A stretch of 64,000 nucleotides of DNA from Lysobacter sp. MMG2 (lineage in GTDB: Bacteria > Pseudomonadota > Gammaproteobacteria > Xanthomonadales > Xanthomonadaceae). A program made the translations under genes and the position numbers. Under the pieces are notes generated by a model, which made no database searches, was not told the DNA's origin, and saw only the letters and a list, made by a program, of their open reading frames with translations. Positions 1 through 64,000 of the stretch are shown here, piece by piece (the stretch's first letter is position 1; each line of letters opens with the position of its first letter). Where the stretch lies: NCBI RefSeq assembly GCF_016735495.2, contig NZ_JAERQY020000002.1, positions 682,001-746,000 on the forward strand. Reading direction: 5' to 3'.

Positions 1-147
1 ATCTTGCCGAAGAAGCTGGACGAGGAAGTCGCGCGCCTGCACCTGGAAAAGATCGGCGTGAAGCTGACGACGCTGACGGCCGACCAGGCCGCGTACCTCG
101 GCGTCGCGGTGGAAGGCCCGTACAAGCCGGACCATTACCGCTACTGA
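1..147 (+). CDS. ahcY: Adenosylhomocysteinase, C-terminal end (partial)
   Basis: The reading frame is open from the first base and ends at TGA 145-147, giving 48 residues that finish KPDHYRY. That ending and the preceding [14 protein letters not shown] segment are the conserved C-terminal NAD-binding tail of S-adenosylhomocysteine hydrolase, which splits SAH to adenosine and homocysteine in the activated methyl cycle. The start lies outside the window. The next gene is metF, which feeds methyl groups to homocysteine, so the context fits methionine recycling. A hairpin terminator follows directly. Confidence 0.93.
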
Positions 148-174
148 TCGACGCAAGTCGCATCACGCCGCACG

Positions 175-203
175 AAAAGCGGGCGCTTCGGCGCCCGTTT
201 TTC
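175..203 (+). terminator. Rho-independent terminator after ahcY
   Basis: The stem GGGCGC (181-186) pairs with GCGCCC (191-196) around a TTCG tetraloop. It is flanked by an A-tract on the left and GTTTTTC on the right. This is a classical intrinsic terminator, so metF probably has its own promoter in 204-287. Confidence 0.85.
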
Positions 204-287
204 TTTGGGGCGGCCGCGGCCCGAAAGCACGTTCAATTCATCGCGATGAAGAGATAGAATTCCCTCAACCTCACGCGAGCGGCCCGC

Positions 288-1118
288 ATGCCCACGCCTC
301 CGATCAGCTTCGAGTTCTACCCGCCCAAGACCGACGAGCAGCGCGCGCAGCTGGACAAGACCGCGGCGAAGTTGAAGTTGGAGAAGCCGCAGTACGTCTC
401 GTGCACCTTCGGTGCCGGCGGCTCGACGCTGAGCTATACGCCCGAGACGGTGGAACGCCTGCACAAGGAACACGGGCTCGATGCCGCCCCGCACCTGTCC
501 TGCGTCGGTGGCACGCGCGCGGAACTGGGTGAGTTGCTCGAACGCTACAAGGCGATGGGCTGCCGCCGCATCGTCGCGCTGCGCGGCGACCTGCCTTCCG
601 GCATGGGCCACACCGGCGACTTCCGCTACGCGACGGAGCTGGTGGAATTCATCCGCAAGGAGCACGACGGCTATTTCCACATCGAAGTGGGCTGCTATCC
701 GGAATGCCATCCGCAGTCCGACGACGCGCTCGCCGACCTGCGCCATTTCAAGGGGAAGATCGACGCCGGCGCCGACGGCGCGATCACGCAGTACTTCTAC
801 AACGCCGACGCGTATTTCCGCTTCGTCGACGATGCACGCAAGCTCGGCGTGAACGTGCCGATCGTGCCGGGCATCATGCCGATCTCGAACTTCTCGCAGC
901 TCAAGCGCTTCTCCGATGCGTGCGGCGCGGAAATCCCGCGGTGGATCGGCAAGCGCATGCAGGCCTTCGGTGACGACGTCGACTCCATTCGCGAGTTCGC
1001 CGCGGATTTCGTCGCCGACATGTGCCATCGACTGATCGAAGGCGGCGCGCCCGGCCTCCACTTCTACACGCTGAACCTCACCAAACCGACGCTGGCCGTG
1101 CTCGCGCGCATGCGCTGA
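288..1118 (+). CDS. metF: 5,10-methylenetetrahydrofolate reductase
   Basis: The 276-residue protein begins PTPPISFEFYPPKTDEQ, the typical N-terminus of the MetF (beta/alpha)8 barrel with the conserved catalytic Glu in FEFYPPK. RRIVALRGDLP, HIEVGCYPECHP and GADGAITQYFYN are family motifs for FAD and folate binding. The enzyme reduces methylene-THF to methyl-THF for methionine synthesis in the cytoplasm. Length is near the usual 275-300. The ATG at 288 fits the conserved N-terminus. It follows ahcY, so the pair serves homocysteine remethylation. The 84 bases upstream hold no riboswitch I can recognise. Confidence 0.95.
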   Translation: MPTPPISFEFYPPKTDEQRAQLDKTAAKLKLEKPQYVSCTFGAGGSTLSYTPETVERLHKEHGLDAAPHLSCVGGTRAELGELLERYKAMGCRRIVALRGDLPSGMGHTGDFRYATELVEFIRKEHDGYFHIEVGCYPECHPQSDDALADLRHFKGKIDAGADGAITQYFYNADAYFRFVDDARKLGVNVPIVPGIMPISNFSQLKRFSDACGAEIPRWIGKRMQAFGDDVDSIREFAADFVADMCHRLIEGGAPGLHFYTLNLTKPTLAVLARMR

Positions 1119-1193
1119 AAGCACGCGATCTCACACGCGGCATTGACGGCACGGGGGAGACGATGAGCGCTCCCGCTCCCCCCGGGCCGAAAC

Positions 1194-1769
1194 ATGAATG
1201 CGCCGCGATTCGCGGTGGTGGCATCGAGCCTGCTGCTCGCGTGGTCGTGTGCGTTTGCCCCCGCGCACGCTGCCGGCGCCATCCACCGCTGCCAGACTTC
1301 GGACGGTGAAGCCGTCTACACCGACAGCGCCTGCACGGCCTTCGACGCGAAGCCGTCGCCGATGTCGGCCGACCTGCTCAACCGCATCGCGATGGACGAT
1401 GCGGTGTTCAATTCCGATACGTCGCGCGCCCGCGCTTTGGGCTCGGCGATCCGCACGCGGCGCGCGCCACAGGCCGGTTGCGCGCGCAGTCCCGGGCAGC
1501 TGTCGATGGACCTGCTGGCGTCTTTCGCGATGGGCGATGTGAACCGTCTGGCGGAGAGCGTGCACTGGCCGGGCCTGCGTCACCGCCAGGCGCACGCGGT
1601 GATGAACCGGTTGCAGCAGCTGATGCGCCAGTCGCTGATCGATGCCAGCTTCTGGCCCGGCCTGGCCGGCACCGGCGCCGGGGCGATGCAGCTGACCTTC
1701 ACCCAGCCCGAGCGAGTGATGGAAGTCGGCGTGGAGCGTTACGCCGGTTGCTATTTCGTGCGCTTCTGA
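1194..1769 (+). CDS. Secreted DUF4124-like protein, first of a tandem pair
   Basis: The 191-residue protein has a signal peptide (hydrophobic residues 7-26, cleavage near AHA). It is followed by IHRCQTSDGEAVYTDSAC, which resembles the short DUF4124 motif of envelope proteins (RC..DG...YTD..C). The rest is a conserved region shared with the next gene: a GCAR segment, then a D.NRLAE..HW.G helix and a C-terminal half ending YAGCYFVRF. Four or more cysteines in the exported part suggest disulfides. No enzymatic motif is visible and the function is unknown. The 23-nt gap to the CRC-like AT-poor leader shows no clear promoter. Confidence 0.7.
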   Translation: MNAPRFAVVASSLLLAWSCAFAPAHAAGAIHRCQTSDGEAVYTDSACTAFDAKPSPMSADLLNRIAMDDAVFNSDTSRARALGSAIRTRRAPQAGCARSPGQLSMDLLASFAMGDVNRLAESVHWPGLRHRQAHAVMNRLQQLMRQSLIDASFWPGLAGTGAGAMQLTFTQPERVMEVGVERYAGCYFVRF

Positions 1770-1846
1770 AGCCTCGCCACGCGTGCCCGCGCGGGACTGC
1801 GATCCACGCACTGTCCTGCCCTCGCCGGCCCCGCTAGTCTGCGCCG

Positions 1847-2440
1847 ATGCCCGTCCTGATCCGTTCGTTGTTCGCGCTGTGCCTGTTCGGCGTGCTCGCC
1901 TGGTGCGGGACGACGCAGGCGCAGGTCCGGCACTGCGTCACGCCCGACGGTCAGAGCGTCTTTACCGATCGCGGCTGCGAGGCGTTCGGCGGCGTGGAGC
2001 AGGCGCAGCCGCGAGCGGCGGATGGCGCCACGGTCGAGAAGAAGCGCGGCGGTGGTTGCGCCCGCAACATCGACGACCTGCTGTTCGAGATGAACGGCGC
2101 CTTCGACGCCCATGACGCGAACCGTCTCGCGGGCGTCTATCACTGGGCGGGAATGTCGGGCAGCAGCGCGTACAACGTGATGGAGCGGCTGGATGCCATC
2201 GTGCAGCGACCGGTGGTGGACATCGTGCCGGTGATGCCCGAAGAGGCGCCGCCCGCGGCGGAGCCCGCGCCCTACCCGGCCTTCGAGGACGCGCCTGTGG
2301 CCGAACCCGCGCCCGCTGCCAAACCGCCGCGCACGCCGATCGCCGTGCGCGTGGAGCAGACGCAGCTCGGCGGAATCGCGGCCGTACGCACCGTTTTCGG
2401 CCTGCAGAAGCACTTCGGCTGCTGGTGGATCAAGGGCTGA
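1847..2440 (+). CDS. Secreted DUF4124-like protein, second of a tandem pair
   Basis: The 197-residue protein has a signal peptide ending near TQA and then VRHCVTPDGQSVFTDRGC, the same DUF4124-like motif as its upstream neighbour. The two proteins also match at GCAR, D.NRLA..YHW.GM and a C-terminal GC.W/F pair, so they are diverged tandem duplicates. This copy carries an extra Pro/Ala/Glu-rich linker at about residues 125-155 (EEAPPAAEPAP, EPAPAAKPPR), which is absent from the first copy. It lies 77 nt after the first copy and 76 nt before ilvE. The function is unknown; it is probably periplasmic. Confidence 0.7.
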   Translation: MPVLIRSLFALCLFGVLAWCGTTQAQVRHCVTPDGQSVFTDRGCEAFGGVEQAQPRAADGATVEKKRGGGCARNIDDLLFEMNGAFDAHDANRLAGVYHWAGMSGSSAYNVMERLDAIVQRPVVDIVPVMPEEAPPAAEPAPYPAFEDAPVAEPAPAAKPPRTPIAVRVEQTQLGGIAAVRTVFGLQKHFGCWWIKG

Positions 2441-2516
2441 AGCGCCCGGGCCGGCAAGGCCCGCCGTTTGGGACGCGGGCCGGGAGCGAGGCACAATAGC
2501 GGTTTCCCCCTGACGG

Positions 2517-3437
2517 ATGCCGCCGATGCAATACCCCGACTGGATCTGGCACAACGGCGCGATCAAGCGCTGGGCCGAGGCCACCACGCACGTGATGTCG
2601 CACGCGCTGCATTACGGCTCGTCCGTCTTCGAGGGCATCCGCAGCTACCAGACGCCGAACGGCCCGGTGATCTTCCGCCTCACCGACCACAACACGCGCC
2701 TGTACGCCTCCGCCAAGATCTACGACATGGCGATCCCGTACACGCTGGAGCAGATCAACGCCGCGTGCCGCGAAGTGATCAAGGCCAACGACAACACCAC
2801 CGATTACCTGCGCCCGGTCGCGTACCGCGGCCTGGGCGGCTTCGGCCTGTCGGCCGACACGCCGACCGACGTCGCGGTGGCGACCTGGAAGATGGGCCAG
2901 TACCTGGGCGCGAGCGTGGTCGACCAGGGCATCGACGCCTGCGTGTCGAGCTGGCAGCGCTTCGCGCCGAACACCATTCCGGCCGGCGCCAAGGCCGGCG
3001 GCAACTACCTCTCCGGCCAGCTGGTCGCGCGTGAAGCGCGCCGCCTGGGCTTCGGCGAAGGCATCGCGCTGGCCTCCACCGGCCTGCTGTCGGAAGGCGC
3101 GGGCGAGAACCTGTTCCTGGTCTTCAACGGCGCGCTGCACACCACGCCGGTCAGCGCCGCGTTGCTCAACGGCATCACCCGCAACACGATCATCACCCTG
3201 GCCCGCGACGCCGGCCTGGAAGTGGTCGAACGCGACCTGCCGCGCGAATACCTGTACCTGTGCGACGAGCTTTTCATGTGCGGCACGGCGGCGGAAATCA
3301 CGCCGATCCGCTCGGTCGACGGCCGCCAGGTCGGCACCGGAAAGCCGGGGCCGGTGACGCGTCAGATCCAGGAGTTGTTCTTCGGCCTGTTCGACGGCCG
3401 CACGCACGACAAGTACGGGTGGCTGGAGCCGCTGTAA
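2517..3437 (+). CDS. ilvE: Branched-chain amino acid aminotransferase
   Basis: This is a 306-residue fold-type IV PLP enzyme that transaminates Leu, Ile and Val. The PLP lysine is K159 in AKAGGNYLSGQL. The EGIRSYQTPNG, LRPVAYRGLG, LLSEGAGENLF and FMCGTAAEITPI blocks are characteristic of IlvE. Length matches the E. coli enzyme (309). The start at 2517 could instead be ATG 2526 (three codons later); neither has a strong Shine-Dalgarno. It appears to be monocistronic, because a strong terminator follows. Confidence 0.93.
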   Translation: MPPMQYPDWIWHNGAIKRWAEATTHVMSHALHYGSSVFEGIRSYQTPNGPVIFRLTDHNTRLYASAKIYDMAIPYTLEQINAACREVIKANDNTTDYLRPVAYRGLGGFGLSADTPTDVAVATWKMGQYLGASVVDQGIDACVSSWQRFAPNTIPAGAKAGGNYLSGQLVAREARRLGFGEGIALASTGLLSEGAGENLFLVFNGALHTTPVSAALLNGITRNTIITLARDAGLEVVERDLPREYLYLCDELFMCGTAAEITPIRSVDGRQVGTGKPGPVTRQIQELFFGLFDGRTHDKYGWLEPL

Positions 3438-3457
3438 CGCTTCCACTCCATCGAAAT

Positions 3458-3489
3458 GAAGAAGGCGCCGTGAGGCGCCTTCTTCGTTT
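3458..3489 (+). terminator. Terminator between convergent ilvE and histidine kinase genes
   Basis: A perfect 12-bp stem GAAGAAGGCGCC (3458-3469) pairs with GGCGCCTTCTTC (3474-3485) around GTGA, followed by GTTTA. It lies between converging genes and could serve both strands. Confidence 0.8.
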
Positions 3490-3509
3490 ACCGGATGCCG
3501 GTCGCGACG

Positions 3510-4856
3510 TTACACCGCCGGAATCGAAATCAACGGCGCATCGAACGTCAACGTCGCCACCACGCCCCGGTCGCCACCGGGTCGCACCTGCACATCCCAC
3601 GCGTACAGCGCACAAAGACGCCGCACGATCGACAGACCGATGCCGCCGCCTTGCGAATGCCCCGCGTGCGTTCCGCGATATCCACGCTGGAACAGCTTGG
3701 CTGCATCCTCCTCGCTCAGGCCCGGACCGGAGTCGACCACGTCCACCGAACGCCGGCCGATGCGCACGATCACCTCGCCCTCGGTGCTGTACTTCACCGC
3801 GTTGCCGACGAGGTTGCCCAGCGCCACCGACACCGCCGCTTCGGGCGCATCGACGAGCAGGCTCGGCTCGCCTTCCACGCGCAGCTCCAGCGGCTTGCCA
3901 CCCAGCTGCGCGCGATGCGCGTCGAGCAGTTGCTCGGCGACGCGCGCCACGTCGGTGGCGCCGTGCCCACGTTCGTTGCGCGAAAGCAGCAGCAGCGCGC
4001 TGATGAGGTCGGTGCACTGCTGTTCGGCGCGCTGGATGCGCAGCAGGCGGTTGCGCGTCTTCTCGTCCACGTCCGGCCGCGAGAGCAGCAGCTCCACCGC
4101 ACCCTTGATCACCGCCAATGGCGTGCGCAGCTCATGGCTCACGTCCGCGTTGAATTCGCGGTCGCGCTGCACCACTTCGGTCAGGCGCTCGGCGTAGTCG
4201 TCCAATGCCTCGGCGAGCTGGCCCACTTCGTCGTCCGGGAAATGCGAGGCAAGGCCTTCCGGCTCCGCGCTGCGTCCGGACTGCTTCAGCCGGTTGGCCA
4301 GTTCCGTCACCGGGCTCATCACGCGCGAGGCCGACCACCACCCCACCAGCAGCGACAGCAGCGTGAAGATGAAGACCGCCGCCCAGATCGCCCGCTGGAA
4401 CTGCGCCTCGCCGCGCGTGGCCTGCGACATGTCGTAGGCGAGGAAGAACCACGCCTTCGGCGTCTTGCGCACCGCCAGCTTGTACGCGAACGGTTCGCCG
4501 TTGGCGACGCCGGTCATGCCATAGATGCCGTCGCGCAGTTCGTACCACTCCGGCCAGTTCACCCGCACCGAGTCGATCTTCTCGATCGGATACACGTACG
4601 CCCTGATCTGGTCGACCGCGAACTGCGAGTTGTCCGGATCCAGCTCGAACTGGCGCGCGGCCTGCTCGATGTTCCGGTTCATCACATCCTCGACCAGCTG
4701 GTTCTCCACGCGGTTGCGCGTCCAGTTGGTCGCCCAGGCGAACATGGCCGTGAGGCCGAAGCCCAGCAGCACGAAGGCAAGGATGATGCGGCTGCGCAGC
4801 TGCCGCCGGAAACGCGTGCGCCTGCGTGCGGGCGCGGGATCGCCGGCCTGGGCCAT
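3510..4856 (-). CDS. Sensor histidine kinase of an OmpR-type two-component system
   Basis: The protein has TM1 (about residues 23-42), a periplasmic sensor of about 110 residues, TM2 (about 155-174), HAMP, a DHp domain with the H-box NADVSHELRTPLA (H241), and an HATPase with N (NLVGNAVKYS), G1 (DSGPGLS) and G2 (GGGIGLSI) boxes. It should autophosphorylate and pass phosphate to the adjacent regulator. I chose ATG 4856, 4 nt past the regulator stop; an in-frame ATG at 4901 would give 15 more residues and a 41-nt overlap. The ligand cannot be inferred, and I do not assign a name. Confidence 0.88.
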   Translation of the reverse strand: MAQAGDPAPARRRTRFRRQLRSRIILAFVLLGFGLTAMFAWATNWTRNRVENQLVEDVMNRNIEQAARQFELDPDNSQFAVDQIRAYVYPIEKIDSVRVNWPEWYELRDGIYGMTGVANGEPFAYKLAVRKTPKAWFFLAYDMSQATRGEAQFQRAIWAAVFIFTLLSLLVGWWSASRVMSPVTELANRLKQSGRSAEPEGLASHFPDDEVGQLAEALDDYAERLTEVVQRDREFNADVSHELRTPLAVIKGAVELLLSRPDVDEKTRNRLLRIQRAEQQCTDLISALLLLSRNERGHGATDVARVAEQLLDAHRAQLGGKPLELRVEGEPSLLVDAPEAAVSVALGNLVGNAVKYSTEGEVIVRIGRRSVDVVDSGPGLSEEDAAKLFQRGYRGTHAGHSQGGGIGLSIVRRLCALYAWDVQVRPGGDRGVVATLTFDAPLISIPAV

Positions 4857-4860
4857 CCGG

Positions 4861-5541
4861 TCAGCCGTTGTCTGGCGCGGCGATGCGGTAACCGATGCCA
4901 TGGCGCGTCTGGATCAGCGGGACATCGAAGGGCTTGTCGACCACCGCGCGCAGGCCGTGGATGTGCACGCGCAGGCTGTCCGAATCCGGCAGTTCCTCGC
5001 CCCACACGCGCGTTTCCAGTTCCTGGCGCGTGACCACCGCCGGCGAAGCCTCCATCAGCGCCTGCAGGATCTTCAGCGCAGTCGGGTTGAGTTGCAGCAG
5101 CTTGGCCTGACGACGCACTTCCAGCGTGTCGAGGTTGTATTCCAGATCGGCGACGTTGAGCACGCGCGTCTGCACACCGCGACCGCGGCGCGAGAGCGCG
5201 TTCAGGCGCACCTCGACTTCCTGCAGCGCGAAGGGCTTGATGAGGTAGTCGTCGGCGCCGGAGTCGAAGCCAGCCAGCTTGTTCTCCAACGAATCGCGCG
5301 CGGTCAGCATCAGCACCGGCGTCTGCTTGCGCGCTTCGTTGCGCAGCTTGCGGCAGACCTCCAGACCGTCCAGCCCTGGAAGGTTGAGGTCGAGCACGAT
5401 GGCGTCGAAGTCATGGACCACCGCCAGGTGCAGGCCGGTGACGCCATCGGCCGCGAAATCGACGGTATGGCCGCGGTCTTCGAGGAAGTCCCCGAGATTG
5501 GCGGCGATGTCCTGGTTGTCTTCGATGACGAGAATGCGCAT
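4861..5541 (-). CDS. OmpR-family response regulator
   Basis: The 226-residue protein has a receiver domain with acidic pocket E7/D8, phosphoacceptor D51 (VLDLNLPGLDG), T79 and K101 (IKPF). A winged-helix DNA-binding domain follows (about 130-222, ending HGIGYRI). It is first in an operon with the histidine kinase. The ATG at 5541 is the conserved family start (RILVIEDN). Output genes are unknown. The 428-nt upstream region probably carries its promoter. Confidence 0.92.
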   Translation of the reverse strand: MRILVIEDNQDIAANLGDFLEDRGHTVDFAADGVTGLHLAVVHDFDAIVLDLNLPGLDGLEVCRKLRNEARKQTPVLMLTARDSLENKLAGFDSGADDYLIKPFALQEVEVRLNALSRRGRGVQTRVLNVADLEYNLDTLEVRRQAKLLQLNPTALKILQALMEASPAVVTRQELETRVWGEELPDSDSLRVHIHGLRAVVDKPFDVPLIQTRHGIGYRIAAPDNG

Positions 5542-5630
5542 GTGACCTTCCTAGATGATGGACATTCGACCGGCCGGTGCCGCCGTGGTTCCGCACGGCA
5601 TGAATGCGGCTTCGCCCGTCGAGGGAGAGC

Positions 5631-5831
5631 TTAACGATTCTGCCAGAGCCACCGAAGTGCGCCGATCACCGCGTGCAGACGCGCTCGCGCACGTCCGACG
5701 CCAAACTTCAGCCAAACAAAGGCCCAGACACGGGGCCACCGTGCCTGGGCCAAAAAGGTATTGCCCCGATTACCGTAACCTGCATCGACCAGATTGCTGA
5801 CTTGGAAGAGCGGCAGTGCTGCGGTAGACAC
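5631..5831 (-). CDS. Doubtful small basic protein (66 codons)
   Basis: A GTG-initiated frame encodes a peptide rich in Arg, Trp and aromatic residues (for example ARWPRVWAFVWLKFG). GC at third positions looks clearly lower than in neighbouring genes, no Shine-Dalgarno is evident, and the frame runs straight through a terminator-like hairpin. I do not recognise a family with certainty. It may be only the translated shadow of the hairpin region. Confidence 0.2.
   Translation of the reverse strand: MSTAALPLFQVSNLVDAGYGNRGNTFLAQARWPRVWAFVWLKFGVGRARARLHAVIGALRWLWQNR
5711..5751 (-). terminator. Terminator-like hairpin downstream of rimK
   Basis: Read on the minus strand, GGCCCAGGCACGG (5751-5739) pairs with CCGTGTCTGGGCC (5733-5721) with one G-U type mismatch, followed by TTTGTTTGG. 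It is about 220 nt past the rimK stop, so it may end the rimB-rimK transcript or a small RNA. Confidence 0.55.
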
Positions 5832-5969
5832 AGGCTACGCTGATTTCGATTAAACGGTCGTTAAAAACCACCGTTAAATATTCGTTATTCATCCATGAAA
5901 AGGCCGTGTGAAGATCGCAGGATCAGCTAACTTCGCCGATCGTGCAGACATCCCCAGCGAACGCCAAAT

Positions 5970-6875
5970 TCACCGTGCGGCGGCCCGTTTCAGGGCTTTT
6001 CGCCGGACCCGTTCGGCGAGGTAGGTGACGATCTCCCCTGCCACGTCCACTCCGCTGGCGTCCTCGATCCCTTCCAGCCCCGGCGATGCGTTGACTTCGA
6101 GCACCAGCGGACCGCGTTTCGAACGGATCAGATCGACGCCGGCGATACCCAGGCCGAGCACGCGCGATGCGCGGATTGCTACATCTTCTTCCGCGGCACT
6201 CGCGCGCACGCCTTTTGCGGTGCCGCCACGATGCAGGTTGGAGCGGAAGTCGCCCTTCGGCGCCTGACGCTTCATCGCAGCGACAACGCGACCGCCGACG
6301 ACGAAGCAACGCAGGTCGGCGCCGCGCGCCTCCTCGATGAACTCCTGGACGAGGAAATTGGCGTACAGGCCCCGCAGCGCTTCGATCACGCCCTGCGAGG
6401 CGGACAGCTTCTCGGTCAGCATCACGCCCGCGCCCTGCGTGCCCTCGTTGAGCTTGATGACGTGCGGCGGCGCGCCGAGCATGGACAGCAGATCGTGCGT
6501 GTCGTCGGGGTTGTCGCCGAACACCGTGGTCGGCAGGCCGATGTGCTCGGCCGCCAGCAACTGGTGGCAGCGCAGCTTGTCGCGCGCCCGCAGGACCGCG
6601 TCGGAGGAATTCGGCGTCAGCGTGCCCATCAGCTCGAACTGACGCAGCACCGCCGAGCCGTAGCGTGTGATGGAAGCACCGATGCGCGGGATCACGGCCT
6701 GGTAACCCGAAATCGGCTTGCCCTTGTAGCGCATGCTGAATCCGTCGCTGGCGATGCGCATGTAGCAGCGCAGCGGGTCGAGCACGCGCACGCTGTGCCC
6801 CTGCTCGCGGGAGGCCTCCACCAGCCGGCGTGTCGAGTAGAGCTTGCTGTTGCGCGAAAGGATCGCCAGTTTCAT
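5970..6875 (-). CDS. rimK: RimK-family ATP-grasp ligase (ribosomal protein S6 modification)
   Basis: The 301-residue protein starts [18 protein letters not shown] and carries ATP-grasp signatures: [13 protein letters not shown] (phosphate-binding loop), [21 protein letters not shown], and [26 protein letters not shown] (metal ligands). RimK ligates glutamate residues to the C-terminus of ribosomal protein S6 in E. coli. The ATG overlaps the TGA of the upstream RimB-like gene (ATGA at 6872-6875), so the two are translationally coupled. Substrate assignment is by homology. Confidence 0.9.
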
Positions 6876-7402
6876 GAAGGTCGGCGGTGAGGTGGTTGTG
6901 GGGGAAGGGAAAACGGCGGCTCAGCCGTCGACGCGACGGAACGCGAACGTTCGAGCGGTTCGTCCGATCCGCGATGCCCCTGCCGTCCGTGCAGGAAGGA
7001 GCGGCCCGGATCGACCGTGAACCTGCGGGCCAGCGCGGTGCGCCCCAGCAGCATCGGGAACAGCATTCCGCGGCGATCCGACAGGTTGATTTCAATCTCG
7101 CGCTGGACGCCCGCCAGCGCCAGCGTGGTGCGAACGAACACCCGGCGCGTGCAGTGGCCGCCCGAATCGGTGACCTCGCGCTCATCGAAGATGGGCGCGG
7201 CGGCCTCGATCATGCCGGCGCCGTGGCCGGGACTCAGGCAGAAGCCCACCCACGGCCCGCCGCCCTCGAAGAACTTCCACTGCGAATCCACGTGCAGCGC
7301 CGAACTGCGCGCGCCGCTGTCGACCTTCGCGCGAAGCCGCCCGATGCCCAGGTCCGGCAGGGCTGCCCACTCACGCCAACCGAGCACGATCTTGCTTGCC
7401 AT
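6872..7402 (-). CDS. rimB: RimB-like retropepsin-type protease (ATP-dependent zinc protease family)
   Basis: The 176-residue protein has [12 protein letters not shown], a D-S-G-A motif like the catalytic Asp motif of retropepsin-like proteases, and [16 protein letters not shown]. In pseudomonads, proteins of this family (RimB) act with RimK in S6 modification, which fits the direct overlap with rimK here. I chose ATG 7400-7402 because AGGAGG-like GGAGG lies 7 nt upstream; a longer frame upstream would run into the tRNA gene. The gene name is used by analogy. The C-terminal tail is Arg/Ser/Pro-rich. Confidence 0.8.
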
Positions 7403-7428
7403 CGCGCCTCCAGGACGTTGCCTGAAAG

Positions 7429-7463
7429 ACAAAAACGGCGGCCACTGTAAAGCAGGCCGCCGT
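7429..7463 (-). terminator. Terminator of tRNA-Gly
   Basis: On the minus strand, ACGGCGGCC pairs with GGCCGCCGT (7463-7455 with 7443-7435), followed by TTTTTGTC. It begins 11 nt after the tRNA 3' end and lies upstream of rimB, so rimB probably needs read-through or its own promoter. Confidence 0.85.
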
Positions 7464-7473
7464 CGCAATTGTT

Positions 7474-7547
7474 TGGAGCGGGTGATGGGAATCGAACCCA
7501 CGCTAGCAGCTTGGGAAGCTGCAGTTCTACCATTGAACTACACCCGC
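7474..7547 (-). tRNA. tRNA-Gly (anticodon CCC)
   Basis: The minus strand folds as a complete cloverleaf: acceptor GCGGGTG (7547-7541) with CACCCGC, anticodon stem GCAGC/GCTGC enclosing TTCCCAA (anticodon CCC), T-loop GGTTCGATTCC, and an encoded CCA end at 7476-7474. It reads GGG glycine codons. Confidence 0.95.
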
Positions 7548-7587
7548 ACGCGCTGAAGTCTATGCCGCCGCGTGGAGGCTTGGCAAC

Positions 7588-7619
7588 GCGGCGCCCGGTG
7601 AAACAGTCCCGGGCGCCGC
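7588..7619 (-). terminator. Hairpin downstream of the autotransporter gene
   Basis: A perfect 11-bp G+C stem GCGGCGCCCGG (7588-7598) pairs with CCGGGCGCCGC (7609-7619) around a 10-nt loop, 26 nt past the autotransporter stop. There is no T-tract, so it may be a Rho-assisted terminator or an mRNA 3' stabiliser. Confidence 0.45.
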
Positions 7620-7644
7620 GTGCCGGTTCAGGCGGGTGCCGGCC

Positions 7645-9471
7645 TCAGAAACCGCCGCCGAAGCTGACGAACAGCGTGGCGTCGTTGCCGCCCTTCTGGG
7701 CGACGGTGAGGCTTGCGCCGATGTCGGTCTGCAGACCGAACAGCTGCGTGCGAGCGCCCATCAGCAGCGTGCCGTAATCCTGGTCGTACGACAGACCGGG
7801 CACGGCGTAGGAGCCCACGCCCGGCAGCGAGCGCAGCGAGGCGGTGGCCTCGTCGGCGCTGTCCTCGAACTCGTGGTCATAGGTGAGCTTGGCGTAGGGC
7901 TGCAGGTGGTCGTTGAGCGCGTAGTTGACCTGCCAGCCGACGCTGCCGATCAGTGAGTCGAACTCCTGCTTGCCGAACGACAGCGCGGTCGCCTCGGTGC
8001 TGTTCTCGTCGTAGGCATCGACTTCGATCGTCTGCGAGAGCAACTGCACGACCGGGCCGTGCTTGAACGCGCCGTCGCCGAAGTTCCAGCCGGCGTTGAT
8101 CGCAGCGGTCAGGTTGGTGCCGTCGGGCGAGCCGCTGTGCACGCGCGAGGTCGGGCCCAGGTTCACGCGACGATCGATGTCATACGACACCCAGGTGTAA
8201 CTGACCTGGCCGTTCACCCACGCCGCGCCGCCGGTCCAGCCCAGGTAGCCGCCGAGGCTGGCATCGTCCTGGTCCCACCCGCCGCGGTTGAGGCCCCAGT
8301 CCATCTTCTGCTGGCCGTAGCCGGCGAAGCCACCGTACACGAGGCCGCCGTTCGCCCAGTCGAGGCCGACGCTCAGCGTCGGGCCGAAGCCGTCGTAGTT
8401 GTCGCCATGGCCGTAGCGCTGCGAATCGCCGCGCACGTCGGCCCACCAGCGCATGCCGTCCACATCCGGACGCGAGGCGGCCTGCGCGCCGACGCGATCG
8501 GCGCGGGCGCGACCGACCATCGCTTCGGAATGCGGCAGCACGGCGAGCTGGCGCGGCGCGTCGAGCAACGACAGCGCGTAGTCGGCCAGGATTTCATGGG
8601 CCTTCGTGGTGGGATGCACGCCGTCGGCGAAGACGTAGGTGTCCGGCGCGTTCGGCGTGGCGTACGTGCCGGGGTTGCAGGTGATCGACTGCGCCGTCAC
8701 CTGCGGATTGCAGGCCGTTCCGGTGGTGTTGGTGATGCCGTACGGCGCCGGGTTGGCGACGATCTCGCGCAGCAGGCTGAACGTGTCGACCGGGATGAAG
8801 CGCGCTCCCGCCGAGGCCAGGCCGCTATACAGGCCGTTGTTGTAGCCCGTCGCCAGCGCCGTACCCGCCGCAGCGCCGGCCGCGCCCTGCGCGCGGAACT
8901 GCGGGGTGATGCCCAGGTCCGGCACGTTCGGCACGAGGATGTACTGCGCGCCGGCGTTCTGCAGCGTCATCACGTTGGCGACCTGTCCGGTGACGGCGGC
9001 GCCGACGATCGCCTGCGCCTGGGCAGGCGCGGCGGCCGCGGCGAACAGGTCGTTCGCGCCGCCCCACACCGTGTACAGCGCATTGGGATCGGCAGCACCG
9101 CCATTGGCGGTGAGGTACCGGCTGATCTGCGAACGCAGCGACAGCGTCGGCAGCTGCGGCGTCAGGCCCGCGCGATCGGTGCTGACCATGGCGCCACCGA
9201 TGGCGTAGTTGGTGCCGCCCTGGTTGAAGGCGGCGCCGTTGGTGCCCAGCTCGGTGGCCACGTGTTCCGACCAGACCAGGCCCGGGTTGGTGGTGAAGCG
9301 GCCCAGGATCGCCGCCGAAGCCCCGGCCTGCGCCACCAGCGCCGGACGGAAATAGCCCGCGTCGGTGAGGCTGTCACCGAAAAACACGGTCTGCGAATAA
9401 TCCTGCGCAAAGGCCGGCGCGGTCGCCAACGCGAGGGCGGCGGCGAGCACGGAGCGGACGGGTGTCATCAT
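7645..9471 (-). CDS. GDSL esterase autotransporter (EstA type)
   Basis: The 608-residue protein has a signal peptide (residues 1-24, cleavage after AFA). A GDSL hydrolase passenger follows, with block I FFGDSLTDAG (nucleophile Ser), block III GGANDL, and DGVHPTTKAH with catalytic Asp and His. From about residue 340 there is an autotransporter beta-barrel of alternating strands ending FVSFGGGF with C-terminal Phe. It should display a lipolytic esterase on the outer membrane. The start is ATG 9469-9471 with GGAA upstream; the frame extends further without support. It is monocistronic. Confidence 0.9.
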   Translation of the reverse strand: MMTPVRSVLAAALALATAPAFAQDYSQTVFFGDSLTDAGYFRPALVAQAGASAAILGRFTTNPGLVWSEHVATELGTNGAAFNQGGTNYAIGGAMVSTDRAGLTPQLPTLSLRSQISRYLTANGGAADPNALYTVWGGANDLFAAAAAPAQAQAIVGAAVTGQVANVMTLQNAGAQYILVPNVPDLGITPQFRAQGAAGAAAGTALATGYNNGLYSGLASAGARFIPVDTFSLLREIVANPAPYGITNTTGTACNPQVTAQSITCNPGTYATPNAPDTYVFADGVHPTTKAHEILADYALSLLDAPRQLAVLPHSEAMVGRARADRVGAQAASRPDVDGMRWWADVRGDSQRYGHGDNYDGFGPTLSVGLDWANGGLVYGGFAGYGQQKMDWGLNRGGWDQDDASLGGYLGWTGGAAWVNGQVSYTWVSYDIDRRVNLGPTSRVHSGSPDGTNLTAAINAGWNFGDGAFKHGPVVQLLSQTIEVDAYDENSTEATALSFGKQEFDSLIGSVGWQVNYALNDHLQPYAKLTYDHEFEDSADEATASLRSLPGVGSYAVPGLSYDQDYGTLLMGARTQLFGLQTDIGASLTVAQKGGNDATLFVSFGGGF

Positions 9472-9621
9472 CGGGGTTCCTTTGGATGTTCTGGCGGTGG
9501 TCCGGGTACATACGCCCGCGGATGGCCGAATCGAACCACGCGTTGACGGCGCACTCACGCCGCACTGCGTCAAAAACCATGCCGACTGGCCGCCCGTGGC
9601 GACGGCGGCGACAATACGCCA

Positions 9622-9822
9622 ATGCAGATTCTTTTGAACGGCGAGCCGCGCGCTATCGCGGCGCAGACCACCGTGCTCGAGCTCGTGAAGGCCGAAGGGC
9701 TGGGCGAGCGCCGCGTCGCGGTGGAGGTCAACGGTGAAATCATCCCGCGCGGTCGGCACGCCGAGCATGCGCTTGCGGACGGCGATCGCGTCGAGATCGT
9801 GCATGCGTTGGGTGGGGGGTGA
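9622..9822 (+). CDS. thiS: Sulfur carrier protein ThiS
   Basis: The 66-residue ubiquitin-like protein MQILLNGEPRAI...VNGEIIPRGRHAEHALADGDRVEIVHALGGG ends in the Gly-Gly tail that is adenylated and thiocarboxylated to donate sulfur for the thiazole ring. The tail here has one extra Gly. It is followed after 226 nt of repeat DNA by thiG, its partner. I saw no TPP riboswitch in 9472-9621. Confidence 0.93.
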   Translation: MQILLNGEPRAIAAQTTVLELVKAEGLGERRVAVEVNGEIIPRGRHAEHALADGDRVEIVHALGGG

Positions 9823-9957
9823 GGCCACGCGCTTGCGAGCCACTGGCTCGCGCGTGACCGAATGCCCGGCCATCGATGGCCGGGCCGGGCTGTTCCGAAG
9901 CCCGCGGCGCGGCGCCATGGAAGGCACACGACTCGTTCATCGAAACCTTGAGCACAC

Positions 9958-10021
9958 CAGCGCCAAGCTCGCCGCGACGCGCCTTCGCTCCCCGCCCCAA
10001 CCCTCCCCAGCAAGGGGAGGG
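9958..10021. repeat. Partial copy of the CTCCCC-type intergenic repeat
   Basis: The segment reads CAGCGCCAAGCTCGCCGCGA and then CCAACCCTCCCC..GGGGAGGG. It matches the right half of the longer elements at 36826-36948 and 61415-61535, which share the same GCCAGCGCC..GAGCTCGCCGCG core. It lies between thiS and thiG. The palindromic CCCTCCCC/GGGGAGGG ending could form a hairpin in the thiS-thiG message. Confidence 0.65.
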
Positions 10022-10048
10022 AGTCGAACCCACTGCTAAACTAGCGCG

Positions 10049-10855
10049 ATGACCGCTCCGCTCTCCCCCCTGTTTCCCGCCGATCCGCTGGTGATCGCCG
10101 GCAAGGCCTACGCCTCGCGCCTGCTCACCGGGACCGGCAAGTTCGTCGACCTCGAACAGACCCGCCAGGCCACCGACGCTGCCGGCGCGCAGATCGTCAC
10201 CGTCGCCATCCGCCGCACCAACATCGGCCAGAACCCCGGCGAGCCGAACCTGCTCGACGTGCTGCCGCCGCAGCAGTTCACGATTCTGCCCAACACGGCC
10301 GGCTGCTACACCGCCGACGACGCCGTGCGCACGTGCCGCCTGGCGCGCGAACTGCTCGACGGCCATTCGCTGGTGAAGCTGGAAGTGCTCGGCGACCAGA
10401 AGACGCTCTACCCCGACGTCGTGCAGACGCTGGCCGCCGCCGAGCTGCTGGTGAAGGACGGCTTCGACGTGATGGTCTACACCTCCGACGATCCGATCCT
10501 GGCCAAGCGCCTGGAAGAGATCGGCTGCGTCGCGGTGATGCCGCTGGCCGCACCGATCGGCTCGGGCCTGGGCGTGCAGAACAAGTACAACCTGCTGGAG
10601 ATCGTCGAGAACGCCAAGGTGCCGATCATCGTCGACGCCGGCGTGGGCACCGCGTCCGATGCGGCCATCGCGATGGAACTGGGCTGCGACGGCGTGCTGA
10701 TGAACACCGCCATCGCCGGCGCGAAGGATCCGGTGCTGATGGCCCATGCGATGCGGCTGGCGGTCGAGGCCGGCCGCGCCGCGTTCAAGGCCGGACGCAT
10801 CCCGCGCAAGCGTTTCGCCTCCGCCTCGAGCCCGATCGACGGGCTCATCGGCTGA
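10049..10855 (+). CDS. thiG: Thiazole synthase ThiG
   Basis: The 268-residue TIM-barrel enzyme has [11 protein letters not shown] near the N-terminus, a Schiff-base lysine region [29 protein letters not shown], and [33 protein letters not shown] (phosphate site). It forms the thiazole phosphate moiety of thiamine from deoxyxylulose phosphate, dehydroglycine and ThiS-thiocarboxylate. Its stop overlaps the trmB start (TGATG). Confidence 0.95.
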
Positions 10856-11592
10856 TGAGCGACACCCCACCCAAGGGCAAGCTCCCGCCCAAACCCTTCA
10901 CGCTCGAAGAAGGCCGCCGACAGGTCCGCAGCTTCGTGCTGCGCCAGGGCCGTTTCACCGAAGCGCAGCAACGCGCGTTCGACACGCTGTGGCCGCGCTA
11001 CGGACTGGATTACACCGGCACCCTGCGCGACCTCGACGCCGCCTTCGGCCGTCATGCCAAGCGCGTGCTGGAGATCGGCTTCGGCAACGGCGAGGCCCTG
11101 CGCTACGCGGCCCAGAACGACCACGAACGCGACCTCATCGGCATCGAAGTGCATGCGCCCGGCGTTGGCCGGCTGCTCAATGCACTCGCGCAGGACGAGG
11201 CCGACCACGTCCGCCTGTACCACCACGACGCGGTGGAAGTGCTGCGCAACGAGATCGCCGACGGCTCGCTCGACGAAATCCGCATCTACTTCCCCGACCC
11301 GTGGCACAAGAAGCGCCACAACAAGCGGCGCCTGGTGCAGCCGGAGTTCGCGGCGTTGCTCGTGACCAAGCTGGCCGCCGATGGCCGCTTGCACCTCGCC
11401 ACCGATTGGCAGGACTATGCGGAACAGATGTGGGACGTACTCGATGCCACGCCGGGCCTTGTCAATCGCGCCGGCCCGCGCGGCAGCGTCGAGCGGCCGC
11501 AGTGGCGGCCGCAGACCCACTTCGAAACCCGCGGCCAGAAGCTAGGCCACGGCGTGTGGGACCTGCTGTACGACAAGCGCCGGGATTCGTGA
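10855..11592 (+). CDS. trmB: tRNA (guanine-N7)-methyltransferase
   Basis: The 245-residue class I SAM methyltransferase has SAM motif [12 protein letters not shown], acidic motif LIGIEVH, and the family hallmark [16 protein letters not shown]. It methylates G46 of tRNAs. ATG 10855 shares one base with the thiG TGA, so the two are coupled. The terminal [12 protein letters not shown]-like block is complete, so it is full length. Confidence 0.95.
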
Positions 11593-11709
11593 TTCGGGAT
11601 TCGAGATTGGATACAGCCCGCCACCGTAGCCTTGTTTCGACCAGCAGCGTTGCAGGCGCGCACGCCTGCCTTCGCGAATCCCAAATCCCGAATCCCGACT
11701 CCCGCGCCT
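11583..11709. repeat. Element bounded by inverted GGGATTC-type heptamers
   Basis: The left arm is GGGATTCGTGATTCGGGATTCGAGATT (11582-11608). The right arm is AATCCCAAATCCCGAATCCCGACTCCC (11679-11706). The arms are inverted and enclose about 70 nt of unique sequence. The left arm overlaps the last trmB codons and the right arm ends just before the permease start. The same design recurs at 35881-35944, 47021-47252 and 57929-58064. Confidence 0.7.
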
Positions 11710-11710
11710 G

Positions 11711-13555
11711 ATGGACACCGCGCTGCAGCTCACCACCGACATGAAGCTCGTGCTCGGGCTGGTGGGCTTCACGATGGTGATGTTCCTGTTCGAACGCATC
11801 CGCGCCGACGTCGTCGCGCTGGTCGTGCTGGTGCTGCTGGGCCTGTCGGGCCTGGTCGAGCCGGACGAGCTGTTCAACGGCTTCTCCGGTAACGCCGTCA
11901 TCAGCATCGTGGCGACGATGATCCTCGGCGCCGGCCTGGACCGCACCGGCGCGCTGAACCGCCTGGCCGGCTGGTTGCTGCGCCGCGCGAAGGGCATGGA
12001 ACAACGGCTGTTGCTGCTCACCACCGCCGTGGCCGGCATCAACTCCTCGATCATGCAGAACCCCTCGGTGATGGCGCTCTACATGCCCGTCGCCGCGCGG
12101 ATTTCCTCGCGCACGGGGCTGGCGCTGCCGCGCCTGCTGCTGCCGATCGCCGCCGCCATCATCATGGGCGGTGCGCTGACGATGGTCGGCAACTCGCCGC
12201 TGATCCTGCTCAACGACTTGTTGATGGCGGCCAACAGCAACCTGCCCTCGGGTGCGGCGACGCTGGAACCGCTGAAGATGTTCGCGCCGCTGCCGATCGG
12301 CCTGGCGCTGCTCGCCGCCTCGCTGGCCTACTTCCACTTCTTCGGCGACAAGTCGCTGCGCAAGGAAGAGGACGTCAGCAAGGGCGCCACGCCCGCGCGC
12401 ACGCAGAGCTATTTCGCCAAGGCCTACGGCATCGACGGCGACGTGTACGAACTCACCGTCACCGCCGACAGCCCGCTGGTCGGCATGTCGCTGGGCGAGG
12501 CCGAAGCGCTGCACGGCGCACCGCTGCTGCTGGCGCTCAAGAGCGACGGCGAGGCCCGCCTGGCGCCGCCGGCCGACACGCGCATCTGGGTCGGCAGCGT
12601 GCTCGGCGCGATGGGCCCGAAGCAGCAGGTCAGCGACTTCGCGCAGAACCATTTCCTGCGGCTGTCCTCGCGCCTGCGCAATTTCGGCGACCTGTTCAAT
12701 CCCAGCCGCGCGGGCATTTCCGAAGCGGTGGTGCCGGCCACGTCGAAATTCATCGGCAAGAACGGCCGCGACCTGCAACTGCGCAAGCAGATGGGCCTGA
12801 GCCTGCTGGCGATCAACCGCGACAAGACCGTGCTGCGCGAGAACGTGCGCGACGTGAACCTGCGCGCCGGCGACATGCTGGTCTTCCACAGCATCTGGAC
12901 CGACCTGCACGAAGCCGCCGCGAGCAAGGACCTGGTCGTCGTCACCGACTACCCCAAGGGCGAGCAGCGTCCGCACAAGTTCAAGATCGCCATGGCGATC
13001 TTCGCCATCTCGATGCTGCTGGCGTTGTCCTCGCGCCTGCCGGTGTCGATCGCGCTGATGACCGGCGTGGCCGGCATGCTCATCGCCGGCGTGATCCACA
13101 TCGACGAGGCGTACGCGGCGATCAACTGGAAGACCGTCTTCCTGATGGCCTGCCTGATTCCATTGGGCTGGGCGATGGATTCCAGCGGCGCGGCGGCGTG
13201 GGTGGCCGGCCACACGATCGAGCGACTACCTACGGGAACGCCGGTGTGGCTGCTGGAGATCATGGTGGCGCTGTTCACCACCTTGTTCTCGTTGGTGATA
13301 AGTCATGTCGGCGCGACGATCGTGACCGTTCCACTGGCGATCAACCTCGCGCTCGCCGCCGGCGGCAACCCGACCGCGTTCGCGCTGATCGTCGCGCTGT
13401 CGGCCTCCAACAACTTCATGACTGCCTCGAACCCCGTGATCTCGATGATCACCGGCCCCGCCGGCTACACCGGCAAGGAGCTGTGGAAGATCGGCGGGCC
13501 GCTGTCGCTGATCTATACGGTGGTGATCGTGGCAATGGTCAATTTGATGTATTGA
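11711..13555 (+). CDS. SLC13/DASS-type permease with central TrkA-C domains
   Basis: The 614-residue protein has hydrophobic blocks at about 10-70, 85-120, 130-185 and 195-215. A cytoplasmic region of about 190 residues with two TrkA-C-like regulatory segments (YELTVTADSPLVGMSLGEAEAL, RDLQLRKQMGLSLLAINRD) follows. A second membrane half contains SASNNFMTASNPVISMI, an SNT/NPT-like substrate and sodium motif. The layout is typical of the SLC13/CitT group that carries dicarboxylates, sulfate or other anions. The substrate cannot be told from sequence. Confidence 0.85.
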   Translation: MDTALQLTTDMKLVLGLVGFTMVMFLFERIRADVVALVVLVLLGLSGLVEPDELFNGFSGNAVISIVATMILGAGLDRTGALNRLAGWLLRRAKGMEQRLLLLTTAVAGINSSIMQNPSVMALYMPVAARISSRTGLALPRLLLPIAAAIIMGGALTMVGNSPLILLNDLLMAANSNLPSGAATLEPLKMFAPLPIGLALLAASLAYFHFFGDKSLRKEEDVSKGATPARTQSYFAKAYGIDGDVYELTVTADSPLVGMSLGEAEALHGAPLLLALKSDGEARLAPPADTRIWVGSVLGAMGPKQQVSDFAQNHFLRLSSRLRNFGDLFNPSRAGISEAVVPATSKFIGKNGRDLQLRKQMGLSLLAINRDKTVLRENVRDVNLRAGDMLVFHSIWTDLHEAAASKDLVVVTDYPKGEQRPHKFKIAMAIFAISMLLALSSRLPVSIALMTGVAGMLIAGVIHIDEAYAAINWKTVFLMACLIPLGWAMDSSGAAAWVAGHTIERLPTGTPVWLLEIMVALFTTLFSLVISHVGATIVTVPLAINLALAAGGNPTAFALIVALSASNNFMTASNPVISMITGPAGYTGKELWKIGGPLSLIYTVVIVAMVNLMY

Positions 13556-13556
13556 C

Positions 13557-13943
13557 GGGCGGGAATCGGGAATCGGGAATCGGGAATCGGGAATCGGGAA
13601 TCGGGAATCGGGAATCGGGAATCGGGAATCGGGAATCGGGAATCGGGAATCGGGAAGAGCTTCCCAGATCCGTCATCCCGGCGAAGGCCGGGACCCAGGC
13701 CCGTAACGCACGGGCACACCCACGCCGGCATCACCGTCATTCCCGCGAAGGCAGGGTCTTTTGGGCCGCCGAATGGCGGCACCATCCAACTCTCTGCTGC
13801 GGCAAGGCGTGATGAGTCGGGAACTTGGGTCCCCGCCCACGCAGCCTTGAATCAACAGCTAGAGCAGGCTGCATTGCGATGCGGCGACGCACCGCTCTTC
13901 GCATGACATCTTATGGCGAGATCGCGAAGCGGATCAGTTCCGC
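13557..13943. other. Repeat-filled intergenic region between convergent genes
   Basis: After the heptamer array come two REP-type hairpins: GTCATCCCGGCGAAGGCCGGG at 13673 and GTCATTCCCGCGAAGGC.GGG near 13736. A GGGCCGCCGAATGGCGGCACC segment follows at about 13759-13779. No gene is supported. The hairpins may terminate both converging transcripts. Confidence 0.75.
13561..13656. repeat. Tandem heptamer array (GGGAATC)n
   Basis: About 13.7 perfect head-to-tail copies of GGGAATC occupy 96 nt beginning 6 nt after the permease stop. Perfect identity suggests recent expansion by slippage. Shorter arrays of the same or the GGGATTC unit occur at 56582-56611 and 57929-57979. Confidence 0.95.
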
Positions 13944-14354
13944 TCACCCGATGAGGCCGAACGCCTTCGCCACCACCACCGCCCACAGCCCGAGCACCGC
14001 AAGGAAATTGACGGTGAACACCAGGCCACGCAGGCGCACGTTGGCGGTCGGGATCTGCACCAGGCTGTGCAGCACGCGGCCGGCGACGAAGATCCACGCC
14101 AGCACCTGAGTCACGGGGCTGATGTCGTTGGAGAGGATCAGCAACAAACAGGCGACGTGGAAGAACAGCGGCCACTCGAACTGGTTCGACAGATTCGCGC
14201 TGATCCGCGGCTCGATCTTCGACCACGGATTGCTGCCATCGGCGCGACGGCCGATACCCCAGACGGCCGGGGCCCGCGCAACGGTCAGCAGTACGTAAAG
14301 GAATGCGGCCCACGCCACGTGCGCCGCCATGGGAACGATCAGTGAGTGCGGCAC
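13944..14354 (-). CDS. MAPEG-family membrane protein
   Basis: The protein of about 136 residues has four hydrophobic helices (about 7-27, 63-80, 83-100 and 112-133). WSKIEPRISANLSNQFEWPLFFHVACLL resembles the ER..NQ.EN.P.F block of the MAPEG superfamily, whose bacterial members are mostly uncharacterised. I chose GTG 14354 because AAGGGGAA lies 5 nt upstream. A TTG at 14375 and an ATG at 14330 are alternatives. Its function here is unknown. Confidence 0.75.
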   Translation of the reverse strand: MPHSLIVPMAAHVAWAAFLYVLLTVARAPAVWGIGRRADGSNPWSKIEPRISANLSNQFEWPLFFHVACLLLILSNDISPVTQVLAWIFVAGRVLHSLVQIPTANVRLRGLVFTVNFLAVLGLWAVVVAKAFGLIG

Positions 14355-14421
14355 GAATTCCCCTTCGCTTTGCAATCAGGTTGGGATCGCGATTGTCGTG
14401 GCCGCAAGCCGTGCCCACGCG

Positions 14422-14814
14422 TCAGCGCGCGCTGCCTCCCAACCACACCGCCCCTTCGCATACGACCACCTCCACCGCCCGCAGCGACTCCCCGCGGCAC
14501 GGCCCGGCCACGCACTCGCCGCCGGCCAGTTCGAAGCTCGCCCCGTGCGCGGCGCAGACGAGGAAGCCGTCCTTGCTCTTGAGGAACTGGCCCGGCGCCC
14601 AGTCGAGGCGACGCCCGGCGTGAGGGCAGATGTTCAACCAAGCCCTAACGTGATCGCCATCACGATACAGAATGAGGGATTCGGCATCGCCGTCGAGGGT
14701 CGCCTCGACCTCGGCGAAAGCCCCGTCGGGCAAGCGTTCCAGCGTTACGAGCGGGTCCGCCGGGGCGGCCCCTTCGTTCGAAATGCTTAACGAAGTTCTC
14801 ACACCATCGCTCAT
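14422..14814 (-). CDS. Rieske [2Fe-2S] ferredoxin-like protein
   Basis: The 130-residue soluble protein has LNICPHAGRRLDW (C-x-H) and GFLVCAAHGASFELAGG (C-x2-H), the four ligands of a Rieske cluster. It has no catalytic oxygenase domain and no membrane anchor, so it is probably an electron carrier or an accessory ferredoxin. It is divergent from the next gene with 60 nt between starts. The partner is not evident. Confidence 0.85.
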   Translation of the reverse strand: MSDGVRTSLSISNEGAAPADPLVTLERLPDGAFAEVEATLDGDAESLILYRDGDHVRAWLNICPHAGRRLDWAPGQFLKSKDGFLVCAAHGASFELAGGECVAGPCRGESLRAVEVVVCEGAVWLGGSAR

Positions 14815-14874
14815 GGCTGGCCCGATACTCGCCTCCCCGGCGCTTGTTGCCGCATTGTGTCACGACGCAATCCG

Positions 14875-15195
14875 ATGTTCGCCCAGACCTTCCGCTTCGG
14901 TACTTCCCACTTCCATTCGCGCGTGCGTTCGGCCTTCGAGCCGCGCAAGCCGCGCCACCGCGTGCTGCGCTTCGCGCTCGGCGTCGTAGGCCTCGGCGTG
15001 CTGGCGGTGCTCGTGGCGTTCTCGGTGGCGCTGGGCGCTGCGATGATCGCCGCCGGCATGCTCTACAAGCTGTGGAAGCAGCGCGGCAAGCGCCTGGCCC
15101 GCAACGCGGCCGATGTGCGCATCGTCGAAGGCGAGTTCCGCGTGGTGGGCCAGCCGGAGCTGGAATCGCGCCCCCGCTCGCACACGTCGCTCTAA
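14875..15195 (+). CDS. Small membrane protein of unknown function
   Basis: The protein of about 106 residues has a basic N-terminus (RSAFEPRKPRHRVLR), one long Gly/Ala/Val-rich hydrophobic stretch of about 30 residues (about 33-62) and a basic, presumably cytoplasmic tail. No family is recognised. I used ATG 14875; a GTG at 14857 in frame would add six residues. It ends 4 nt before the FAH-family gene, so co-transcription is likely. Confidence 0.6.
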   Translation: MFAQTFRFGTSHFHSRVRSAFEPRKPRHRVLRFALGVVGLGVLAVLVAFSVALGAAMIAAGMLYKLWKQRGKRLARNAADVRIVEGEFRVVGQPELESRPRSHTSL

Positions 15196-15199
15196 GCGT

Positions 15200-15910
15200 A
15201 TGGGCGACGTGATCGCGGCCTTGCCGCAACCGCGCGTCCCGGTCCGTGGCACGGACCAGACCTTCCCCGTACACCGCATTTATTGCGTCGGCCGCAACTT
15301 CGCCGACCACGCCCGCGAAATGGGCGCGGCCGTTCCGGCCTCGCGCGCCGATCGCGGCACGCCGGTGTTCTTCCTCAAGCCCGCCGACGCCATCGCGCTG
15401 CAAAGCGACGTGCCGTATCCGCCGGGCACGAACGACCTGCACCACGAAGTCGAACTCGTCGTCGCGCTGGGCCAGGATGCGCCGCCCGGCGTGCTCGATC
15501 CGGCCGATGCGCAGCGTCTGGTCTACGGTTACGCCGTTGGGCTCGACCTGACCCGCCGCGACCTGCAGGGCGCCGCCAAGGCCAAGGGCCTGCCGTGGGA
15601 TACCGGCAAGGCGTTCGACCATGCCGCGCCGATCAGCGCGATCGTTCCCGCCTCCGAGGTCGGCGAACTGGGCGAGCGCACGCTCAGCCTCACCATCAAC
15701 GGCGAGACGAAACAGAACGGCTCGCTTGCCGACCTCATCTGGACCGTGCCCGACATCCTGCACGAGCTGTCGAAGCTGTACGCCCTGCGTGCCGGCGACC
15801 TGATCTTCATGGGCACGCCGGCGGGCGTCGGGCCGCTGCAGCCGGGCGACCGGTTCCATGCGGTGCTCGAGGGCATCGCCGAGCATTCGGGCCGGATCGT
15901 CGCCGCCTGA
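15200..15910 (+). CDS. Fumarylacetoacetate hydrolase (FAH) family protein
   Basis: The 236-residue protein has the FAH-fold motifs VHRIYCVGRNFADHAREMG, FFLKPADA, DLHHEVELVVALG (metal Glu pair), GYAVGLDLTRRDLQ (metal Asp) and LIFMGTPAGVGPL. Small single-domain members include acylpyruvase and 2-keto-4-pentenoate hydratase-like enzymes, and the exact substrate is not determinable. ATG 15200 lies 4 nt after the preceding stop; a longer in-frame extension overlaps that gene and is less likely. Confidence 0.85.
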   Translation: MGDVIAALPQPRVPVRGTDQTFPVHRIYCVGRNFADHAREMGAAVPASRADRGTPVFFLKPADAIALQSDVPYPPGTNDLHHEVELVVALGQDAPPGVLDPADAQRLVYGYAVGLDLTRRDLQGAAKAKGLPWDTGKAFDHAAPISAIVPASEVGELGERTLSLTINGETKQNGSLADLIWTVPDILHELSKLYALRAGDLIFMGTPAGVGPLQPGDRFHAVLEGIAEHSGRIVAA

Positions 15911-15976
15911 GCGGTATAGTCGGCGGCACCGGGCCGGCCCCGGTTCCATCCAATCAACCCAGGAGACCGCAACGCC

Positions 15977-16378
15977 ATGGGCCTGATGACCGAGTTCAAG
16001 GAATTCATCTCGCGCGGCAACGTCGTCGATCTCGCCGTCGGTGTGGTGATCGGTGCGGCCTTCGGCAAGATCGTGACGGCGCTGGTGGACGGCATCGTGA
16101 TGCCCGCGATCGGCGCGTTCACCAAGGGCGTGAGCGTCAGCGACTGGAAATACGTCATCAAGTCGGCCCAGCTGGATTCGGCCGGCAAGGAAGTCGCCGC
16201 CGAGCTGGCGATCCGCTACGGCATGTTCATCCAGACGATCATCGACTTCACGCTGATCGCGCTGGTGATCTTCCTGTTCCTGAAGGCCTACAACCGCGTG
16301 CGCACGCCCGCTGCCGCACCGGCGACGCCGGAAGACGTGCTGCTGCTGCGCGAGATCCGCGATTCGCTGAAGAAGTAA
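15977..16378 (+). CDS. mscL: Large-conductance mechanosensitive channel
   Basis: The 133-residue protein has the amphipathic N-terminus MGLMTEFKEFISRGNVVDLAVGVVIGAAFGKIVTALVDG (start of TM1) and TM2 at IIDFTLIALVIFLFLKAYN. The C-terminal helix LLLREIRDSLK is also typical of MscL. The pentameric inner-membrane channel opens under hypo-osmotic shock. AGGAGA lies about 9 nt before ATG 15977. Confidence 0.96.
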   Translation: MGLMTEFKEFISRGNVVDLAVGVVIGAAFGKIVTALVDGIVMPAIGAFTKGVSVSDWKYVIKSAQLDSAGKEVAAELAIRYGMFIQTIIDFTLIALVIFLFLKAYNRVRTPAAAPATPEDVLLLREIRDSLKK

Positions 16379-16420
16379 GGCGCAACTGCGCCGACGCTCT
16401 GCCAGGCACGCCACGGAGCC

Positions 16421-16450
16421 GTCGTCCCGGCGAAGGCCGGGATGACGTTG
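16421..16450. repeat. Single REP hairpin after mscL
   Basis: GTCGTCCCGGCGAAGGCCGGGATGAC forms a CCCGGC/GCCGGG stem. It is the only structure in the 256-nt gap 16379-16634 and may act as the mscL terminator. Confidence 0.7.
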
Positions 16451-16634
16451 TTCTGGGCGGCGACGGGCCTCACGGAATGACAGCACGAGCCGCGTCACCC
16501 GCGCCCAACCGGCTTCGGCCACACCCGGCAAATTTTCGCGCACCGTCGCGTGACTACCGACACCCTGCCCCCGCGCGGCGACTTGCTACCCTCGGCGTTT
16601 CGTCCGTTTTCGACTCACCCAGGGGAGCTGTTTG

Positions 16635-18056
16635 ATGCGCGCAATGCTGTCGGTGGCGATCGCCACCTGTCTGTTCGCTGCCACCGCCGGTGGCCACGCC
16701 GCGCAGCGCGAGACGCGCATCCCCGACAACGCCATCGCCACCGCCGCGCAACTGCGCGAGACGGCGCTGAAGAGCGATCTGGGCTACCGCATCACCGAAT
16801 CGCTGACCACCGAAGTCGGCCCGCGCCTGGCCGGCAGCGAAGCCGACGCGCGCGCCGTCGCGTGGGCGGTGGCCAAGTTCAAGGAACTGGGCTTCGACAA
16901 GGTCTGGACCGAGCCGGTCACCTTCCCGAAGTGGGAACGCCGCAGCGAGTCGGCGCAGGTCGTCGGCGCCAACCGACAGCCGCTGCACCTGACCGCGCTC
17001 GGTGGAAGCCCGGCGGGCACGGTCGAAGCGCAGGTCGTGCGCTTCGCCGACCTGGCCGCGCTGGAAGCCGCGCCGGCCGGTTCGCTCGCCGGCAAGATCG
17101 CCTTCGTCGACTACAAGATGGAACGCGCCCGCGACGGCGCCGGCTACGGCCCGGGCTCGCGCGTGCGCAGCAAGGGCCCGTCGGCGGCGATCCGCGCCGG
17201 CGCCAGCGCCTACCTGATGCGCTCGGCCGGCACCGACTCGCACCGCAACCCGCACACCGGCATCACCCGCTTCGACGAAGGCCTCACGCCGATTCCGTCC
17301 GCGGCGCTCGCGGTGCCCGACGCCGACCAGCTCGCCCGCCTGCTGGCACTCGGCAAGCCGGTGACCGTGCGCGTCGCGCTGGACTGCGGCTGGGACGGCA
17401 CCTACACCTCGCAGAACGTCATCGGCGAGATCCGCGGCAGCAAGAAGCCCGACGAGGTCGTGCTGATCGGCGGCCACCTGGATTCGTGGGACCTGGGCAC
17501 CGGCGCCATCGACGACGGCGCGGGCGTCGGCCTGACCATGGCCGCCGCCAAGCTCATCGGCGATCTCAAGCAGCACCCCGCCCGCACGATCCGCGTGGTC
17601 GCCTTCTCCAACGAGGAACAGGGCCTGCACGGCGGCAAGGCCTATGCGGTCGCGCATGCCAGCGATGTCGCCCGGCACCAGATCGCCGCCGAAAGCGACT
17701 TCGGCGCCGGCCGCATCTACGCCTATTCCAGCTCCGCGCCTGAATACGCCAAGGCCGCCGACGCGCAGATCGCGCAGGCGCTGGAGCCGCTGGGGATCGA
17801 GTACACGCCCGGTCAGGGCGGCGCGGGCCCGGACATCGGTCCCTCGGCCGCGAACGGCGTGGCCTGGGCGCGACTTGCGCAGGATGGAACGGACTACTTC
17901 GATTTTCACCACACCCCGGACGACACGTTCGATAAAATCGACCCGCAGGCGCTGGCGCAGAACGTCGCGGCCTACGCGGTGTTCGCTTATCTGGCGGCCT
18001 CGGCGGACGGCGATTTCGGCAGCAAGCCAGCGACTCCCCCGTCCGACAAGAAGTAA
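16635..18056 (+). CDS. Secreted M28-family zinc aminopeptidase
   Basis: The 473-residue protein has a signal peptide (residues 1-23, GHA cleavage). A PA-like insert occupies about 115-250. The M28 metal ligands are IGGHLDSWD (His, Asp), IDDGAGVGL (bridging Asp), SNEEQGL (catalytic Glu pair), ESDFG (Asp) and DFHHTPDDTFD (His). It probably cleaves N-terminal residues from peptides in the periplasm or medium. ATG 16635 is preceded by AGGGGAGC 7 nt away; a TTG one codon upstream is less likely. It precedes the GGDEF-EAL gene by only 5 nt. Confidence 0.92.
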   Translation: MRAMLSVAIATCLFAATAGGHAAQRETRIPDNAIATAAQLRETALKSDLGYRITESLTTEVGPRLAGSEADARAVAWAVAKFKELGFDKVWTEPVTFPKWERRSESAQVVGANRQPLHLTALGGSPAGTVEAQVVRFADLAALEAAPAGSLAGKIAFVDYKMERARDGAGYGPGSRVRSKGPSAAIRAGASAYLMRSAGTDSHRNPHTGITRFDEGLTPIPSAALAVPDADQLARLLALGKPVTVRVALDCGWDGTYTSQNVIGEIRGSKKPDEVVLIGGHLDSWDLGTGAIDDGAGVGLTMAAAKLIGDLKQHPARTIRVVAFSNEEQGLHGGKAYAVAHASDVARHQIAAESDFGAGRIYAYSSSAPEYAKAADAQIAQALEPLGIEYTPGQGGAGPDIGPSAANGVAWARLAQDGTDYFDFHHTPDDTFDKIDPQALAQNVAAYAVFAYLAASADGDFGSKPATPPSDKK

Positions 18057-18061
18057 ATGAA

Positions 18062-19795
18062 GTGGCCCAGCGGTACGACGAACAGGTTGATACCGCGGTA
18101 GACCCGATCACGGGACTGCATCGCCTCGGCGCGAACGGCCCCAGCCTGGCGACCGCCATCGCGGTCGCCGGTGCGACCAAGCGCCGCATCGCGCTGCTGC
18201 ACATCGACGTGGACATGTTCCGGTCGATCAACACCAACATGGGCACGACGACGGGCGATCAGGCGCTGGCCGCCATCGCCCAGCGCCTTCGCCGCGCCGT
18301 GCCGCGCGAAGGCTGGATCTGGCGCCTGACCAGCGACGAGTTCGTCATCGGCATCGGCTACCGCGACGGCGAGCTCGACGGCGGCGGCCTGGCCGAACGC
18401 CTGCGCGACGCCTTCGAGACGCCGCTGTCGATCCCGCCGTACACGTTGCCGGTGACGCTCTCCATCGGCATCGCCGTGTTCCCCGACCACGCGCCCAATG
18501 CCGCCACGCTGTTGTCGAAGGCGGAAGAAGCGCTGCGTCGCGTCAAGCAGGACGGTCTGAACAACGTCGGCCTGTATTCGGCGGCGGTGGATCGCGCCGC
18601 GCCGAACGACGGCTTCGCGCAGCGTTTCGTCGAAGCGCTCGATCGCGGCGAATTCCGCCTCTACTACCAGCCGCAGGTCGCCGCGCACGACGGCGGCGTC
18701 ACCGGTTTCGCCGCGCTGCTGCGCTGGCAGACCGAACGCGGACTGTTGCGACCGAGCCAGTTCCTGGAGCCGATCAACCGCGTGGGTTTGTCCGCGCGCC
18801 TGGGCGCGTGGGTGGTGGAATCGGCGATTTCGCAGCTCGCGCAGTGGCGCGCGGAGGGGCTGGATTACCTGTCGATGTCGGTGCACCTGTCCGGCCCGCT
18901 GCTGGTGCAGCGCGATTGCCTGGACCGCATCGGCGGGCTGCTGCATCGCTACGGTTTGCCGGGCAATGCGCTCGAGTTCGAGATTCCCGAAAGCGTGCTG
19001 GTCACCGACAGCCATCGCGTGCACGACACACTCGCCGGCCTGCGCGCGATGGGCGCGACGCTGACGGTGCAGGACTTCGGCCTGGGCGGGCTCAGCTTCG
19101 CCGCGCTCGGCCAATACCCGCTGGACCGCATCAAGATCGATCGCAGCTTCATCCGCAACGTCGCCAGCGACCCGCGCAGCGCGGCGATCGTGCGCGGCAT
19201 TATCGCGATGGGTCACCAGTTGGGCATGAAGGTAATCGCCAAGGGCGTGGAGAGCGAGGCCGAACTGGGCTTCCTGCGCCGCAACCATTGCGATTTCTTC
19301 CAGGGCTATCTGTTCAGTCCGTCGCAACCGGCGGACCAGTTGGGCGAAATGGTGCGCAAGCGCTTCCTGCTGCCGGGCGCGTTCGCGGCGACGCGGCCGG
19401 AACGCACGCTGCTGCTGCTCGACGACGAAGAAAACGTGCTGCGCTCTCTGGTGCGCCTGTTCCGTCGCGACGGTTACCAGATCCTCACCGCCAGCAGCAC
19501 GCGCGAAGCGTTCGATCTGCTGGCTAGCAACTCCGCGCAGGTGATCCTCTCCGACCAGCGCATGGCCGACATGAGCGGCACCGAGTTCCTCACCCGCGTG
19601 CGCGACCTGTACCCGGACACCATCCGCATGGTGCTGTCGGGCTACACGGACCTGGCGACGATCACCGAGGCGATCAACCGCGGCGCGATCTACCGCTTCC
19701 TCACCAAGCCGTGGAACGACGAGGAACTGCGCGAGCACATCCTCGATGCGTTCCGCGCGCATGAGCGGCGGGCGGCGGGCGAGTCGGTCTACTGA
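18062..19795 (+). CDS. Degenerate GGDEF-EAL protein with C-terminal receiver domain
   Basis: The 577-residue soluble protein has a GGDEF-like domain (about 15-175) in which the signature reads RLTSDEF instead of RxGGDEF. An EAL-like domain (about 195-440) follows, in which EALLRW is AALLRW, the metal Asn of VNLS is His (VHLS) and DDFG is QDFG. A receiver domain (about 450-570) with LDDEE, phospho-Asp in ILSDQRMADMSG and KPW closes the protein. Cyclase and phosphodiesterase activities are therefore probably lost, suggesting a c-di-GMP sensor or scaffold. The start is GTG 18062. Confidence 0.88.
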   Translation: MAQRYDEQVDTAVDPITGLHRLGANGPSLATAIAVAGATKRRIALLHIDVDMFRSINTNMGTTTGDQALAAIAQRLRRAVPREGWIWRLTSDEFVIGIGYRDGELDGGGLAERLRDAFETPLSIPPYTLPVTLSIGIAVFPDHAPNAATLLSKAEEALRRVKQDGLNNVGLYSAAVDRAAPNDGFAQRFVEALDRGEFRLYYQPQVAAHDGGVTGFAALLRWQTERGLLRPSQFLEPINRVGLSARLGAWVVESAISQLAQWRAEGLDYLSMSVHLSGPLLVQRDCLDRIGGLLHRYGLPGNALEFEIPESVLVTDSHRVHDTLAGLRAMGATLTVQDFGLGGLSFAALGQYPLDRIKIDRSFIRNVASDPRSAAIVRGIIAMGHQLGMKVIAKGVESEAELGFLRRNHCDFFQGYLFSPSQPADQLGEMVRKRFLLPGAFAATRPERTLLLLDDEENVLRSLVRLFRRDGYQILTASSTREAFDLLASNSAQVILSDQRMADMSGTEFLTRVRDLYPDTIRMVLSGYTDLATITEAINRGAIYRFLTKPWNDEELREHILDAFRAHERRAAGESVY

Positions 19796-20173
19796 GCCGG
19801 CGGAAGCGATCGATCCGGGCAGACGCGATCCGTCAGGCCATCCCGTCATCCCGGCGAAGGCCGGGACCCAGGCCCTCGCCGTCTCCGCCCACATCTCGTC
19901 ATCCCGCGAAAGCTGGGATCCATTTGGCTCTGCGCCCTGCGTTAGGCGCAGCGGTACGAAACGGTGATCGCGAGACTTCACCGCCACCACTCCGCCGCCC
20001 CTCACCCCAACCCTCTCCCGCCGGGAGAGGGGCTCAGGTGCCGTCATCCCGGTGAAGGCCGGGACTCAGGCACGAAGTCTTGGATGCGGCCCGCATATCG
20101 TTTCAAAATATATACATTGCCGTTAAACGATAAGTGAGATATCGTCCGGCAATAAACGTCCGGGAGAGCCACC
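19796..20173. other. REP cluster and likely promoter/operator of the DUF2975-HTH pair
   Basis: This 378-nt gap contains REP hairpins at about 19850-19871, 19908-19931 and 20043-20066. It also has a CCTCACCCCAACCCTCTCCC-type hairpin at 19999-20036 and an A/T-rich 70 nt (20090-20160) with inverted repeats that is likely the promoter of the following genes. No gene is supported. Confidence 0.75.
20096..20145 (+). promoter_or_regulatory. Candidate operator with TATCGT repeats
   Basis: TATCGTTT (20096-20103) is matched by an inverted AAACGATA (20125-20132), and a further TATCGT follows at 20140-20145. The segment is the only A/T-rich stretch nearby and lies about 30-80 nt before the DUF2975 start. 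HTH proteins of the downstream type often act on their own operon, so autoregulation is plausible but inferred. Confidence 0.4.
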
Positions 20174-20695
20174 GTGGTCCAGACCCCGTCCGCCGCGCTC
20201 GGCGCGTCGCGCTTCCTGCTCATCCTCATGCGAGTGCTGAACCTCGCCACGGGCATCGGGCTGGTCGTCGCCTTCGTGGCCACCTTCCCGTTCGCCTCGA
20301 CCTTCTTCGAGTTCTTCAGCAAGCGGCCCGCGAGCATCGACCCGTCGTGGCTGCTTCCGGTGCTCCGGACCTGGATGCTGCTCGCGCTGCCGATGGTCGC
20401 CGCCGTCCACGTCTCGCTCTCGCGGCTGCTGGACGTGGTCGGCACCGTCGGCGCCGGCGATCCGTTCGTGCCGGAGAACGCCGTGCGGCTGAAGACCATC
20501 GCCTGGTGCGTGCTCGTCACCCAGCTGCTCGACCTGGCCTTCGGCGTGATGGCGGCGTTGATCAACGCCGCGGGCTCGAACATCGAGTGGAAGTTCTCGC
20601 TCACCGGCTGGCTCGCGGTGGTGCTGCTGTTCGTGCTGGCGCGGGTGTTCGAGGAAGGCACGCAGCTGCGCGACGACCTGGGAACGATGATCTGA
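20174..20695 (+). CDS. DUF2975-type membrane protein
   Basis: The 173-residue protein has four hydrophobic segments (about 12-36, 58-82, 112-134 and 143-163) and the DUF2975-like motif DPFVPENAVRLKTIAW after the second helix. GTG 20174 is preceded by GGGAGAG. It is followed after one base by a small Cro/CI-type HTH gene; this DUF2975-HTH pairing is common in bacteria. The role is unknown. It may be a membrane partner of the regulator. Confidence 0.8.
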   Translation: MVQTPSAALGASRFLLILMRVLNLATGIGLVVAFVATFPFASTFFEFFSKRPASIDPSWLLPVLRTWMLLALPMVAAVHVSLSRLLDVVGTVGAGDPFVPENAVRLKTIAWCVLVTQLLDLAFGVMAALINAAGSNIEWKFSLTGWLAVVLLFVLARVFEEGTQLRDDLGTMI

Positions 20696-20696
20696 C

Positions 20697-20915
20697 ATGG
20701 CCATCTTCGTGAAACTCGACGAAGTGCTGCACGACCGCCGCATGACGCTCACCGAGCTGTCCGGCAAGGTCGGCATCACTCTGGCCAACCTGTCGATCCT
20801 CAAGACCGGCAAGGCGCGCGGCATGCGATTCGCGACGCTGGAGGCGATCTGCATCGCACTGGATTGCCAGCCCGGCGACCTGCTGGAGTTCCGCGCCGAC
20901 GCACCCGGCGACTAG
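20697..20915 (+). CDS. Small Cro/CI-type HTH regulator
   Basis: The 72-residue protein is a single helix-turn-helix of the HTH_26/YozG type: MTLTELSGKVGITLANLSILKTGKARGMRFATLEAICIALDCQPGDLLEF. It begins one base after the DUF2975 stop and is presumably co-transcribed and autoregulatory. Length is normal for the family. Confidence 0.88.
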   Translation: MAIFVKLDEVLHDRRMTLTELSGKVGITLANLSILKTGKARGMRFATLEAICIALDCQPGDLLEFRADAPGD

Positions 20916-20947
20916 CTGCGCCCATCCACGCGACGAGGAGATTCGCG

Positions 20948-21622
20948 ATGAATGCGATCACCTGGCTCCACATTGCCGCCGGCCTGACCGCACTGGCCGC
21001 CGGCACGGTGGCGGTGGCGGCGCGCAAGGGCGGCACCACGCACATGGCGGTCGGGCGCGGGTTCTGCGTGGCGATGCTCGTGCTCGGCATCACCGCGGCG
21101 GTGCTGTCGCCGCGCAAGACGCCGCCGGAATCGTCCGTCGGCGGGCTGATGGTGTGCTACTTCGTCGTCACCGCATGGATGGCGGCGCACCGCCGCGGCG
21201 CGCCGGGCTGGCCGGAACGCATCGCGTGTGCGGGCGGGCTGCTGCTGGGGCTGGCGATACTCGCCGGTGCCGTCGCCGCGGCGCGCGCTCCCGTACCGAA
21301 TCCCGCGCCACCGGGCCCGGTCGGTCTCTTCGTGCTGGGCTCGCTGTGCCTGTGCGCGGGGCTGTTCGACCTGCGCTTCGTCCTGCGCGGCGCACTGTCG
21401 CCGACGCAGCGCATCACGCGCCACCTGGGCCGGATGTGTTTTGCACTGTTCATCGCCACCGGCTCGTTCTTCCTCGGCCAGCAGGACGTGATGCCGCAGG
21501 CCGTGCGCGGCTCGCCCGTGCTGATCGTGCTGGCGGTGGCGCCGTTCGGCGTGCTGCTGTTCTGGCTCGTGCGCGTGCGGCGATCGCGTCGGCTTCCGGC
21601 GATGCGCGCAACCTCCGGCTAG
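20948..21622 (+). CDS. Polytopic membrane protein (DUF2306-like)
   Basis: The 224-residue protein has about seven hydrophobic segments. An N-terminal WLHIAAGLTALAAGTVAV with a His in the first helix and H..VGR..V..M are reminiscent of DUF2306-like or heme-associated membrane proteins. No catalytic motif is seen. ATG 20948 is preceded by GAGGAG at 7 nt. It is the last gene of a rightward group and converges with the GH3 gene. Confidence 0.65.
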   Translation: MNAITWLHIAAGLTALAAGTVAVAARKGGTTHMAVGRGFCVAMLVLGITAAVLSPRKTPPESSVGGLMVCYFVVTAWMAAHRRGAPGWPERIACAGGLLLGLAILAGAVAAARAPVPNPAPPGPVGLFVLGSLCLCAGLFDLRFVLRGALSPTQRITRHLGRMCFALFIATGSFFLGQQDVMPQAVRGSPVLIVLAVAPFGVLLFWLVRVRRSRRLPAMRATSG

Positions 21623-21627
21623 TGCAT

Positions 21628-21678
21628 CGCCCCCGCACGCGCGGGGGCGACGACCGGGCGCCGCGAAGCGCGGCGCCC
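21628..21678. terminator. Two strong hairpins between convergent genes
   Basis: CGCCCCCGC/GCGGGGGCG (21628-21649) and GGGCGCCGCG/CGCGGCGCCC with loop AAG (21656-21678) lie back to back between the converging membrane-protein and GH3 genes. Neither has a T-tract. Confidence 0.6.
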
Positions 21679-21685
21679 GTCATGC

Positions 21686-24247
21686 TCAGTGCGCGCAGTC
21701 CAGCGTTTGCTGCGCTTCGTTCAACGCACCCAGCTCGATGCGCGAGATCGACAGCTGCAACGCACCGGCGCTTTCCAGCGTCATGACCGAGTCCAGCTTG
21801 CGCAGATCCGCGCCGGCCGTGCCGAAGCACTTCAGCAGGACACCGAAGCGAGTCCACTGCCCCGCCGGCAACTTCGACAGCGCCGCGCGGATCGGCAGGC
21901 TCGCCGGCTTGCAGCCTTCGCCGCAGGTCACGCCAATGGAGACGTCGCCCGCCGGCGTCTTGTCCGGACGCACCGTCAGCACCAGCATCACGTCGCCGTT
22001 GGCCTCGCGCATGAGGCTGCGCGGCGTTGAGGAAACGAGCGATACCGTCGCTGCCGGCTTGCCCGACCACGTGAAGCGCCGCGCGTCTTCCTGCGCTTCG
22101 TGGTCGACGGCGGTGACTTCCAGGCTGCCGTCTGGCAGCTTTGCCGGCACGGTCGTCACGTCGAGCTTCTGTCCGGCCGCATTCGACAAGCGCAGCACGA
22201 TGCCGTCGGCGAGCGATCCGCGCCCGTAGAACGTGCCCGCTTCCGTCTGCCCGGCCTTCACGCCCGACTCCTCCGGCAGCGCGGCGAGGTTGCCGTCGTC
22301 CGAATAAGTCAGGCCGAAGCCGAAGGCGAACTGCGGGTTGTAGTCCTTCTGCCCGACGTTGTTGGCGACCTGCGCGGCGTCGCGCGGCCAGCTGAAGCTG
22401 AGCTTGCCCTTGAAGTCGTGCTGCACGCTGCCATCGGGCTTGCGCAGCAGGACGTCGGCGATGCCGCCGCCTTCCGAGCCCGGCAGCCACGCTGCGACGA
22501 AGGCATCGGACGCGTTGATCTCGCGGTTCATCCACAACGGACGGCCGCTGAGGAACACCGACACCACCGGGATGCCGGCGGCCTTGAGGCGCTGCATCAG
22601 CTTGAGGTGTTCGTCGTTGCCCGGGCGGAAGAGCAGGTTCGGGATGTCGCCCTGGAACTCCGCGTACGGATCCTCGCCGAACACCACGATCGCCACGTCC
22701 GGCTTCTGCGTGAAGCTGCCATCGACCGACAGCACCGCTTCGCCGCCGGCCGCCTTGGCCTGCTGCGCGATGCCTTCGAAGATCGAGTCGGCGTTGGGGA
22801 AGTCGGCGCGCTTGTTGCCGGTGCCCTGCCAGCTGAGCGTCCAACCGCCGGCCTGCTTGCCCACGTCGTCGGCGCCGTCGCCGGCGACGAGGATGCGCTG
22901 GTTGGGCTGCAGCGGCAGCACGCGATCCTGGTTCTTCAGCAGCACCAGCGATTCGCGCACGGCCTGGCGCGCGACGGCGCGATGCTCGGGCGCACCGAGC
23001 AGCTCGAACTTGCCGCCCACCGCACGCTGCGACGGCTTGCCGGCCTCGAACAGGCCCAGCCGGTACTTCACGCGCAGGATGCGGCGCACTGCATCGTCGA
23101 GCCGCTCCTGCGAAATCTTGCCGGCCTTCACTGCGGCGAGCGTGGTTTCGTAGAAGCCCTTCCAGCTGTCGGGCGCCATCGCCATGTCGAGGCCGGCGTT
23201 GATCGTCGCCGGGCAGTCGGTGATGGTGCAGCCTTCGACCTGGCCGTGGCCGTTCCAGTCGCCCACGACGAAGCCGCCGAAATTCATCCGCCCCTTCAGC
23301 GCGTCGGTGAGCAGCGACTTGTTGCCGTGCATCTTCACGCCGTTGACGCTGTTGAACGAGGCCATGACGGATTGCGCGCCGGCCGCGATCGCCGGCGGAT
23401 AGCTCGCCGCGTGGATGCGCACCAGTTCGGCTTCGCTGAGCTGCGTGTCGCCCTGGTCTTCGCCGTTGGCGGTGCCGCCGTCGCCGAGGAAATGCTTCAC
23501 GGACGAAATGACGTGCCGCCCGTCGAGGAACTCCTTCGTGCCGACCTTGCCCTGCAGGCCCTCCACCATCGCGCCGGCGAAGCTGGCCACGACATCGGGC
23601 GATTCGGAATAGCCTTCGTACGAGCGGCCCCAGCGATCGTCCTGCGGCACCGCGACGGTCGGCGCGAACGCCCACTCCATGCCGGTGGCGCGCGTCTCCA
23701 GCGCGGTGATCTCGCCGATGCGGCGCAGCAGTTCCGGATTGCGCGTGGCGCCCAGGCCGATGTTGTGCGGGAACAACGTCGCGCCGACGATGTTGCTCTG
23801 ACCGTGCACGGCGTCGATGCCGAAGACCACCGGAATCGCCTTGCCGCCGCCGGAAGTGTCCATGGACGCTTCGTAGAACGCGTCGGCGAGCGCGAGCCAC
23901 TGCGCGGGCGTGGCGTTGTACTGGCCGTCCGGGTCGGAATTGCCGCCGGCGAGGACCGAGCCCAGCCGGTACTTGCGCAGGTCCTCCGGCTTGATGCTGC
24001 TGATGTCGCCCTGCACGAGCTGGCCGACCTTCTCCTCCACCGTCATCGTCGCCATCAGATCGCTGATGCGCTTCTCCAGCGCAGGATCTTCCGGAAACGG
24101 CCATTTCACTTCGGGCCAGGGCGATTGCTCGGCCTGCGCCGTCGCGCTCGCGTCCTTCTTCTCATCGCCCTTGCATGCCGCCAATGCCAGCACGAGCGCC
24201 GTCATCAACAGGCCACCGCCGATCCGTCTCACGTTGCGTCCGTTCAC
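21686..24247 (-). CDS. Glycoside hydrolase family 3 lipoprotein (beta-glucosidase type)
   Basis: The 853-residue protein has a lipoprotein signal with lipobox LAAC (C25). The GH3 (beta/alpha)8 domain contains GIDAVHGQ, KHFLGDGGT and nucleophile D330 in GFVVGDWNG. It is followed by the alpha/beta sandwich domain (about 430-640) and a C-terminal domain ending in a Cys-containing tail. It probably hydrolyses beta-glucosides or cello-oligosaccharides at the envelope. GTG 24247 has AGGAG about 9 nt upstream. It is the last gene of the TonB-receptor locus, about 65 nt after the halogenase-like gene. Confidence 0.9.
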   Translation of the reverse strand: MNGRNVRRIGGGLLMTALVLALAACKGDEKKDASATAQAEQSPWPEVKWPFPEDPALEKRISDLMATMTVEEKVGQLVQGDISSIKPEDLRKYRLGSVLAGGNSDPDGQYNATPAQWLALADAFYEASMDTSGGGKAIPVVFGIDAVHGQSNIVGATLFPHNIGLGATRNPELLRRIGEITALETRATGMEWAFAPTVAVPQDDRWGRSYEGYSESPDVVASFAGAMVEGLQGKVGTKEFLDGRHVISSVKHFLGDGGTANGEDQGDTQLSEAELVRIHAASYPPAIAAGAQSVMASFNSVNGVKMHGNKSLLTDALKGRMNFGGFVVGDWNGHGQVEGCTITDCPATINAGLDMAMAPDSWKGFYETTLAAVKAGKISQERLDDAVRRILRVKYRLGLFEAGKPSQRAVGGKFELLGAPEHRAVARQAVRESLVLLKNQDRVLPLQPNQRILVAGDGADDVGKQAGGWTLSWQGTGNKRADFPNADSIFEGIAQQAKAAGGEAVLSVDGSFTQKPDVAIVVFGEDPYAEFQGDIPNLLFRPGNDEHLKLMQRLKAAGIPVVSVFLSGRPLWMNREINASDAFVAAWLPGSEGGGIADVLLRKPDGSVQHDFKGKLSFSWPRDAAQVANNVGQKDYNPQFAFGFGLTYSDDGNLAALPEESGVKAGQTEAGTFYGRGSLADGIVLRLSNAAGQKLDVTTVPAKLPDGSLEVTAVDHEAQEDARRFTWSGKPAATVSLVSSTPRSLMREANGDVMLVLTVRPDKTPAGDVSIGVTCGEGCKPASLPIRAALSKLPAGQWTRFGVLLKCFGTAGADLRKLDSVMTLESAGALQLSISRIELGALNEAQQTLDCAH

Positions 24248-24311
24248 CGCGTTCGACTCCTCTATGCGTTCGAGTTGGTTGGAGCGGGCCGCGCACGGCC
24301 CGCGGGTCCGC

Positions 24312-25829
24312 TCATGCCTGCACGGGCCGGCGCGCGCCCCAGACTTCCGGCGCGGCCTTGCAGTAGCGGTCGATGAATTCCTGCTGCGTTGGGAACTTCG
24401 CGACGGCCTCGTCGATGGGCCGGCGGATCTGCGAGAAGAAGCGCTCGAACTGCTCGTCGGGCAACGCCCGGGCCAGCGGATGATGCTGCTCCGGCACGAT
24501 GCCCTGGCCGAGCATGACGTGCGTCCACGAATCCACACGGAACAGTTCGTTCGCGCCCTGCCACGCATGCGCGCGTTCGCGCCAGGCGCGCAGGCGGATG
24601 GAGAGCGAATCGGGCACATCCATCTGCCGGCACTGCTGCCACATCGGCTCGTCGCGCTGGTTGGCGTGGTAGTGCAGGATGATGAAGTCGCGAACGTGCT
24701 CCATCTCGATGCGGCTGGTGTTGTTGTAGACCTCCACCATCGACTGCGGGATGCCCTCGAACGGGAAGTCCTCGATCAGCCGCACGATCGCCGTCATCGC
24801 CAGGTGGATGCTGGTCGATTCCAGCGGCTCGATGAAACCGCTGGCCAGGCCGAGCGAAACCACGTTCTTGTTCCACGCCTTCAAGCGACGGCCGGAACGG
24901 AACGGCACCAGCCACGGATCGCGGATGGGCTTGGCCACCGCATCGCGCAGCAGGCTCGCCGTCGCCTCGTCGTCGGACATGTGGCGGCTGGAGAACACCC
25001 AGCCGGTGCCGACGCGATGCTGCAACGGGATGTGCCAACGCCAGCCGGCCTGGTGCGCGATGGCACGCGTGTACGGCACGGGCCCGCCGAGCGGCTCGGT
25101 CTGCACCGCCACCGCGCGATCGCACGGCAGCCACTGGTTCCAGTCCTCGTAGCCGGTCTTGAGCGTCTGTTCGATCAGCAGCCCGCGGAAGCCCGTGCAG
25201 TCGATGAAGAAATCGCCTTCGACAACCTGCCCGTCTTCCAGCACGAGGGCTTCGACGAAACCGGATTCGCCGTTCTGCCGCACTTCGCGGATCTTGCCTT
25301 CCAGTCGCTTGAGGCCGTAGCCCTCCGCCTTGCGGCGCAGGAAGCGCGCATACAGGCCTGCGTCGAGGTGATAGGCGTAATTGACCTGCGGCGTCGGCGG
25401 CAGCGCGAAGCGGTCCACGCGCGAGGCGACGGTTTCCAGGCAGAAATCGCCCAGCTCGGACTTCATGCCGCGCTTCAGGCTCTCCAGCCAGAAATGGTGG
25501 AAGCCGCACACCAGCGTGCTCTGCCCGGTGATGCCGAAGGGGTGGATGTAGCGCACGCCCGGGCGGATCCAGTTCTCGAAGGAGATCGACAGCTTGAACG
25601 TGCCCGCGACCTCGCGCAGGAACTCCTGCTCGTCGATCTGCACGAAGCGATGGAAATTGCGGATCGGCGGCACCGTCGATTCGCCGACGCCGACGGTTCC
25701 GATCTGCTCCGACTCGATCAGCACCACCTCCAGCAGATCGCGGAACTGGTGCGTGAGCGCCATCGCCGCGAGCCAGCCCGCGGTGCCGCCGCCGGCGATC
25801 ACTACCTTCCGCACTCTGCTCTTTTCCAT
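24312..25829 (-). CDS. Flavin-dependent halogenase-like protein (tryptophan halogenase family)
   Basis: The 505-residue protein has an FAD motif AGGGTAGW (12-19), GVGESTVPP (48-55), the catalytic-lysine position K79 (AGTFKLSI), WRWHIP (263-268, the WxWxIP halogenase motif) and GFIEPLEST with the active-site Glu (E337). All hallmark residues of the family are kept. Relatives near TonB receptors are frequent in xanthomonads and caulobacters, and some (such as BrvH) halogenate indoles in vitro, but their natural substrates are unknown. ATG 25829 has GGGAG upstream; a longer frame starts at 25856. Confidence 0.88.
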   Translation of the reverse strand: MEKSRVRKVVIAGGGTAGWLAAMALTHQFRDLLEVVLIESEQIGTVGVGESTVPPIRNFHRFVQIDEQEFLREVAGTFKLSISFENWIRPGVRYIHPFGITGQSTLVCGFHHFWLESLKRGMKSELGDFCLETVASRVDRFALPPTPQVNYAYHLDAGLYARFLRRKAEGYGLKRLEGKIREVRQNGESGFVEALVLEDGQVVEGDFFIDCTGFRGLLIEQTLKTGYEDWNQWLPCDRAVAVQTEPLGGPVPYTRAIAHQAGWRWHIPLQHRVGTGWVFSSRHMSDDEATASLLRDAVAKPIRDPWLVPFRSGRRLKAWNKNVVSLGLASGFIEPLESTSIHLAMTAIVRLIEDFPFEGIPQSMVEVYNNTSRIEMEHVRDFIILHYHANQRDEPMWQQCRQMDVPDSLSIRLRAWRERAHAWQGANELFRVDSWTHVMLGQGIVPEQHHPLARALPDEQFERFFSQIRRPIDEAVAKFPTQQEFIDRYCKAAPEVWGARRPVQA

Positions 25830-25875
25830 TGCGTTATCTCCCGTCAACTTCGGCAAGCCACCGGACGCGCCGGCA

Positions 25876-26922
25876 CTAACGATTGAGTTTGGCGATCAGC
25901 ATCGCGCGCAACTGCCGCGCAAGCGTTTCGTCCACCGCACCGAGCGTGTTGCGCGCGGCGGGCGGAAGATGCTCGCCGGCGCGTTCGCCCGGGCCGAACA
26001 CGTAGTAATCGAAGATCTCGCGCCAGGCCTGCTTCTCGCGCTCGGGGCGGTCGCGGATCGTCCACATCGCGTGGTACAGCGCGTGCATCGGCGTGGGCAC
26101 GTACGCAGGAACGCTGCTCCACCAGTAGTTCACCAGCACGTTGAATGCTTCCAGCCCCTGCACGTGATGCCACCACAGGCTGGGAATGAAGATCGCGTCG
26201 CCCGGTTCCAGCACGGCGCTCTGCCCCGCCGCGAGCGCGTCGCGGAAGCGCGGATAACGCTGGAAGTCCGGTGCGTCGAAGTCCACCACGCTCACCGCCT
26301 GCCCGCCCGGCGTCGGCTCCAGCGGACCCGGATACAAGTTGTGCACCTGCTCCGGCGGGAACAGCGTGAAACGGCGGCGCCCCACCGCACACACCGCGAT
26401 GTTGTTGAGTGCGTCGTAATGGCACGAGGCGGTGACGCGGTTGCCGATCCAGATGCTCGGCGGCGCGTCGATGTTATGCGCGGCCAGGTTGAGGTCGTTC
26501 GTCTGGCGCAGGCCCGGCAGGCGCGTGTCCACGAGCAGCGAGGCGACGTAGTACGTGGGCGGTGCGGCATCGCCGGCATGCGCGGCGATCTCGTCGAGCA
26601 CCTGCGCCAGTGCGCTGCGGCGGACCTCGCAATTCAGATCGGTGAAATCGTCGTTGTAGAACGGACGCCCCTTCACTTCGGGCGCGCCCCAGGAATAGGT
26701 GACCGGCTGGCCGTTGTCGAAGCGGCGCAGGTAATCCATCGCCGCCGTCATCGAAGGCGCGCCTTCCTTCACCAGCCCCCAGTCGCGCGCGATGCCGCGC
26801 AGCACCGCGGGCTTGCCGGAGGCGAGCAGTTCGTCGATGGGCAGCGCGTCCGCGCGCAGGCCGTCGATCTCCCGGATCCGCCCGATGACCTTGGCGCCCG
26901 CGTCGACGGCCACGTCGCCCAT
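25876..26922 (-). CDS. Cupin-8/JmjC-like protein
   Basis: The 348-residue protein has a cupin core with metal-ligand candidates H168 and D170 (ASCHYDALNN) and a third His in SLWWHHVQ (252/253). The GRRRFTLFPPEQ and EPGDAIFIP motifs are typical of cupin_8 Fe(II)/2-oxoglutarate-dependent hydroxylase-like proteins. Its ATG overlaps the SapC TGA (ATGA). It is commonly found with SapC and halogenase-like genes beside TonB receptors. The substrate is unknown. Confidence 0.82.
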   Translation of the reverse strand: MGDVAVDAGAKVIGRIREIDGLRADALPIDELLASGKPAVLRGIARDWGLVKEGAPSMTAAMDYLRRFDNGQPVTYSWGAPEVKGRPFYNDDFTDLNCEVRRSALAQVLDEIAAHAGDAAPPTYYVASLLVDTRLPGLRQTNDLNLAAHNIDAPPSIWIGNRVTASCHYDALNNIAVCAVGRRRFTLFPPEQVHNLYPGPLEPTPGGQAVSVVDFDAPDFQRYPRFRDALAAGQSAVLEPGDAIFIPSLWWHHVQGLEAFNVLVNYWWSSVPAYVPTPMHALYHAMWTIRDRPEREKQAWREIFDYYVFGPGERAGEHLPPAARNTLGAVDETLARQLRAMLIAKLNR

Positions 26923-27662
26923 CAGGCATTCCCCGCCTGTTGCAGGCGGCGTTGCTTTTCCGCCATCAGGCGACGCAGGTTGTGCATCGAGGCGAGCACC
27001 AGGTACGCGCCTTCCAGATAGCCGGCGCGATGCAGTCCGTGCAATGCATCGGCGTCGAGCGCGGCAAGCCGCTCGCGGTCGATGCCGTGCAGTCCGGCCA
27101 GGCTGACGCGATGCTGCTCGTCCAGTTGCAGTTCCAGCGCGACCGGCTGGATCAGGCCGAGCGCGTCGAACGCGGCGAACATCGCCTTGCCCGCATCCAC
27201 GCCATCGCGGATGCCGCGCAGCACGGAGGAGATGTGGTCCAGGTACGCGCTGTTGCCGCCGTGCGGCAGGAACACCGCCTCGCCTTCGCCCGTGGCGACG
27301 CGCGGGTGGTCCATGTCGACATGGATGACCGGCTCGCGGCGCAGCTCGCCGTCCACGCGGCGCTCCTGGAAGCCGATCAGGAACGGCCCCTTCGCCACCG
27401 CGCCGGGCAGGTAGGCGGCGTTCCAGCGTTCGCCCTGCAGGAACAGGTTTTCCTTCGCCTCCAGGCCGAGCAGCGCCACGGCCTGCCAGTCGTCGCCGGC
27501 CGGATCCTTGCGGAAGAAGATCGGGTATTCGCGTTGCAGTTCGGCGAATTCGGTCGGGAATGCCACGACCATGCCGGTGTCGTCGCCGAACTCGCGGCCG
27601 AACCGCGTGACGACGCGCAGATCCTTGTGCGTGATGTTGTTGAGCAGTTCGTATCGGGCCAT
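26922..27662 (-). CDS. SapC-family protein
   Basis: The 246-residue protein starts MARYELLNNITHKDLRV and contains VVAFPTEFAELQREYPIFFRKD and FLIGFQE, typical of the SapC-like family. The family was named from a Campylobacter S-layer export gene, but in Gram-negative carbohydrate loci its role is unknown. ATG 27662 matches the conserved start; the longer frame upstream is non-coding in character. It is located between the TonB receptor and the cupin. Confidence 0.82.
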   Translation of the reverse strand: MARYELLNNITHKDLRVVTRFGREFGDDTGMVVAFPTEFAELQREYPIFFRKDPAGDDWQAVALLGLEAKENLFLQGERWNAAYLPGAVAKGPFLIGFQERRVDGELRREPVIHVDMDHPRVATGEGEAVFLPHGGNSAYLDHISSVLRGIRDGVDAGKAMFAAFDALGLIQPVALELQLDEQHRVSLAGLHGIDRERLAALDADALHGLHRAGYLEGAYLVLASMHNLRRLMAEKQRRLQQAGNA

Positions 27663-27845
27663 GAGATTGCGACGGAGAGGTTCGCCTGATTTATGCACCC
27701 ATCCGGCCCGTTTGGGAAACCCCTGCGAGGCCTCCATCACACCAGCCGACGGATGGCCCATTGACGCGTTCCCGGCAGGAGGGCGGACCGCTGCGCTGGC
27801 AGCGGTCCAACCCTGTCGCGACACCCGGGAGGGAAGGCGCGAACC

Positions 27846-30800
27846 TTAGAACCTGTAGCGGACACCCAGCATGTAGCGCGGGCTCTGGTCGACCAGCTTG
27901 ATGATCTGCTTCTCGGAGCGGCCGTGCCAACGCACGTCCTCGCCGGTCAGGTTGATCGCTTCCAGGCCGAACTGCCAGTTGTCGTTGAGCGTGTAGTTCA
28001 CGCCCAGATCCCACTGCTCGTACTCCTCGACGTAGTACGGATTGCGGTTGGAACCGTTCTGGTTCGCCGCGATCAGGTACTCGTCGCGCCAGTTCCATGC
28101 CAGGCGCACGGACCAGCCGAACTTCTCGTACATGAACATCACGTTGGCCGTGTCGCTCAGGCCGAGCAGCGCGAACTGGTCGCGTTCGATCACCGTGTTG
28201 TCGAATGCGACGTCACCGTCCACCAGCGTGTAGTTGGCGTAGATGCCGAAGCCCGACTCGCCGAAGAAGTACTGGCCGCCCATTTCCCAACCGTGCAGGT
28301 TGGCGCTGTTCTGGTTGACCGGACGGTTGACGTCGAACTCGTACAGCGGATCGTCGGCCTCGCCCACCAGGTCGTAGGCATTCTCCATCGCCAGCGTCTG
28401 CGCCGAGGAACCGTCGTACGCGGCCAGGCCGCCCGTGGCGCCGGCATTGCGCAGCATCGCCACCGCGGTGAACAGCGCGGTGTCGTTGGCCGAGCACGCC
28501 TGCGCGAGGTCGCCGCCTGCGGCCGTGACCTGCGCCGCGCACTGCGCGCCGGTCAGGAACGCGAGCGCGGCCTGCGCGTCGGGGCCGGACGTCGGGTCGG
28601 TGAGTCCGTACAGCGGCTCACGCACCACCGAGGTGCCGATGAAGTTCTTCACGTCCTTGTTCCAGAACGTCACCGAGACGAAGCTGGCGTCGGCGAAGTA
28701 CCACTCGATCGCAAGGTCGAGGTTGTCCGATTCCAGCGGATCCAGCGCGGGGTTCTGCGCGTCGCCGCCGGCGCGGGTGGACGGGTTGATCAGGATCGAA
28801 CCGGTGGGCTGGTTCGGCGTCGGGCCCGCGTAGAGGTTGTTGTACGGCGCACGCGCAATGGTCTTGCTGAACGACGCACGGCCCTTGATCTCGTCCGTGA
28901 TGTCGATGCTGAAGTCCAGGTTCGGCAGGACGTAGTCGTAGCTGTGCGTCTCGCTGAAGGGCTGCTGGTCGTCCGAACGCAGGATGCGGAAGTCGTTGTT
29001 CGCCTGCCACTGGATGGCGCTGGGCGTTGCGACCTGCGAGGTCGAGGTCAGGTAGGTCTTCTCGTAACGCACACCGATGCGCGTGTTGGTCGTCATGCCG
29101 CCGAGCGTGCCGTCCAGTTCGATCTGGGCGTAGGCCGCGTCGGTGTCTTCCTTGATCTTGTTGTCGGCCGCCAGCTGCGGGTTGTAGCGCGTGGTGGCAC
29201 CGTAGAAATCACCGGCCCACAACGCACCCGCCGTGGCATTGCCGCGCCACGCACCGCGTGCCGCACCCGGCGCGCTGAAGTCGTCGAACATGCCGACGAT
29301 GTCCACCGGCCGCAGGAGCTCGGCCAGCCCCGGCTCGTTGCCGGTGTTCGCCACGCCCCAGTCGCCCAGGGTCGAATAGGCTTCGGTGGCCTGCTTGCGG
29401 GTCATCTCCGTGCGCGAGGAATCCACACCGAACTGCAGGCGCCCTTCGTCGAAGTTGTATTCGCCGTCGATGCGGCCCTGCGTGATTTCGGTTTCCTGGC
29501 GCTGGTAGTTGATGCGCAGCACCTGCGAACCGATCTGCTCGACCGGGAAGTCCGGATTGACGACGCCGCCGGTGTTCGACGCGGCCGCGGCCGGGTTGGC
29601 GAACCAGGTGCGCGCGCCGATCGGCAGACCGTTGTTGAACCACAGCTCCTGCGCCCAGTTGCCGCCGCAGTACGGACCCACGGTGCAGTTGTTGGTGCCG
29701 GCGATGGAGAAGAACGTCGAGCTGCCACCGGTGGTCGGATCGTTCGGCAGGCTCTTCGAGGTCGTGTTGTGACCGTCGAAGCTCATGCGGAACCGCTCGG
29801 TCACGTCCCACTTGGCGTTGAAGCCGAGCGAATCGAGCTTGTATTCCTGTTCCTGGCGCTGCTGCTCGTAGCCGAAGTCCTTCGTGCCGACGATGTCACG
29901 CAGGTACACCGGCGTGGCGACCGCTTCGTTGGTGTCGAAGGTCAGGTGCGAGAAGCTGTTGGCGCGCTGCAGCCAGATGGTCTGCTCGCCGCGGTCTTCG
30001 GTGATCTCGTTGCTGGAGTACGTGTAGTCCAGGGTGAACTGCAACGCGTCGGTCGGTGCGAACTGCAGCACCGCCTGGCCGTTGATGCGCTCGCGTTCGA
30101 AGTCGGCGAAGGCATAGCGCAGGTCGTTCGGCATGCCGTAGAGCTGGCCGATCGCCGGCGCGTTGACCAGCACCGCGTCAGGACGCAAGGCCGGGTCGGT
30201 ACCCGTCCAGCGCTGCATGTTCCATGCGTTCTCGGTGGACTGCACCGAACCGCCGTGGCGCTTCTGGTAGCTGGCCGACAGACCGACGCCCCAGGTCTTG
30301 TCGTCGTTGGTGTAGCTGAAGATGCCGGAGACTTCCGGCGTGATGTCGCTGTCGAACGGCTGCGATTCGTCGTACACCGCCTTGGCGCCCGCACTGGCGA
30401 CCAGGCCGCTGTGCGCGAACGGACGATCGGTCTGGATGTCGATCGTCGCGCCGATGCCGCCGGAAGAGATGTTGGCACGACCGGTCTTGTAGACGACCAG
30501 CGTGTCGATGGCTTCCGAGGCGAGCTGCGCGAAGTTGAACGCACGCGTGCCGCCGTCGATGCCGCCGATCGGCACCTGGCCCGGTGCACCGAACGCATCC
30601 GCGCCCGGAATGGTGCGGCCGTTGAGGGTCACCATGTTGAACTGCGGGCCGAAGCCACGCGCGGTGACCTGTGCGCCTTCACCATCGCGACGCTCGATCG
30701 AAATACCCGTGATGCGCTGCAGGGATTCGGCGAGGTTGGTGTCGGGGAACTTGCCGATGTCCTCGGAGCTGATCGCATCGACGACGCCGGCCGACTCGCG

Positions 30801-31007
30801 CTTGAGTTCCATCGACTGGTTGAGGCTGTTGCGCAGGCCGGTGACGACGACCGAGTCGAGCGTCGTGGCTTCGTCGGACTGGCGCTGCTGCGCGACGGGC
30901 GCCTGCTGCGCCTGCGTGTCCTGCGCGAAAACTGGATTGATGACGAGCACGCCGCCGACGAAGGTGAACATCGCCGTACGCTTGAACCGCTTCGATCGCA
31001 GGCTCAT
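27846..31007 (-). CDS. TonB-dependent outer-membrane receptor (carbohydrate type)
   Basis: The 1053-residue protein has a signal peptide (about 1-29, cleaved at FAQ), a TonB box-like TTLDSVVVTG (48-57), a plug domain (KFPDTNLAESLQRITGISIERRDGEG, VTARGFGPQFNMVTLNGRTIP) and a 22-strand barrel ending in Phe (GVRYRF). It belongs to the xanthomonad/caulobacter receptors that import oligosaccharides. The start has GGGAGGG 8 nt upstream. It is first in a five-gene minus-strand locus with SapC, cupin, halogenase-like and GH3 genes. Two LacI-type palindromes lie 310-465 nt upstream. Confidence 0.93.
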   Translation of the reverse strand: MSLRSKRFKRTAMFTFVGGVLVINPVFAQDTQAQQAPVAQQRQSDEATTLDSVVVTGLRNSLNQSMELKRESAGVVDAISSEDIGKFPDTNLAESLQRITGISIERRDGEGAQVTARGFGPQFNMVTLNGRTIPGADAFGAPGQVPIGGIDGGTRAFNFAQLASEAIDTLVVYKTGRANISSGGIGATIDIQTDRPFAHSGLVASAGAKAVYDESQPFDSDITPEVSGIFSYTNDDKTWGVGLSASYQKRHGGSVQSTENAWNMQRWTGTDPALRPDAVLVNAPAIGQLYGMPNDLRYAFADFERERINGQAVLQFAPTDALQFTLDYTYSSNEITEDRGEQTIWLQRANSFSHLTFDTNEAVATPVYLRDIVGTKDFGYEQQRQEQEYKLDSLGFNAKWDVTERFRMSFDGHNTTSKSLPNDPTTGGSSTFFSIAGTNNCTVGPYCGGNWAQELWFNNGLPIGARTWFANPAAAASNTGGVVNPDFPVEQIGSQVLRINYQRQETEITQGRIDGEYNFDEGRLQFGVDSSRTEMTRKQATEAYSTLGDWGVANTGNEPGLAELLRPVDIVGMFDDFSAPGAARGAWRGNATAGALWAGDFYGATTRYNPQLAADNKIKEDTDAAYAQIELDGTLGGMTTNTRIGVRYEKTYLTSTSQVATPSAIQWQANNDFRILRSDDQQPFSETHSYDYVLPNLDFSIDITDEIKGRASFSKTIARAPYNNLYAGPTPNQPTGSILINPSTRAGGDAQNPALDPLESDNLDLAIEWYFADASFVSVTFWNKDVKNFIGTSVVREPLYGLTDPTSGPDAQAALAFLTGAQCAAQVTAAGGDLAQACSANDTALFTAVAMLRNAGATGGLAAYDGSSAQTLAMENAYDLVGEADDPLYEFDVNRPVNQNSANLHGWEMGGQYFFGESGFGIYANYTLVDGDVAFDNTVIERDQFALLGLSDTANVMFMYEKFGWSVRLAWNWRDEYLIAANQNGSNRNPYYVEEYEQWDLGVNYTLNDNWQFGLEAINLTGEDVRWHGRSEKQIIKLVDQSPRYMLGVRYRF

Positions 31008-31301
31008 TGGCCGACCCTCCCGAACGTTGCAAAACCGCTGATGTCCTCGCGCGGCACGATGGTGGCCGACTGCTTCCAGGACGCCGTTACTGCGTGGGAC
31101 CGAAACCAAATCATGTGGTCTGCCCTCTACTTCGATCGATGGATGTATCGCCCCTCCCCAGGGCACCCCGCAGGCCGCGCCTGCCAACTCCAAAGCCGGA
31201 CGTTCGACGAACCGTCCGTTGCAACGTAACGCGTGGTCCAACGTTATTTTTACGGTTGAAGATCCCGTGCAGGCGTAACGAATTTCCTACTTCGTCATGC
31301 A

Positions 31302-31317
31302 GTGACAATTGCGTCAC
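31302..31317 (-). promoter_or_regulatory. Inverted repeat GTGAC-N6-GTCAC
   Basis: GTGAC AATTGC GTCAC is a spaced palindrome immediately next to the LacI-type operator. It could bind a second regulator of the receptor locus. It resembles but does not match the CRP/Clp consensus, because the spacing of TGTGA and TCAC is off by two. Confidence 0.35.
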
Positions 31318-31319
31318 AG

Positions 31320-31333
31320 TGGTAGCGCTACCA
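31320..31333 (-). promoter_or_regulatory. LacI-family operator TGGTAGCGCTACCA
   Basis: This is a perfect 14-nt palindrome with the central CG typical of LacI-family sites. Similar TGGTAnCGnTACCA sites control TonB-receptor sugar loci in xanthomonads and caulobacters. It lies 313 nt upstream of the receptor start. The regulator gene is not in the window. Confidence 0.7.
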
Positions 31334-31458
31334 CAAAGCCTTAACGCAAATTAAGCAAACTGTGCCGAGTTTGTCACCGTGCAGTGCAACAAACCTCCTT
31401 CTGCTCAAGAAGTTTCATCAGAAACCAGACGCGGCAAATGAGGAACGGACGCGCCGAT

Positions 31459-31472
31459 TGGTAGCGTTAGCA
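31459..31472 (-). promoter_or_regulatory. Second, degenerate LacI-type operator
   Basis: TGGTAGCGTTAGCA matches the palindrome at 31320 at 12 of 14 positions. The centre-to-centre distance is 139 nt, about 13 helical turns, which would permit looping by a tetrameric LacI-type repressor. Confidence 0.4.
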
Positions 31473-31582
31473 CGCTCGAACGTGATCGGAGGGCGGAAGC
31501 GGCAAGCGGGAGGCTCGCCCGGAAAGCGGGCAAAGGCTGGCCCCAGGCCGATGGCGCATGGGCGTGCAGTGAACCCCTGTCA

Positions 31583-31754
31583 CCGTCATTCCCGCGAAGG
31601 CGGGGCTGTTGGGCCGCCGAACGGCGGCACTCTCCAGGGACGTTCCATGCATTACCGGTTGCGCTTGAACGACAGAAGCGATGGCTTTTTGTCGCTGGGA
31701 GCAGAACGTTAGAGCGTGAAAAGTCCCTGGATTCCCGCCTTCGCGGGAATGACG
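31583..31754. repeat. Inverted pair of REP hairpins
   Basis: GTCATTCCCGCGAAGGCGGGG at 31585 faces ATTCCCGCCTTCGCGGGAATGAC at 31731-31753. About 125 nt lie between, including GGGCCGCCGAACGGCGGC. The same GGGCCGCCGAA(T/C)GGCGGCACC companion occurs at 13759 and, inverted, at 52512. This is a composite mosaic element. Confidence 0.75.
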
Positions 31755-31817
31755 TTGAGGGTGGTTTGGCCGAGAGGGAGTGCCCGCACGTTACGGGGCG
31801 GGACCGCGTGCGCCGCG

Positions 31818-33074
31818 CTACTTCGCGTTCGCGCGCGGACGCGACAGCACCGGTTGCGAGATCGGCAAGAACACGCGGAAGTTGCTGCCTGCCCCAGGGC
31901 GGCTGTGCACTTCGATGCGACCGTGGTGCTTGGCGACGATGCGGTACGCGATCGCCAGCCCCAGTCCCGTGCCGCGGCCGATCGGCTTGGTCGTGTAGAA
32001 CGGATCGAAGATGCGCTGCACCGCATCCTCGGGAATGCCGACGCCGTCGTCGGCCACGCTGACCCACACTTCGTCGCCTTCGGTGCCCATCGCCAGCGTG
32101 ATCAGGCCGCGATCGTTGATCGCCTGGCCGGCGTTGATCAGCAGGTTCATGAAGACCTGGTTGATCTCCGACAGATAACACTCCACCAGCGGCACTTCGT
32201 CGTAATGCTTGTCGACCTTCGCCTTGTACTTGAGGTCGTTCCAGACGATGTTGAGCGTGGATTCCAGGCCCTTGCGCAAGTCCGACGGACGCATCGGCTC
32301 ATCGCGTTCGACGTGCGAGAACTCCTTGAGGTCCTGCACGATCTTGGTCACGCGCTCGATGCCTTCGCGCGATTCCTCCAGCAGCTTGGGCAGGTCGCCG
32401 GTAATGAAGTCCACATCCAGGCGTTCGCTCAGGCGCTTGAGCAGCGGGCGGCTCGCGGTGGGATCGTCGGACTGCAACGCGTCGGCGTAACCGTCCAGCA
32501 GCGCGAGCAGCGCGCCGACGTATTCCTGCAACGTGCCCAGGTTGGAATGCACGTAGCCGATGGGGTTGTTGATCTCGTGCGCGACGCCCGCGGCGAGTTG
32601 GCCGATGGAGGCCATCTTCTCCGATTGCAGCAGTTGTTCCTGCGCACTGGCGAGGCGGTCGTAGGTGGATTGCAGTTCGTCGTGGCGGCGGCGCAGTTCG
32701 CCTTCGCGCGCCGAACGCACGGAGATGTCGCTCATCACCGCGAAGCGGCGGCAGCGGCCGCGATCGCGCCCGGCGAAGGCCTTGATCTCCAGCACCAGGC
32801 CCGGCAACGCGGTGGGGACTTCGCCGATCCAGCGGCCGTCGCGCACGGCGATCTGCCAGCCCTGTTCCGGGATGTAGTCCAGCAGCATCGCCGGATCGGG
32901 ACGGGGATCGTCGGGATGCAGGCGCATCGCCAGCACGCGGCCGGCGTCGTTGCTGTGCAGCAGGCATCCGTCGCTGTCGAGCAGGAAGACCGCCAGGTCG
33001 GACATCGCGACCGCCCAGAGCATGTCCTCGCTCCAGATGCTGTCGCCCGTACTTTCCATCGTGTGCTCGCTCAT
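31818..33074 (-). CDS. Soluble PAS-type sensor histidine kinase at the flagellar locus edge
   Basis: The 418-residue protein has no membrane segment. It has a PAS-like N-terminus (about 20-120), a short coiled coil (122-155), a DHp with GQLAAGVAHEINNPIGYVHSNL (H166) and an HATPase with NQVFMNLLINAGQAI, DDGVGIPED and GRGTGLGLAI. It resembles cytoplasmic NtrB/FlrB-like kinases. No receiver gene is adjacent. It is co-directional with flgA-flgM-flgN and 163 nt downstream of flgN. ATG 33074 has GGAGTGGG upstream; an ATG at 33059 is possible. Confidence 0.85.
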   Translation of the reverse strand: MSEHTMESTGDSIWSEDMLWAVAMSDLAVFLLDSDGCLLHSNDAGRVLAMRLHPDDPRPDPAMLLDYIPEQGWQIAVRDGRWIGEVPTALPGLVLEIKAFAGRDRGRCRRFAVMSDISVRSAREGELRRRHDELQSTYDRLASAQEQLLQSEKMASIGQLAAGVAHEINNPIGYVHSNLGTLQEYVGALLALLDGYADALQSDDPTASRPLLKRLSERLDVDFITGDLPKLLEESREGIERVTKIVQDLKEFSHVERDEPMRPSDLRKGLESTLNIVWNDLKYKAKVDKHYDEVPLVECYLSEINQVFMNLLINAGQAINDRGLITLAMGTEGDEVWVSVADDGVGIPEDAVQRIFDPFYTTKPIGRGTGLGLAIAYRIVAKHHGRIEVHSRPGAGSNFRVFLPISQPVLSRPRANAK

Positions 33075-33237
33075 CCCACTCCGAGGCCGCTCGTCAGGCC
33101 GGCTCAATCAATCCACATGGTCCGCGCCGGGGCGCGGGCAAGGAAGTGGAAGGGAGTGTATGGCAAGACACGACCTGGCAATGACAGATTTCGGTCGACC
33201 TTCATTCCTGATCCGGCGGCCGACCTGGCAACGCCGG

Positions 33238-33600
33238 TCAGACCGATACGTTCAGACGGCTCTGCGCCTTCGCGCCGGACTGCCCGCTGGCGTCGTATAC
33301 GGTGTCGGCGTCGAGTCGGCCGAGGTGCCGCAGGGACCAGTTCACTTCGCGGCGACGGCGCGCCAGCAGCGCTCCGTTGGCCTGGTTGAGCTCGCTCAGC
33401 GCGAGCACGCGCTGCGCATCAGCGCCGCTCGCGCCTGCGGCCTCGGCGGCCCGCAGCGCGACCAGCTTGGCCTGGGTCGAACGCAGCAGCGCATCCACGT
33501 CGTGTTCGAGCAGCGCGCGGCGCTCCTCGTGCAGCGCGTGTTCCAGCGCTTCCAGCGGGCCCGAGCCCAGGCTGGATCCGATCGTCGAGGCTTCGCTCAT
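33238..33600 (-). CDS. flgN: FlgN-type flagellar chaperone
   Basis: The 120-residue, largely helical protein (LEALEHALHEERRALLEHDVDALLRSTQAKLVALRA, QANGALLARRR) is placed directly after flgM, as expected for FlgN, the export chaperone for FlgK and FlgL. The start is ATG 33600, 13 nt after the flgM stop. Identification rests on the helical pattern and gene order more than on strict motifs. Confidence 0.8.
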   Translation of the reverse strand: MSEASTIGSSLGSGPLEALEHALHEERRALLEHDVDALLRSTQAKLVALRAAEAAGASGADAQRVLALSELNQANGALLARRRREVNWSLRHLGRLDADTVYDASGQSGAKAQSRLNVSV

Positions 33601-33613
33601 CGCCCGGCGCCTT

Positions 33614-33931
33614 TCACTTGGACAGCGCGTTCTCGAGCGAGAGCATGCGGTCGGCGACGGCCTGCGCGTCGACCTTGTAGCTGCCGTCGGCGAGCGAGGC
33701 GCGGATCGCGTTGACCTTGGCCACGTCGATGCCGGCCGGCGCCGAGCCGAGCTCGCGCTCCAGCGCCTGCAGGTTCGTGGCATCGCCGGTCAGGCGAATC
33801 TGGTCGGACGCGGCGGTCGCGCCCACCGGCTGGCCGCGGTCGGCCCCGGCGCGGGACTGCACGGACGTGCTGGCCGCGGCTTCCACCTGGCGCAGCGCGG
33901 GTGACATGGCACCGTCGATCTTGTGGGTCAT
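33614..33931 (-). CDS. flgM: Anti-sigma-28 factor FlgM
   Basis: The 105-residue protein has a disordered N-terminus (MTHKIDG...) and a C-terminal region VNAIRASLADGSYKVDAQAVADRMLSLENAL, the FliA-binding motif. It holds FliA inactive until exported through the completed hook. AGGAG lies 7 nt before ATG 33931. A FliA-type promoter lies 32 nt upstream. Confidence 0.93.
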   Translation of the reverse strand: MTHKIDGAMSPALRQVEAAASTSVQSRAGADRGQPVGATAASDQIRLTGDATNLQALERELGSAPAGIDVAKVNAIRASLADGSYKVDAQAVADRMLSLENALSK

Positions 33932-33962
33932 GGCTGACTCCTGGAGAACGTGTTCGAACTGG

Positions 33963-33989
33963 ATAACGGCCGCCCGCGGACGGACTTGA
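33963..33989 (-). promoter_or_regulatory. FliA (sigma-28) promoter of flgM
   Basis: On the minus strand TCAA (33989-33986) and GCCGTTAT (33970-33963) are separated by exactly 15 nt. The consensus is TAAA-N15-GCCGATAA. FliA would thus drive its own anti-sigma factor, as in other flagellar systems. Confidence 0.75.
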
Positions 33990-33994
33990 GGGGA

Positions 33995-34009
33995 AAACCT
34001 GACAGGTTT
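33995..34009 (-). terminator. Small hairpin between flgA and flgM
   Basis: AAACCT/AGGTTT with a 3-nt loop is followed on the minus strand by TTCCCC, 11 nt past the flgA stop. It is weak. It may attenuate flgA read-through into flgM. Confidence 0.3.
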
Positions 34010-34019
34010 GCAGGAGCCG

Positions 34020-34673
34020 TCACAAATTGACCTCTACAAGCCCGGGACCGACCAGTCGGCCCCGGATGATACGGCGCGAGGCGGTGTTCTCGACCGAGAC
34101 GGTCGACCCCACCCGCCCTGCTCCGAGCGCCCGCCCGCCCATGCGCACTTCCATGCCGCCGACGCGCGAGACCAGGGTGACCGGATCGCCGCGCTTGAGC
34201 GCGTCCTCACCGCCCACGTCGTCCTGGCCGAGCACCGCACCGGCCGGCATCGCCTTGCGCAGGCGCTTGCCGATGACGGCGCCCGGGTCGGTGACGACCG
34301 CTCCGGCGTTGGCCCCGAGTTCGCGCCGCTGCACCGCAAGGTGTTGCGGCCCGATCGGTTCGTCCCCGCGCACGGGCCGGGAAAGGACGACCACGTCGGC
34401 CTCGCGTCGCACCTTCACCGGAACGTAGACCTGCCAGCCCGGGGTATCGGCGCAGCGCACGGCGACTGAAGCCGGCCCGGCGACGGTGGTCGCAAGCGGC
34501 TGCGTGCAGGCGGGCATGCGCAGTTGCGAGTCGACGGCGGCCTCGGCCTGGGTGTTGGCTCCGAGCGCGGCGATGGCGGCGGTGCGGATGGAGTCGGGCG
34601 ACTGGAACGCAGTCGCCCGCGCCTGCGGCTGCCACAGCGCGAGCGTCAGCATGGCGATGTAGGTGGCGCGCAC
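34020..34673 (-). CDS. flgA: Flagellar basal-body P-ring chaperone FlgA
   Basis: The 217-residue protein has a signal peptide (YIAMLTLALWQPQARA). The SAF-like C-terminal domain contains VVLSRPVRGDEPIGPQHLAVQRRELG, DPGAVIGKRLRKAMPAGAVL, GDPVTLVSRVGGMEVRMGGRAL and GRLVGPGLVEV. FlgA assists P-ring (FlgI) assembly in the periplasm. GTG 34673 has GGAG upstream; the longer frame from 34802 enters repeat DNA. Confidence 0.9.
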   Translation of the reverse strand: MRATYIAMLTLALWQPQARATAFQSPDSIRTAAIAALGANTQAEAAVDSQLRMPACTQPLATTVAGPASVAVRCADTPGWQVYVPVKVRREADVVVLSRPVRGDEPIGPQHLAVQRRELGANAGAVVTDPGAVIGKRLRKAMPAGAVLGQDDVGGEDALKRGDPVTLVSRVGGMEVRMGGRALGAGRVGSTVSVENTASRRIIRGRLVGPGLVEVNL

Positions 34674-34705
34674 GGGGGGCTCCGAAGCGGGTTCGTGGTG
34701 GGCTT

Positions 34706-34720
34706 GCAGGATTTGTGCCG
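34706..34720 (-). promoter_or_regulatory. Candidate RpoN promoter of flgA
   Basis: On the minus strand CGGCAC-AAATC-CTGC keeps the essential GG-N10-GC of the -24/-12 consensus TGGCAC-N5-TTGC, with two mismatches. It lies 33 nt before the flgA start. Confidence 0.4.
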
Positions 34721-34763
34721 TGGCGCGGGTGATGCAGGGCGAGTGCATGCGGTGTGGGCGCAG

Positions 34764-34910
34764 GCGCCCCCTCTTCCGCCCTTCGGGCACCTTCTCCCGC
34801 AAGGGGAGAAGGGAGCAGCAACAGCGACAGCAAACGCGTCGTCGCCCGCACGTCGTCCCTCTCCCCTTGCGGGAGAGGGACAGGCCGCCGCAGGCGGCCA
34901 GGGAGAGGGA
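34764..34910. repeat. Paired CTCTCCC-type hairpins upstream of cheV
   Basis: CTTCTCCC/GGGAGAAG (34790-34810) and CCTCTCCCCTTGCGGGAGAGG (34858-34879) are linked copies of the intergenic hairpin family. GGCCGCCGCAGGCGGCC follows at 34883-34899. They fill most of the 277-nt divergent gap between flgA and cheV. Confidence 0.7.
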
Positions 34911-34916
34911 TCGCGC

Positions 34917-34943
34917 TCAAGTCCCGCCCCACCCTGCCGACAA
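34917..34943 (+). promoter_or_regulatory. FliA (sigma-28) promoter of cheV
   Basis: TCAA (34917-34920), a 15-nt spacer, and GCCGACAA (34936-34943) match the FliA consensus except for one -10 base. The ATG of cheV begins only 7 nt later, so transcripts would be leaderless or nearly so. Confidence 0.65.
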
Positions 34944-34950
34944 CCCGACC

Positions 34951-35877
34951 ATGAGTCAGGACCTGCTCGACCGCATCGACCAACGCACCCGCCTGGCCGG
35001 CCACAACCGGCTGGCGCTGCTGCTGTTCCGCCTGGGCACGCGTCAGCTTTTTGGCGTGAACGTATTCAAGGTGCAGGAGGTCCTGACGCGCCCGCCGCTG
35101 TTCACCCTGCCCCAGCTGCCGCGCGCCTTCAGCGGCGCGGCCGACGTGCGCGGTCGCAGCATCCCGGTGCTGGACCTGGCGCGTGCGATCGGCCACGGCG
35201 ACGCCTCGTCGGTCGAACCCAAGTACCTGGTCGTCACCGAGTTCAACCGTTCCGTCCAGGGCTTCCTGGTGTCGGCGGTGGAGCGCATCGTCAACATCGC
35301 GGTGGAGGACATCCACCCGCCGCCGGAGCACGGCGCCGAGCAGCATTACCTCACCGGCGTCACCCGCCACCACGGCGAGCTGATCCAGCTGATCGACGTG
35401 GAAAGCGTGCTGGCCGAGTCCGCGCCGCGCGCCAGCGACGCCGACCAGATCGCCCCGCTCGCCGCCACCAGCCCCACCGCGCCGCGCGAAGTGCTGGTGG
35501 TGGACGACTCGCGCGTGGCGCGCAACCAGATCCGCCTCGTGCTCGAACAACTGGGCCTGGGCGCGACGCTGCTGTCGGACGGCCGCCAGGCGCTGGAGCA
35601 CCTGCAAACGCTGGCCCAGGGCGGCGTGGTCCCGCACGAGCGCTACGCCATGGTCATCTCCGACATCGAGATGCCGGCCATGGACGGCTACACCCTCACG
35701 ACGGAAATCCGACGCGATCCGGCCCTGCGCGGGCTGTTCGTGCTGTTGCACACCTCGCTGTCGGGCGTGTTCAACCAGGCGATGGTGGAGCGCGTGGGCG
35801 CGGACGACTTCGTGCCGAAGTATTCGGAACACGAGCTGGCGCAGCGGGTTACGGCGCGGGTGAATTCGTTGTCGTAG
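34951..35877 (+). CDS. cheV: Chemotaxis coupling protein CheV (CheW-receiver fusion)
   Basis: The 308-residue protein has a CheW domain (about 18-160) and a receiver (about 178-305) with VVDDS, phosphoacceptor D238 (VISDIEMPAMDG), HTS and K290. The start DLLDRIDQRTRLAGHNRLALLLFRL is the conserved CheV N-terminus, fixing ATG 34951. CheV couples chemoreceptors to CheA and adapts by phosphorylation. It begins the rightward flagellar run, 123 nt before flgB. Confidence 0.95.
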   Translation: MSQDLLDRIDQRTRLAGHNRLALLLFRLGTRQLFGVNVFKVQEVLTRPPLFTLPQLPRAFSGAADVRGRSIPVLDLARAIGHGDASSVEPKYLVVTEFNRSVQGFLVSAVERIVNIAVEDIHPPPEHGAEQHYLTGVTRHHGELIQLIDVESVLAESAPRASDADQIAPLAATSPTAPREVLVVDDSRVARNQIRLVLEQLGLGATLLSDGRQALEHLQTLAQGGVVPHERYAMVISDIEMPAMDGYTLTTEIRRDPALRGLFVLLHTSLSGVFNQAMVERVGADDFVPKYSEHELAQRVTARVNSLS

Positions 35878-35880
35878 AGC

Positions 35881-35944
35881 CGGGATTGGGGATCAGGGAT
35901 TCGGAGAAGCAAAGGCGTCGCGCCTTTTCGAATCCCCAATCCCG
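35881..35944. repeat. Compact inverted heptamer element between cheV and flgB
   Basis: GGGATTGGGGATCAGGGATTCG (35882-35903) faces CGAATCCCCAATCCCGA (35930-35945) around AAAGGCGTCGCGCCTTTT, which itself is a palindrome. The whole 64 nt can fold as one long hairpin just upstream of the flgB RpoN promoter. It may terminate cheV transcription. Confidence 0.75.
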
Positions 35945-35952
35945 ACGCCCTC

Positions 35953-35967
35953 TGGCACAGCCCTTGC
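35953..35967 (+). promoter_or_regulatory. RpoN (sigma-54) promoter of the flgB operon
   Basis: TGGCAC-AGCCC-TTGC is a perfect -24/-12 match with correct spacing, 33 nt before the flgB ATG. The activator is presumably FleQ, encoded at 55066. Confidence 0.9.
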
Positions 35968-36000
35968 CTCTCCCTCCGGGAACCCGACCCCGGAGGCGTC

Positions 36001-36360
36001 ATGTCCGACTTCCTTGGCATCCACGGCACCGCGCTGGCCCTGCGAGAGCAGCGGCTGCAGTTGCTGTCGGCCAACCTGGCCAACGCCGACACGCCCGACT
36101 TCAAGGCACAGGACCTGGACTTCACCACGGCCCTGCGCTCGGCGTTGCAGCCCAACGCCGCCAATGCCGACGCCATCGGCGCGGCCGCGCAAGGCGCGCG
36201 CTACGAAAGACCGTCCGGCCAGCCCAGCGTCGACGGCAACACCGTCGACGGCGAGCGCGAGCACGCGCTGTTCGCGCAGGCGGCGCTGGAGTACCGCGCC
36301 TCGCTGACGTTCGTCGAATCCAAGGTGCGCGGCATGCTCACCGCGATTACCGGCCAATAA
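36001..36360 (+). CDS. flgB: Flagellar proximal rod protein FlgB
   Basis: The 119-residue protein has the rod/hook N-terminal motif LQLLSANLANADTPDFKAQDLDF and a C-terminal amphipathic helix AALEYRASLTFVESKVRGM. It forms the proximal rod with FlgC, FlgF and FliE. GGAGGCGTC precedes the ATG. It is 26 nt from flgC. Confidence 0.95.
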   Translation: MSDFLGIHGTALALREQRLQLLSANLANADTPDFKAQDLDFTTALRSALQPNAANADAIGAAAQGARYERPSGQPSVDGNTVDGEREHALFAQAALEYRASLTFVESKVRGMLTAITGQ

Positions 36361-36386
36361 GCCGCCGGCCAATAAGGAGACGACGC

Positions 36387-36794
36387 ATGAGCAACCTGCC
36401 CATCTTCGACGTCGCCGGTTCGGCGATGAACGCACAGTCGGTGCGACTGTCGACCATCGCCTCCAACCTCGCCAACGCCGATTCCGTCGCCGGCAATCCC
36501 GACGCGGTCTATCGCGCCAAGCAGCCGGTGTTCCGCGCCGAAGGCGTGCCGGGCGATCCGGCGCTGGCCGGCGTCAACGTCGTGGAAGTGCGCGAAAGCA
36601 ACGACGCACCGCTCAAGCGCTACGAACCCGGCCATCCGCTCGCCGACGCGCAGGGCTACGTGTATGCGCCGGCGGTGGACCCGGTGGCGCAGATGGTCGA
36701 TCTCATTTCCGCCTCGCGCAGCTACCAGGCCAACGTCGAGGTGTTCAACAGCGCCAAGGAACTGGCGTTGTCGACGTTGAACATGGGGCGTTGA
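36387..36794 (+). CDS. flgC: Flagellar proximal rod protein FlgC
   Basis: The 135-residue protein has VRLSTIASNLANADSVAGNPDAVYRAKQPVF at the N-terminus and NVEVFNSAKELALSTLNMGR at the C-terminus, both standard FlgC ends. DPVAQMVDLISASRSYQANVEV is the family signature. AAGGAG lies upstream of ATG 36387. Confidence 0.95.
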   Translation: MSNLPIFDVAGSAMNAQSVRLSTIASNLANADSVAGNPDAVYRAKQPVFRAEGVPGDPALAGVNVVEVRESNDAPLKRYEPGHPLADAQGYVYAPAVDPVAQMVDLISASRSYQANVEVFNSAKELALSTLNMGR

Positions 36795-36825
36795 TGGTGA
36801 GCGCGCGTAGCCACCTCCGTCTTCC

Positions 36826-36948
36826 TGCCCCTCCCCCTGCATGCAGGGGGAGGTTGGGAGGGGGGCGTGAGGCGCGCCAGCGCCGAGCTCGCCGCGATGC
36901 GGCCTCGCAACCCCTCCCCAACCCTCCCCTGCACGCAGGGGAGGGAGT
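36826..36948. repeat. CTCCCC-type mosaic repeat between flgC and flgD
   Basis: CCCCTCCCCCTGCATGCAGGGGGAGG begins the element and CCCTCCCCTGCACGCAGGGGAGGG ends it. GCGCGCCAGCGCCGAGCTCGCCGCGATGCGGC lies between. A near-identical copy is at 61415-61535 and a partial one at 9958-10021. Confidence 0.85.
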
Positions 36949-36959
36949 CAGTCAGTCCA

Positions 36960-37036
36960 GTAGCCCGGGTAAGCGCAGCGCACCCGGGATTTGCGCCAAC
37001 CGTCCCGGGTGCGACCTTCGGCCTTACCCGGGCTAC
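36960..37036. repeat. GTAG-headed inverted REP pair (BIME) before flgD
   Basis: GTAGCCCGGGTAAGCGCAGC (36960) faces GGCCTTACCCGGGCTAC ending at 37036. GTAG followed by a CCCGGGT stem is the layout of RAYT-associated REPs. Two further copies lie in the flg operon (39804-39879 and 42778-42927). Confidence 0.85.
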
Positions 37037-37062
37037 GAACTTGCTGGAACTTCGAGACTCCC

Positions 37063-37725
37063 ATGACCTCCATCTCCGACTTCGCCACCAGCCTCGGCAC
37101 CAACGCCACCGGCAGCGACACGAAGAAGAAAGCCGATTCGCTCGGCCAGGCCGATTTCCTGCGCCTGATGACCGAACAGCTGCAGCACCAGGACCCGCTG
37201 AACCCGATGCAGAACAGCGAGTTCCTCGGACAGCTGGCGCAGTTCTCCACCGTGCAGGGCATCCAGGGACTGCAATCGTCGATGGACGGTTTCAGTTCCT
37301 CGCTCGCCACCGACCAGATGCTGCGCGGCGCTTCGCTCGTCGGCCGCAACGTGCTGGTGCCCTCGGCGAAGATGTCGCTGGGCGCGGAAGGCAACGTCAA
37401 CGGCGTGGTCGCCGCGCCCGACTCGGGCACGGTCACCTTCGAGATCACCGACGCCAACGGCCAGAGCGTGCGCAAGTTCACCGTGCAGGCCGAGAAGGCC
37501 GGCGAAGTCTCCTTCGAATGGGACGGCAAGGACGCGGACGGCAAGCGTCTTCCCGCCGGCACCTACGGCGTCACCGCCAGCTACGGCTCGGGCGAGACGA
37601 AGAAGGACCTGAGCACCTACGTCGAGGCGCGCGTGGACAGCGTCACCGTCGGCAGCGACGGCGTGTTCCTCGACCTGGCCGGACTGGGCACCGCGCCCAT
37701 GGACTACGTGCTGCGCATCCGCTGA
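37063..37725 (+). CDS. flgD: Flagellar hook capping protein FlgD
   Basis: The 220-residue protein has QADFLRLMTEQLQHQDPLNPMQNSEFLGQLAQFSTVQGI, the FlgD signature, then a FlgD Ig-like/Tudor domain (EVSFEWDGKDADGKRLPAGTYGV). It acts as scaffold for hook assembly. ATG 37063 matches the family start, and the longer in-frame extension is REP sequence. Confidence 0.95.
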   Translation: MTSISDFATSLGTNATGSDTKKKADSLGQADFLRLMTEQLQHQDPLNPMQNSEFLGQLAQFSTVQGIQGLQSSMDGFSSSLATDQMLRGASLVGRNVLVPSAKMSLGAEGNVNGVVAAPDSGTVTFEITDANGQSVRKFTVQAEKAGEVSFEWDGKDADGKRLPAGTYGVTASYGSGETKKDLSTYVEARVDSVTVGSDGVFLDLAGLGTAPMDYVLRIR

Positions 37726-37792
37726 TTCCGATCCCACACCGACATCCTTCCCGCTCGCGGGACGGACGCTTCCTCTCTCCGGAGAACACCTC

Positions 37793-39016
37793 ATGGGTTT
37801 CAACACTTCGCTGTCCGGCATCAACGCCGCCAACGCCGACCTCAACGTCACGGCGAACAACATCGCCAACGTCAACACGACCGGCTTCAAGGAGTCGCGC
37901 GCCGAGTTCGCCGACCTGTTCTCGTCCACGTCCTACGGCCTGTCGCGCAACGCCATCGGTTCGGGCGTGAAGCTGAGCAACGTCGCGCAGCAGTTCTCGC
38001 AGGGCAACATCGACCCGACCGGTCGCGGCATGGACGTGGCGATCGACGGCGAGGGCTTCTTCGTCCTCAACGACAACGGCGCGCGCGTGTACAGCCGCGC
38101 CGGCAACTTCCAGCCCGATCCCAACGGCTTCATCGGCACGCCCGACGGCAAGCGCCTGCAGGTGTTCGCGCCCAACGCCAACGGAAACGGTTTCGACGTG
38201 GGCCGCCTCGTCGACCTGCAACTGCTCACCACCACCAGCCCGCCGCAGGCCTCCACCAACGTCGACATGCAGGTGACGCTGCCCGGCAACGCCACCGCGC
38301 CGACGGTCGTGCCGTTCGATCCGACCGACACCAACACCTACAGCCATTCCACGGGCGGCGCGACGGTGTACGACTCGCTGGGCGTCGGCCACACGCAGAC
38401 CTCGTATTTCGTGAAGACCGCCAACGCCAACGAATGGCAGGTCTACAACTACATCGACGGCACCGCCGTGGGCGCGCCGACGACGCTGCAGTTCAACGGC
38501 TCCGGCGCGCTGATCGCGCCGGCCAACGGCCAGATCCCGATGGCGCCGTTCACGCCGACCACCGGCGCGGGCGTCATGAACCTGACGCTCAACCTGGGCG
38601 GTTCGGCGCAGTACGGCTCGGCGTTCGCGCTGCGCGAGATCGACCCGGACGGTTACCCGGCCGGCAAACTCAACGAGATCGACATCGACCCCACCGGCGT
38701 GGTTTACGCGCGTTACTCCAACGGTGCCGACCAGGCGCTGGGCCAGATCGCGCTGACCACCTTCACCAATCCGCAGGGCCTGGCGCCGCAGGGCAACAAC
38801 GTGTGGGCCGAAACCTACGCCTCCGGCGACCCGCGCACCGGCGCGCCGGACACGGCGGACTTCGGCGTGCTGCAGTCCGGCGCGCTGGAAGCGTCCACGG
38901 TCGATCTCACCGAACAGCTGGTCAACATGATCACCGCGCAGCGCAACTTCCAGGCCAACGCGCAGATGATCTCGACGCAGGACCAGGTCACCCAGACGAT
39001 CATCAACATCCGCTAA
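37793..39016 (+). CDS. flgE: Flagellar hook protein FlgE
   Basis: The 407-residue protein begins [38 protein letters not shown] and ends QLVNMITAQRNFQANAQMISTQDQVTQTIINIR, the two conserved coiled-coil ends of FlgE. The AIDGEGFFVLND motif and central D1/D2 domains are present. GGAG is 9 nt upstream. Confidence 0.95.
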   Translation: MGFNTSLSGINAANADLNVTANNIANVNTTGFKESRAEFADLFSSTSYGLSRNAIGSGVKLSNVAQQFSQGNIDPTGRGMDVAIDGEGFFVLNDNGARVYSRAGNFQPDPNGFIGTPDGKRLQVFAPNANGNGFDVGRLVDLQLLTTTSPPQASTNVDMQVTLPGNATAPTVVPFDPTDTNTYSHSTGGATVYDSLGVGHTQTSYFVKTANANEWQVYNYIDGTAVGAPTTLQFNGSGALIAPANGQIPMAPFTPTTGAGVMNLTLNLGGSAQYGSAFALREIDPDGYPAGKLNEIDIDPTGVVYARYSNGADQALGQIALTTFTNPQGLAPQGNNVWAETYASGDPRTGAPDTADFGVLQSGALEASTVDLTEQLVNMITAQRNFQANAQMISTQDQVTQTIINIR

Positions 39017-39048
39017 GCGCGGACGCGATGAGATAGGAGGTCCGTGCC

Positions 39049-39792
39049 ATGACCGATCGCGCGCTCTACATCGCCATGACCGGCGCCAGCACGTCGCTGA
39101 AGACGCAGTCGGCGGTGTCGCACAACCTGGCGAACGCGAACACGGTGGGCTTCCAGGCGACGCTCGCCGGTTCCACCGCCGCGCCCGTCACCGGCAACGG
39201 CCACGCCTCGCGCGTGGCCGCCGCCGCGCAGACCTACGGCGTCAGCGGCACGCACGGGGCGATCCTCAACACCGGCAACACGCTCGACGTGGCGCTCAAC
39301 CAGGATCGCTGGCTCACCGTGCAGGACGCGCAGGGCGGCGTGGCCTACACGCGCGCCGGCAATCTGCAGATGAATGCCAACGGCCTGCTGACCAGCAACG
39401 GCCGGCCGGTGCTGGGAAGCGATGGCGCGCCGGTCACGGTACCGCCGTTCCAGTCGATGGACATCGCCAGCGACGGCACGATCTCGATCGTCCCGCAGGG
39501 CCAGCCCGCTTCCACCATCGCCGAAGCCGGCCGCCTGGGCGTGGTGCAGTCGCGCACCGCCGACCTGGTGCGCGGCGACGACGGCCTGATGCGCGCCGCC
39601 AACGGCCAGCCGCCGCCGCCCGCGGCCGGCGACGTGCTCACCTCCGGCGCGGTGGAGAACAGCAACGTCGAGGCGACCTCGATGCTGGTGCAGATGATCC
39701 AGACCGCACGCGCCTTCGAGATGCAGGTACGCGTCTTGCAGAGCGTGGATGAGAACGCGCGCAGCGCCAATTCGTTGTTGTCGACGCGCTGA
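39049..39792 (+). CDS. flgF: Flagellar rod protein FlgF
   Basis: The 247-residue protein has AMTGASTSLKTQSAVSHNLANANTVGFQA and LDVALNQDRWLTVQDAQGGVAYTRAGNLQMNANG, then the SNVEATSMLVQMIQTARAFEMQVRVL end. AGGAGG precedes ATG 39049. A BIME separates it from flgG. Confidence 0.94.
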   Translation: MTDRALYIAMTGASTSLKTQSAVSHNLANANTVGFQATLAGSTAAPVTGNGHASRVAAAAQTYGVSGTHGAILNTGNTLDVALNQDRWLTVQDAQGGVAYTRAGNLQMNANGLLTSNGRPVLGSDGAPVTVPPFQSMDIASDGTISIVPQGQPASTIAEAGRLGVVQSRTADLVRGDDGLMRAANGQPPPPAAGDVLTSGAVENSNVEATSMLVQMIQTARAFEMQVRVLQSVDENARSANSLLSTR

Positions 39793-39803
39793 GACGAACC
39801 GCC

Positions 39804-39879
39804 GTAGCCCGGGTAAGCGCAGCGCACCCGGGGCCCGGTGAGGCACCCCGGGTGCGGCCTTCGGCCTTACCCGGGCTAC
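39804..39879. repeat. GTAG-headed inverted REP pair between flgF and flgG
   Basis: GTAGCCCGGGTAAGCGCAGC faces CGGCCTTACCCGGGCTAC with a 30-nt centre rich in CCCGGG. It is nearly identical to the copy at 36960-37036. Confidence 0.85.
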
Positions 39880-39904
39880 ACACATTCCCCAGGAGACAAC
39901 CGCC

Positions 39905-40690
39905 ATGACCCAGGCTCTATGGATCGCCAAGACCGGCCTCGACGCGCAGCAGACGCGTATGGCGGTGATCTCGAACAATCTGTCCAACGTCAACACGACG
40001 GGCTTCAAGCGCGACCGCGCGGAGTTCCAGGACCTGCTGTACCAGACCATCCGCCAGCCCGGCGGCGCGACGTCCGAACAGACGCAGTCGCCCACCGGCC
40101 TGTCCACCGGCACCGGTGTGCGCGTGGCGGCGACGGCGAAGGAGTTCTCGCAGGGCAACCTGGCCGTCACCGGCGGCGCGCTGGACGTGGCCATAGACGG
40201 TCGCGGCTTCTTCGAAGTGCTGATGCCCGACGGCAGCACCGCCTACACGCGCGACGGCAGCTTCAAGCGCAGCCCGCAAGGCGAACTGGTGACCAGCTCC
40301 GGTTATCCGGTGCAGCCGGGCATCCAGTTTCCCGAAGGCACGCAGAGCGTGACCATCGGCGCCGACGGCACCGTTTCGGTGAAGGTGCAGGGCCAGGCCG
40401 AAGACGTGCAGGTCGGTGCGCTGACGCTGGCGGATTTCGTGAACCCCTCGGGCCTGCAGGCCATCGGCGGCAACCTCTTCGTCGAAACCGGCGCCAGCGG
40501 CCCGGCGCAGACCGGCGCGCCCGGCACCAACGGTGCCGGCCAGCTCGCGCAGGGGCAGTTGGAAGGCTCCAACGTCAACGTCGTGGAAGAGCTGGTGTCG
40601 ATGATCGAGACCCAGCGCGCGTACGAGACCAACGCCAAGGCGATCTCGACCACCGACTCGATGCTCGGCTTCCTCAACAACAACCTGTGA
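39905..40690 (+). CDS. flgG: Flagellar distal rod protein FlgG
   Basis: The 261-residue protein starts [46 protein letters not shown]. It ends in [37 protein letters not shown]. Both are FlgG signatures. CAGGAGACAACC lies before the ATG. It overlaps nothing and is followed 8 nt later by flgH. Confidence 0.96.
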
Positions 40691-40698
40691 GGCGCGTC

Positions 40699-41397
40699 GT
40701 GAACGCTCTCGTGCGAATCACCCTGCTTCGAGCCGCCGTGGCCGGCGCGACGCTTGCGCTGTCCGGCTGTGCCGCCGTCGTCGGCGACGTGCGTCCGTTC
40801 GAACCGATGGTCGCACCGCCCGCCGCGGTCGTCGCGCCGGTCGCGCCTTCCAGCGAAGGCTCCATCTACGGCGGTCGCGGCCTGAACCTGTTCCAGGACA
40901 ACAAGGCGCGCGACGTGGGCGACCTGGTCACCATCGTGCTGGTGGAAAACACCAGCGCGCGTGCACAGGCCAACACGTCGGTGAGCAAGGAATCGGGCAT
41001 CGAGATGGCCGCGCCGACCATCGCCGGCGTGCCGATCACCTACAAGGGCAACGCGATCCTGGAAGCGTCGGTGGAAGGCTCGCGCGACTTCAAGGGCGCC
41101 GGCAACAGCACGCAGAGCAACCGCCTCAACGGTTCGGTCACCGCGACCGTCGTGCAGAACCTGGGCAACGGCAACCTGCTGGTGCGCGGCGAGAAGCAGG
41201 TGCGCCTGAACCAGGGCGACGAGCTGATCCAGGTTCAAGGAATCGTGCGCACCGCCGATATCGGTCCCGACAACCGCATTTCGTCCGACCGCGTCGGCGA
41301 TGCGCGCATCGTCTATGGCGGGCGCGGCACGCTGGCGCGTTCCAACGCGATGGGCTGGCTGGGTCGGTTCTTCAATTCCGCTGTCTACCCGTACTGA
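40699..41397 (+). CDS. flgH: Flagellar L-ring lipoprotein FlgH
   Basis: The 232-residue protein has a lipobox ALSGC near residue 20 and the FlgH motifs GSIYGGRGLNLFQDNKARDVGDLVTIVLVENT, GNGNLLVRGEKQVRLNQGDELIQVQGIVR and DARIVYGGRGTL. It forms the outer-membrane L-ring. GTG 40699 has GAGG 7 nt upstream. The stop is followed 9 nt later by flgI. Confidence 0.95.
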   Translation: MNALVRITLLRAAVAGATLALSGCAAVVGDVRPFEPMVAPPAAVVAPVAPSSEGSIYGGRGLNLFQDNKARDVGDLVTIVLVENTSARAQANTSVSKESGIEMAAPTIAGVPITYKGNAILEASVEGSRDFKGAGNSTQSNRLNGSVTATVVQNLGNGNLLVRGEKQVRLNQGDELIQVQGIVRTADIGPDNRISSDRVGDARIVYGGRGTLARSNAMGWLGRFFNSAVYPY

Positions 41398-41406
41398 GGA
41401 GGGCGT

Positions 41407-42747
41407 ATGAACATTCGTATTTCCTCCTCGTCGCAGGCTTTGAGCCCCTCTCCCTCCGGGAGAGGGGTTGGGGTGAGGGGCAACGAAGGGAAAGGGTTGA
41501 ACCGCTTTTGCCGTACAACGCTGCGCGGTTGCTGCGCGCTGTCTGCCCGCATCGCGAGAATCAAAATGGATTCCAGCTTTCGCTGGAATGCCGGTGACAA
41601 GGGTGACGGCGTGCGGGCCTGGATCCCGGCCTTCGCCGGGATGACGGTTTCGATGGCGTACGCGTCGACGTTCGCGCTGCTCGCCGTCGCCACCGCCCTG
41701 CCCGCCCACGCCGAACGCATCAAGGACCTCGCGCAAGTGGCTGGCGTTCGCGGCAATCCGCTGGTGGGTTACGGCCTCGTCGTCGGACTGGATGGCAGCG
41801 GCGACCGCACCAGCCAGACGCCCTTCACCGTGCAGAGCCTGAAGACGATGCTCGACCAGCTCGGCGTCAGCATTCCGCCGGGCGTGAACCCGCAGCTCAA
41901 GAACGTCGCCGCCGTCGCCATCCAGGCCGAACTGCCGCCCTTCGCCAAGCCGGGCCAGCCGATCGACGTCACCGTCTCGTCCATCGGCAACGCCGGTTCG
42001 CTGCGCGGCGGCAGCCTGCTGATGGCGCCGTTGAAGGGCGCCGACGGCCAAGTCTACGCGATCGCGCAGGGCAGCCTGGTGGTGTCGGGCTTCGGCGCGT
42101 CCGGCAAGGACGGCTCGCGCATTTCGGTCAACGCGCCCAACGGCGGACGCATTCCCAACGGCGCGATCGTCGAACGCGCGGTGGCCGGCGCGCCGGCGGC
42201 GGGCAACGTCACGCTGAACCTGCACGAGGCCGACTTCACCACCGCCTCGCGCATCGTCACCGCCGTCAACGCCGCGTTCGGCAACGGCCGCGCGCGCGCG
42301 GTGGACGCGGTCACCATCGAAGTGATGCCGCCCAACGACGGCGACCGCGTCGGTTTCCTGGCGCGACTGGAATCGCTGGACGTGAGCCCCGGCGCGGCGG
42401 CGGCCAAGGTCATCGTCAATTCGCGCACCGGCACCGTGGTGATGGGCGGCCAGGTCAGCGTGCTGCCGGCGGCGGTGTCGCACGGCTCGCTGACGGTGTC
42501 GATCACCGAGAACACGCAGGTCAGCCAGCCCAACGAATTCGGCCGCGGCGACACCGTGGTCACGCCGCAGTCCTCGGTCGAAGCCAGCCAGGACGGCGGC
42601 CGCATGTTCCTGTTCCAGGGCGGCACGTCGCTGGAGCAGATCGTGCGCGCGGTGAACGCCGTCGGCGCCGCACCGGGCGACATCGTGGCGATCCTGGAAG
42701 CGCTCAAGCGCGCCGGGGCGCTGCGCGCGGAGCTGGAGGTGATCTAG
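41407..42747 (+). CDS. flgI: Flagellar P-ring protein FlgI with repeat-interrupted leader
   Basis: The mature part ([31 protein letters not shown] onward to the [10 protein letters not shown] end) is a normal full-length FlgI, the periplasmic P-ring subunit. The leader is abnormal: from ATG 41407 (GGAGGG upstream) to ERIK there are 102 residues instead of about 20-35. The extra part is encoded by a CTCTCCC hairpin repeat (41440-41482) and a REP pair (41566-41647), all in frame. A hydrophobic core with AHA cleavage site ([16 protein letters not shown]) remains just before ERIK. In-frame ATGs at 41566, 41641 and 41653 could be used instead. Confidence 0.9.
41440..41647. repeat. Two intergenic repeats inside the flgI leader
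   Basis: GAGCCCCTCTCCCTCCGGGAGAGGGG..TTGGGGTGAGGGG (41443-41482) belongs to the family found at 19999, 51374 and 52276. GGATTCCAGCTTTCGCTGGAATG (41570-41592) and GGATCCCGGCCTTCGCCGGGATGACGG (41621-41647) are REPs like those at 52932 and 52605. Together they add about 210 nt, a multiple of three, to the 5' end of flgI. Confidence 0.9.
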
Positions 42748-42777
42748 TGCCATCCAATCGTCGACAGCACGGCCTTT

Positions 42778-42927
42778 GTAGCCCGGGTAAGCGAAGCGCA
42801 CCGCGCCCCACAGACAACTCAGTCGTGGCGGCGATGAACGCGCCGCAGCGCGTTGCACCGGTAACGTGCGACTTGTTTGTGGTTTGGGCGCGTCACCCCG
42901 GGTGCGGCTTCGCCTTACCCGGGCTAC
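42778..42927. repeat. Long GTAG-headed inverted REP pair between flgI and flgJ
   Basis: GTAGCCCGGGTAAGCGAAGC (42778) faces GGCTTCGCCTTACCCGGGCTAC (42906-42927). The centre is about 105 nt, longer than in the other two copies. Confidence 0.85.
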
Positions 42928-42939
42928 AGCATCGCGCGC

Positions 42940-42954
42940 AGGCACAGCTCTTGC
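42940..42954 (+). promoter_or_regulatory. Candidate RpoN promoter of flgJ
   Basis: AGGCAC-AGCTC-TTGC differs from the -24/-12 consensus in one base. The -12 element ends 12 nt before the flgJ ATG, so the transcript would begin at or next to the start codon. Confidence 0.5.
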
Positions 42955-42966
42955 CTTGACCCCACC

Positions 42967-43923
42967 ATGCACCTGCGCCCCGCCACCGCCCAGCCGCTGT
43001 CGAGCACGGAAACCCCGCGCGTCGACCGCTCGCGCCTGGAACACGCGGCGCAGCAGCTGGAAGCCCAGTTCGCGCAGATGCTGGTCAAGTCGATGCGCAG
43101 CGCCAGCTTCGGCGACCCGCTGATGGGCGACAACTCCACCTACCGCGACATGTACGACCAGCAGCTTTCGCGCGAGCTGGCCAAAGGCCGCGGACTGGGC
43201 CTGGCGCCGATGATCGTGCAGCAGCTCCAGCGCAGCACGGGCGCCGCGCAGAACCCCGGCGTCGTCACGCCCGAAGGCGGTTTTCCGATCGATCCGACGG
43301 CGACGGGCATGTCGCTTTCGCTCACGCCCAGCAGCGGTGGCGTGTCGCTGCAGGGCGTGGCCGCACCCGCCTTGCCGCGCGTGGAAACACCGCCGGTCGA
43401 ATGCGACCCCAACGCCAAGCTCGACTGCTCCAGCCCGGAAGCCTTCGTGCGTTCGGTGTGGCCGCATGCGCAGCGCACCGCGCAGGAACTGGGCGTCTCG
43501 CCCAAGGCGCTGGTCGCGCAGGCCGCGCTGGAAACCGGTTGGGGCCGGCGCCTGGCGAACCGCGAAGGCGGCGCCACCTCGCACAACCTGTTCGGCATCA
43601 AGGCCGGCTCGCGCTGGGGCGGCGAACGCGCCAGCGCGAACACGCACGAATACGTCGACGGCGTGCGCACGAGCGAGCGCGCGGACTTCCGCGCCTACGG
43701 CTCGGTCGGCGACAGCTTCAGCGACTACGCACGCCTGCTCAACAACCCGCGCTATGCGCAGGCGCGCGCAGCCGGCACCGATACGCGGCAGTTCGCGCAG
43801 GCGCTGCAAAGCGCCGGCTACGCCACCGACCCCGCCTACGCCGCGAAGATCAACGCGATCGCGGAAGGCGCCACGCTCAACCGCGCGCTCGCCTCGCTCG
43901 ACGCCGGTTCGACGCGCGGATGA
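42967..43923 (+). CDS. flgJ: Flagellar rod-assembly protein and muramidase FlgJ
   Basis: The 318-residue protein has an N-terminal rod-capping domain (about 20-90: LEHAAQQLEAQFAQMLVKSMRSASF) and a C-terminal glucosaminidase domain (about 155-310) with catalytic Glu in AALETGWGRR (E189), NLFGIKAGSRWGG and the conserved Tyr of YVDGVR. It bores the peptidoglycan for the rod. The ATG is within a short leader; the longer frame upstream is BIME sequence. Confidence 0.94.
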   Translation: MHLRPATAQPLSSTETPRVDRSRLEHAAQQLEAQFAQMLVKSMRSASFGDPLMGDNSTYRDMYDQQLSRELAKGRGLGLAPMIVQQLQRSTGAAQNPGVVTPEGGFPIDPTATGMSLSLTPSSGGVSLQGVAAPALPRVETPPVECDPNAKLDCSSPEAFVRSVWPHAQRTAQELGVSPKALVAQAALETGWGRRLANREGGATSHNLFGIKAGSRWGGERASANTHEYVDGVRTSERADFRAYGSVGDSFSDYARLLNNPRYAQARAAGTDTRQFAQALQSAGYATDPAYAAKINAIAEGATLNRALASLDAGSTRG

Positions 43924-43940
43924 CCCCAGGACGCTGACCC

Positions 43941-45821
43941 ATGGCCAATATCCTCTCCACCGGTTCCGGCGCGCTGATCGCGTTCCAGCGCGCGCTCGCG
44001 ACCGTGAGCCACAACGTCGCCAACGTCGCGACAGAAGGCTATTCGCGCCAGCGCGTCGACCTGGCCACGCGCTCGCCCACCGACATGGGCTACGGCTACG
44101 TCGGCAACGGCGTGAAGGTGGCCGATGTGCGCCGCATCGCCGACCAGCTGGCGACCACGCGACTGCTCGACAGCGGCGGCGAACTGTCGCGCCTGCAGCA
44201 ACTGTCGGCGATGGCCTCGCGCGTGGACAGCCTGATTTCCGACAAGGCGACCGGCCTTTCCGGCGTGTGGTCGAACTTCTTCGACGCCACCACCGGCCTG
44301 AGCAGCAACGCCTCGTCCTCGGCCGCGCGCCAGGAAGTGCTGTCGGATGCGAACGCGCTGGCCTCGCGCTTCAAGCAGCTCAATTCGCAGCTCGATTCGA
44401 TGGGCAACGAAGTCAACAGCGGCCTGCGCAGCAGCGCCGAGGAAGTGAACCGCATCGGCGCGGAAATCGCGCGCCTCAACGGCGAGATTTCCTCCAACCC
44501 GAACCACGTCTCCAACGACCTGCTCGACCAGCGCGACCGCCTCGTCTCGCAGATGGTCGGGTTCACCGGCGGCACCGCGGTCGCGCAGGGCGACGGCTCG
44601 CTCAACGTGTTCACCGCGGGCGGCCAGGCGCTGGTCGTGGGCAACACGTCGGCGAAGCTGACCACCATCACCGACCCTTACCAGCCCGAGCGCCTGCAAC
44701 TCGCGCTGGAAAGCAACGGCCAGCAGATCCGCCTCAACGACACCGCGCTGGGCGGCAAGATCGGCGGCTTGATGGATTTCCGCAGCGACGTGCTCGATCC
44801 GGCGCAGGCCGAGCTGGGCAAGATCGCGGTCGGCCTGGCCGAAACGTTCAACAAGCAGCACCGCGCCGGCATGGACCTCAACGGCCAGATGGGCACGGAC
44901 TTCTTCAACATTCCCGCGCCGCGCACGAGTGGCCATGCCGGCAACACCGGCAACGCCTCGCTCACCGCCAGCGTGGGCGATCTGTCCAAGCTCGACGCGC
45001 AGAACGTCGTGCTGAAATTCGACGGCACCGCATGGAGCGCCACGCGCGCCGACACGGGCGCCAACGTGCCGCTCACCGGCACGGGCACCGCCGCCGATCC
45101 GCTCGTCGTCGACGGCGTGGAACTGGTCGTCGGCGGCACGCCGGGCACGGGCGACCGTTTCCTGCTGCAACCCACGGCGGGCGCGGCGGGCGGCATCGGC
45201 GTCGCGATCGACGATCCCAATCGCATCGCCGCGGCCACGCCGGTGAAGGCGAAGGCGGAACTGGACAACGTCGGCACCGGCAAGATCAGCGGCGTGAAGG
45301 TCACCGATTCGACCAACGCCAACCTGCTCACGCCGGCGGACATCGAATTCATCGACGGCACGCAGTACACCGTCAACGGCGCCGGTCCCTTCACCTACAC
45401 GCCGGGCCAGCCGATCAACGCCAACGGCTGGAGCCTCACGCTCGACGGCGTGCCCGTCGCGGGCGACCGCTTCAGCGTGGGCAGCACGGGCGCCGGTTCC
45501 AGCGACAACGGCAACGCGATCCTGCTGGGCAACCTGGACGATGCGAAGGCGCTGGGCAACGGCACCGTCTCGCTCAACAACGCCATCGGCGGGCTGACCA
45601 CGCAGATCGGTTCGGCCGCGCGCCAGGCCGATTACGCCGCCGAGGCGCAGCAGGTGCTGCACGACCAGGCGCAGGCGGCGCGCGATTCCATCTCCGGCGT
45701 CAACATCGACGAAGAGGCGGCCAACATGATGCGGTTCCAGCAGGCCTACCAGGCGGCGGCGCAGGTCATCTCCACCGCCGACAGCATGTTCCAGTCCCTG
45801 ATCAGCGCGGTGAGCCGATGA
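43941..45821 (+). CDS. flgK: Hook-filament junction protein FlgK (HAP1)
   Basis: The 626-residue protein begins ILSTGSGALIAFQRALATVSHNVANVATEGYSRQRVDL and ends SGVNIDEEAANMMRFQQAYQAAAQVISTADSMFQSLISAVSR, both FlgK signatures. The middle 200 residues are variable, as usual. It overlaps flgL by ATGA at 45818-45821. Confidence 0.96.
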   Translation: MANILSTGSGALIAFQRALATVSHNVANVATEGYSRQRVDLATRSPTDMGYGYVGNGVKVADVRRIADQLATTRLLDSGGELSRLQQLSAMASRVDSLISDKATGLSGVWSNFFDATTGLSSNASSSAARQEVLSDANALASRFKQLNSQLDSMGNEVNSGLRSSAEEVNRIGAEIARLNGEISSNPNHVSNDLLDQRDRLVSQMVGFTGGTAVAQGDGSLNVFTAGGQALVVGNTSAKLTTITDPYQPERLQLALESNGQQIRLNDTALGGKIGGLMDFRSDVLDPAQAELGKIAVGLAETFNKQHRAGMDLNGQMGTDFFNIPAPRTSGHAGNTGNASLTASVGDLSKLDAQNVVLKFDGTAWSATRADTGANVPLTGTGTAADPLVVDGVELVVGGTPGTGDRFLLQPTAGAAGGIGVAIDDPNRIAAATPVKAKAELDNVGTGKISGVKVTDSTNANLLTPADIEFIDGTQYTVNGAGPFTYTPGQPINANGWSLTLDGVPVAGDRFSVGSTGAGSSDNGNAILLGNLDDAKALGNGTVSLNNAIGGLTTQIGSAARQADYAAEAQQVLHDQAQAARDSISGVNIDEEAANMMRFQQAYQAAAQVISTADSMFQSLISAVSR

Positions 45822-47020
45822 ACACGCGTATCTCCACCGCCGGCGCGTACTCGCTGCAACTGAGCACGATGCTGTCCAAGCAGGCCAGCCTGGCGCACAC
45901 GCAGCAGCAGCTCGCCAAGGGCGAGCGCCTGGTGACCGCGAAGGACGATCCGGTCGCGGCCGGCACGGCCGTGTCGCTGGACCGCGCCAACGCCGAACTG
46001 GAACGTTTCGGCCAGAACGCCAACCTGCTCGGCAATCGACTCAATCTTCAGGAAAGCGTGCTCGCGCAGGCGGGCGAACGCCTGGCGCGCGTGCGCGAGC
46101 TCACCATCCAGGCCAACAACGCCAGCCTGTCGAGCGACGACAAGAAGGCGATCACCGCCGAGCTGAAGGTGATCCGCCAGGAAATGATCGGCCTGGCCAA
46201 CAGCCAGGACGGCAGCGGCCGCTATCTGTTCGGCGGCACCGCCGACGACCACGCGCCGTTCGTGGTCAACGGCGGCAATGTCGGCTACACCGGCGACCAG
46301 CGCCAGCGCCAGGTCGAGATCGCGCCGGACCAGTTCGTGTCCGACACGCTTCCGGGCAGCGAGTTGTTCATGCGCATCAAGACCGGCGACGGCCGCATCG
46401 ACGGCGCGGCCGCCACGACCAACACCGGCAGCGGCGTGCTGATGGAATTCGGCCTGGACGCCACCGCTGGCTGGAACGGCGGCCGTTACAGCGTGGTGTT
46501 CACCGCGCCGGACGCATACGAATTGCGCGATGCAGGCGGCGCCGTCGTCGGCACCGGCACGTATGAAAGCGGCGAAGGCATCAGCGTCGGCGGCCTCAAC
46601 CTGCGCATCGACGGCGCGCCGGCGGCGGGCGACAGCTTCAGCATCGGCCCGGCCGGAAACCAGGATGTGTTCGGCATGATCGACGACCTCGTCGGCGCGC
46701 TCGAACTTCCCGACGACACGCCCGTGCAGCGCGCCGCGCAGCAGAACGCGTTGCAGGCCTCGCTGCGCGACGCGGCGACGGCGCAGGACCATTTCATCGA
46801 CGGCCGCGCCACCGGCGGTGCGCAGCTGGCCGCGATGGACAGCGCCGCCGAACTGCGCGAAGCGCAATCGGTGACGCTGGAAACCACGCTGTCGGGCATC
46901 CGCGACCTGGACTACGCCGAAGCGATCAGCCGCTTCCAGCTGGAAAGCACCGCGTTGCAGGCGGCGCAGCAGGCCTTCATGCGGCTGCAGTCGAGTTCGT
47001 TGTTCGATTTGATGCGGTAG
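45818..47020 (+). CDS. flgL: Hook-filament junction protein FlgL (HAP3)
   Basis: The 400-residue flagellin-like protein has the N-terminal MNTRISTAGAYSLQLSTMLSKQASLAHTQQQLAKGERLVTAKDDP and C-terminal LDYAEAISRFQLESTALQAAQQAFMRLQSSSLFDLMR coiled-coil ends, bracketing a variable centre. ATG overlaps the flgK stop, so expression is coupled. Confidence 0.95.
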   Translation: MNTRISTAGAYSLQLSTMLSKQASLAHTQQQLAKGERLVTAKDDPVAAGTAVSLDRANAELERFGQNANLLGNRLNLQESVLAQAGERLARVRELTIQANNASLSSDDKKAITAELKVIRQEMIGLANSQDGSGRYLFGGTADDHAPFVVNGGNVGYTGDQRQRQVEIAPDQFVSDTLPGSELFMRIKTGDGRIDGAAATTNTGSGVLMEFGLDATAGWNGGRYSVVFTAPDAYELRDAGGAVVGTGTYESGEGISVGGLNLRIDGAPAAGDSFSIGPAGNQDVFGMIDDLVGALELPDDTPVQRAAQQNALQASLRDAATAQDHFIDGRATGGAQLAAMDSAAELREAQSVTLETTLSGIRDLDYAEAISRFQLESTALQAAQQAFMRLQSSSLFDLMR

Positions 47021-47252
47021 TTCGTGATTCGCAAGAGAGCGTGTCGGCCTTGTTCGTCATTCCCGCGAAAGCGGGAATCCAGTGCCTTCATGACGCCTCA
47101 AGTCGCTGGATTCCCGCTTTCGCGGGAATGACGGTGAGGAGGCAGCGGCTCGAAGCGGCTCCCGCCGCCCAGCGCCGGGGCAGTCGTCAAGGGTCAAACC
47201 GTGATTCCCCCCACGAATCCCGAATCTCGACTCCCGAATCCCCGCTTGTGTC
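47021..47252. repeat. Inverted heptamer element with nested REP pair before fliC
   Basis: A short left arm (GTGATTCGCAAGAG, 47024) faces CACGAATCCCGAATCTCGACTCCCGAATCCCC (47213-47243). Inside is an inverted REP pair: TCATTCCCGCGAAAGCGGGAATCCAG (47057-47082) and CTGGATTCCCGCTTTCGCGGGAATGACGG (47106-47134). The left end matches the left arm of the element at 57929 (GATTCGCAAGAG). Confidence 0.75.
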
Positions 47253-47262
47253 AACCAGGAGC

Positions 47263-47289
47263 TAAAGGTTTCCCCAGGGGCACCGATAT
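47263..47289 (+). promoter_or_regulatory. FliA (sigma-28) promoter of fliC
   Basis: TAAA (47263-47266), a 15-nt spacer and ACCGATAT (47282-47289) match the TAAA-N15-GCCGATAA consensus at 10 of 12 positions. Transcription should start near 47296, about 100 nt before the fliC ATG. Confidence 0.85.
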
Positions 47290-47308
47290 CTAGGTCAGCA
47301 GCGGCAAG

Positions 47309-47365
47309 GGCCGGCAACACCGACCAACCACTGCGGTCTTGCCGGCCGGCGAAGTGCTTCGCCGG
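47309..47365 (+). promoter_or_regulatory. Structured 5' leader of fliC
   Basis: GGCCGGCAA (47309-47317) pairs with TTGCCGGCC (47339-47347), with an inner GACC/GGTC. CCGGCGAAG (47346-47354) pairs with CTTCGCCGG (47357-47365) around TG. The two stems share two bases. The ribosome binding site ACGGAG lies 18 nt further on. This could stabilise the abundant flagellin mRNA or present a CsrA-type GGA site. Confidence 0.5.
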
Positions 47366-47395
47366 TGCCCTAACCGAAACCTACGGAGAATCACC

Positions 47396-48586
47396 ATGGC
47401 ACAAGTCATCAACAGCAACGTGATGTCGCTCAATGCCCAGCGCAACCTGGGCACCAACAGCGCCAGCCTCGGCACCACCATCCAGCGTCTGTCGTCGGGC
47501 CTGCGCATCAACAGCGCGAAGGACGACGCCGCCGGTCTCGCAATCTCCGAGCGCTTCAGCACCCAGATCCGCGGTCTCGACGTCGCCGTGCGCAACGCCA
47601 ACGACGGCATCTCGCTGGCCCAGTCGGCCGAAGGCGCGATGGTCGAGATCGGCAACAACCTGCAGCGCGTTCGCGAACTGGCCGTGCAGTCGGCCAACGC
47701 CACCAACTCGCAGTCCGACCGTGACGCGCTGAACGCCGAAGTCACGCAGCTGGTCGCCGAAATCGACCGCGTCGCCAACCAGACCAACTTCAACGGCACC
47801 AAGCTGCTCGACGGCTCCTTCGCCGGCGCGCTGTTCCAGGTCGGCGCCAACTCCGGCCAGACGATCGGCATCAACAGCATCGTCAATGCGCAGTCGAAGG
47901 AACTGGGCAGCACGGTGTTCGCCGCCGACATCGCCGGCGCCGCGATCGTCCCGGGCGACCTGACGGCCGACCCGAACGACGCCAGCAAGCTGCTCGTCAC
48001 CGGCGCCACCGTCAACGGCGTCGACGTCGGCGACATCAGCGTGGCCGCCGATGCCACGGCCGGCGACATCGCCAAGGCCACCGCTTCGGCCGTCAACTCG
48101 AAGATGGACCAGACCGGCGTGTACGCCAAGCTCAACGACACCGGCGACGGCGTCGTGCTGACCGCGATCAAGGCCGACACCAACATCGAGACCACGGGCC
48201 TGGACGATGTGGGCGTCGTGGCCGCCGATGACGTCGTCATCGACCTGACCGACAACACCACCTTCTCTCGCGTCCACGCCTCGGACCTGGACATCACCAG
48301 CTTCGACGGCGCCCAGCGTGCGCTGGAGATCGTCGACAAGTCGCTGACCGGCGTGAACTCGGCCCGCGCCGACATGGGTGCGATCCAGAACCGCTTCACC
48401 TCGACCATCGCCAACCTGCAGGCGACGAGCGAGAACCTGACCGCTTCGCGCAGCCGCATCCGCGACGCCGACTACGCGAAGGAAACCGCCGAGCTGACCC
48501 GCACGCAGATCCTGCAGCAGGCCGGCACCGCGATGCTCGCGCAGGCCAACGCCGTACCGCAGAACGTCCTCAGCCTGCTGGGCTGA
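47396..48586 (+). CDS. fliC: Flagellin FliC
   Basis: The 396-residue filament protein has the conserved D0/D1 N-terminus (AQVINSNVMSLNAQRNLGTNSASLGTTIQRLSSGLRINSAKDDAAGLAIS) and C-terminus (ADYAKETAELTRTQILQQAGTAMLAQANAVPQNVLSLLG). About 200 residues of variable D2 region are rich in Asp and Ala. ATG 47396 has GGAG 8 nt upstream. A strong terminator follows. It is the only flagellin gene in the window. Confidence 0.97.
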   Translation: MAQVINSNVMSLNAQRNLGTNSASLGTTIQRLSSGLRINSAKDDAAGLAISERFSTQIRGLDVAVRNANDGISLAQSAEGAMVEIGNNLQRVRELAVQSANATNSQSDRDALNAEVTQLVAEIDRVANQTNFNGTKLLDGSFAGALFQVGANSGQTIGINSIVNAQSKELGSTVFAADIAGAAIVPGDLTADPNDASKLLVTGATVNGVDVGDISVAADATAGDIAKATASAVNSKMDQTGVYAKLNDTGDGVVLTAIKADTNIETTGLDDVGVVAADDVVIDLTDNTTFSRVHASDLDITSFDGAQRALEIVDKSLTGVNSARADMGAIQNRFTSTIANLQATSENLTASRSRIRDADYAKETAELTRTQILQQAGTAMLAQANAVPQNVLSLLG

Positions 48587-48631
48587 TCCACCGCCAGACG
48601 GGGCGCGAGATCCGCGTCCCGATGGCACCCT

Positions 48632-48669
48632 GGCGGGATGCGCGCGAACGCATCCCGCCGGTTCTTTTC
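48632..48669 (+). terminator. Strong terminator of fliC
   Basis: GGCGGGATGCG (48632-48642) pairs perfectly with CGCATCCCGCC (48649-48659) around CGCGAA, followed by GGTTCTTTTCC. It separates the abundant fliC message from fliD. Confidence 0.9.
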
Positions 48670-48683
48670 CGCAAGGAGTTGCC

Positions 48684-48749
48684 ATGACCGCTCATCGTTC
48701 GCCCCGTTCCACGCCGCGCATCGCGGCCCACGGTTCACGCGGAAGGTAA
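48684..48749 (+). CDS. Candidate 21-codon ORF upstream of fliD
   Basis: ATG 48684 is preceded by AAGGAGTTGCC, one of the best Shine-Dalgarno sequences in the window. The frame encodes 21 residues, strongly basic (six Arg, three His), ending TAA 48747, 6 nt before the fliD start. It may be a leader peptide that couples translation into fliD, or simply a decayed gene start. No homologue is recognised. Confidence 0.3.
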   Translation: MTAHRSPRSTPRIAAHGSRGR

Positions 48750-48755
48750 GCGGTC

Positions 48756-50084
48756 ATGGCCATTTCCACGCTCGGCTCGGGCATCGATATTCCTTCGCTG
48801 GTCTCGCAACTGGTCGCGGCCGAACGCGCGCCTGTCGAGAACCGCATCGCCCGCGGCGAAACCGCCGCCAAGACCCAGCTTTCGGCCATCGGCGCGCTCA
48901 AGGGCGCCTTCTCCGGCCTGAAGACCGCGCTGGACAAGTTGCGCAAGGAAGACGGCACCAACGCGCGCATCACCAACGTGCCCGAGAAGGCCGGCTTCAC
49001 CGCCACCGCCGCGACGTCGGCGGCGGTGGGCGAGTACGACATCGAAGTGGTCAGCCTGGCCACGGCGCACAAGCTGACCTCGGCCGGCAAACCGGCCGAG
49101 ACGAAGATCGGCACCGGCAAGCTCATCATCGAGGCCGGCGACGAGAAGATCGAAGTCGAGATCAAGGAAGGCCGCAACACGATGGCCGACATCCGCAGCG
49201 CGATCAACGCCGCCGCTGCGGGCAAGGGCGTGAGCGCCAGCCTGGTCAACGCCGACGATGGCCAGCACCTGGTGCTGACGGCCAACGACACGGGCACCGA
49301 AGGCAAGCTGCGCATCACCACCACCGGTGGCGACGGCGGGCTTTCCGCGCTGGTCTACGACCCCGGCGTGCAGACCTCGATGACCGAGACCGTCAAGGCC
49401 GCCGACGCCAAGGTGGTCGTCGACGGCATGGAGCGCACCTCCAGCAGCAACAACATCACCGACCTGCTGCCCGGCGTCACGCTGACGCTGAAGGAAGCCA
49501 AGCCGCACGAGACGTTCACGCTCAAGGTCTCCACCGACGACGCCGCGCTCAAGACGACGCTCCAGTCCTTCATCAGCGCCTACAACACGGCGATCGGGCT
49601 GACCAAGTCCGTCACCGCGTACAACGCCGAGACCAAGACCAGTTCGGCGCTCACCGGCGACAGCATGGTGCGCGGCCTGCAGGCGCAGCTGCGCACGATG
49701 GCCAGCGAAAATGTGGTTGCGCTCAAGGACCTGGGCGTGAAGATCAACACCGACGGCACGCTGACGCTCAACACCGCCGACATGACCAAGGCGCTGGCCG
49801 AGGATCCGGGCGCGCTGTCGCGCCTGTTCGGCGGCGAGGAGGGCTACGGCGCCAAGCTCGAAGACATGCTCGGCTCGGTGCTGGAAGACAACGGCCTGTT
49901 CGATTCGCGCAGCGACAGCCTCAACGCGCGCCTGAAGACCTACAACACGCAATACGAAGACCTGGACCGCCGCATGGAATCGCTGAAGACCCGCTACACC
50001 GCGCAGTTCACCGCGATGGAGCAGATGGTCACGCAGTTGCAGGGCAGCAGCGGCTTCCTGGCCCAGCAACTCGGTTCGCTGTAA
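48756..50084 (+). CDS. fliD: Flagellar filament cap protein FliD (HAP2)
   Basis: The 442-residue protein begins AISTLGSGIDIPSLVSQLVAAERAPVENRI (FliD_N) and ends with the FliD_C coiled coil RLKTYNTQYEDLDRRMESLKTRYTAQFTAMEQMVTQLQGSSGFLAQQL. The FINAYN-like FISAYNTAIGL is also present. It caps the filament and folds flagellin. AAGG precedes ATG 48756. Confidence 0.96.
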   Translation: MAISTLGSGIDIPSLVSQLVAAERAPVENRIARGETAAKTQLSAIGALKGAFSGLKTALDKLRKEDGTNARITNVPEKAGFTATAATSAAVGEYDIEVVSLATAHKLTSAGKPAETKIGTGKLIIEAGDEKIEVEIKEGRNTMADIRSAINAAAAGKGVSASLVNADDGQHLVLTANDTGTEGKLRITTTGGDGGLSALVYDPGVQTSMTETVKAADAKVVVDGMERTSSSNNITDLLPGVTLTLKEAKPHETFTLKVSTDDAALKTTLQSFISAYNTAIGLTKSVTAYNAETKTSSALTGDSMVRGLQAQLRTMASENVVALKDLGVKINTDGTLTLNTADMTKALAEDPGALSRLFGGEEGYGAKLEDMLGSVLEDNGLFDSRSDSLNARLKTYNTQYEDLDRRMESLKTRYTAQFTAMEQMVTQLQGSSGFLAQQLGSL

Positions 50085-50113
50085 TCCAGCCGACGTCACC
50101 CCGGAGATCCACC

Positions 50114-50509
50114 ATGCTCGGCAGCCACCGCAACTACGCCAACCAGTACCGCAGCACCGGCGTCAGCGCCGCCGTGCTCGAAGCCGACCCGCACCGCCTC
50201 GTCGCGCTGATGCTCTCCGGCGCGCGCGATCGCATCCGCCTGGCCGGCGCCTGCCTGGAACGCGGCGACATCCCGCGCAAGGCCAAGGCCATCAGCGATG
50301 CCAGCGGCCTGATCACCGGCCTCAACGGCGCGCTCAACCTGGAAGCCGGCGGTGAGATCGCCGCGGGTCTGCAGTCGCTGTACGACTACGCGCAGCAGCG
50401 CCTGCTGTCGGCCAACGCCGACAACGACGCCGGCGCGCTGGGCGAAGTGGACGCGCTGCTGGGCGACATCGAGTCGGCCTGGCTCGCCATCGCGCCGAAG
50501 ACGCCGTGA
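50114..50509 (+). CDS. fliS: Flagellin export chaperone FliS
   Basis: The 131-residue helical protein has NYANQYRSTGVSAAVLEADPHRLVALMLSGARDRIRLA and LNLEAGGEIAAGLQSLYDYAQQRLLSANADND, the FliS signature. It binds flagellin to prevent early polymerisation. CGGAG is 8 nt before ATG 50114. The stop overlaps the next start (GTGA). Confidence 0.94.
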   Translation: MLGSHRNYANQYRSTGVSAAVLEADPHRLVALMLSGARDRIRLAGACLERGDIPRKAKAISDASGLITGLNGALNLEAGGEIAAGLQSLYDYAQQRLLSANADNDAGALGEVDALLGDIESAWLAIAPKTP

Positions 50510-50796
50510 GCGTCGCCGTTCCCGTCCTGCCCGAATCCGAAGTGCGCGCGGCGATGCATGCCGAGCACTGGGAGCGCGCGTTCGAGCTGCTGGCCGAACA
50601 CGACCGCGAACTGCGCCAGGCGCTGGAATCGGTGGACCTGACGAAAACCTCCGCCGCGCCGTGGCGCGAACTGCTGGAGCGCCAGACCGCGCTGCTGCAC
50701 GACCTGAGCGTGGTGCGCGACGAAACCGCCGCGATCCTTGCCCGCATGGGCCGCGAGCGTCGCGGCGCCCTCGCCTACCGGACCCTGGCCGGATGA
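50506..50796 (+). CDS. fliT: FliT-like flagellar chaperone
   Basis: The 96-residue, wholly helical protein (AEHWERAFELLAEHDRELRQAL, LLERQTALLHDLSVVRDETAAIL) is coupled to fliS by a GTGA overlap, the position of FliT in other operons. Sequence similarity to FliT is weak, so the assignment rests on size, helicity and context. Confidence 0.65.
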   Translation: MSVAVPVLPESEVRAAMHAEHWERAFELLAEHDRELRQALESVDLTKTSAAPWRELLERQTALLHDLSVVRDETAAILARMGRERRGALAYRTLAG

Positions 50797-51353
50797 CGCC
50801 GCAGGACGCCGACGTCGCACTCTTCGACGGCGTGCTCGCGCACGAAGACCGCCGCCCGGCGGCGTTCCTGCCCGGAGGCCTGGACCCGGCCTCCGCGCAC
50901 GGCAGCGCCGCGCGCGCGGAAATGCTGCTGGCTTCGCTCGCCCTGAGCGAACGGGTGCGCGGCGACGACGCCGATGCCGACGCCGAACCCTCCGCCGCCC
51001 TGCAACGCGTGGAAGCGAAGGTGGACCTGCTGCTGGGCCTGGTCGGCGCGATGCTGCGCGATCGCGGCGACGTTCCGCCGACCGCGCTGCTGCGCTGGTC
51101 CACGCGCGGCGCGCGCATCGACGTGCACGGCGATGCCATCGCCATCCAGCCCGGCGCCCGCGGCGTGCTGCGCGTGCAACCGGCCGACTGGCTGCCGGAC
51201 TGCATCGAGCTGCCCGCCCGTGTGCTGGCCAGCGACGGCCGCCACGCCTGGGTCGCCTTCGACGCATTGCCGGCCTCACTGGCCGAGGCGCTGGAGCGGC
51301 ACCTGTTCCTGCTCCACCGCCGCCAGGTGGCGGAAACCCGCCGCCAGCGCTGA
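50793..51353 (+). CDS. PilZ-like protein of the flagellar cluster
   Basis: The 186-residue protein has an acidic N-terminal half with a helix (LQRVEAKVDLLLGLVGAMLRD) and a C-terminal beta-rich half (RGARIDVHGDAIAIQPGARGVLRVQPADWLPDCIELPARVL...AWVAFDALP). The C-terminal half looks like a PilZ barrel but lacks the RxxxR and D/NxSxxG c-di-GMP motifs. Xanthomonad flagellar clusters carry a PilZ-type gene after fliS. ATG 50793 overlaps the previous TGA. Function and c-di-GMP binding are uncertain. Confidence 0.6.
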   Translation: MTPQDADVALFDGVLAHEDRRPAAFLPGGLDPASAHGSAARAEMLLASLALSERVRGDDADADAEPSAALQRVEAKVDLLLGLVGAMLRDRGDVPPTALLRWSTRGARIDVHGDAIAIQPGARGVLRVQPADWLPDCIELPARVLASDGRHAWVAFDALPASLAEALERHLFLLHRRQVAETRRQR

Positions 51354-51373
51354 GGCCACAGAGCCCGCAGACT

Positions 51374-51416
51374 CGAGCCCCTCTCCCGTTCACGGGAGAG
51401 GGTTTGGGGTGAGGGC
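51374..51416. repeat. CTCTCCC-type hairpin after the PilZ-like gene
   Basis: GAGCCCCTCTCCCGTTCACGGGAGAGGGTTTGGGGTGAGGG is a member of the same family as the insert in flgI. Its CCCTCTCCC/GGGAGAGGG stem may terminate the fliD-fliS transcript. Confidence 0.8.
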
Positions 51417-51587
51417 AAACCGCGGACCACCCCATACCACCCCGTCCGGTACCCCGGCGCACGGTGGAACATTTGTCGGGCCCGTCACATTCCTTGCGTG
51501 AACGAATGGTCCCTCCGCGTCACCTCCGCTAAGGTGCCCCGAACGGAAGCTGGATGCTTTGGGGAACGGAAGTTGGGCTCGGGGCTG

Positions 51588-52217
51588 TTGCGTGTACTGA
51601 TCTGCGATGACCACACGCTGGTCCGTGCGGGCCTTCGTCGCCTGCTGGAATCGTTCGCGGATATCGAAGTCGTAGCGGAGGCCGCCAACGCGGACCAGGC
51701 CGTCGTCGGCTCACGCCAGCACCAGCCCGACATCGTCCTGCTCGACCTGTCCATGCCGGGCCGCAGCGGTTTCGAGGCCCTGGTCGAACTGCGCCGCGAC
51801 CACCCCACCTGCCGGGTGGTGGTGATGTCGATGCACGACGACCCCACCCACGTGCGCGAGGCCCTGTCGCGTGGCGCCAGCGGATTCGTCGTCAAGGAAG
51901 CCGCGCCGGCCGAGCTGGAAATCGCCATCCGCGCCGCCGCGGCCGGCCGCACCTATCTGAGCCCGCAGGTCTCCGCGCCGCAGTTGTTCGCGCGTCCCCG
52001 CAGCGAGGAAGGCATCGACTCCCTGCCGCCGCGCCAGCGCGAGATCCTGGCTGCCCTCGGCGCAGGCCGCACCAGCAAGCAGATCGCCGCCGACCTGGGC
52101 ATCAGCGTCAAGACGGTGGAGACCCACCGCGCCCGCATCATGGCCACCCTCGGCTGCCGCAACGCGATCGAACTGCTGCGCATGGCGATGCGGTTGCATG
52201 ATCGGCCCAGTGCCTGA
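51588..52217 (+). CDS. NarL/LuxR-type response regulator in the flagellar cluster
   Basis: The protein of about 209 residues has a receiver (CDDHT, phospho-Asp in IVLLDLSMPGRSG, K in VVKEAAP) and a LuxR-type HTH (LPPRQREILAALGAGRTSKQIAADLGISVKTVETHRARIM). I chose TTG 51588, where homology to the family begins (RVLICDDHTLVRAG). A GTG at 51498 would add 30 residues of non-coding character. No cognate kinase is adjacent; the soluble kinase at 31818 is one candidate. It probably regulates flagellar genes, by context. Confidence 0.85.
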   Translation: MRVLICDDHTLVRAGLRRLLESFADIEVVAEAANADQAVVGSRQHQPDIVLLDLSMPGRSGFEALVELRRDHPTCRVVVMSMHDDPTHVREALSRGASGFVVKEAAPAELEIAIRAAAAGRTYLSPQVSAPQLFARPRSEEGIDSLPPRQREILAALGAGRTSKQIAADLGISVKTVETHRARIMATLGCRNAIELLRMAMRLHDRPSA

Positions 52218-52539
52218 CGTCTGACTCCTCACGCCTGATCGCGTTGCGTCCGCGCGCGTTCCCGCTTCGCCTGCCCTCACCCCAACCCCTCTCCCGCAAG
52301 CGGGAGAGGGGCTAGGCATGTCGTCATCCGGGCGAACGGACTGCGGTTACCCGTCTCGGCCAAGACCTAACCGAAACCGTCATCCCCGCGAAGGCGAGAA
52401 TCCCAGGCCCGGAGCCTCCCCACCCACAAGTCGTCATCCCCGCGAAGGCGGGGATCCAGGCTCGCACGCATCAAGCCTTTCGAAGGCCGGAGTGGATCGG
52501 ATACATGGAGGGTGCCGCCATTCGGCGGCCCGAAAGACC

Positions 52540-52967
<428 letters not shown>

Positions 52968-53294
52968 ACAGGGCCCGCCGTCATCGAAGCGCCCCTCGTA
53001 TCGCGCCAACCCCCATTCTGGCCCGCCCCTTGCAACCCTCCACCCGCCCCCGCCTCCCCGCGCCAACGGATCGTCACAAACCCCAACAGTGACGGATGCA
53101 CGCGTGCCCCATCGCGTCACTGCATGACGCATCCGCACACGGCCAGCCGGAAACACGTCGCAATGTCAGGGTTACCCCGACACGCCTACAGGTATTCCCC
53201 GGCGTATGTCCGGGCTCGCCCCGATTAGTTTCCCGTCACCTTCACATCACGATGACTTCCGTGGCCGCCGGCTCCGGCGGATGGGGACACAACC

Positions 53295-54683
53295 GTGAAA
53301 GCCGTGATGAGCCCGAAGCTCGGGCTGGGCGTCAACCTGACGCCGCAACTTCTGCAATCGATCCGCCTCCTGCAGCTCACCGCGCCGCAGCTCGAACTCG
53401 AGCTTCGCCAGGCGCTGGAGCGCAATCCGCTGCTGGAACAGGACGAGGCCGAGGACGAGGGCGTCGACGCCACCGTCGATGCGCAGCTGGAAACCGCGGC
53501 ATGGGACGAACTGCCCGAACCCTCGTTCGTCTCCGGCGGCAGCGCCGGCGGCGATTTCGACGACGACTCGGCCGCGCGCATCGCCGACGGGGAGTCGAGC
53601 GATCCGCGCCTGCGCCTGCTGAAGTCGCTGTCCCTGCAGTGGAACGCGCGCGATCTCGAACTGGCCGCCTGGTGGCTGGACCAGTGCGACGACCGCGGCT
53701 ACCTGGAAGCCCCGCTCGACGAACTGCACCTGCTCGGTGCCAGCACCTGCAATGTCGATGCCAGCGAACTTGAAATCGTCCGCCAGCGCCTGCTGCACGG
53801 CGAATGGCCCGGCGTGGCGTCGTGCGATGCCGGTGAGTGCCTGCGCGCGCAGCTGTCGATGCTGCCCGAATCGGCCGGACGCACGCTGGCGTCGCGCATT
53901 CTGCGCGACCACGTCGACCTGCTGGCGATGCACGACGAAGCCGCACTCGCCAAGGCGCTGCAGGCCGACACCAACGCCGTGCGCGACGCCATCACGCTGA
54001 TCCTCACGCTGCGCGCGCATCCCATCGAGGACGCGCCGGCTAGCGATCGCGACGTCGTCATTCCCGACGTCGTCGCCTGGCGCGCCGACGGCCGCTGGCA
54101 TGTCGCGCTCAACCAGCGTTCCACGCCGCGCGTGCGCATCGCCTCGCATTGCGAACGCGCCCTGGCCGATGCGCCCGGCGACGTGTCCGCGCTGCGCGGC
54201 CTGCTCGACGAAGCCCGCTGGCTGGTGCGCGGCGTGGCGATGCGCAACGACACCCTGGTGCGCACCACGCAGGTGCTGGTCGAACGCCAGCGCGCGTATC
54301 TGGAACGCGGCGACGAGGCCATCGCGCCGCTGACGCTGCGCGAGGTCGCCGACGCCATCGGCATGCACGAATCCACCGTCTCGCGCATCACCACCGGCAA
54401 GTACCTGCAGACGCCGCGCGGCACGCTGGAACTCAAGCGCCTGTTCGCGGTGCGCCTGGACGGCGCGGACGTGTCCGGCAGCGCGGTCAAGGCGATGGTC
54501 AAGCGCCTGATCGACGACGAGCCCGTGCACGCCCCGCTGGCCGACGACACCATCGCCGGCCTGCTCGCCCGCCAGGGCGTGCGCGTGGCGCGACGCACCG
54601 TTGCCAAGTACCGTGACCAGCTGGCCATCGCGCCGGCGCGCCAGCGCCGCCGCCCGGCCGTCGCAATGGCAAAGGCAGGCTGA
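53295..54683 (+). CDS. rpoN: RNA polymerase sigma-54 factor RpoN (flagellar copy, RpoN2-like)
   Basis: The 462-residue protein has the activator-interacting region I (SPKLGLGVNLTPQLLQSIRLLQLTAPQLELELRQALERNPLLE), an acidic region II, the core-binding domain (about 115-300), an HTH region (LTLREVADAIGMHESTVSRITTGKYLQTPRG) and the RpoN box ARRTVAKYR (432-440). It directs transcription from -24/-12 promoters with FleQ. GTG 53295 has GGGGA upstream; ATG 53307 is an alternative. Xanthomonads carry a second rpoN in the flagellar cluster (rpoN2); copy number here cannot be checked. Confidence 0.93.
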   Translation: MKAVMSPKLGLGVNLTPQLLQSIRLLQLTAPQLELELRQALERNPLLEQDEAEDEGVDATVDAQLETAAWDELPEPSFVSGGSAGGDFDDDSAARIADGESSDPRLRLLKSLSLQWNARDLELAAWWLDQCDDRGYLEAPLDELHLLGASTCNVDASELEIVRQRLLHGEWPGVASCDAGECLRAQLSMLPESAGRTLASRILRDHVDLLAMHDEAALAKALQADTNAVRDAITLILTLRAHPIEDAPASDRDVVIPDVVAWRADGRWHVALNQRSTPRVRIASHCERALADAPGDVSALRGLLDEARWLVRGVAMRNDTLVRTTQVLVERQRAYLERGDEAIAPLTLREVADAIGMHESTVSRITTGKYLQTPRGTLELKRLFAVRLDGADVSGSAVKAMVKRLIDDEPVHAPLADDTIAGLLARQGVRVARRTVAKYRDQLAIAPARQRRRPAVAMAKAG

Positions 54684-54685
54684 TC

Positions 54686-55065
54686 ATGCGTGAACTTCGA
54701 ATCCTCATCGTCGACGACCACCCCGGCTTCATCAGCGCGGCGATCCGCCACCTGCGCCGCCAACCGTGGGCGAACGTCATCGGCACCGCCGGCAACGGCA
54801 TCGAAGCCATCACCCAGTGCGAGACGCTGCGTCCCGACGTGGTGCTGATGGACATGGCGATGCCGGAGATGGGCGGCCTGCAGGCCGCGCGCCTGATCAA
54901 GGCGCAAGACGAGCCGCTGCCCTACATCGTCATCGCCAGCCATTTCGACGACACCGAGCACCGCGAGCACGCCCTGCGCGCCGGCGCCGATGCCTTCGTC
55001 AGCAAGCTGGCCTACATACAGGACGTGCTCCCGCTGCTGGAGCGCCTTGCCACGGAAGACACGCC

Positions 55066-55069
<4 letters not shown>
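54686..55069 (+). CDS. Stand-alone receiver-domain protein
   Basis: The 127-residue receiver has D10/D11, phospho-Asp D56 ([13 protein letters not shown]), S85 at the Thr/Ser switch and K107 (FVSKLAY). It lacks any output domain, so it may act by protein contact, like CheY. It starts 2 nt after the rpoN stop and its own stop overlaps fleQ by ATGA, so rpoN, receiver and fleQ form one translationally coupled unit. The kinase is unknown. Confidence 0.9.
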
Positions 55070-56538
<1,469 letters not shown>

Positions 56539-56581
56539 GCGGGCCTTTTGCGGGCGGGGGATGTTAGCGCTCGCTTTGTTG

Positions 56582-56611
56582 GGGTCGGGATTCGGGATTC
56601 GGGATTCGGGA
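56582..56611. repeat. Short GGGATTC heptamer array after fleQ
   Basis: About 3.5 copies of GGGATTC end in GGGAAAGCGTCTCCGAAGCC and then a REP. This is the same order (heptamers then REP) as at 13561-13700. There is no right arm. Confidence 0.8.
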
Positions 56612-56758
56612 AAGCGTCTCCGAAGCCGTCATCCCGGCGAAGGCCGGGATCCAGGCTGTCACGTTGTCCGACGTATCACGTCATTCCAGCGAAAGCTGGA
56701 ATCCATGTTGCTGTTGCTGTTCATAGGCAGCCGGCAAGCGTGGAAAGTCCCTGGATTC

Positions 56759-57215
56759 CCGCCTTCGCGGGAATGACGGTGAAGTGGTTTACCGCAGAGG
56801 GAGTGCCCGGATGCTGCGGGCCTGGATCCCGGCCTTCGCCGGGATGACGGTGGATTTGCTGTTGCTGTTGTTGCTGTTGTTGCTGTTGCTGTTGCTGCTG
56901 ATACTTCTGTTGCTGTTGCTGTTGCTGTTGCTGTCGAACAGCCTTTCAGGTCACTAGCCCCGAAGGGCGCCGCACATGGATGTGCGGCGGTGAGCGCTGA
57001 GCCATGGATGGCGAATCGCGAACGCGCCCTTGCTTCCTCCGGTCGTGGGATTGATCTGGGCCCACTGCCCTTTCTTTTGGTTACTTTTCTTTGGGCAAGC
57101 AAAGAAAAGTGACCCGAGCGGCGCAGCCGATCGGAAGCCTTGCTATTGCTCCTTCATTGAGAAGCCTAAGAAAGCCAAATCAAAATGGATTCCAGCTTTC
57201 GCTGGAATGACGGTG
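56759..57215. repeat. Long direct repeat, copy 2 (downstream of fleQ)
   Basis: The copy has the same orientation and module order as copy 1. Most of the about 280 nt after the microsatellite are identical (for example the GCCGCACATGGATGTGCGGC hairpin and the TTACTTTTCTTTGGGCAAGC palindrome). Differences are a longer microsatellite, a GATCTGGGCCCACTG versus GGTGTCAAGGAAG patch, and point changes. Confidence 0.9.
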
Positions 57216-57254
57216 ACCGGGTTCGCCGTTATCGGAGTGCCCATGTGCTGCCGG

Positions 57255-57305
57255 CCTGGATCCCGGCCCTTCGACCAGCTCAGGACAGGCCTTCGCCGGG
57301 ATGAC
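57255..57305. repeat. REP interrupted by a second small repeat
   Basis: The usual GGATCCCGGCCTTCGCCGGGATGACG is split by an extra segment of about 22 nt containing TTCGACCAGCTCAGGACAGG, itself similar to a short repeat common in proteobacteria. This is a repeat inside a repeat. Confidence 0.7.
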
Positions 57306-57509
57306 GATGAGGTGGATTGCCCAAAGAAGGAGTGCCCGCGCGTTACGGGCCTGGGTCCCGGCCTTCGCCGGGATGACGATCAAGAACGGCGGCAACCGCG
57401 ACGGCCGAACGGATCACGGCCTTCGTCATCGAGACGGCGACTGGTTCCGTCGCGCCAGCGACCCGACACCCACCCCGCACCCCGCGCCAGAAACCCGTTC
57501 ATGAATCCG

Positions 57510-57524
57510 TGGCACGCCGCTTGC
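57510..57524 (+). promoter_or_regulatory. RpoN (sigma-54) promoter of the fliE operon
   Basis: TGGCAC-GCCGC-TTGC is a perfect -24/-12 match, 38 nt before the fliE ATG. It lies outside the repeat-derived DNA. Confidence 0.9.
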
Positions 57525-57562
57525 CTGTACCTGGCAGAACCCCACGCGGCACGGCACGAACC

Positions 57563-57922
57563 ATGACCGATGCGATCTCCTCAATCATGTCCCAGATCCG
57601 CGCGCACGAAATGCGCATGCGCGGGCCGGACGCCGCGCCGGGCAATGCCATCGCCCCGTCGGCGCTGGCACCGGGGGCGGCCGGGGCGGCGCAGGGCGCG
57701 CCGGGATTCCAGCAGACGCTCAGCCATGCCATCGACAGCGTCAGCCGCGCGCAGAACACCAGCGGCGCATTGCAGCAAGCGTTCGAACTGGGCGATCCGC
57801 GCGCCGACCTGGCGCGCGTGATGGTCGCCATGCAGCAGTCGCAGGTCGCCTTCCGCGCCACGGTGGAAGTGCGCAACCGGCTGGTGCAGGCGTATCAGGA
57901 CGTGATGAACATGCCGGTGTGA
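57563..57922 (+). CDS. fliE: Flagellar hook-basal body protein FliE
   Basis: The 119-residue protein ends LARVMVAMQQSQVAFRATVEVRNRLVQAYQDVMNMPV, the FliE signature joining MS ring and rod. The N-terminal part is Ala/Gly/Pro-rich. ATG 57563 (TDAISSIMSQIRAHEMR) is preferred; the in-frame extension upstream would cover the promoter. Confidence 0.94.
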   Translation: MTDAISSIMSQIRAHEMRMRGPDAAPGNAIAPSALAPGAAGAAQGAPGFQQTLSHAIDSVSRAQNTSGALQQAFELGDPRADLARVMVAMQQSQVAFRATVEVRNRLVQAYQDVMNMPV

Positions 57923-57928
57923 TGAAAC

Positions 57929-58064
57929 CGGGATTCGGGATTCGGGATTCGGGATTCGGGATTCGGGATTCGGGATTCGCAAGAGCAATGCACATGAGCC
58001 AGAAGACTTCCAGAACTGACACCTCCGCTTTTACGAATCCCTAATCCCGAATCACGAATCCCGG
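57929..58064. repeat. Inverted heptamer element between fliE and fliF
   Basis: About seven GGGATTC units (57929-57979) face CGAATCCCTAATCCCGAATCACGAATCCCGG (58034-58064). The 55-nt centre begins GCAAGAGCAATG. The right arm ends 10 nt before the fliF ATG, so the hairpin would lie close to the fliF ribosome binding region. Confidence 0.85.
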
Positions 58065-58073
58065 ACAAGCAAC

Positions 58074-59762
58074 ATGGCCGTCATCACCCTCCCCAACCAG
58101 AACAAGCTGCGCGAACTGCGCGGGCTGCAGGACATCCCGGTGGTGCGGCAGCTGGGTCTGTTCGCGCTGGTGGCGTCGGTCATCGCGCTGGGCCTTTGGC
58201 TCTTCTTCTGGTCGCAGAAGCCGGACTACGTGCCGGTGTACGCGGGCCTGGACGCGAAGTCGACCAGCGAGGCCTCCGAGCTGCTCGCCACTTCGCAGAT
58301 TCCGTTCCGCATCGATCCCGGTTCCGGCGCGCTGTCCGTCCCGCAGGAACAGCTCGGCCAGGCCAAGCTCGCGCTCGCCGCGGCCGGGTTGCCGGCGAAG
58401 ACCGATTCGGGCTTCGACGCCATCAAGGGCGACCAGGGGTTCGGCACCAGCCAGTTCATCGAGAACGCGCGCTACCAGCACGCGCTGGAATCCGAACTGG
58501 CACGCACCATCGCCAACCTGCGCCCCGTGCGCGAAGCGCGCGTGCACCTGGCGATGCCCAAGCCGAGCGCGTTCACGCGGCAGAAGGAACCGGCGAGCGC
58601 CTCGGTGGTCCTGCAACTGCACAACGGATCCGCGCTCGAGCAAGGCCAGGTCGATGCGATCGTGCACCTGGTCGCGTCCAGCATTCCCGGGCTTCCGCCG
58701 GACCGCGTCACGGTGGTCGACCAGTACGGCCGCATGCTGTCCAACGTCGATCCGGATTCGGACGCGGCCATCAGCGCCAAGCAGTTCGACCAGCAGCATC
58801 GCCTGGAAGCCACCTACGTCCAGCGCATCCACGAACTGCTGGAGCCGATGACCGGCAGCGGCCGCGTCAGCGCACAGGTCAGCGTCGACATGGACTTCGC
58901 CCAGACCGAGGAAGCGCGCGAGATCTACGGCCCGCAGCAGCCGATGGTGCGCAGCGAGCAGTTGTCGGAATCCTCGGCCGGTGGCGGCAACACGGCACCG
59001 CAGGGCATTCCCGGCAGCGTGAGCAACACGCCCGCCGCGCCGGCGCAGGCCAACGCCGCCAACAACGCCGCGCAACCCAATGCCGCCGCCGTCGCGCAGC
59101 AACAGCAGCAGACCGCATCGAACGGGCCGTCCTCGCGCAGCTCAGTTCGCAATTACGAAATCGATCGCACGCTCACCCACACCCGCCAGGGCCCGGGCCG
59201 TGTGCGCCGCGTCACCGCCGCAGTGCTGGTGGACAACGTCCCCGCCGCCGCGGGCAAGGACGGAAAGCCGGCGCTGCGCGCGCTCACCGATCCCGAACTC
59301 AAGCGCATCGAGTCGCTGGTGCAGCAGGCGGTGGGTTTCGATTCCCAGCGCGGCGACGCGGTGTCGGTGGTCAACGCGCCGTTCGCGCGCGACATCACCG
59401 ACACCGGCGAATCCGACCAGCCGCCGCTGTGGGAACATCCGCGTGCGATGGAATTCCTGCGCATCGCCGTCGGCGGCCTGGTGGTGCTGGTGTTGATCGT
59501 CACCGTCCTGCGCCCGCTGTTTCGCCAGTTGATGGGCGGCAAGGCGATGGCCAAGCCGCAGCAGATCACCACCGCCACCGTCCTGCCGGACGACGAGGAC
59601 GTGGCCGTTTCGCTGTCGGCGCCGACCGACGCCGCACCGGCCGCGCTGCCGCCGGGTGCGATGACCTTCGACGACAAACTGGAAGTGGCACGCACGGCGG
59701 TCAGCACCGACTCCAAGCGCGTGGCACAAGTGGTACGCGACTGGGTGGAATCCGATGCCTGA
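58074..59762 (+). CDS. fliF: Flagellar MS-ring protein FliF
   Basis: The 562-residue protein has TM1 (about 27-46), ring-building motifs (YVPVYAGLDAKSTSEASELLATSQIPFRI, ALESELARTIANLRPVREARVHLAMPKPSAFTRQKEPASASVVLQL) and YEIDRTLTHTRQGPGRVRRVTAAVLVDN. TM2 lies at about 463-482, and the acidic FliG-binding tail ends KRVAQVVRDWVESDA. It overlaps fliG by 8 nt. Confidence 0.96.
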   Translation: MAVITLPNQNKLRELRGLQDIPVVRQLGLFALVASVIALGLWLFFWSQKPDYVPVYAGLDAKSTSEASELLATSQIPFRIDPGSGALSVPQEQLGQAKLALAAAGLPAKTDSGFDAIKGDQGFGTSQFIENARYQHALESELARTIANLRPVREARVHLAMPKPSAFTRQKEPASASVVLQLHNGSALEQGQVDAIVHLVASSIPGLPPDRVTVVDQYGRMLSNVDPDSDAAISAKQFDQQHRLEATYVQRIHELLEPMTGSGRVSAQVSVDMDFAQTEEAREIYGPQQPMVRSEQLSESSAGGGNTAPQGIPGSVSNTPAAPAQANAANNAAQPNAAAVAQQQQQTASNGPSSRSSVRNYEIDRTLTHTRQGPGRVRRVTAAVLVDNVPAAAGKDGKPALRALTDPELKRIESLVQQAVGFDSQRGDAVSVVNAPFARDITDTGESDQPPLWEHPRAMEFLRIAVGGLVVLVLIVTVLRPLFRQLMGGKAMAKPQQITTATVLPDDEDVAVSLSAPTDAAPAALPPGAMTFDDKLEVARTAVSTDSKRVAQVVRDWVESDA

Positions 59763-60759
59763 CACGACCGGCCTGACAGGCGTACAGCGCGCCGCCGTCG
59801 TCCTGCTCTCGCTCGGCGAGCAGCAGGCCGCCGAAGTGCTCAAGCACATGAGCGCCAAGGAAGTGCAGAAGCTCGGCGTCGCCATGACTTCGGTCAGCGG
59901 CGTCTCGCGCGAATCCGTGGGCAAGGTGATCGACCAGTTCGTCGAGACCCTCGCCCAGCCCAGCGGTCTGGGTTCGGGCGCCGACGAATACGTGCGCGCC
60001 GTGCTGGTGCAGGCGCTGGGCGAGGAACGCGCGAGCAGCCTGATCGACCGCATCCTGCTGGGCCGCAACACCTCCGGCCTGGACACGCTCAAGTGGATGG
60101 AGCCGCGCGCGATCGCCGACCTGGTGCGCAACGAACACCCGCAGATCATCGCGATCGTGATGGCGCACCTGGAAAGCGACCAGGCCGCCGACGCGCTCAA
60201 GTGTCTGCCCGACCGCGTGCGCGCCGACGTGCTGCTGCGCATCGCCACGCTCGACGGCATTCCGCCCAACGCACTCAATGAACTCAACGACGTGATGGCC
60301 CGCCAGTTCGCCGGCGCGCAGAACCTGAAGTCCTCGTCCGTCGGCGGCGTGAAGGTGGCGGCCAACATCCTCAACTTCATGGACTCCGGCCAGGACGAGA
60401 TGATCCTGGGCACCATCGGCGAGATCGACAACGAACTGGGCGTGCGCATCCGCGACCTGATGTTCGTGTTCGACAACCTGGCCGAGATCGACGACCGCGC
60501 CATGCAGGCGCTGTTGCGCGAAGTGCCCAACGACAAGCTCGCCGTCGCCCTTCGCGGCGCCGAAGCAAAGGTGCGCGAGAAGATCACCTCCAACATGTCG
60601 CAGCGCGCGGCGGAAATCCTCGTGGAAGACATGGAAGCGCGCGGCCCGGTGCGGCTGGCGGAAGTCGAAGCGGCGCAGAAGGAAATCCTCGCGATGGTCC
60701 GCAAGATGGCCGACGCCGGCACGATCCAGCTGGCGGCCAAGGCCGAGGCGTTCGTATGA
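59755..60759 (+). CDS. fliG: Flagellar motor switch protein FliG
   Basis: The 334-residue protein has GVQRAAVVLLSLGEQQAAEVLKHMSAKEVQKLG (N domain), WMEPRAIADLVRNEHPQIIAIVMAHLESDQAADAL (middle, EHPQ motif) and a C-terminal torque helix (DLMFVFDNLAEIDDRAMQALLREV) with alternating charges. It is full length. ATG 59755 lies inside the fliF end. Confidence 0.96.
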   Translation: MPDTTGLTGVQRAAVVLLSLGEQQAAEVLKHMSAKEVQKLGVAMTSVSGVSRESVGKVIDQFVETLAQPSGLGSGADEYVRAVLVQALGEERASSLIDRILLGRNTSGLDTLKWMEPRAIADLVRNEHPQIIAIVMAHLESDQAADALKCLPDRVRADVLLRIATLDGIPPNALNELNDVMARQFAGAQNLKSSSVGGVKVAANILNFMDSGQDEMILGTIGEIDNELGVRIRDLMFVFDNLAEIDDRAMQALLREVPNDKLAVALRGAEAKVREKITSNMSQRAAEILVEDMEARGPVRLAEVEAAQKEILAMVRKMADAGTIQLAAKAEAFV

Positions 60760-61388
60760 GCCTGACGGCGGCCTGGAACACCGAAATGGCCGGCGCCGTG
60801 CGCTGGACCGCGCCCGGCCTGGACGCGCCACCCGTCGAGCCGGTGGTCGAACTGCCGCCGCCGCCCAGCGTGGAGCAGTTGCAGGCCATCGAGCAGGCAG
60901 CGCACGACCAGGGCTACGCCGACGGCCTGGCGCGCGGACACGCGGAAGGCTTCGCGACGGGGCAGGCCGAAGTGCGTCGGCTCGTCGCGCAGATCGAAGG
61001 CATCCTCGACGGCTTCACGCGCCCGCTCTCGCGACTGGACGATGAAGTTTCCGAAGCGCTGGCCGAACTGGCCGTGCGCGTCGCCGGTTCGCTGCTGGGC
61101 CCGGCGTACACCGCCGATCCTTCGCTGCTGGCCGACCTGGTGCGCGAAGCGCTCGACGCCGTCGGCAGCAGCCAGCGCGAAGTCGAACTGCGCCTGCACC
61201 CGGACGACATGGGCGTGCTGTATCCGCACCTGGCCGGCCTGGACGGCGTGCGCCTGACCAACGACAGCACGCTGGCGCGCGGCGAACTGCGCGTGCACAG
61301 CGACGGCGTGCGCATCGACGGCACGATGGCGGCGCGCTTGCAGGCGGTGCTGGAGAGCACGATTGCGGTGCATGGGGTGGCGCGATGA
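60756..61388 (+). CDS. fliH: Flagellar assembly protein FliH
   Basis: The 210-residue protein has a central helix with glycine repeats (DQGYADGLARGHAEGFATGQAEVRRL) and a C-terminal FliH domain (VREALDAVGSSQREVELRLHPDDMGVLYPHL). It inhibits and delivers the FliI ATPase. ATG overlaps the fliG stop. Confidence 0.93.
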   Translation: MSLTAAWNTEMAGAVRWTAPGLDAPPVEPVVELPPPPSVEQLQAIEQAAHDQGYADGLARGHAEGFATGQAEVRRLVAQIEGILDGFTRPLSRLDDEVSEALAELAVRVAGSLLGPAYTADPSLLADLVREALDAVGSSQREVELRLHPDDMGVLYPHLAGLDGVRLTNDSTLARGELRVHSDGVRIDGTMAARLQAVLESTIAVHGVAR

Positions 61389-61414
61389 TGGCAACGTCCC
61401 TCCCATCAAGCTTC

Positions 61415-61535
61415 TGCCCCTCCCCCTGCTTGCAGGGGGAGGTTGGGAGGGGGTTCGAGGCGCGCCAGCGCCGAGCTCGCCGCGTTGCGGCTTCGCAACC
61501 CCTCCCCCACCCTCCCCTGCACGCAGGGGAGGGAG
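61415..61535. repeat. CTCCCC-type mosaic repeat between fliH and fliI
   Basis: This is a second full copy of the element found at 36826-36948 (CCCCTCCCCCTGCTTGCAGGGGGAGG ... CCCTCCCCTGCACGCAGGGGAGGG). It breaks the otherwise overlapping fliGHIJ gene string and ends about 22 nt before the fliI ATG. Confidence 0.85.
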
Positions 61536-61557
61536 ACACAGCGCAGGGAGCTTCCGC

Positions 61558-62958
61558 ATGACCACCCCCGCCTCCCACTGGCTCGACGCCCGCAACCTGC
61601 GCCTGGCCTCGCGCCTGGACGCCGCCGCGCCCAAACCGCAATCGATGGGCCTGGCGCGCGAAGGCGTGCTGCGCCGCGCCGTCGGCCTCACGCTCGAAGC
61701 GTCGGGCTGCAGCGCACCGCTCGGCTCGCGCTGCCGCGTGGAAACGCACGGCGGCGTGTGGGTCGATGCGGAAGTCGTCGGCTTCTCCGGCGACCGCACC
61801 TTCCTCATGCCCAGCGCGCACCTGGAAGGCCTGCTGCCGAACGCACGCGTGGTGCCCAGCCGTCAGCGCGGCGAAGTCGCCGTCGGCGAAGGCCTGCTCG
61901 GCCGCGTGATCGACAGCGACGGCGTGCCGCTCGACGGCCGCGGCCCGATACGCGCCGAACACTGGGTCGGCCTGGCCGGCAAATCCGTCAATCCGCTGAT
62001 GCGCGAACCGATCACGCGTTCGCTCGACGTCGGCGTGCGCGCCATCAATTCATTGCTGCCCATCGGCCGCGGCCAGCGCGTGGGCCTGTTCGCCGGTTCC
62101 GGCGTCGGCAAGTCCACGCTGCTGGGCATGATGACCCGCTTCACCGCCGCCGACGTCATCGTCGTGGGCCTGATCGGCGAACGCGGCCGCGAAGTGCGCG
62201 ATTTCGTCGAAGCCACGCTGGGCGAGGAAGGCCTGCGTCGCGCCGTCGTCGTTGCCGCACCCGCCGACCGCCCGCCGCTGGCGCGTCTGCACGGCGCGTT
62301 GCGCGCGACGGCCATCGCCGAGTGGTACCGCGATCAGGGCCTGCACGTCTTGCTGCTGATGGACTCGCTCACCCGCTACGCGCACGCGCAGCGCGAGATC
62401 GGCTTGTCGGTGGGCGAACCGCCGACCACGCGCGGCTACCCGCCCAGCGTGTTCGCGAAACTTCCGGCGCTGGTGGAACGCGCGGGCAACGGCGCCGACG
62501 GGCGCGGCTCGATCACCGCGTTCTACACCGTGCTCACCGAAGGCGACGATCAGCAGGAACCGATCGCCGATGCCGCGCGCGCAATCCTCGACGGCCACAT
62601 CGTGCTCACGCGCCGCATCGCCGACGCGGGCCAATACCCGGCCATCGACGTGGAAGTCTCGGTGAGCCGCGTGATGCAGGACATCACCGACGCCCCGTGG
62701 CGCGAGCGCATCCGCAAGCTCAAGCGGCTGATGGCCGCCTACAACGCACAGCGCGACCTGATCGCCATCGGCGCCTACCAGCGCGGCAACGATCCGGTCG
62801 TCGACGAAGCGCTGGCGCGCTGGCCGGCGATCCTGAATTTCCTGGGACAGGACGTGAGCGAGGCCGCCGACGTGCAGGCCAGCCGCGATGCCCTCGCCCG
62901 CCTTCTTGACGATGTTCGTGAACCCACAGTCGCCACCGCGACGACGGAGACCGCATGA
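61558..62958 (+). CDS. fliI: Flagellum-specific ATPase FliI
   Basis: The 466-residue protein has an F1-beta-like core with Walker A AGSGVGKS (179-186), VVGLIGERGREVRDFVE, Walker B VLLLMDSLTRYAHAQREIGLSVGEPPTTRGYPPSVF and the family C-terminus. It energises export with FliH and FliJ. ATG 61558 has AGGGAG 8 nt upstream; a longer in-frame extension is encoded by the repeat and is not favoured. Confidence 0.96.
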   Translation: MTTPASHWLDARNLRLASRLDAAAPKPQSMGLAREGVLRRAVGLTLEASGCSAPLGSRCRVETHGGVWVDAEVVGFSGDRTFLMPSAHLEGLLPNARVVPSRQRGEVAVGEGLLGRVIDSDGVPLDGRGPIRAEHWVGLAGKSVNPLMREPITRSLDVGVRAINSLLPIGRGQRVGLFAGSGVGKSTLLGMMTRFTAADVIVVGLIGERGREVRDFVEATLGEEGLRRAVVVAAPADRPPLARLHGALRATAIAEWYRDQGLHVLLLMDSLTRYAHAQREIGLSVGEPPTTRGYPPSVFAKLPALVERAGNGADGRGSITAFYTVLTEGDDQQEPIADAARAILDGHIVLTRRIADAGQYPAIDVEVSVSRVMQDITDAPWRERIRKLKRLMAAYNAQRDLIAIGAYQRGNDPVVDEALARWPAILNFLGQDVSEAADVQASRDALARLLDDVREPTVATATTETA

Positions 62959-63419
62959 CCCGTTCGCAACGCCTCGATCCCCTGCTGAACCTGATGCAGC
63001 AGCGCCAGGACGCCGCCGCCCGCGAAGTCGCCGACCGCGACCGCCAGTTGGCCGAGCAGGAACAGCGCCTGGACGCGCTGCGCCGCTACGCCGAGGAATA
63101 CGCCGTCACGCCGAACGACGCGACCATCGCACCGGCGTTGCTGGCCAACCGCATCGCCTTCCGCGCCAAGCTCGAAACGGCGGTGGATCAGCAAAGCCGC
63201 ATCGTCGACAGCAGCCGCCAGAACCGCGACGTCGAACGCGCGCGCTTGATGCTCGCCAGCCGCGACGCCAAGGTGATGGAGCAGTTGGCGGGAAGCTACC
63301 GCGCGCAGGAATCGCGCGTGGCCGAGCAGCGCGTGCAGCGCGAGCTGGACGATCTCGGCGCGCGCCGCAGCGTGCATGCCAACGCAAGTGGCAACGCCAG
63401 CGACGGAGCGACCGAGTGA
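62955..63419 (+). CDS. fliJ: Flagellar export chaperone FliJ
   Basis: The 154-residue coiled-coil protein (RSQRLDPLLNLMQQRQDAAAREVADRDRQLAEQEQRLDALRRYAEEY...) has the size and heptad pattern of FliJ, the central stalk of the export ATPase. The ATG overlaps the fliI stop, and its stop overlaps the fliK start (TGATG). Confidence 0.92.
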   Translation: MTRSQRLDPLLNLMQQRQDAAAREVADRDRQLAEQEQRLDALRRYAEEYAVTPNDATIAPALLANRIAFRAKLETAVDQQSRIVDSSRQNRDVERARLMLASRDAKVMEQLAGSYRAQESRVAEQRVQRELDDLGARRSVHANASGNASDGATE

Positions 63420-64000
63420 TGCAGACGTTCTCCGCCCTGCTCGCCGGCCAGCGCGCGGCCGGCGCCAACGGCACGCGCAATGGCGGCGCTTCGTCCACGA
63501 CGCAGGACGACGCCGGTGCGTCCAGCGGGTTCGACCAGATGTTGCAGGCGCAGGGCGCGCGATCGGATTCCCGATCGTCGTCGCCTTCGCCTGCGTCCCG
63601 AACGCCGGAGTCCAGTCGCGCGGACGGCGCCCAACGGCCGCGCGACTCCGGCCCTTCGCGTCCGTCGCAGGACGCGTCGCAGAACGATTCGAAAGCGACC
63701 GAAGCCAAGCCGCGCGACAACGTGCGCGCTGAAGCGAGGGACGACGCGCCGCGCGAACCACGCAGCGCCGAAACGTCCGACACGCAGGGCGGCGAAGCGA
63801 GCGCGCCCGCCCACGACGACGCCACTGCCACCGCAACGGCCGAAGCGTCGCCGACGCCTGCGGCGAACGATGCCGCCGCACCCGCGCTGCCCGAGCAACT
63901 GCTGGCGCTGCTGAACGGCCTCGCCGGCGCGACCGCCGCCGCGCCCACGGCGACGACGGATGCATTGCCGGCCGCGCTGGCGCCGACCGCCCCGGATAAC
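63419..64000 (+). CDS. fliK: Flagellar hook-length control protein FliK, N-terminal part (partial)
   Basis: ATG 63419 shares one base with the fliJ TGA. The frame is open to the window end (194 residues). It starts QTFSALLAGQRAAG and is then low-complexity, rich in Ala, Ser, Asp, Arg, Pro and Gln, as expected for the disordered export half of FliK. The C-terminal FliK domain is outside the window, so identification depends on gene order and composition. Confidence 0.85.
   Translation, partial: MQTFSALLAGQRAAGANGTRNGGASSTTQDDAGASSGFDQMLQAQGARSDSRSSSPSPASRTPESSRADGAQRPRDSGPSRPSQDASQNDSKATEAKPRDNVRAEARDDAPREPRSAETSDTQGGEASAPAHDDATATATAEASPTPAANDAAAPALPEQLLALLNGLAGATAAAPTATTDALPAALAPTAPDN

Follow-up and report, generated by a model that had tools for sequence, protein, structure and literature searches.

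In-frame repeats in the flgI signal-peptide region of Lysobacter and their probable translation as a disposable leader

The flagellar gene flgI of Lysobacter sp. MMG2 carries a composite repeat in frame in the n-region of its signal peptide, and this repeat is probably translated from ATG 41407 as part of a 102-residue disposable leader, leaving a normal mature FlgI. Positions refer to the window, the whole 64,000-nt stretch of DNA that was analysed, which comes from the 4.17-Mb genome of this strain (G000); G148 is a genome of the same species, and the other G codes denote congeners. flgI is required for the P-ring and hence for swimming, and viability is independent of it; the sequence-only reading had called the gene essential, which is true of the P-ring and swimming only. 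In the proposed mechanism, translation would start at ATG 41407, coupled to the termination of flgH, and the ribosome would read through the repeats to yield the 102-residue leader. Sec would then recognise the hydrophobic core at the leader end, and signal peptidase would remove the whole leader between AHA and E, releasing normal mature FlgI.

The L-ring gene flgH (40699..41397, + strand; NCBIfam NF001304 FlgH, E 3e-83 over 40681–41394), whose start is likely GTG 40699 as judged by eye, ends in a TGA stop (41395–41397) that overlaps the flgI Shine-Dalgarno (SD) sequence GAGGAGG (41396..41402, + strand). The anti-SD duplex in the 20 nt before ATG 41407 reaches −12.0 kcal/mol; the sequence upstream of this ATG, TGAGGAGGGCGT, contains the flgH stop as its TGA and places the SD at normal spacing. 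The flgI precursor frame of 446 codons (41407..42747, + strand; NCBIfam NF003676 FlgI, E 2.6e-135, residues 105–446) runs without a stop for 102 codons from ATG 41407 to ERIKDLAQ at 41713. Both the strong SD and the reading of the frame thus bear out the earlier view of ATG 41407 as a well-placed start of an open 102-codon run. The leader (41407..41712, + strand) consists of the repeat-filled n-region followed by a 17-residue hydrophobic core, and mature FlgI (41713..42747, + strand; Pfam PF02119, 462.6 bits) has a full-length domain, covering positions 1–343 of 343 in PF02119 and 1–344 of 344 in NF003676. The hydrophobic core and the AHA ahead of the mature start were recognised by eye, and cleavage after AHA is predicted from the AXA motif and homologues.

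That this leader is far longer than usual was confirmed with a set of 109 flgI leaders, genus included, of which 101 were resolvable and eight were not. Outside the genus, the 92 distinct resolvable leaders have a median of 28 residues; four are of at least 60 residues and none reaches 100. The automatic finder misplaced the flgH stop in L115 and L116; in L001 it set an odd flgH end, the start being right there.

The surplus is a composite repeat unit (41440..41646, + strand) made of a CTCTCCC hairpin module, a spacer of ~83 nt and a REP pair. The hairpin module (41440..41482, + strand) has its stem at 41445–41467 (−22.4 kcal/mol) and its core at 41446–41466. The left CGTC-tagged REP (41567..41593, + strand) has one mismatch, a hairpin of −14.5 kcal/mol and a mutated tag (ATGCCG for ATGACG), and the right copy (41620..41646, + strand) matches the consensus exactly, has a hairpin of −17.3 kcal/mol, encodes WIPAFAGMT and contains ATG 41641. 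In 100 shuffles, the chance expectation was 0.00 for the REP pattern and 0.00 for the hairpin pattern. A published survey defines CGTC REPs by a CGTC tag, a stem of 8–9 bp beginning with AT pairs, a loop of 4–5 nt and a CCA tail (PMC3733652). The right REP at 41620–41646 ends in ATGACG, the reverse complement of CGTCAT and hence the CGTC tag, and the REP stem ATCCCGGC-CTTC-GCCGGGAT has 8 bp, a loop of 4 nt and TGG (= CCA) in front, so that by tag, stem, loop and tail the leader REPs fit this super-family. CGTC-tagged REPs are described as occurring in many copies, mostly as head-to-head dimers (PMC3733652); the two copies in flgI of G000 have the same orientation (+/+), whereas the intact pairs in flgI of G001, G002 and G009 are inverted.

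Both patterns recur elsewhere in the G000 genome, with 275 matches for the REP pattern, many of them forming close −/+ pairs among the 100 matches listed, and 33 matches for the CTCTCCC hairpin pattern on both strands, palindromic sites being counted twice. Almost the whole of 41440–41646 can be aligned with C6:212082, C1:1217834, C4:162688 and C1:1559215 (74–78%) and, in a separate comparison, with 19843–20036 of the window (70%); in the alignment of five composite copies, conservation covers the hairpin and the REPs, and the spacer is variable. Because the hairpin, variable spacer and REP pair recur in the same order elsewhere in the genome, one composite appears likelier than two unrelated insertions. 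The surplus would accordingly be read as one ordered composite, or two modules tending to lie together, plus the ~83-nt spacer. The sequence-only reading had proposed two insertions accounting exactly for the surplus: both repeats are there, yet 41483–41565 is spacer, and the recurrence of hairpin, spacer and REP pair in order at five other places speaks against two separate events.

Across the genus, flgI is present in 10 of 12 genomes, giving nine species-level leaders (G148 belonging to the species of G000). Counted from the first start, the leaders have 102 residues in G000, 107 in G001, 107 in G002, 81 in G005, 72 in G009, 59 in G003, 56 in G004, 44 in G008 and 37 in G007. An in-frame repeat occurs in six of the nine. 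G001, G002 and G009 have an intact inverted REP pair; the G003 leader has an eroded pair, which lacks a perfect stem and was identified through alignment with G009 and the common spacer; and the G005 leader has a different repeat family, with 15 pattern matches in the G005 genome, one of them at the flgI leader. A perfect-stem scan (at least 7 bp, loop of at most 12) found no stem in the G003 or G005 leader, whose repeats are imperfect or long-armed palindromes. In the leaders of G004, G007 and G008, no repeat was recognised by eye in the sequences and alignment. Protein-level conservation of the long leader in related genomes, named earlier as an observation that would speak against insertion, is not found between species, in which both repeat family and sequence differ; the families of G000 and G005 are unrelated. 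What appears new is one n-region that holds different repeats within one genus, again and again.

The spacer within the REP pair bears on how old the insertion is: G003 and G009 each contain GTCGCCGCGAGTCTTC a single time, at the flgI leader, and the other 10 genus genomes lack it. Because it is found solely at these flgI leaders among the 12 genomes, the REP pair of G003 and G009 is likely an old common insertion. The spacer in G001 and G002 is similar in alignment, the exact 16-mer being missing, and their pair is probably the same insertion. In a tree of flgH and mature flgI, G000/G148 group with G009, and G001/G002 group with G004 and G007; three nodes are weakly supported (0.29, 0.47 and 0.71). 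If this tree is right, the REP would have been lost in some lineages and the composite gained by the window species; the right REP of G000 may be either the old insertion or one that arrived with the composite.

Evidence for translation of such repeats comes from two congeners. In G003, the GTG coupled to flgH is at −59, and the next ATG, GTG or TTG is an ATG at −5, although a CTG lies at −34; in G005, none lies between the GTG at −81 and an ATG at −15. The anti-SD energies of the upstream GTG are weaker in these deciding congeners (−6.3 kcal/mol in G003 and −7.1 kcal/mol in G005). Since no usable ATG, GTG or TTG follows the repeat, the repeats of G003 and G005 must be translated if flgI is made, unless the CTG or a rarer start serves; for an eroded REP pair and for a repeat of another family, translation is thus all but forced by the layout of start codons.

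For the window species, the sequence-only reading had left two readings side by side, an extended leader and a restart at a REP-supplied ATG. The genus comparison favours the extended leader, as a probable reading rather than a proven one in this species. A restart in or after the REP, at ATG 41641, 41653 or 41566 or at GTG 41611, would give a leader of ordinary length. The REPs do provide an ATG (GGGATGACG), 41641 being one such, and the same REP ATG in G009, G001 and G002 would give leaders of 23, 45 and 44 residues with a basic residue close to their N-terminus (MTASLK, MTGLK and MTALK, respectively). Moreover, no ATG in the fold is more open than 41566, and it has been argued that most 5′-end REPs in ORFs of P. 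putida, C. koseri and S. maltophilia are perhaps non-coding (PMC3733652). We nevertheless consider a restart unlikely. The SDs of the four candidates are weak (−3.0 to −4.8 kcal/mol), and all internal in-frame ATG, GTG and TTG codons of G000 have anti-SD values of −2.6 to −7.9 kcal/mol, as against −12.0 kcal/mol at 41407. ATG 41641 combines a weak SD (−3.1) with a position inside a hairpin stem, its A and T having unpaired probabilities of 0.01 and 0.07. The earlier remark that internal leaders lack basic residues also held, as the two shortest, from ATG 41641 (24 residues) and 41653 (20 residues), contain no K or R. A restart with ATG, GTG or TTG is impossible in G003 and implausible in G005, where the downstream codons leave 5 and 15 residues, respectively, and the SD-led upstream start beside the flgH stop is kept in all six repeat-bearing species. 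From the weak internal SDs, the position of 41641 in a stem and the absence of basic residues in the 24- and 20-residue leaders, we infer that translation in the window species begins at 41407, giving a full-length leader whose n-region is filled by the repeats and which signal peptidase would cut off.

The reading frame itself contributes less to this preference for the extended leader. Frame 0 is open in every one of the six repeat-bearing leaders and 8 of 12 off-frames are closed, a random choice of frame having a probability of ~0.05 for five lineages (calculated by hand, with G002 left out as kin of G001); the statistic is modest, as an alternative frame is also open in each of G003, G005 and G009. 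In dinucleotide shuffles of each leader, the probability of an open frame was 0.17 for G000 and 0.41–0.86 for the other five, so that openness alone is not strong evidence.

A control with 30 REP loci (the first 30 listed among 270 matches, several in one cluster) and 12 REP stretches of the window gave 32 distinct open frames of at least 170 aa. An in-frame Pfam domain above the cut-off was found in 3 of the 32 (PrpF, GDPD and GIY-YIG), and one more had a sub-threshold DUF7511 (23.6 vs 27). In those three frames the REP precedes the domain, and a start is available past the REP; L128, L137 and L140 are open frames through REPs into real genes, with the start probably downstream. Openness alone thus proves little, since frames through REPs also occur with a probable downstream start. 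The G000 REPs lie within the SD-led open frame of flgI. L140, with an upstream ATG (anti-SD −7.4), may be a second translated case. In that locus (1367–1894) the frame of the GIY-YIG domain begins right after the REP pair, and its start ATG may be supplied by the REP, or the REP may be translated from the upstream ATG.

Beyond the genus, visual inspection suggested REPs in leaders L053 and L099 of Stenotrophomonas, which were dropped because their two genomes gave 0 exact matches to the REP pattern. The Pseudoxanthomonas-type leaders L020, L026 and L083 show a doubled motif such as RKSPH...VPRKSPHIHVRGFN; the three genomes contain their palindrome CCCGCACATCCATGTGCG 1, 3 and 5 times, and these leaders possibly carry a separate in-frame repeat. 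Within the window, between flgI and flgJ (42777–42928), TGTAGCCCGGGTAAGCGAAGCGCACC and its rough inverse GGGTGCGGCTTCGCCTTACCCGGGCTACA were seen by eye and not listed by the repeat-finder scan; they seem to represent a further repeat family, located at a gene junction within this operon.

At the start site, the SD GAGGAGG can pair with CCTCCTC just inside flgI (41396–41429), burying the start codon. In the long fold, ATG 41407 is fully paired and sites 41497 and 41566 look more open. With this pairing and a start-hairpin z of −4.8, efficient initiation at 41407 would need coupling to flgH translation, at which the start hairpin itself hints. The hairpins could also be functional, the 5′ repeats and the SD-sequestering hairpin adjusting, relative to flgH, how much FlgI is made or how fast its mRNA decays. 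The REP hairpins are stable, and the start hairpin is pronounced in G000, with weaker z values in G009 (−3.0) and G002 (−1.8); the start stretch of the other six of nine species, however, ranges from −1.2 to 0.5, three species have no recognised repeat, and unrelated families occupy the site in G000 and G005, which makes a regulatory role of the repeats rather improbable.

Repeats are common sites of misassembly, and G006 and G010 (98–99% complete), two of the 12 genus genomes, have no flgI match; they are perhaps non-flagellated lineages. An assembly error or a dying pseudogene is nonetheless scarcely credible. In G148, the other genome of this species, all 306 nt of the leader are the same (0 differences), which argues against assembly error and disfavours the frameshift or sequence error at 41440–41650 that had been raised as an objection. 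Mature FlgI is intact, its eight differences between G148 and G000 being seven silent and one replacement codon. Mature flgI has a dN/dS of 0.07–0.12 in six congener pairs (0.08 for G000–G009). The leader values in six pairs are 0.47, 0.89, 0.92, 0.91, 0.13 and 0.63, with unsure alignments for distant pairs; the value of 0.13 (G007–G001) comes from 37 codons holding just the ends and the hydrophobic core. The REP segment gave ~2 on 34 codons (G001–G002). No purifying selection on the REP segment was seen in this test, which speaks against a conserved REP peptide, and the repeat-coded residues look unconstrained, with mature FlgI conserved.

The position of the repeats may follow from the gene order. 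In the species examined in the survey, REPs between same-direction genes sit near the 3′ end of the gene that precedes them (PMC3733652). As no gap follows flgH, an element landing past it falls in the flgI n-region, which, with flgH and flgI overlapping and no intergenic space between them, would be the nearest tolerant stretch. Only in-frame, stop-free insertions would keep FlgI, and the n-region may tolerate any open in-frame sequence, being cleaved off. A further reading, held tentatively and below even odds, is that the n-region of flgI serves throughout the genus as a landing site for at least three palindromic families, the candidates being the CTCTCCC hairpin, the CGTC-REP and the CGTCCTGAGC palindrome, and that the REP stretch is now a working part of the export signal. 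There, the REP-encoded R-A/T-W-I/V-P-A-F/C would supply a basic residue and the start of the hydrophobic core, and the REP may help export by adding both beside the core. The clearest case is G003, in which the REP remnant abuts the hydrophobic core.

Intragenic REPs are already published, so the earlier description of repeats in coding sequence as rare holds in relative and not in absolute terms. The 2013 survey found REPs inside real genes, more at the N-terminus than at the C-terminus, with different REPs at about the same recB site in two Xanthomonas species, and suspected many N-terminal cases of being mis-called starts (PMC3733652). The G000 repeats belong by published features to the same super-family as its intragenic CGTC/GTAG REPs; unlike its N-terminal cases, G003 and G005 leave no other usable ATG, GTG or TTG. 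Its main text contains no occurrence of flgI, flagell*, signal peptide, signal sequence or Lysobacter, and no flgI repeat case was found in print in a search that was narrow for flgI itself. Rickettsia palindromic elements (RPE) are likewise described as palindromic repeats that lie in frame within protein genes unrelated to one another (PMC10969869); the 2013 survey assigns RPE-4 and RPE-6 to CGTC families and mentions in vivo expression of proteins with an N-terminal RPE-1 (PMC3733652). They differ in host and are spread over many genes, whereas here one signal-peptide n-region in one genus is concerned. The extended signal peptides of autotransporters are exceptionally long, used by Sec and for the most part built from one set of domains (79 of 90; PMC2805444), in contrast to the G000 leader, which is repeat-derived and not visibly constrained. 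The flgI leader is thus probably another case of in-frame intragenic REPs, new in gene and place as far as found, and in two congeners the start-codon layout makes the evidence that an N-terminal repeat really codes better than usual.

The 2013 survey left unsettled for several species whether 5′-end REPs are translated or mis-annotated (PMC3733652). A genus with differing repeats in one n-region makes REP translation directly testable in a single motility gene. Such leaders are a warning for gene finders that trim starts of this kind, and they suggest that a signal peptide could be harmlessly extended by mobile repeats.
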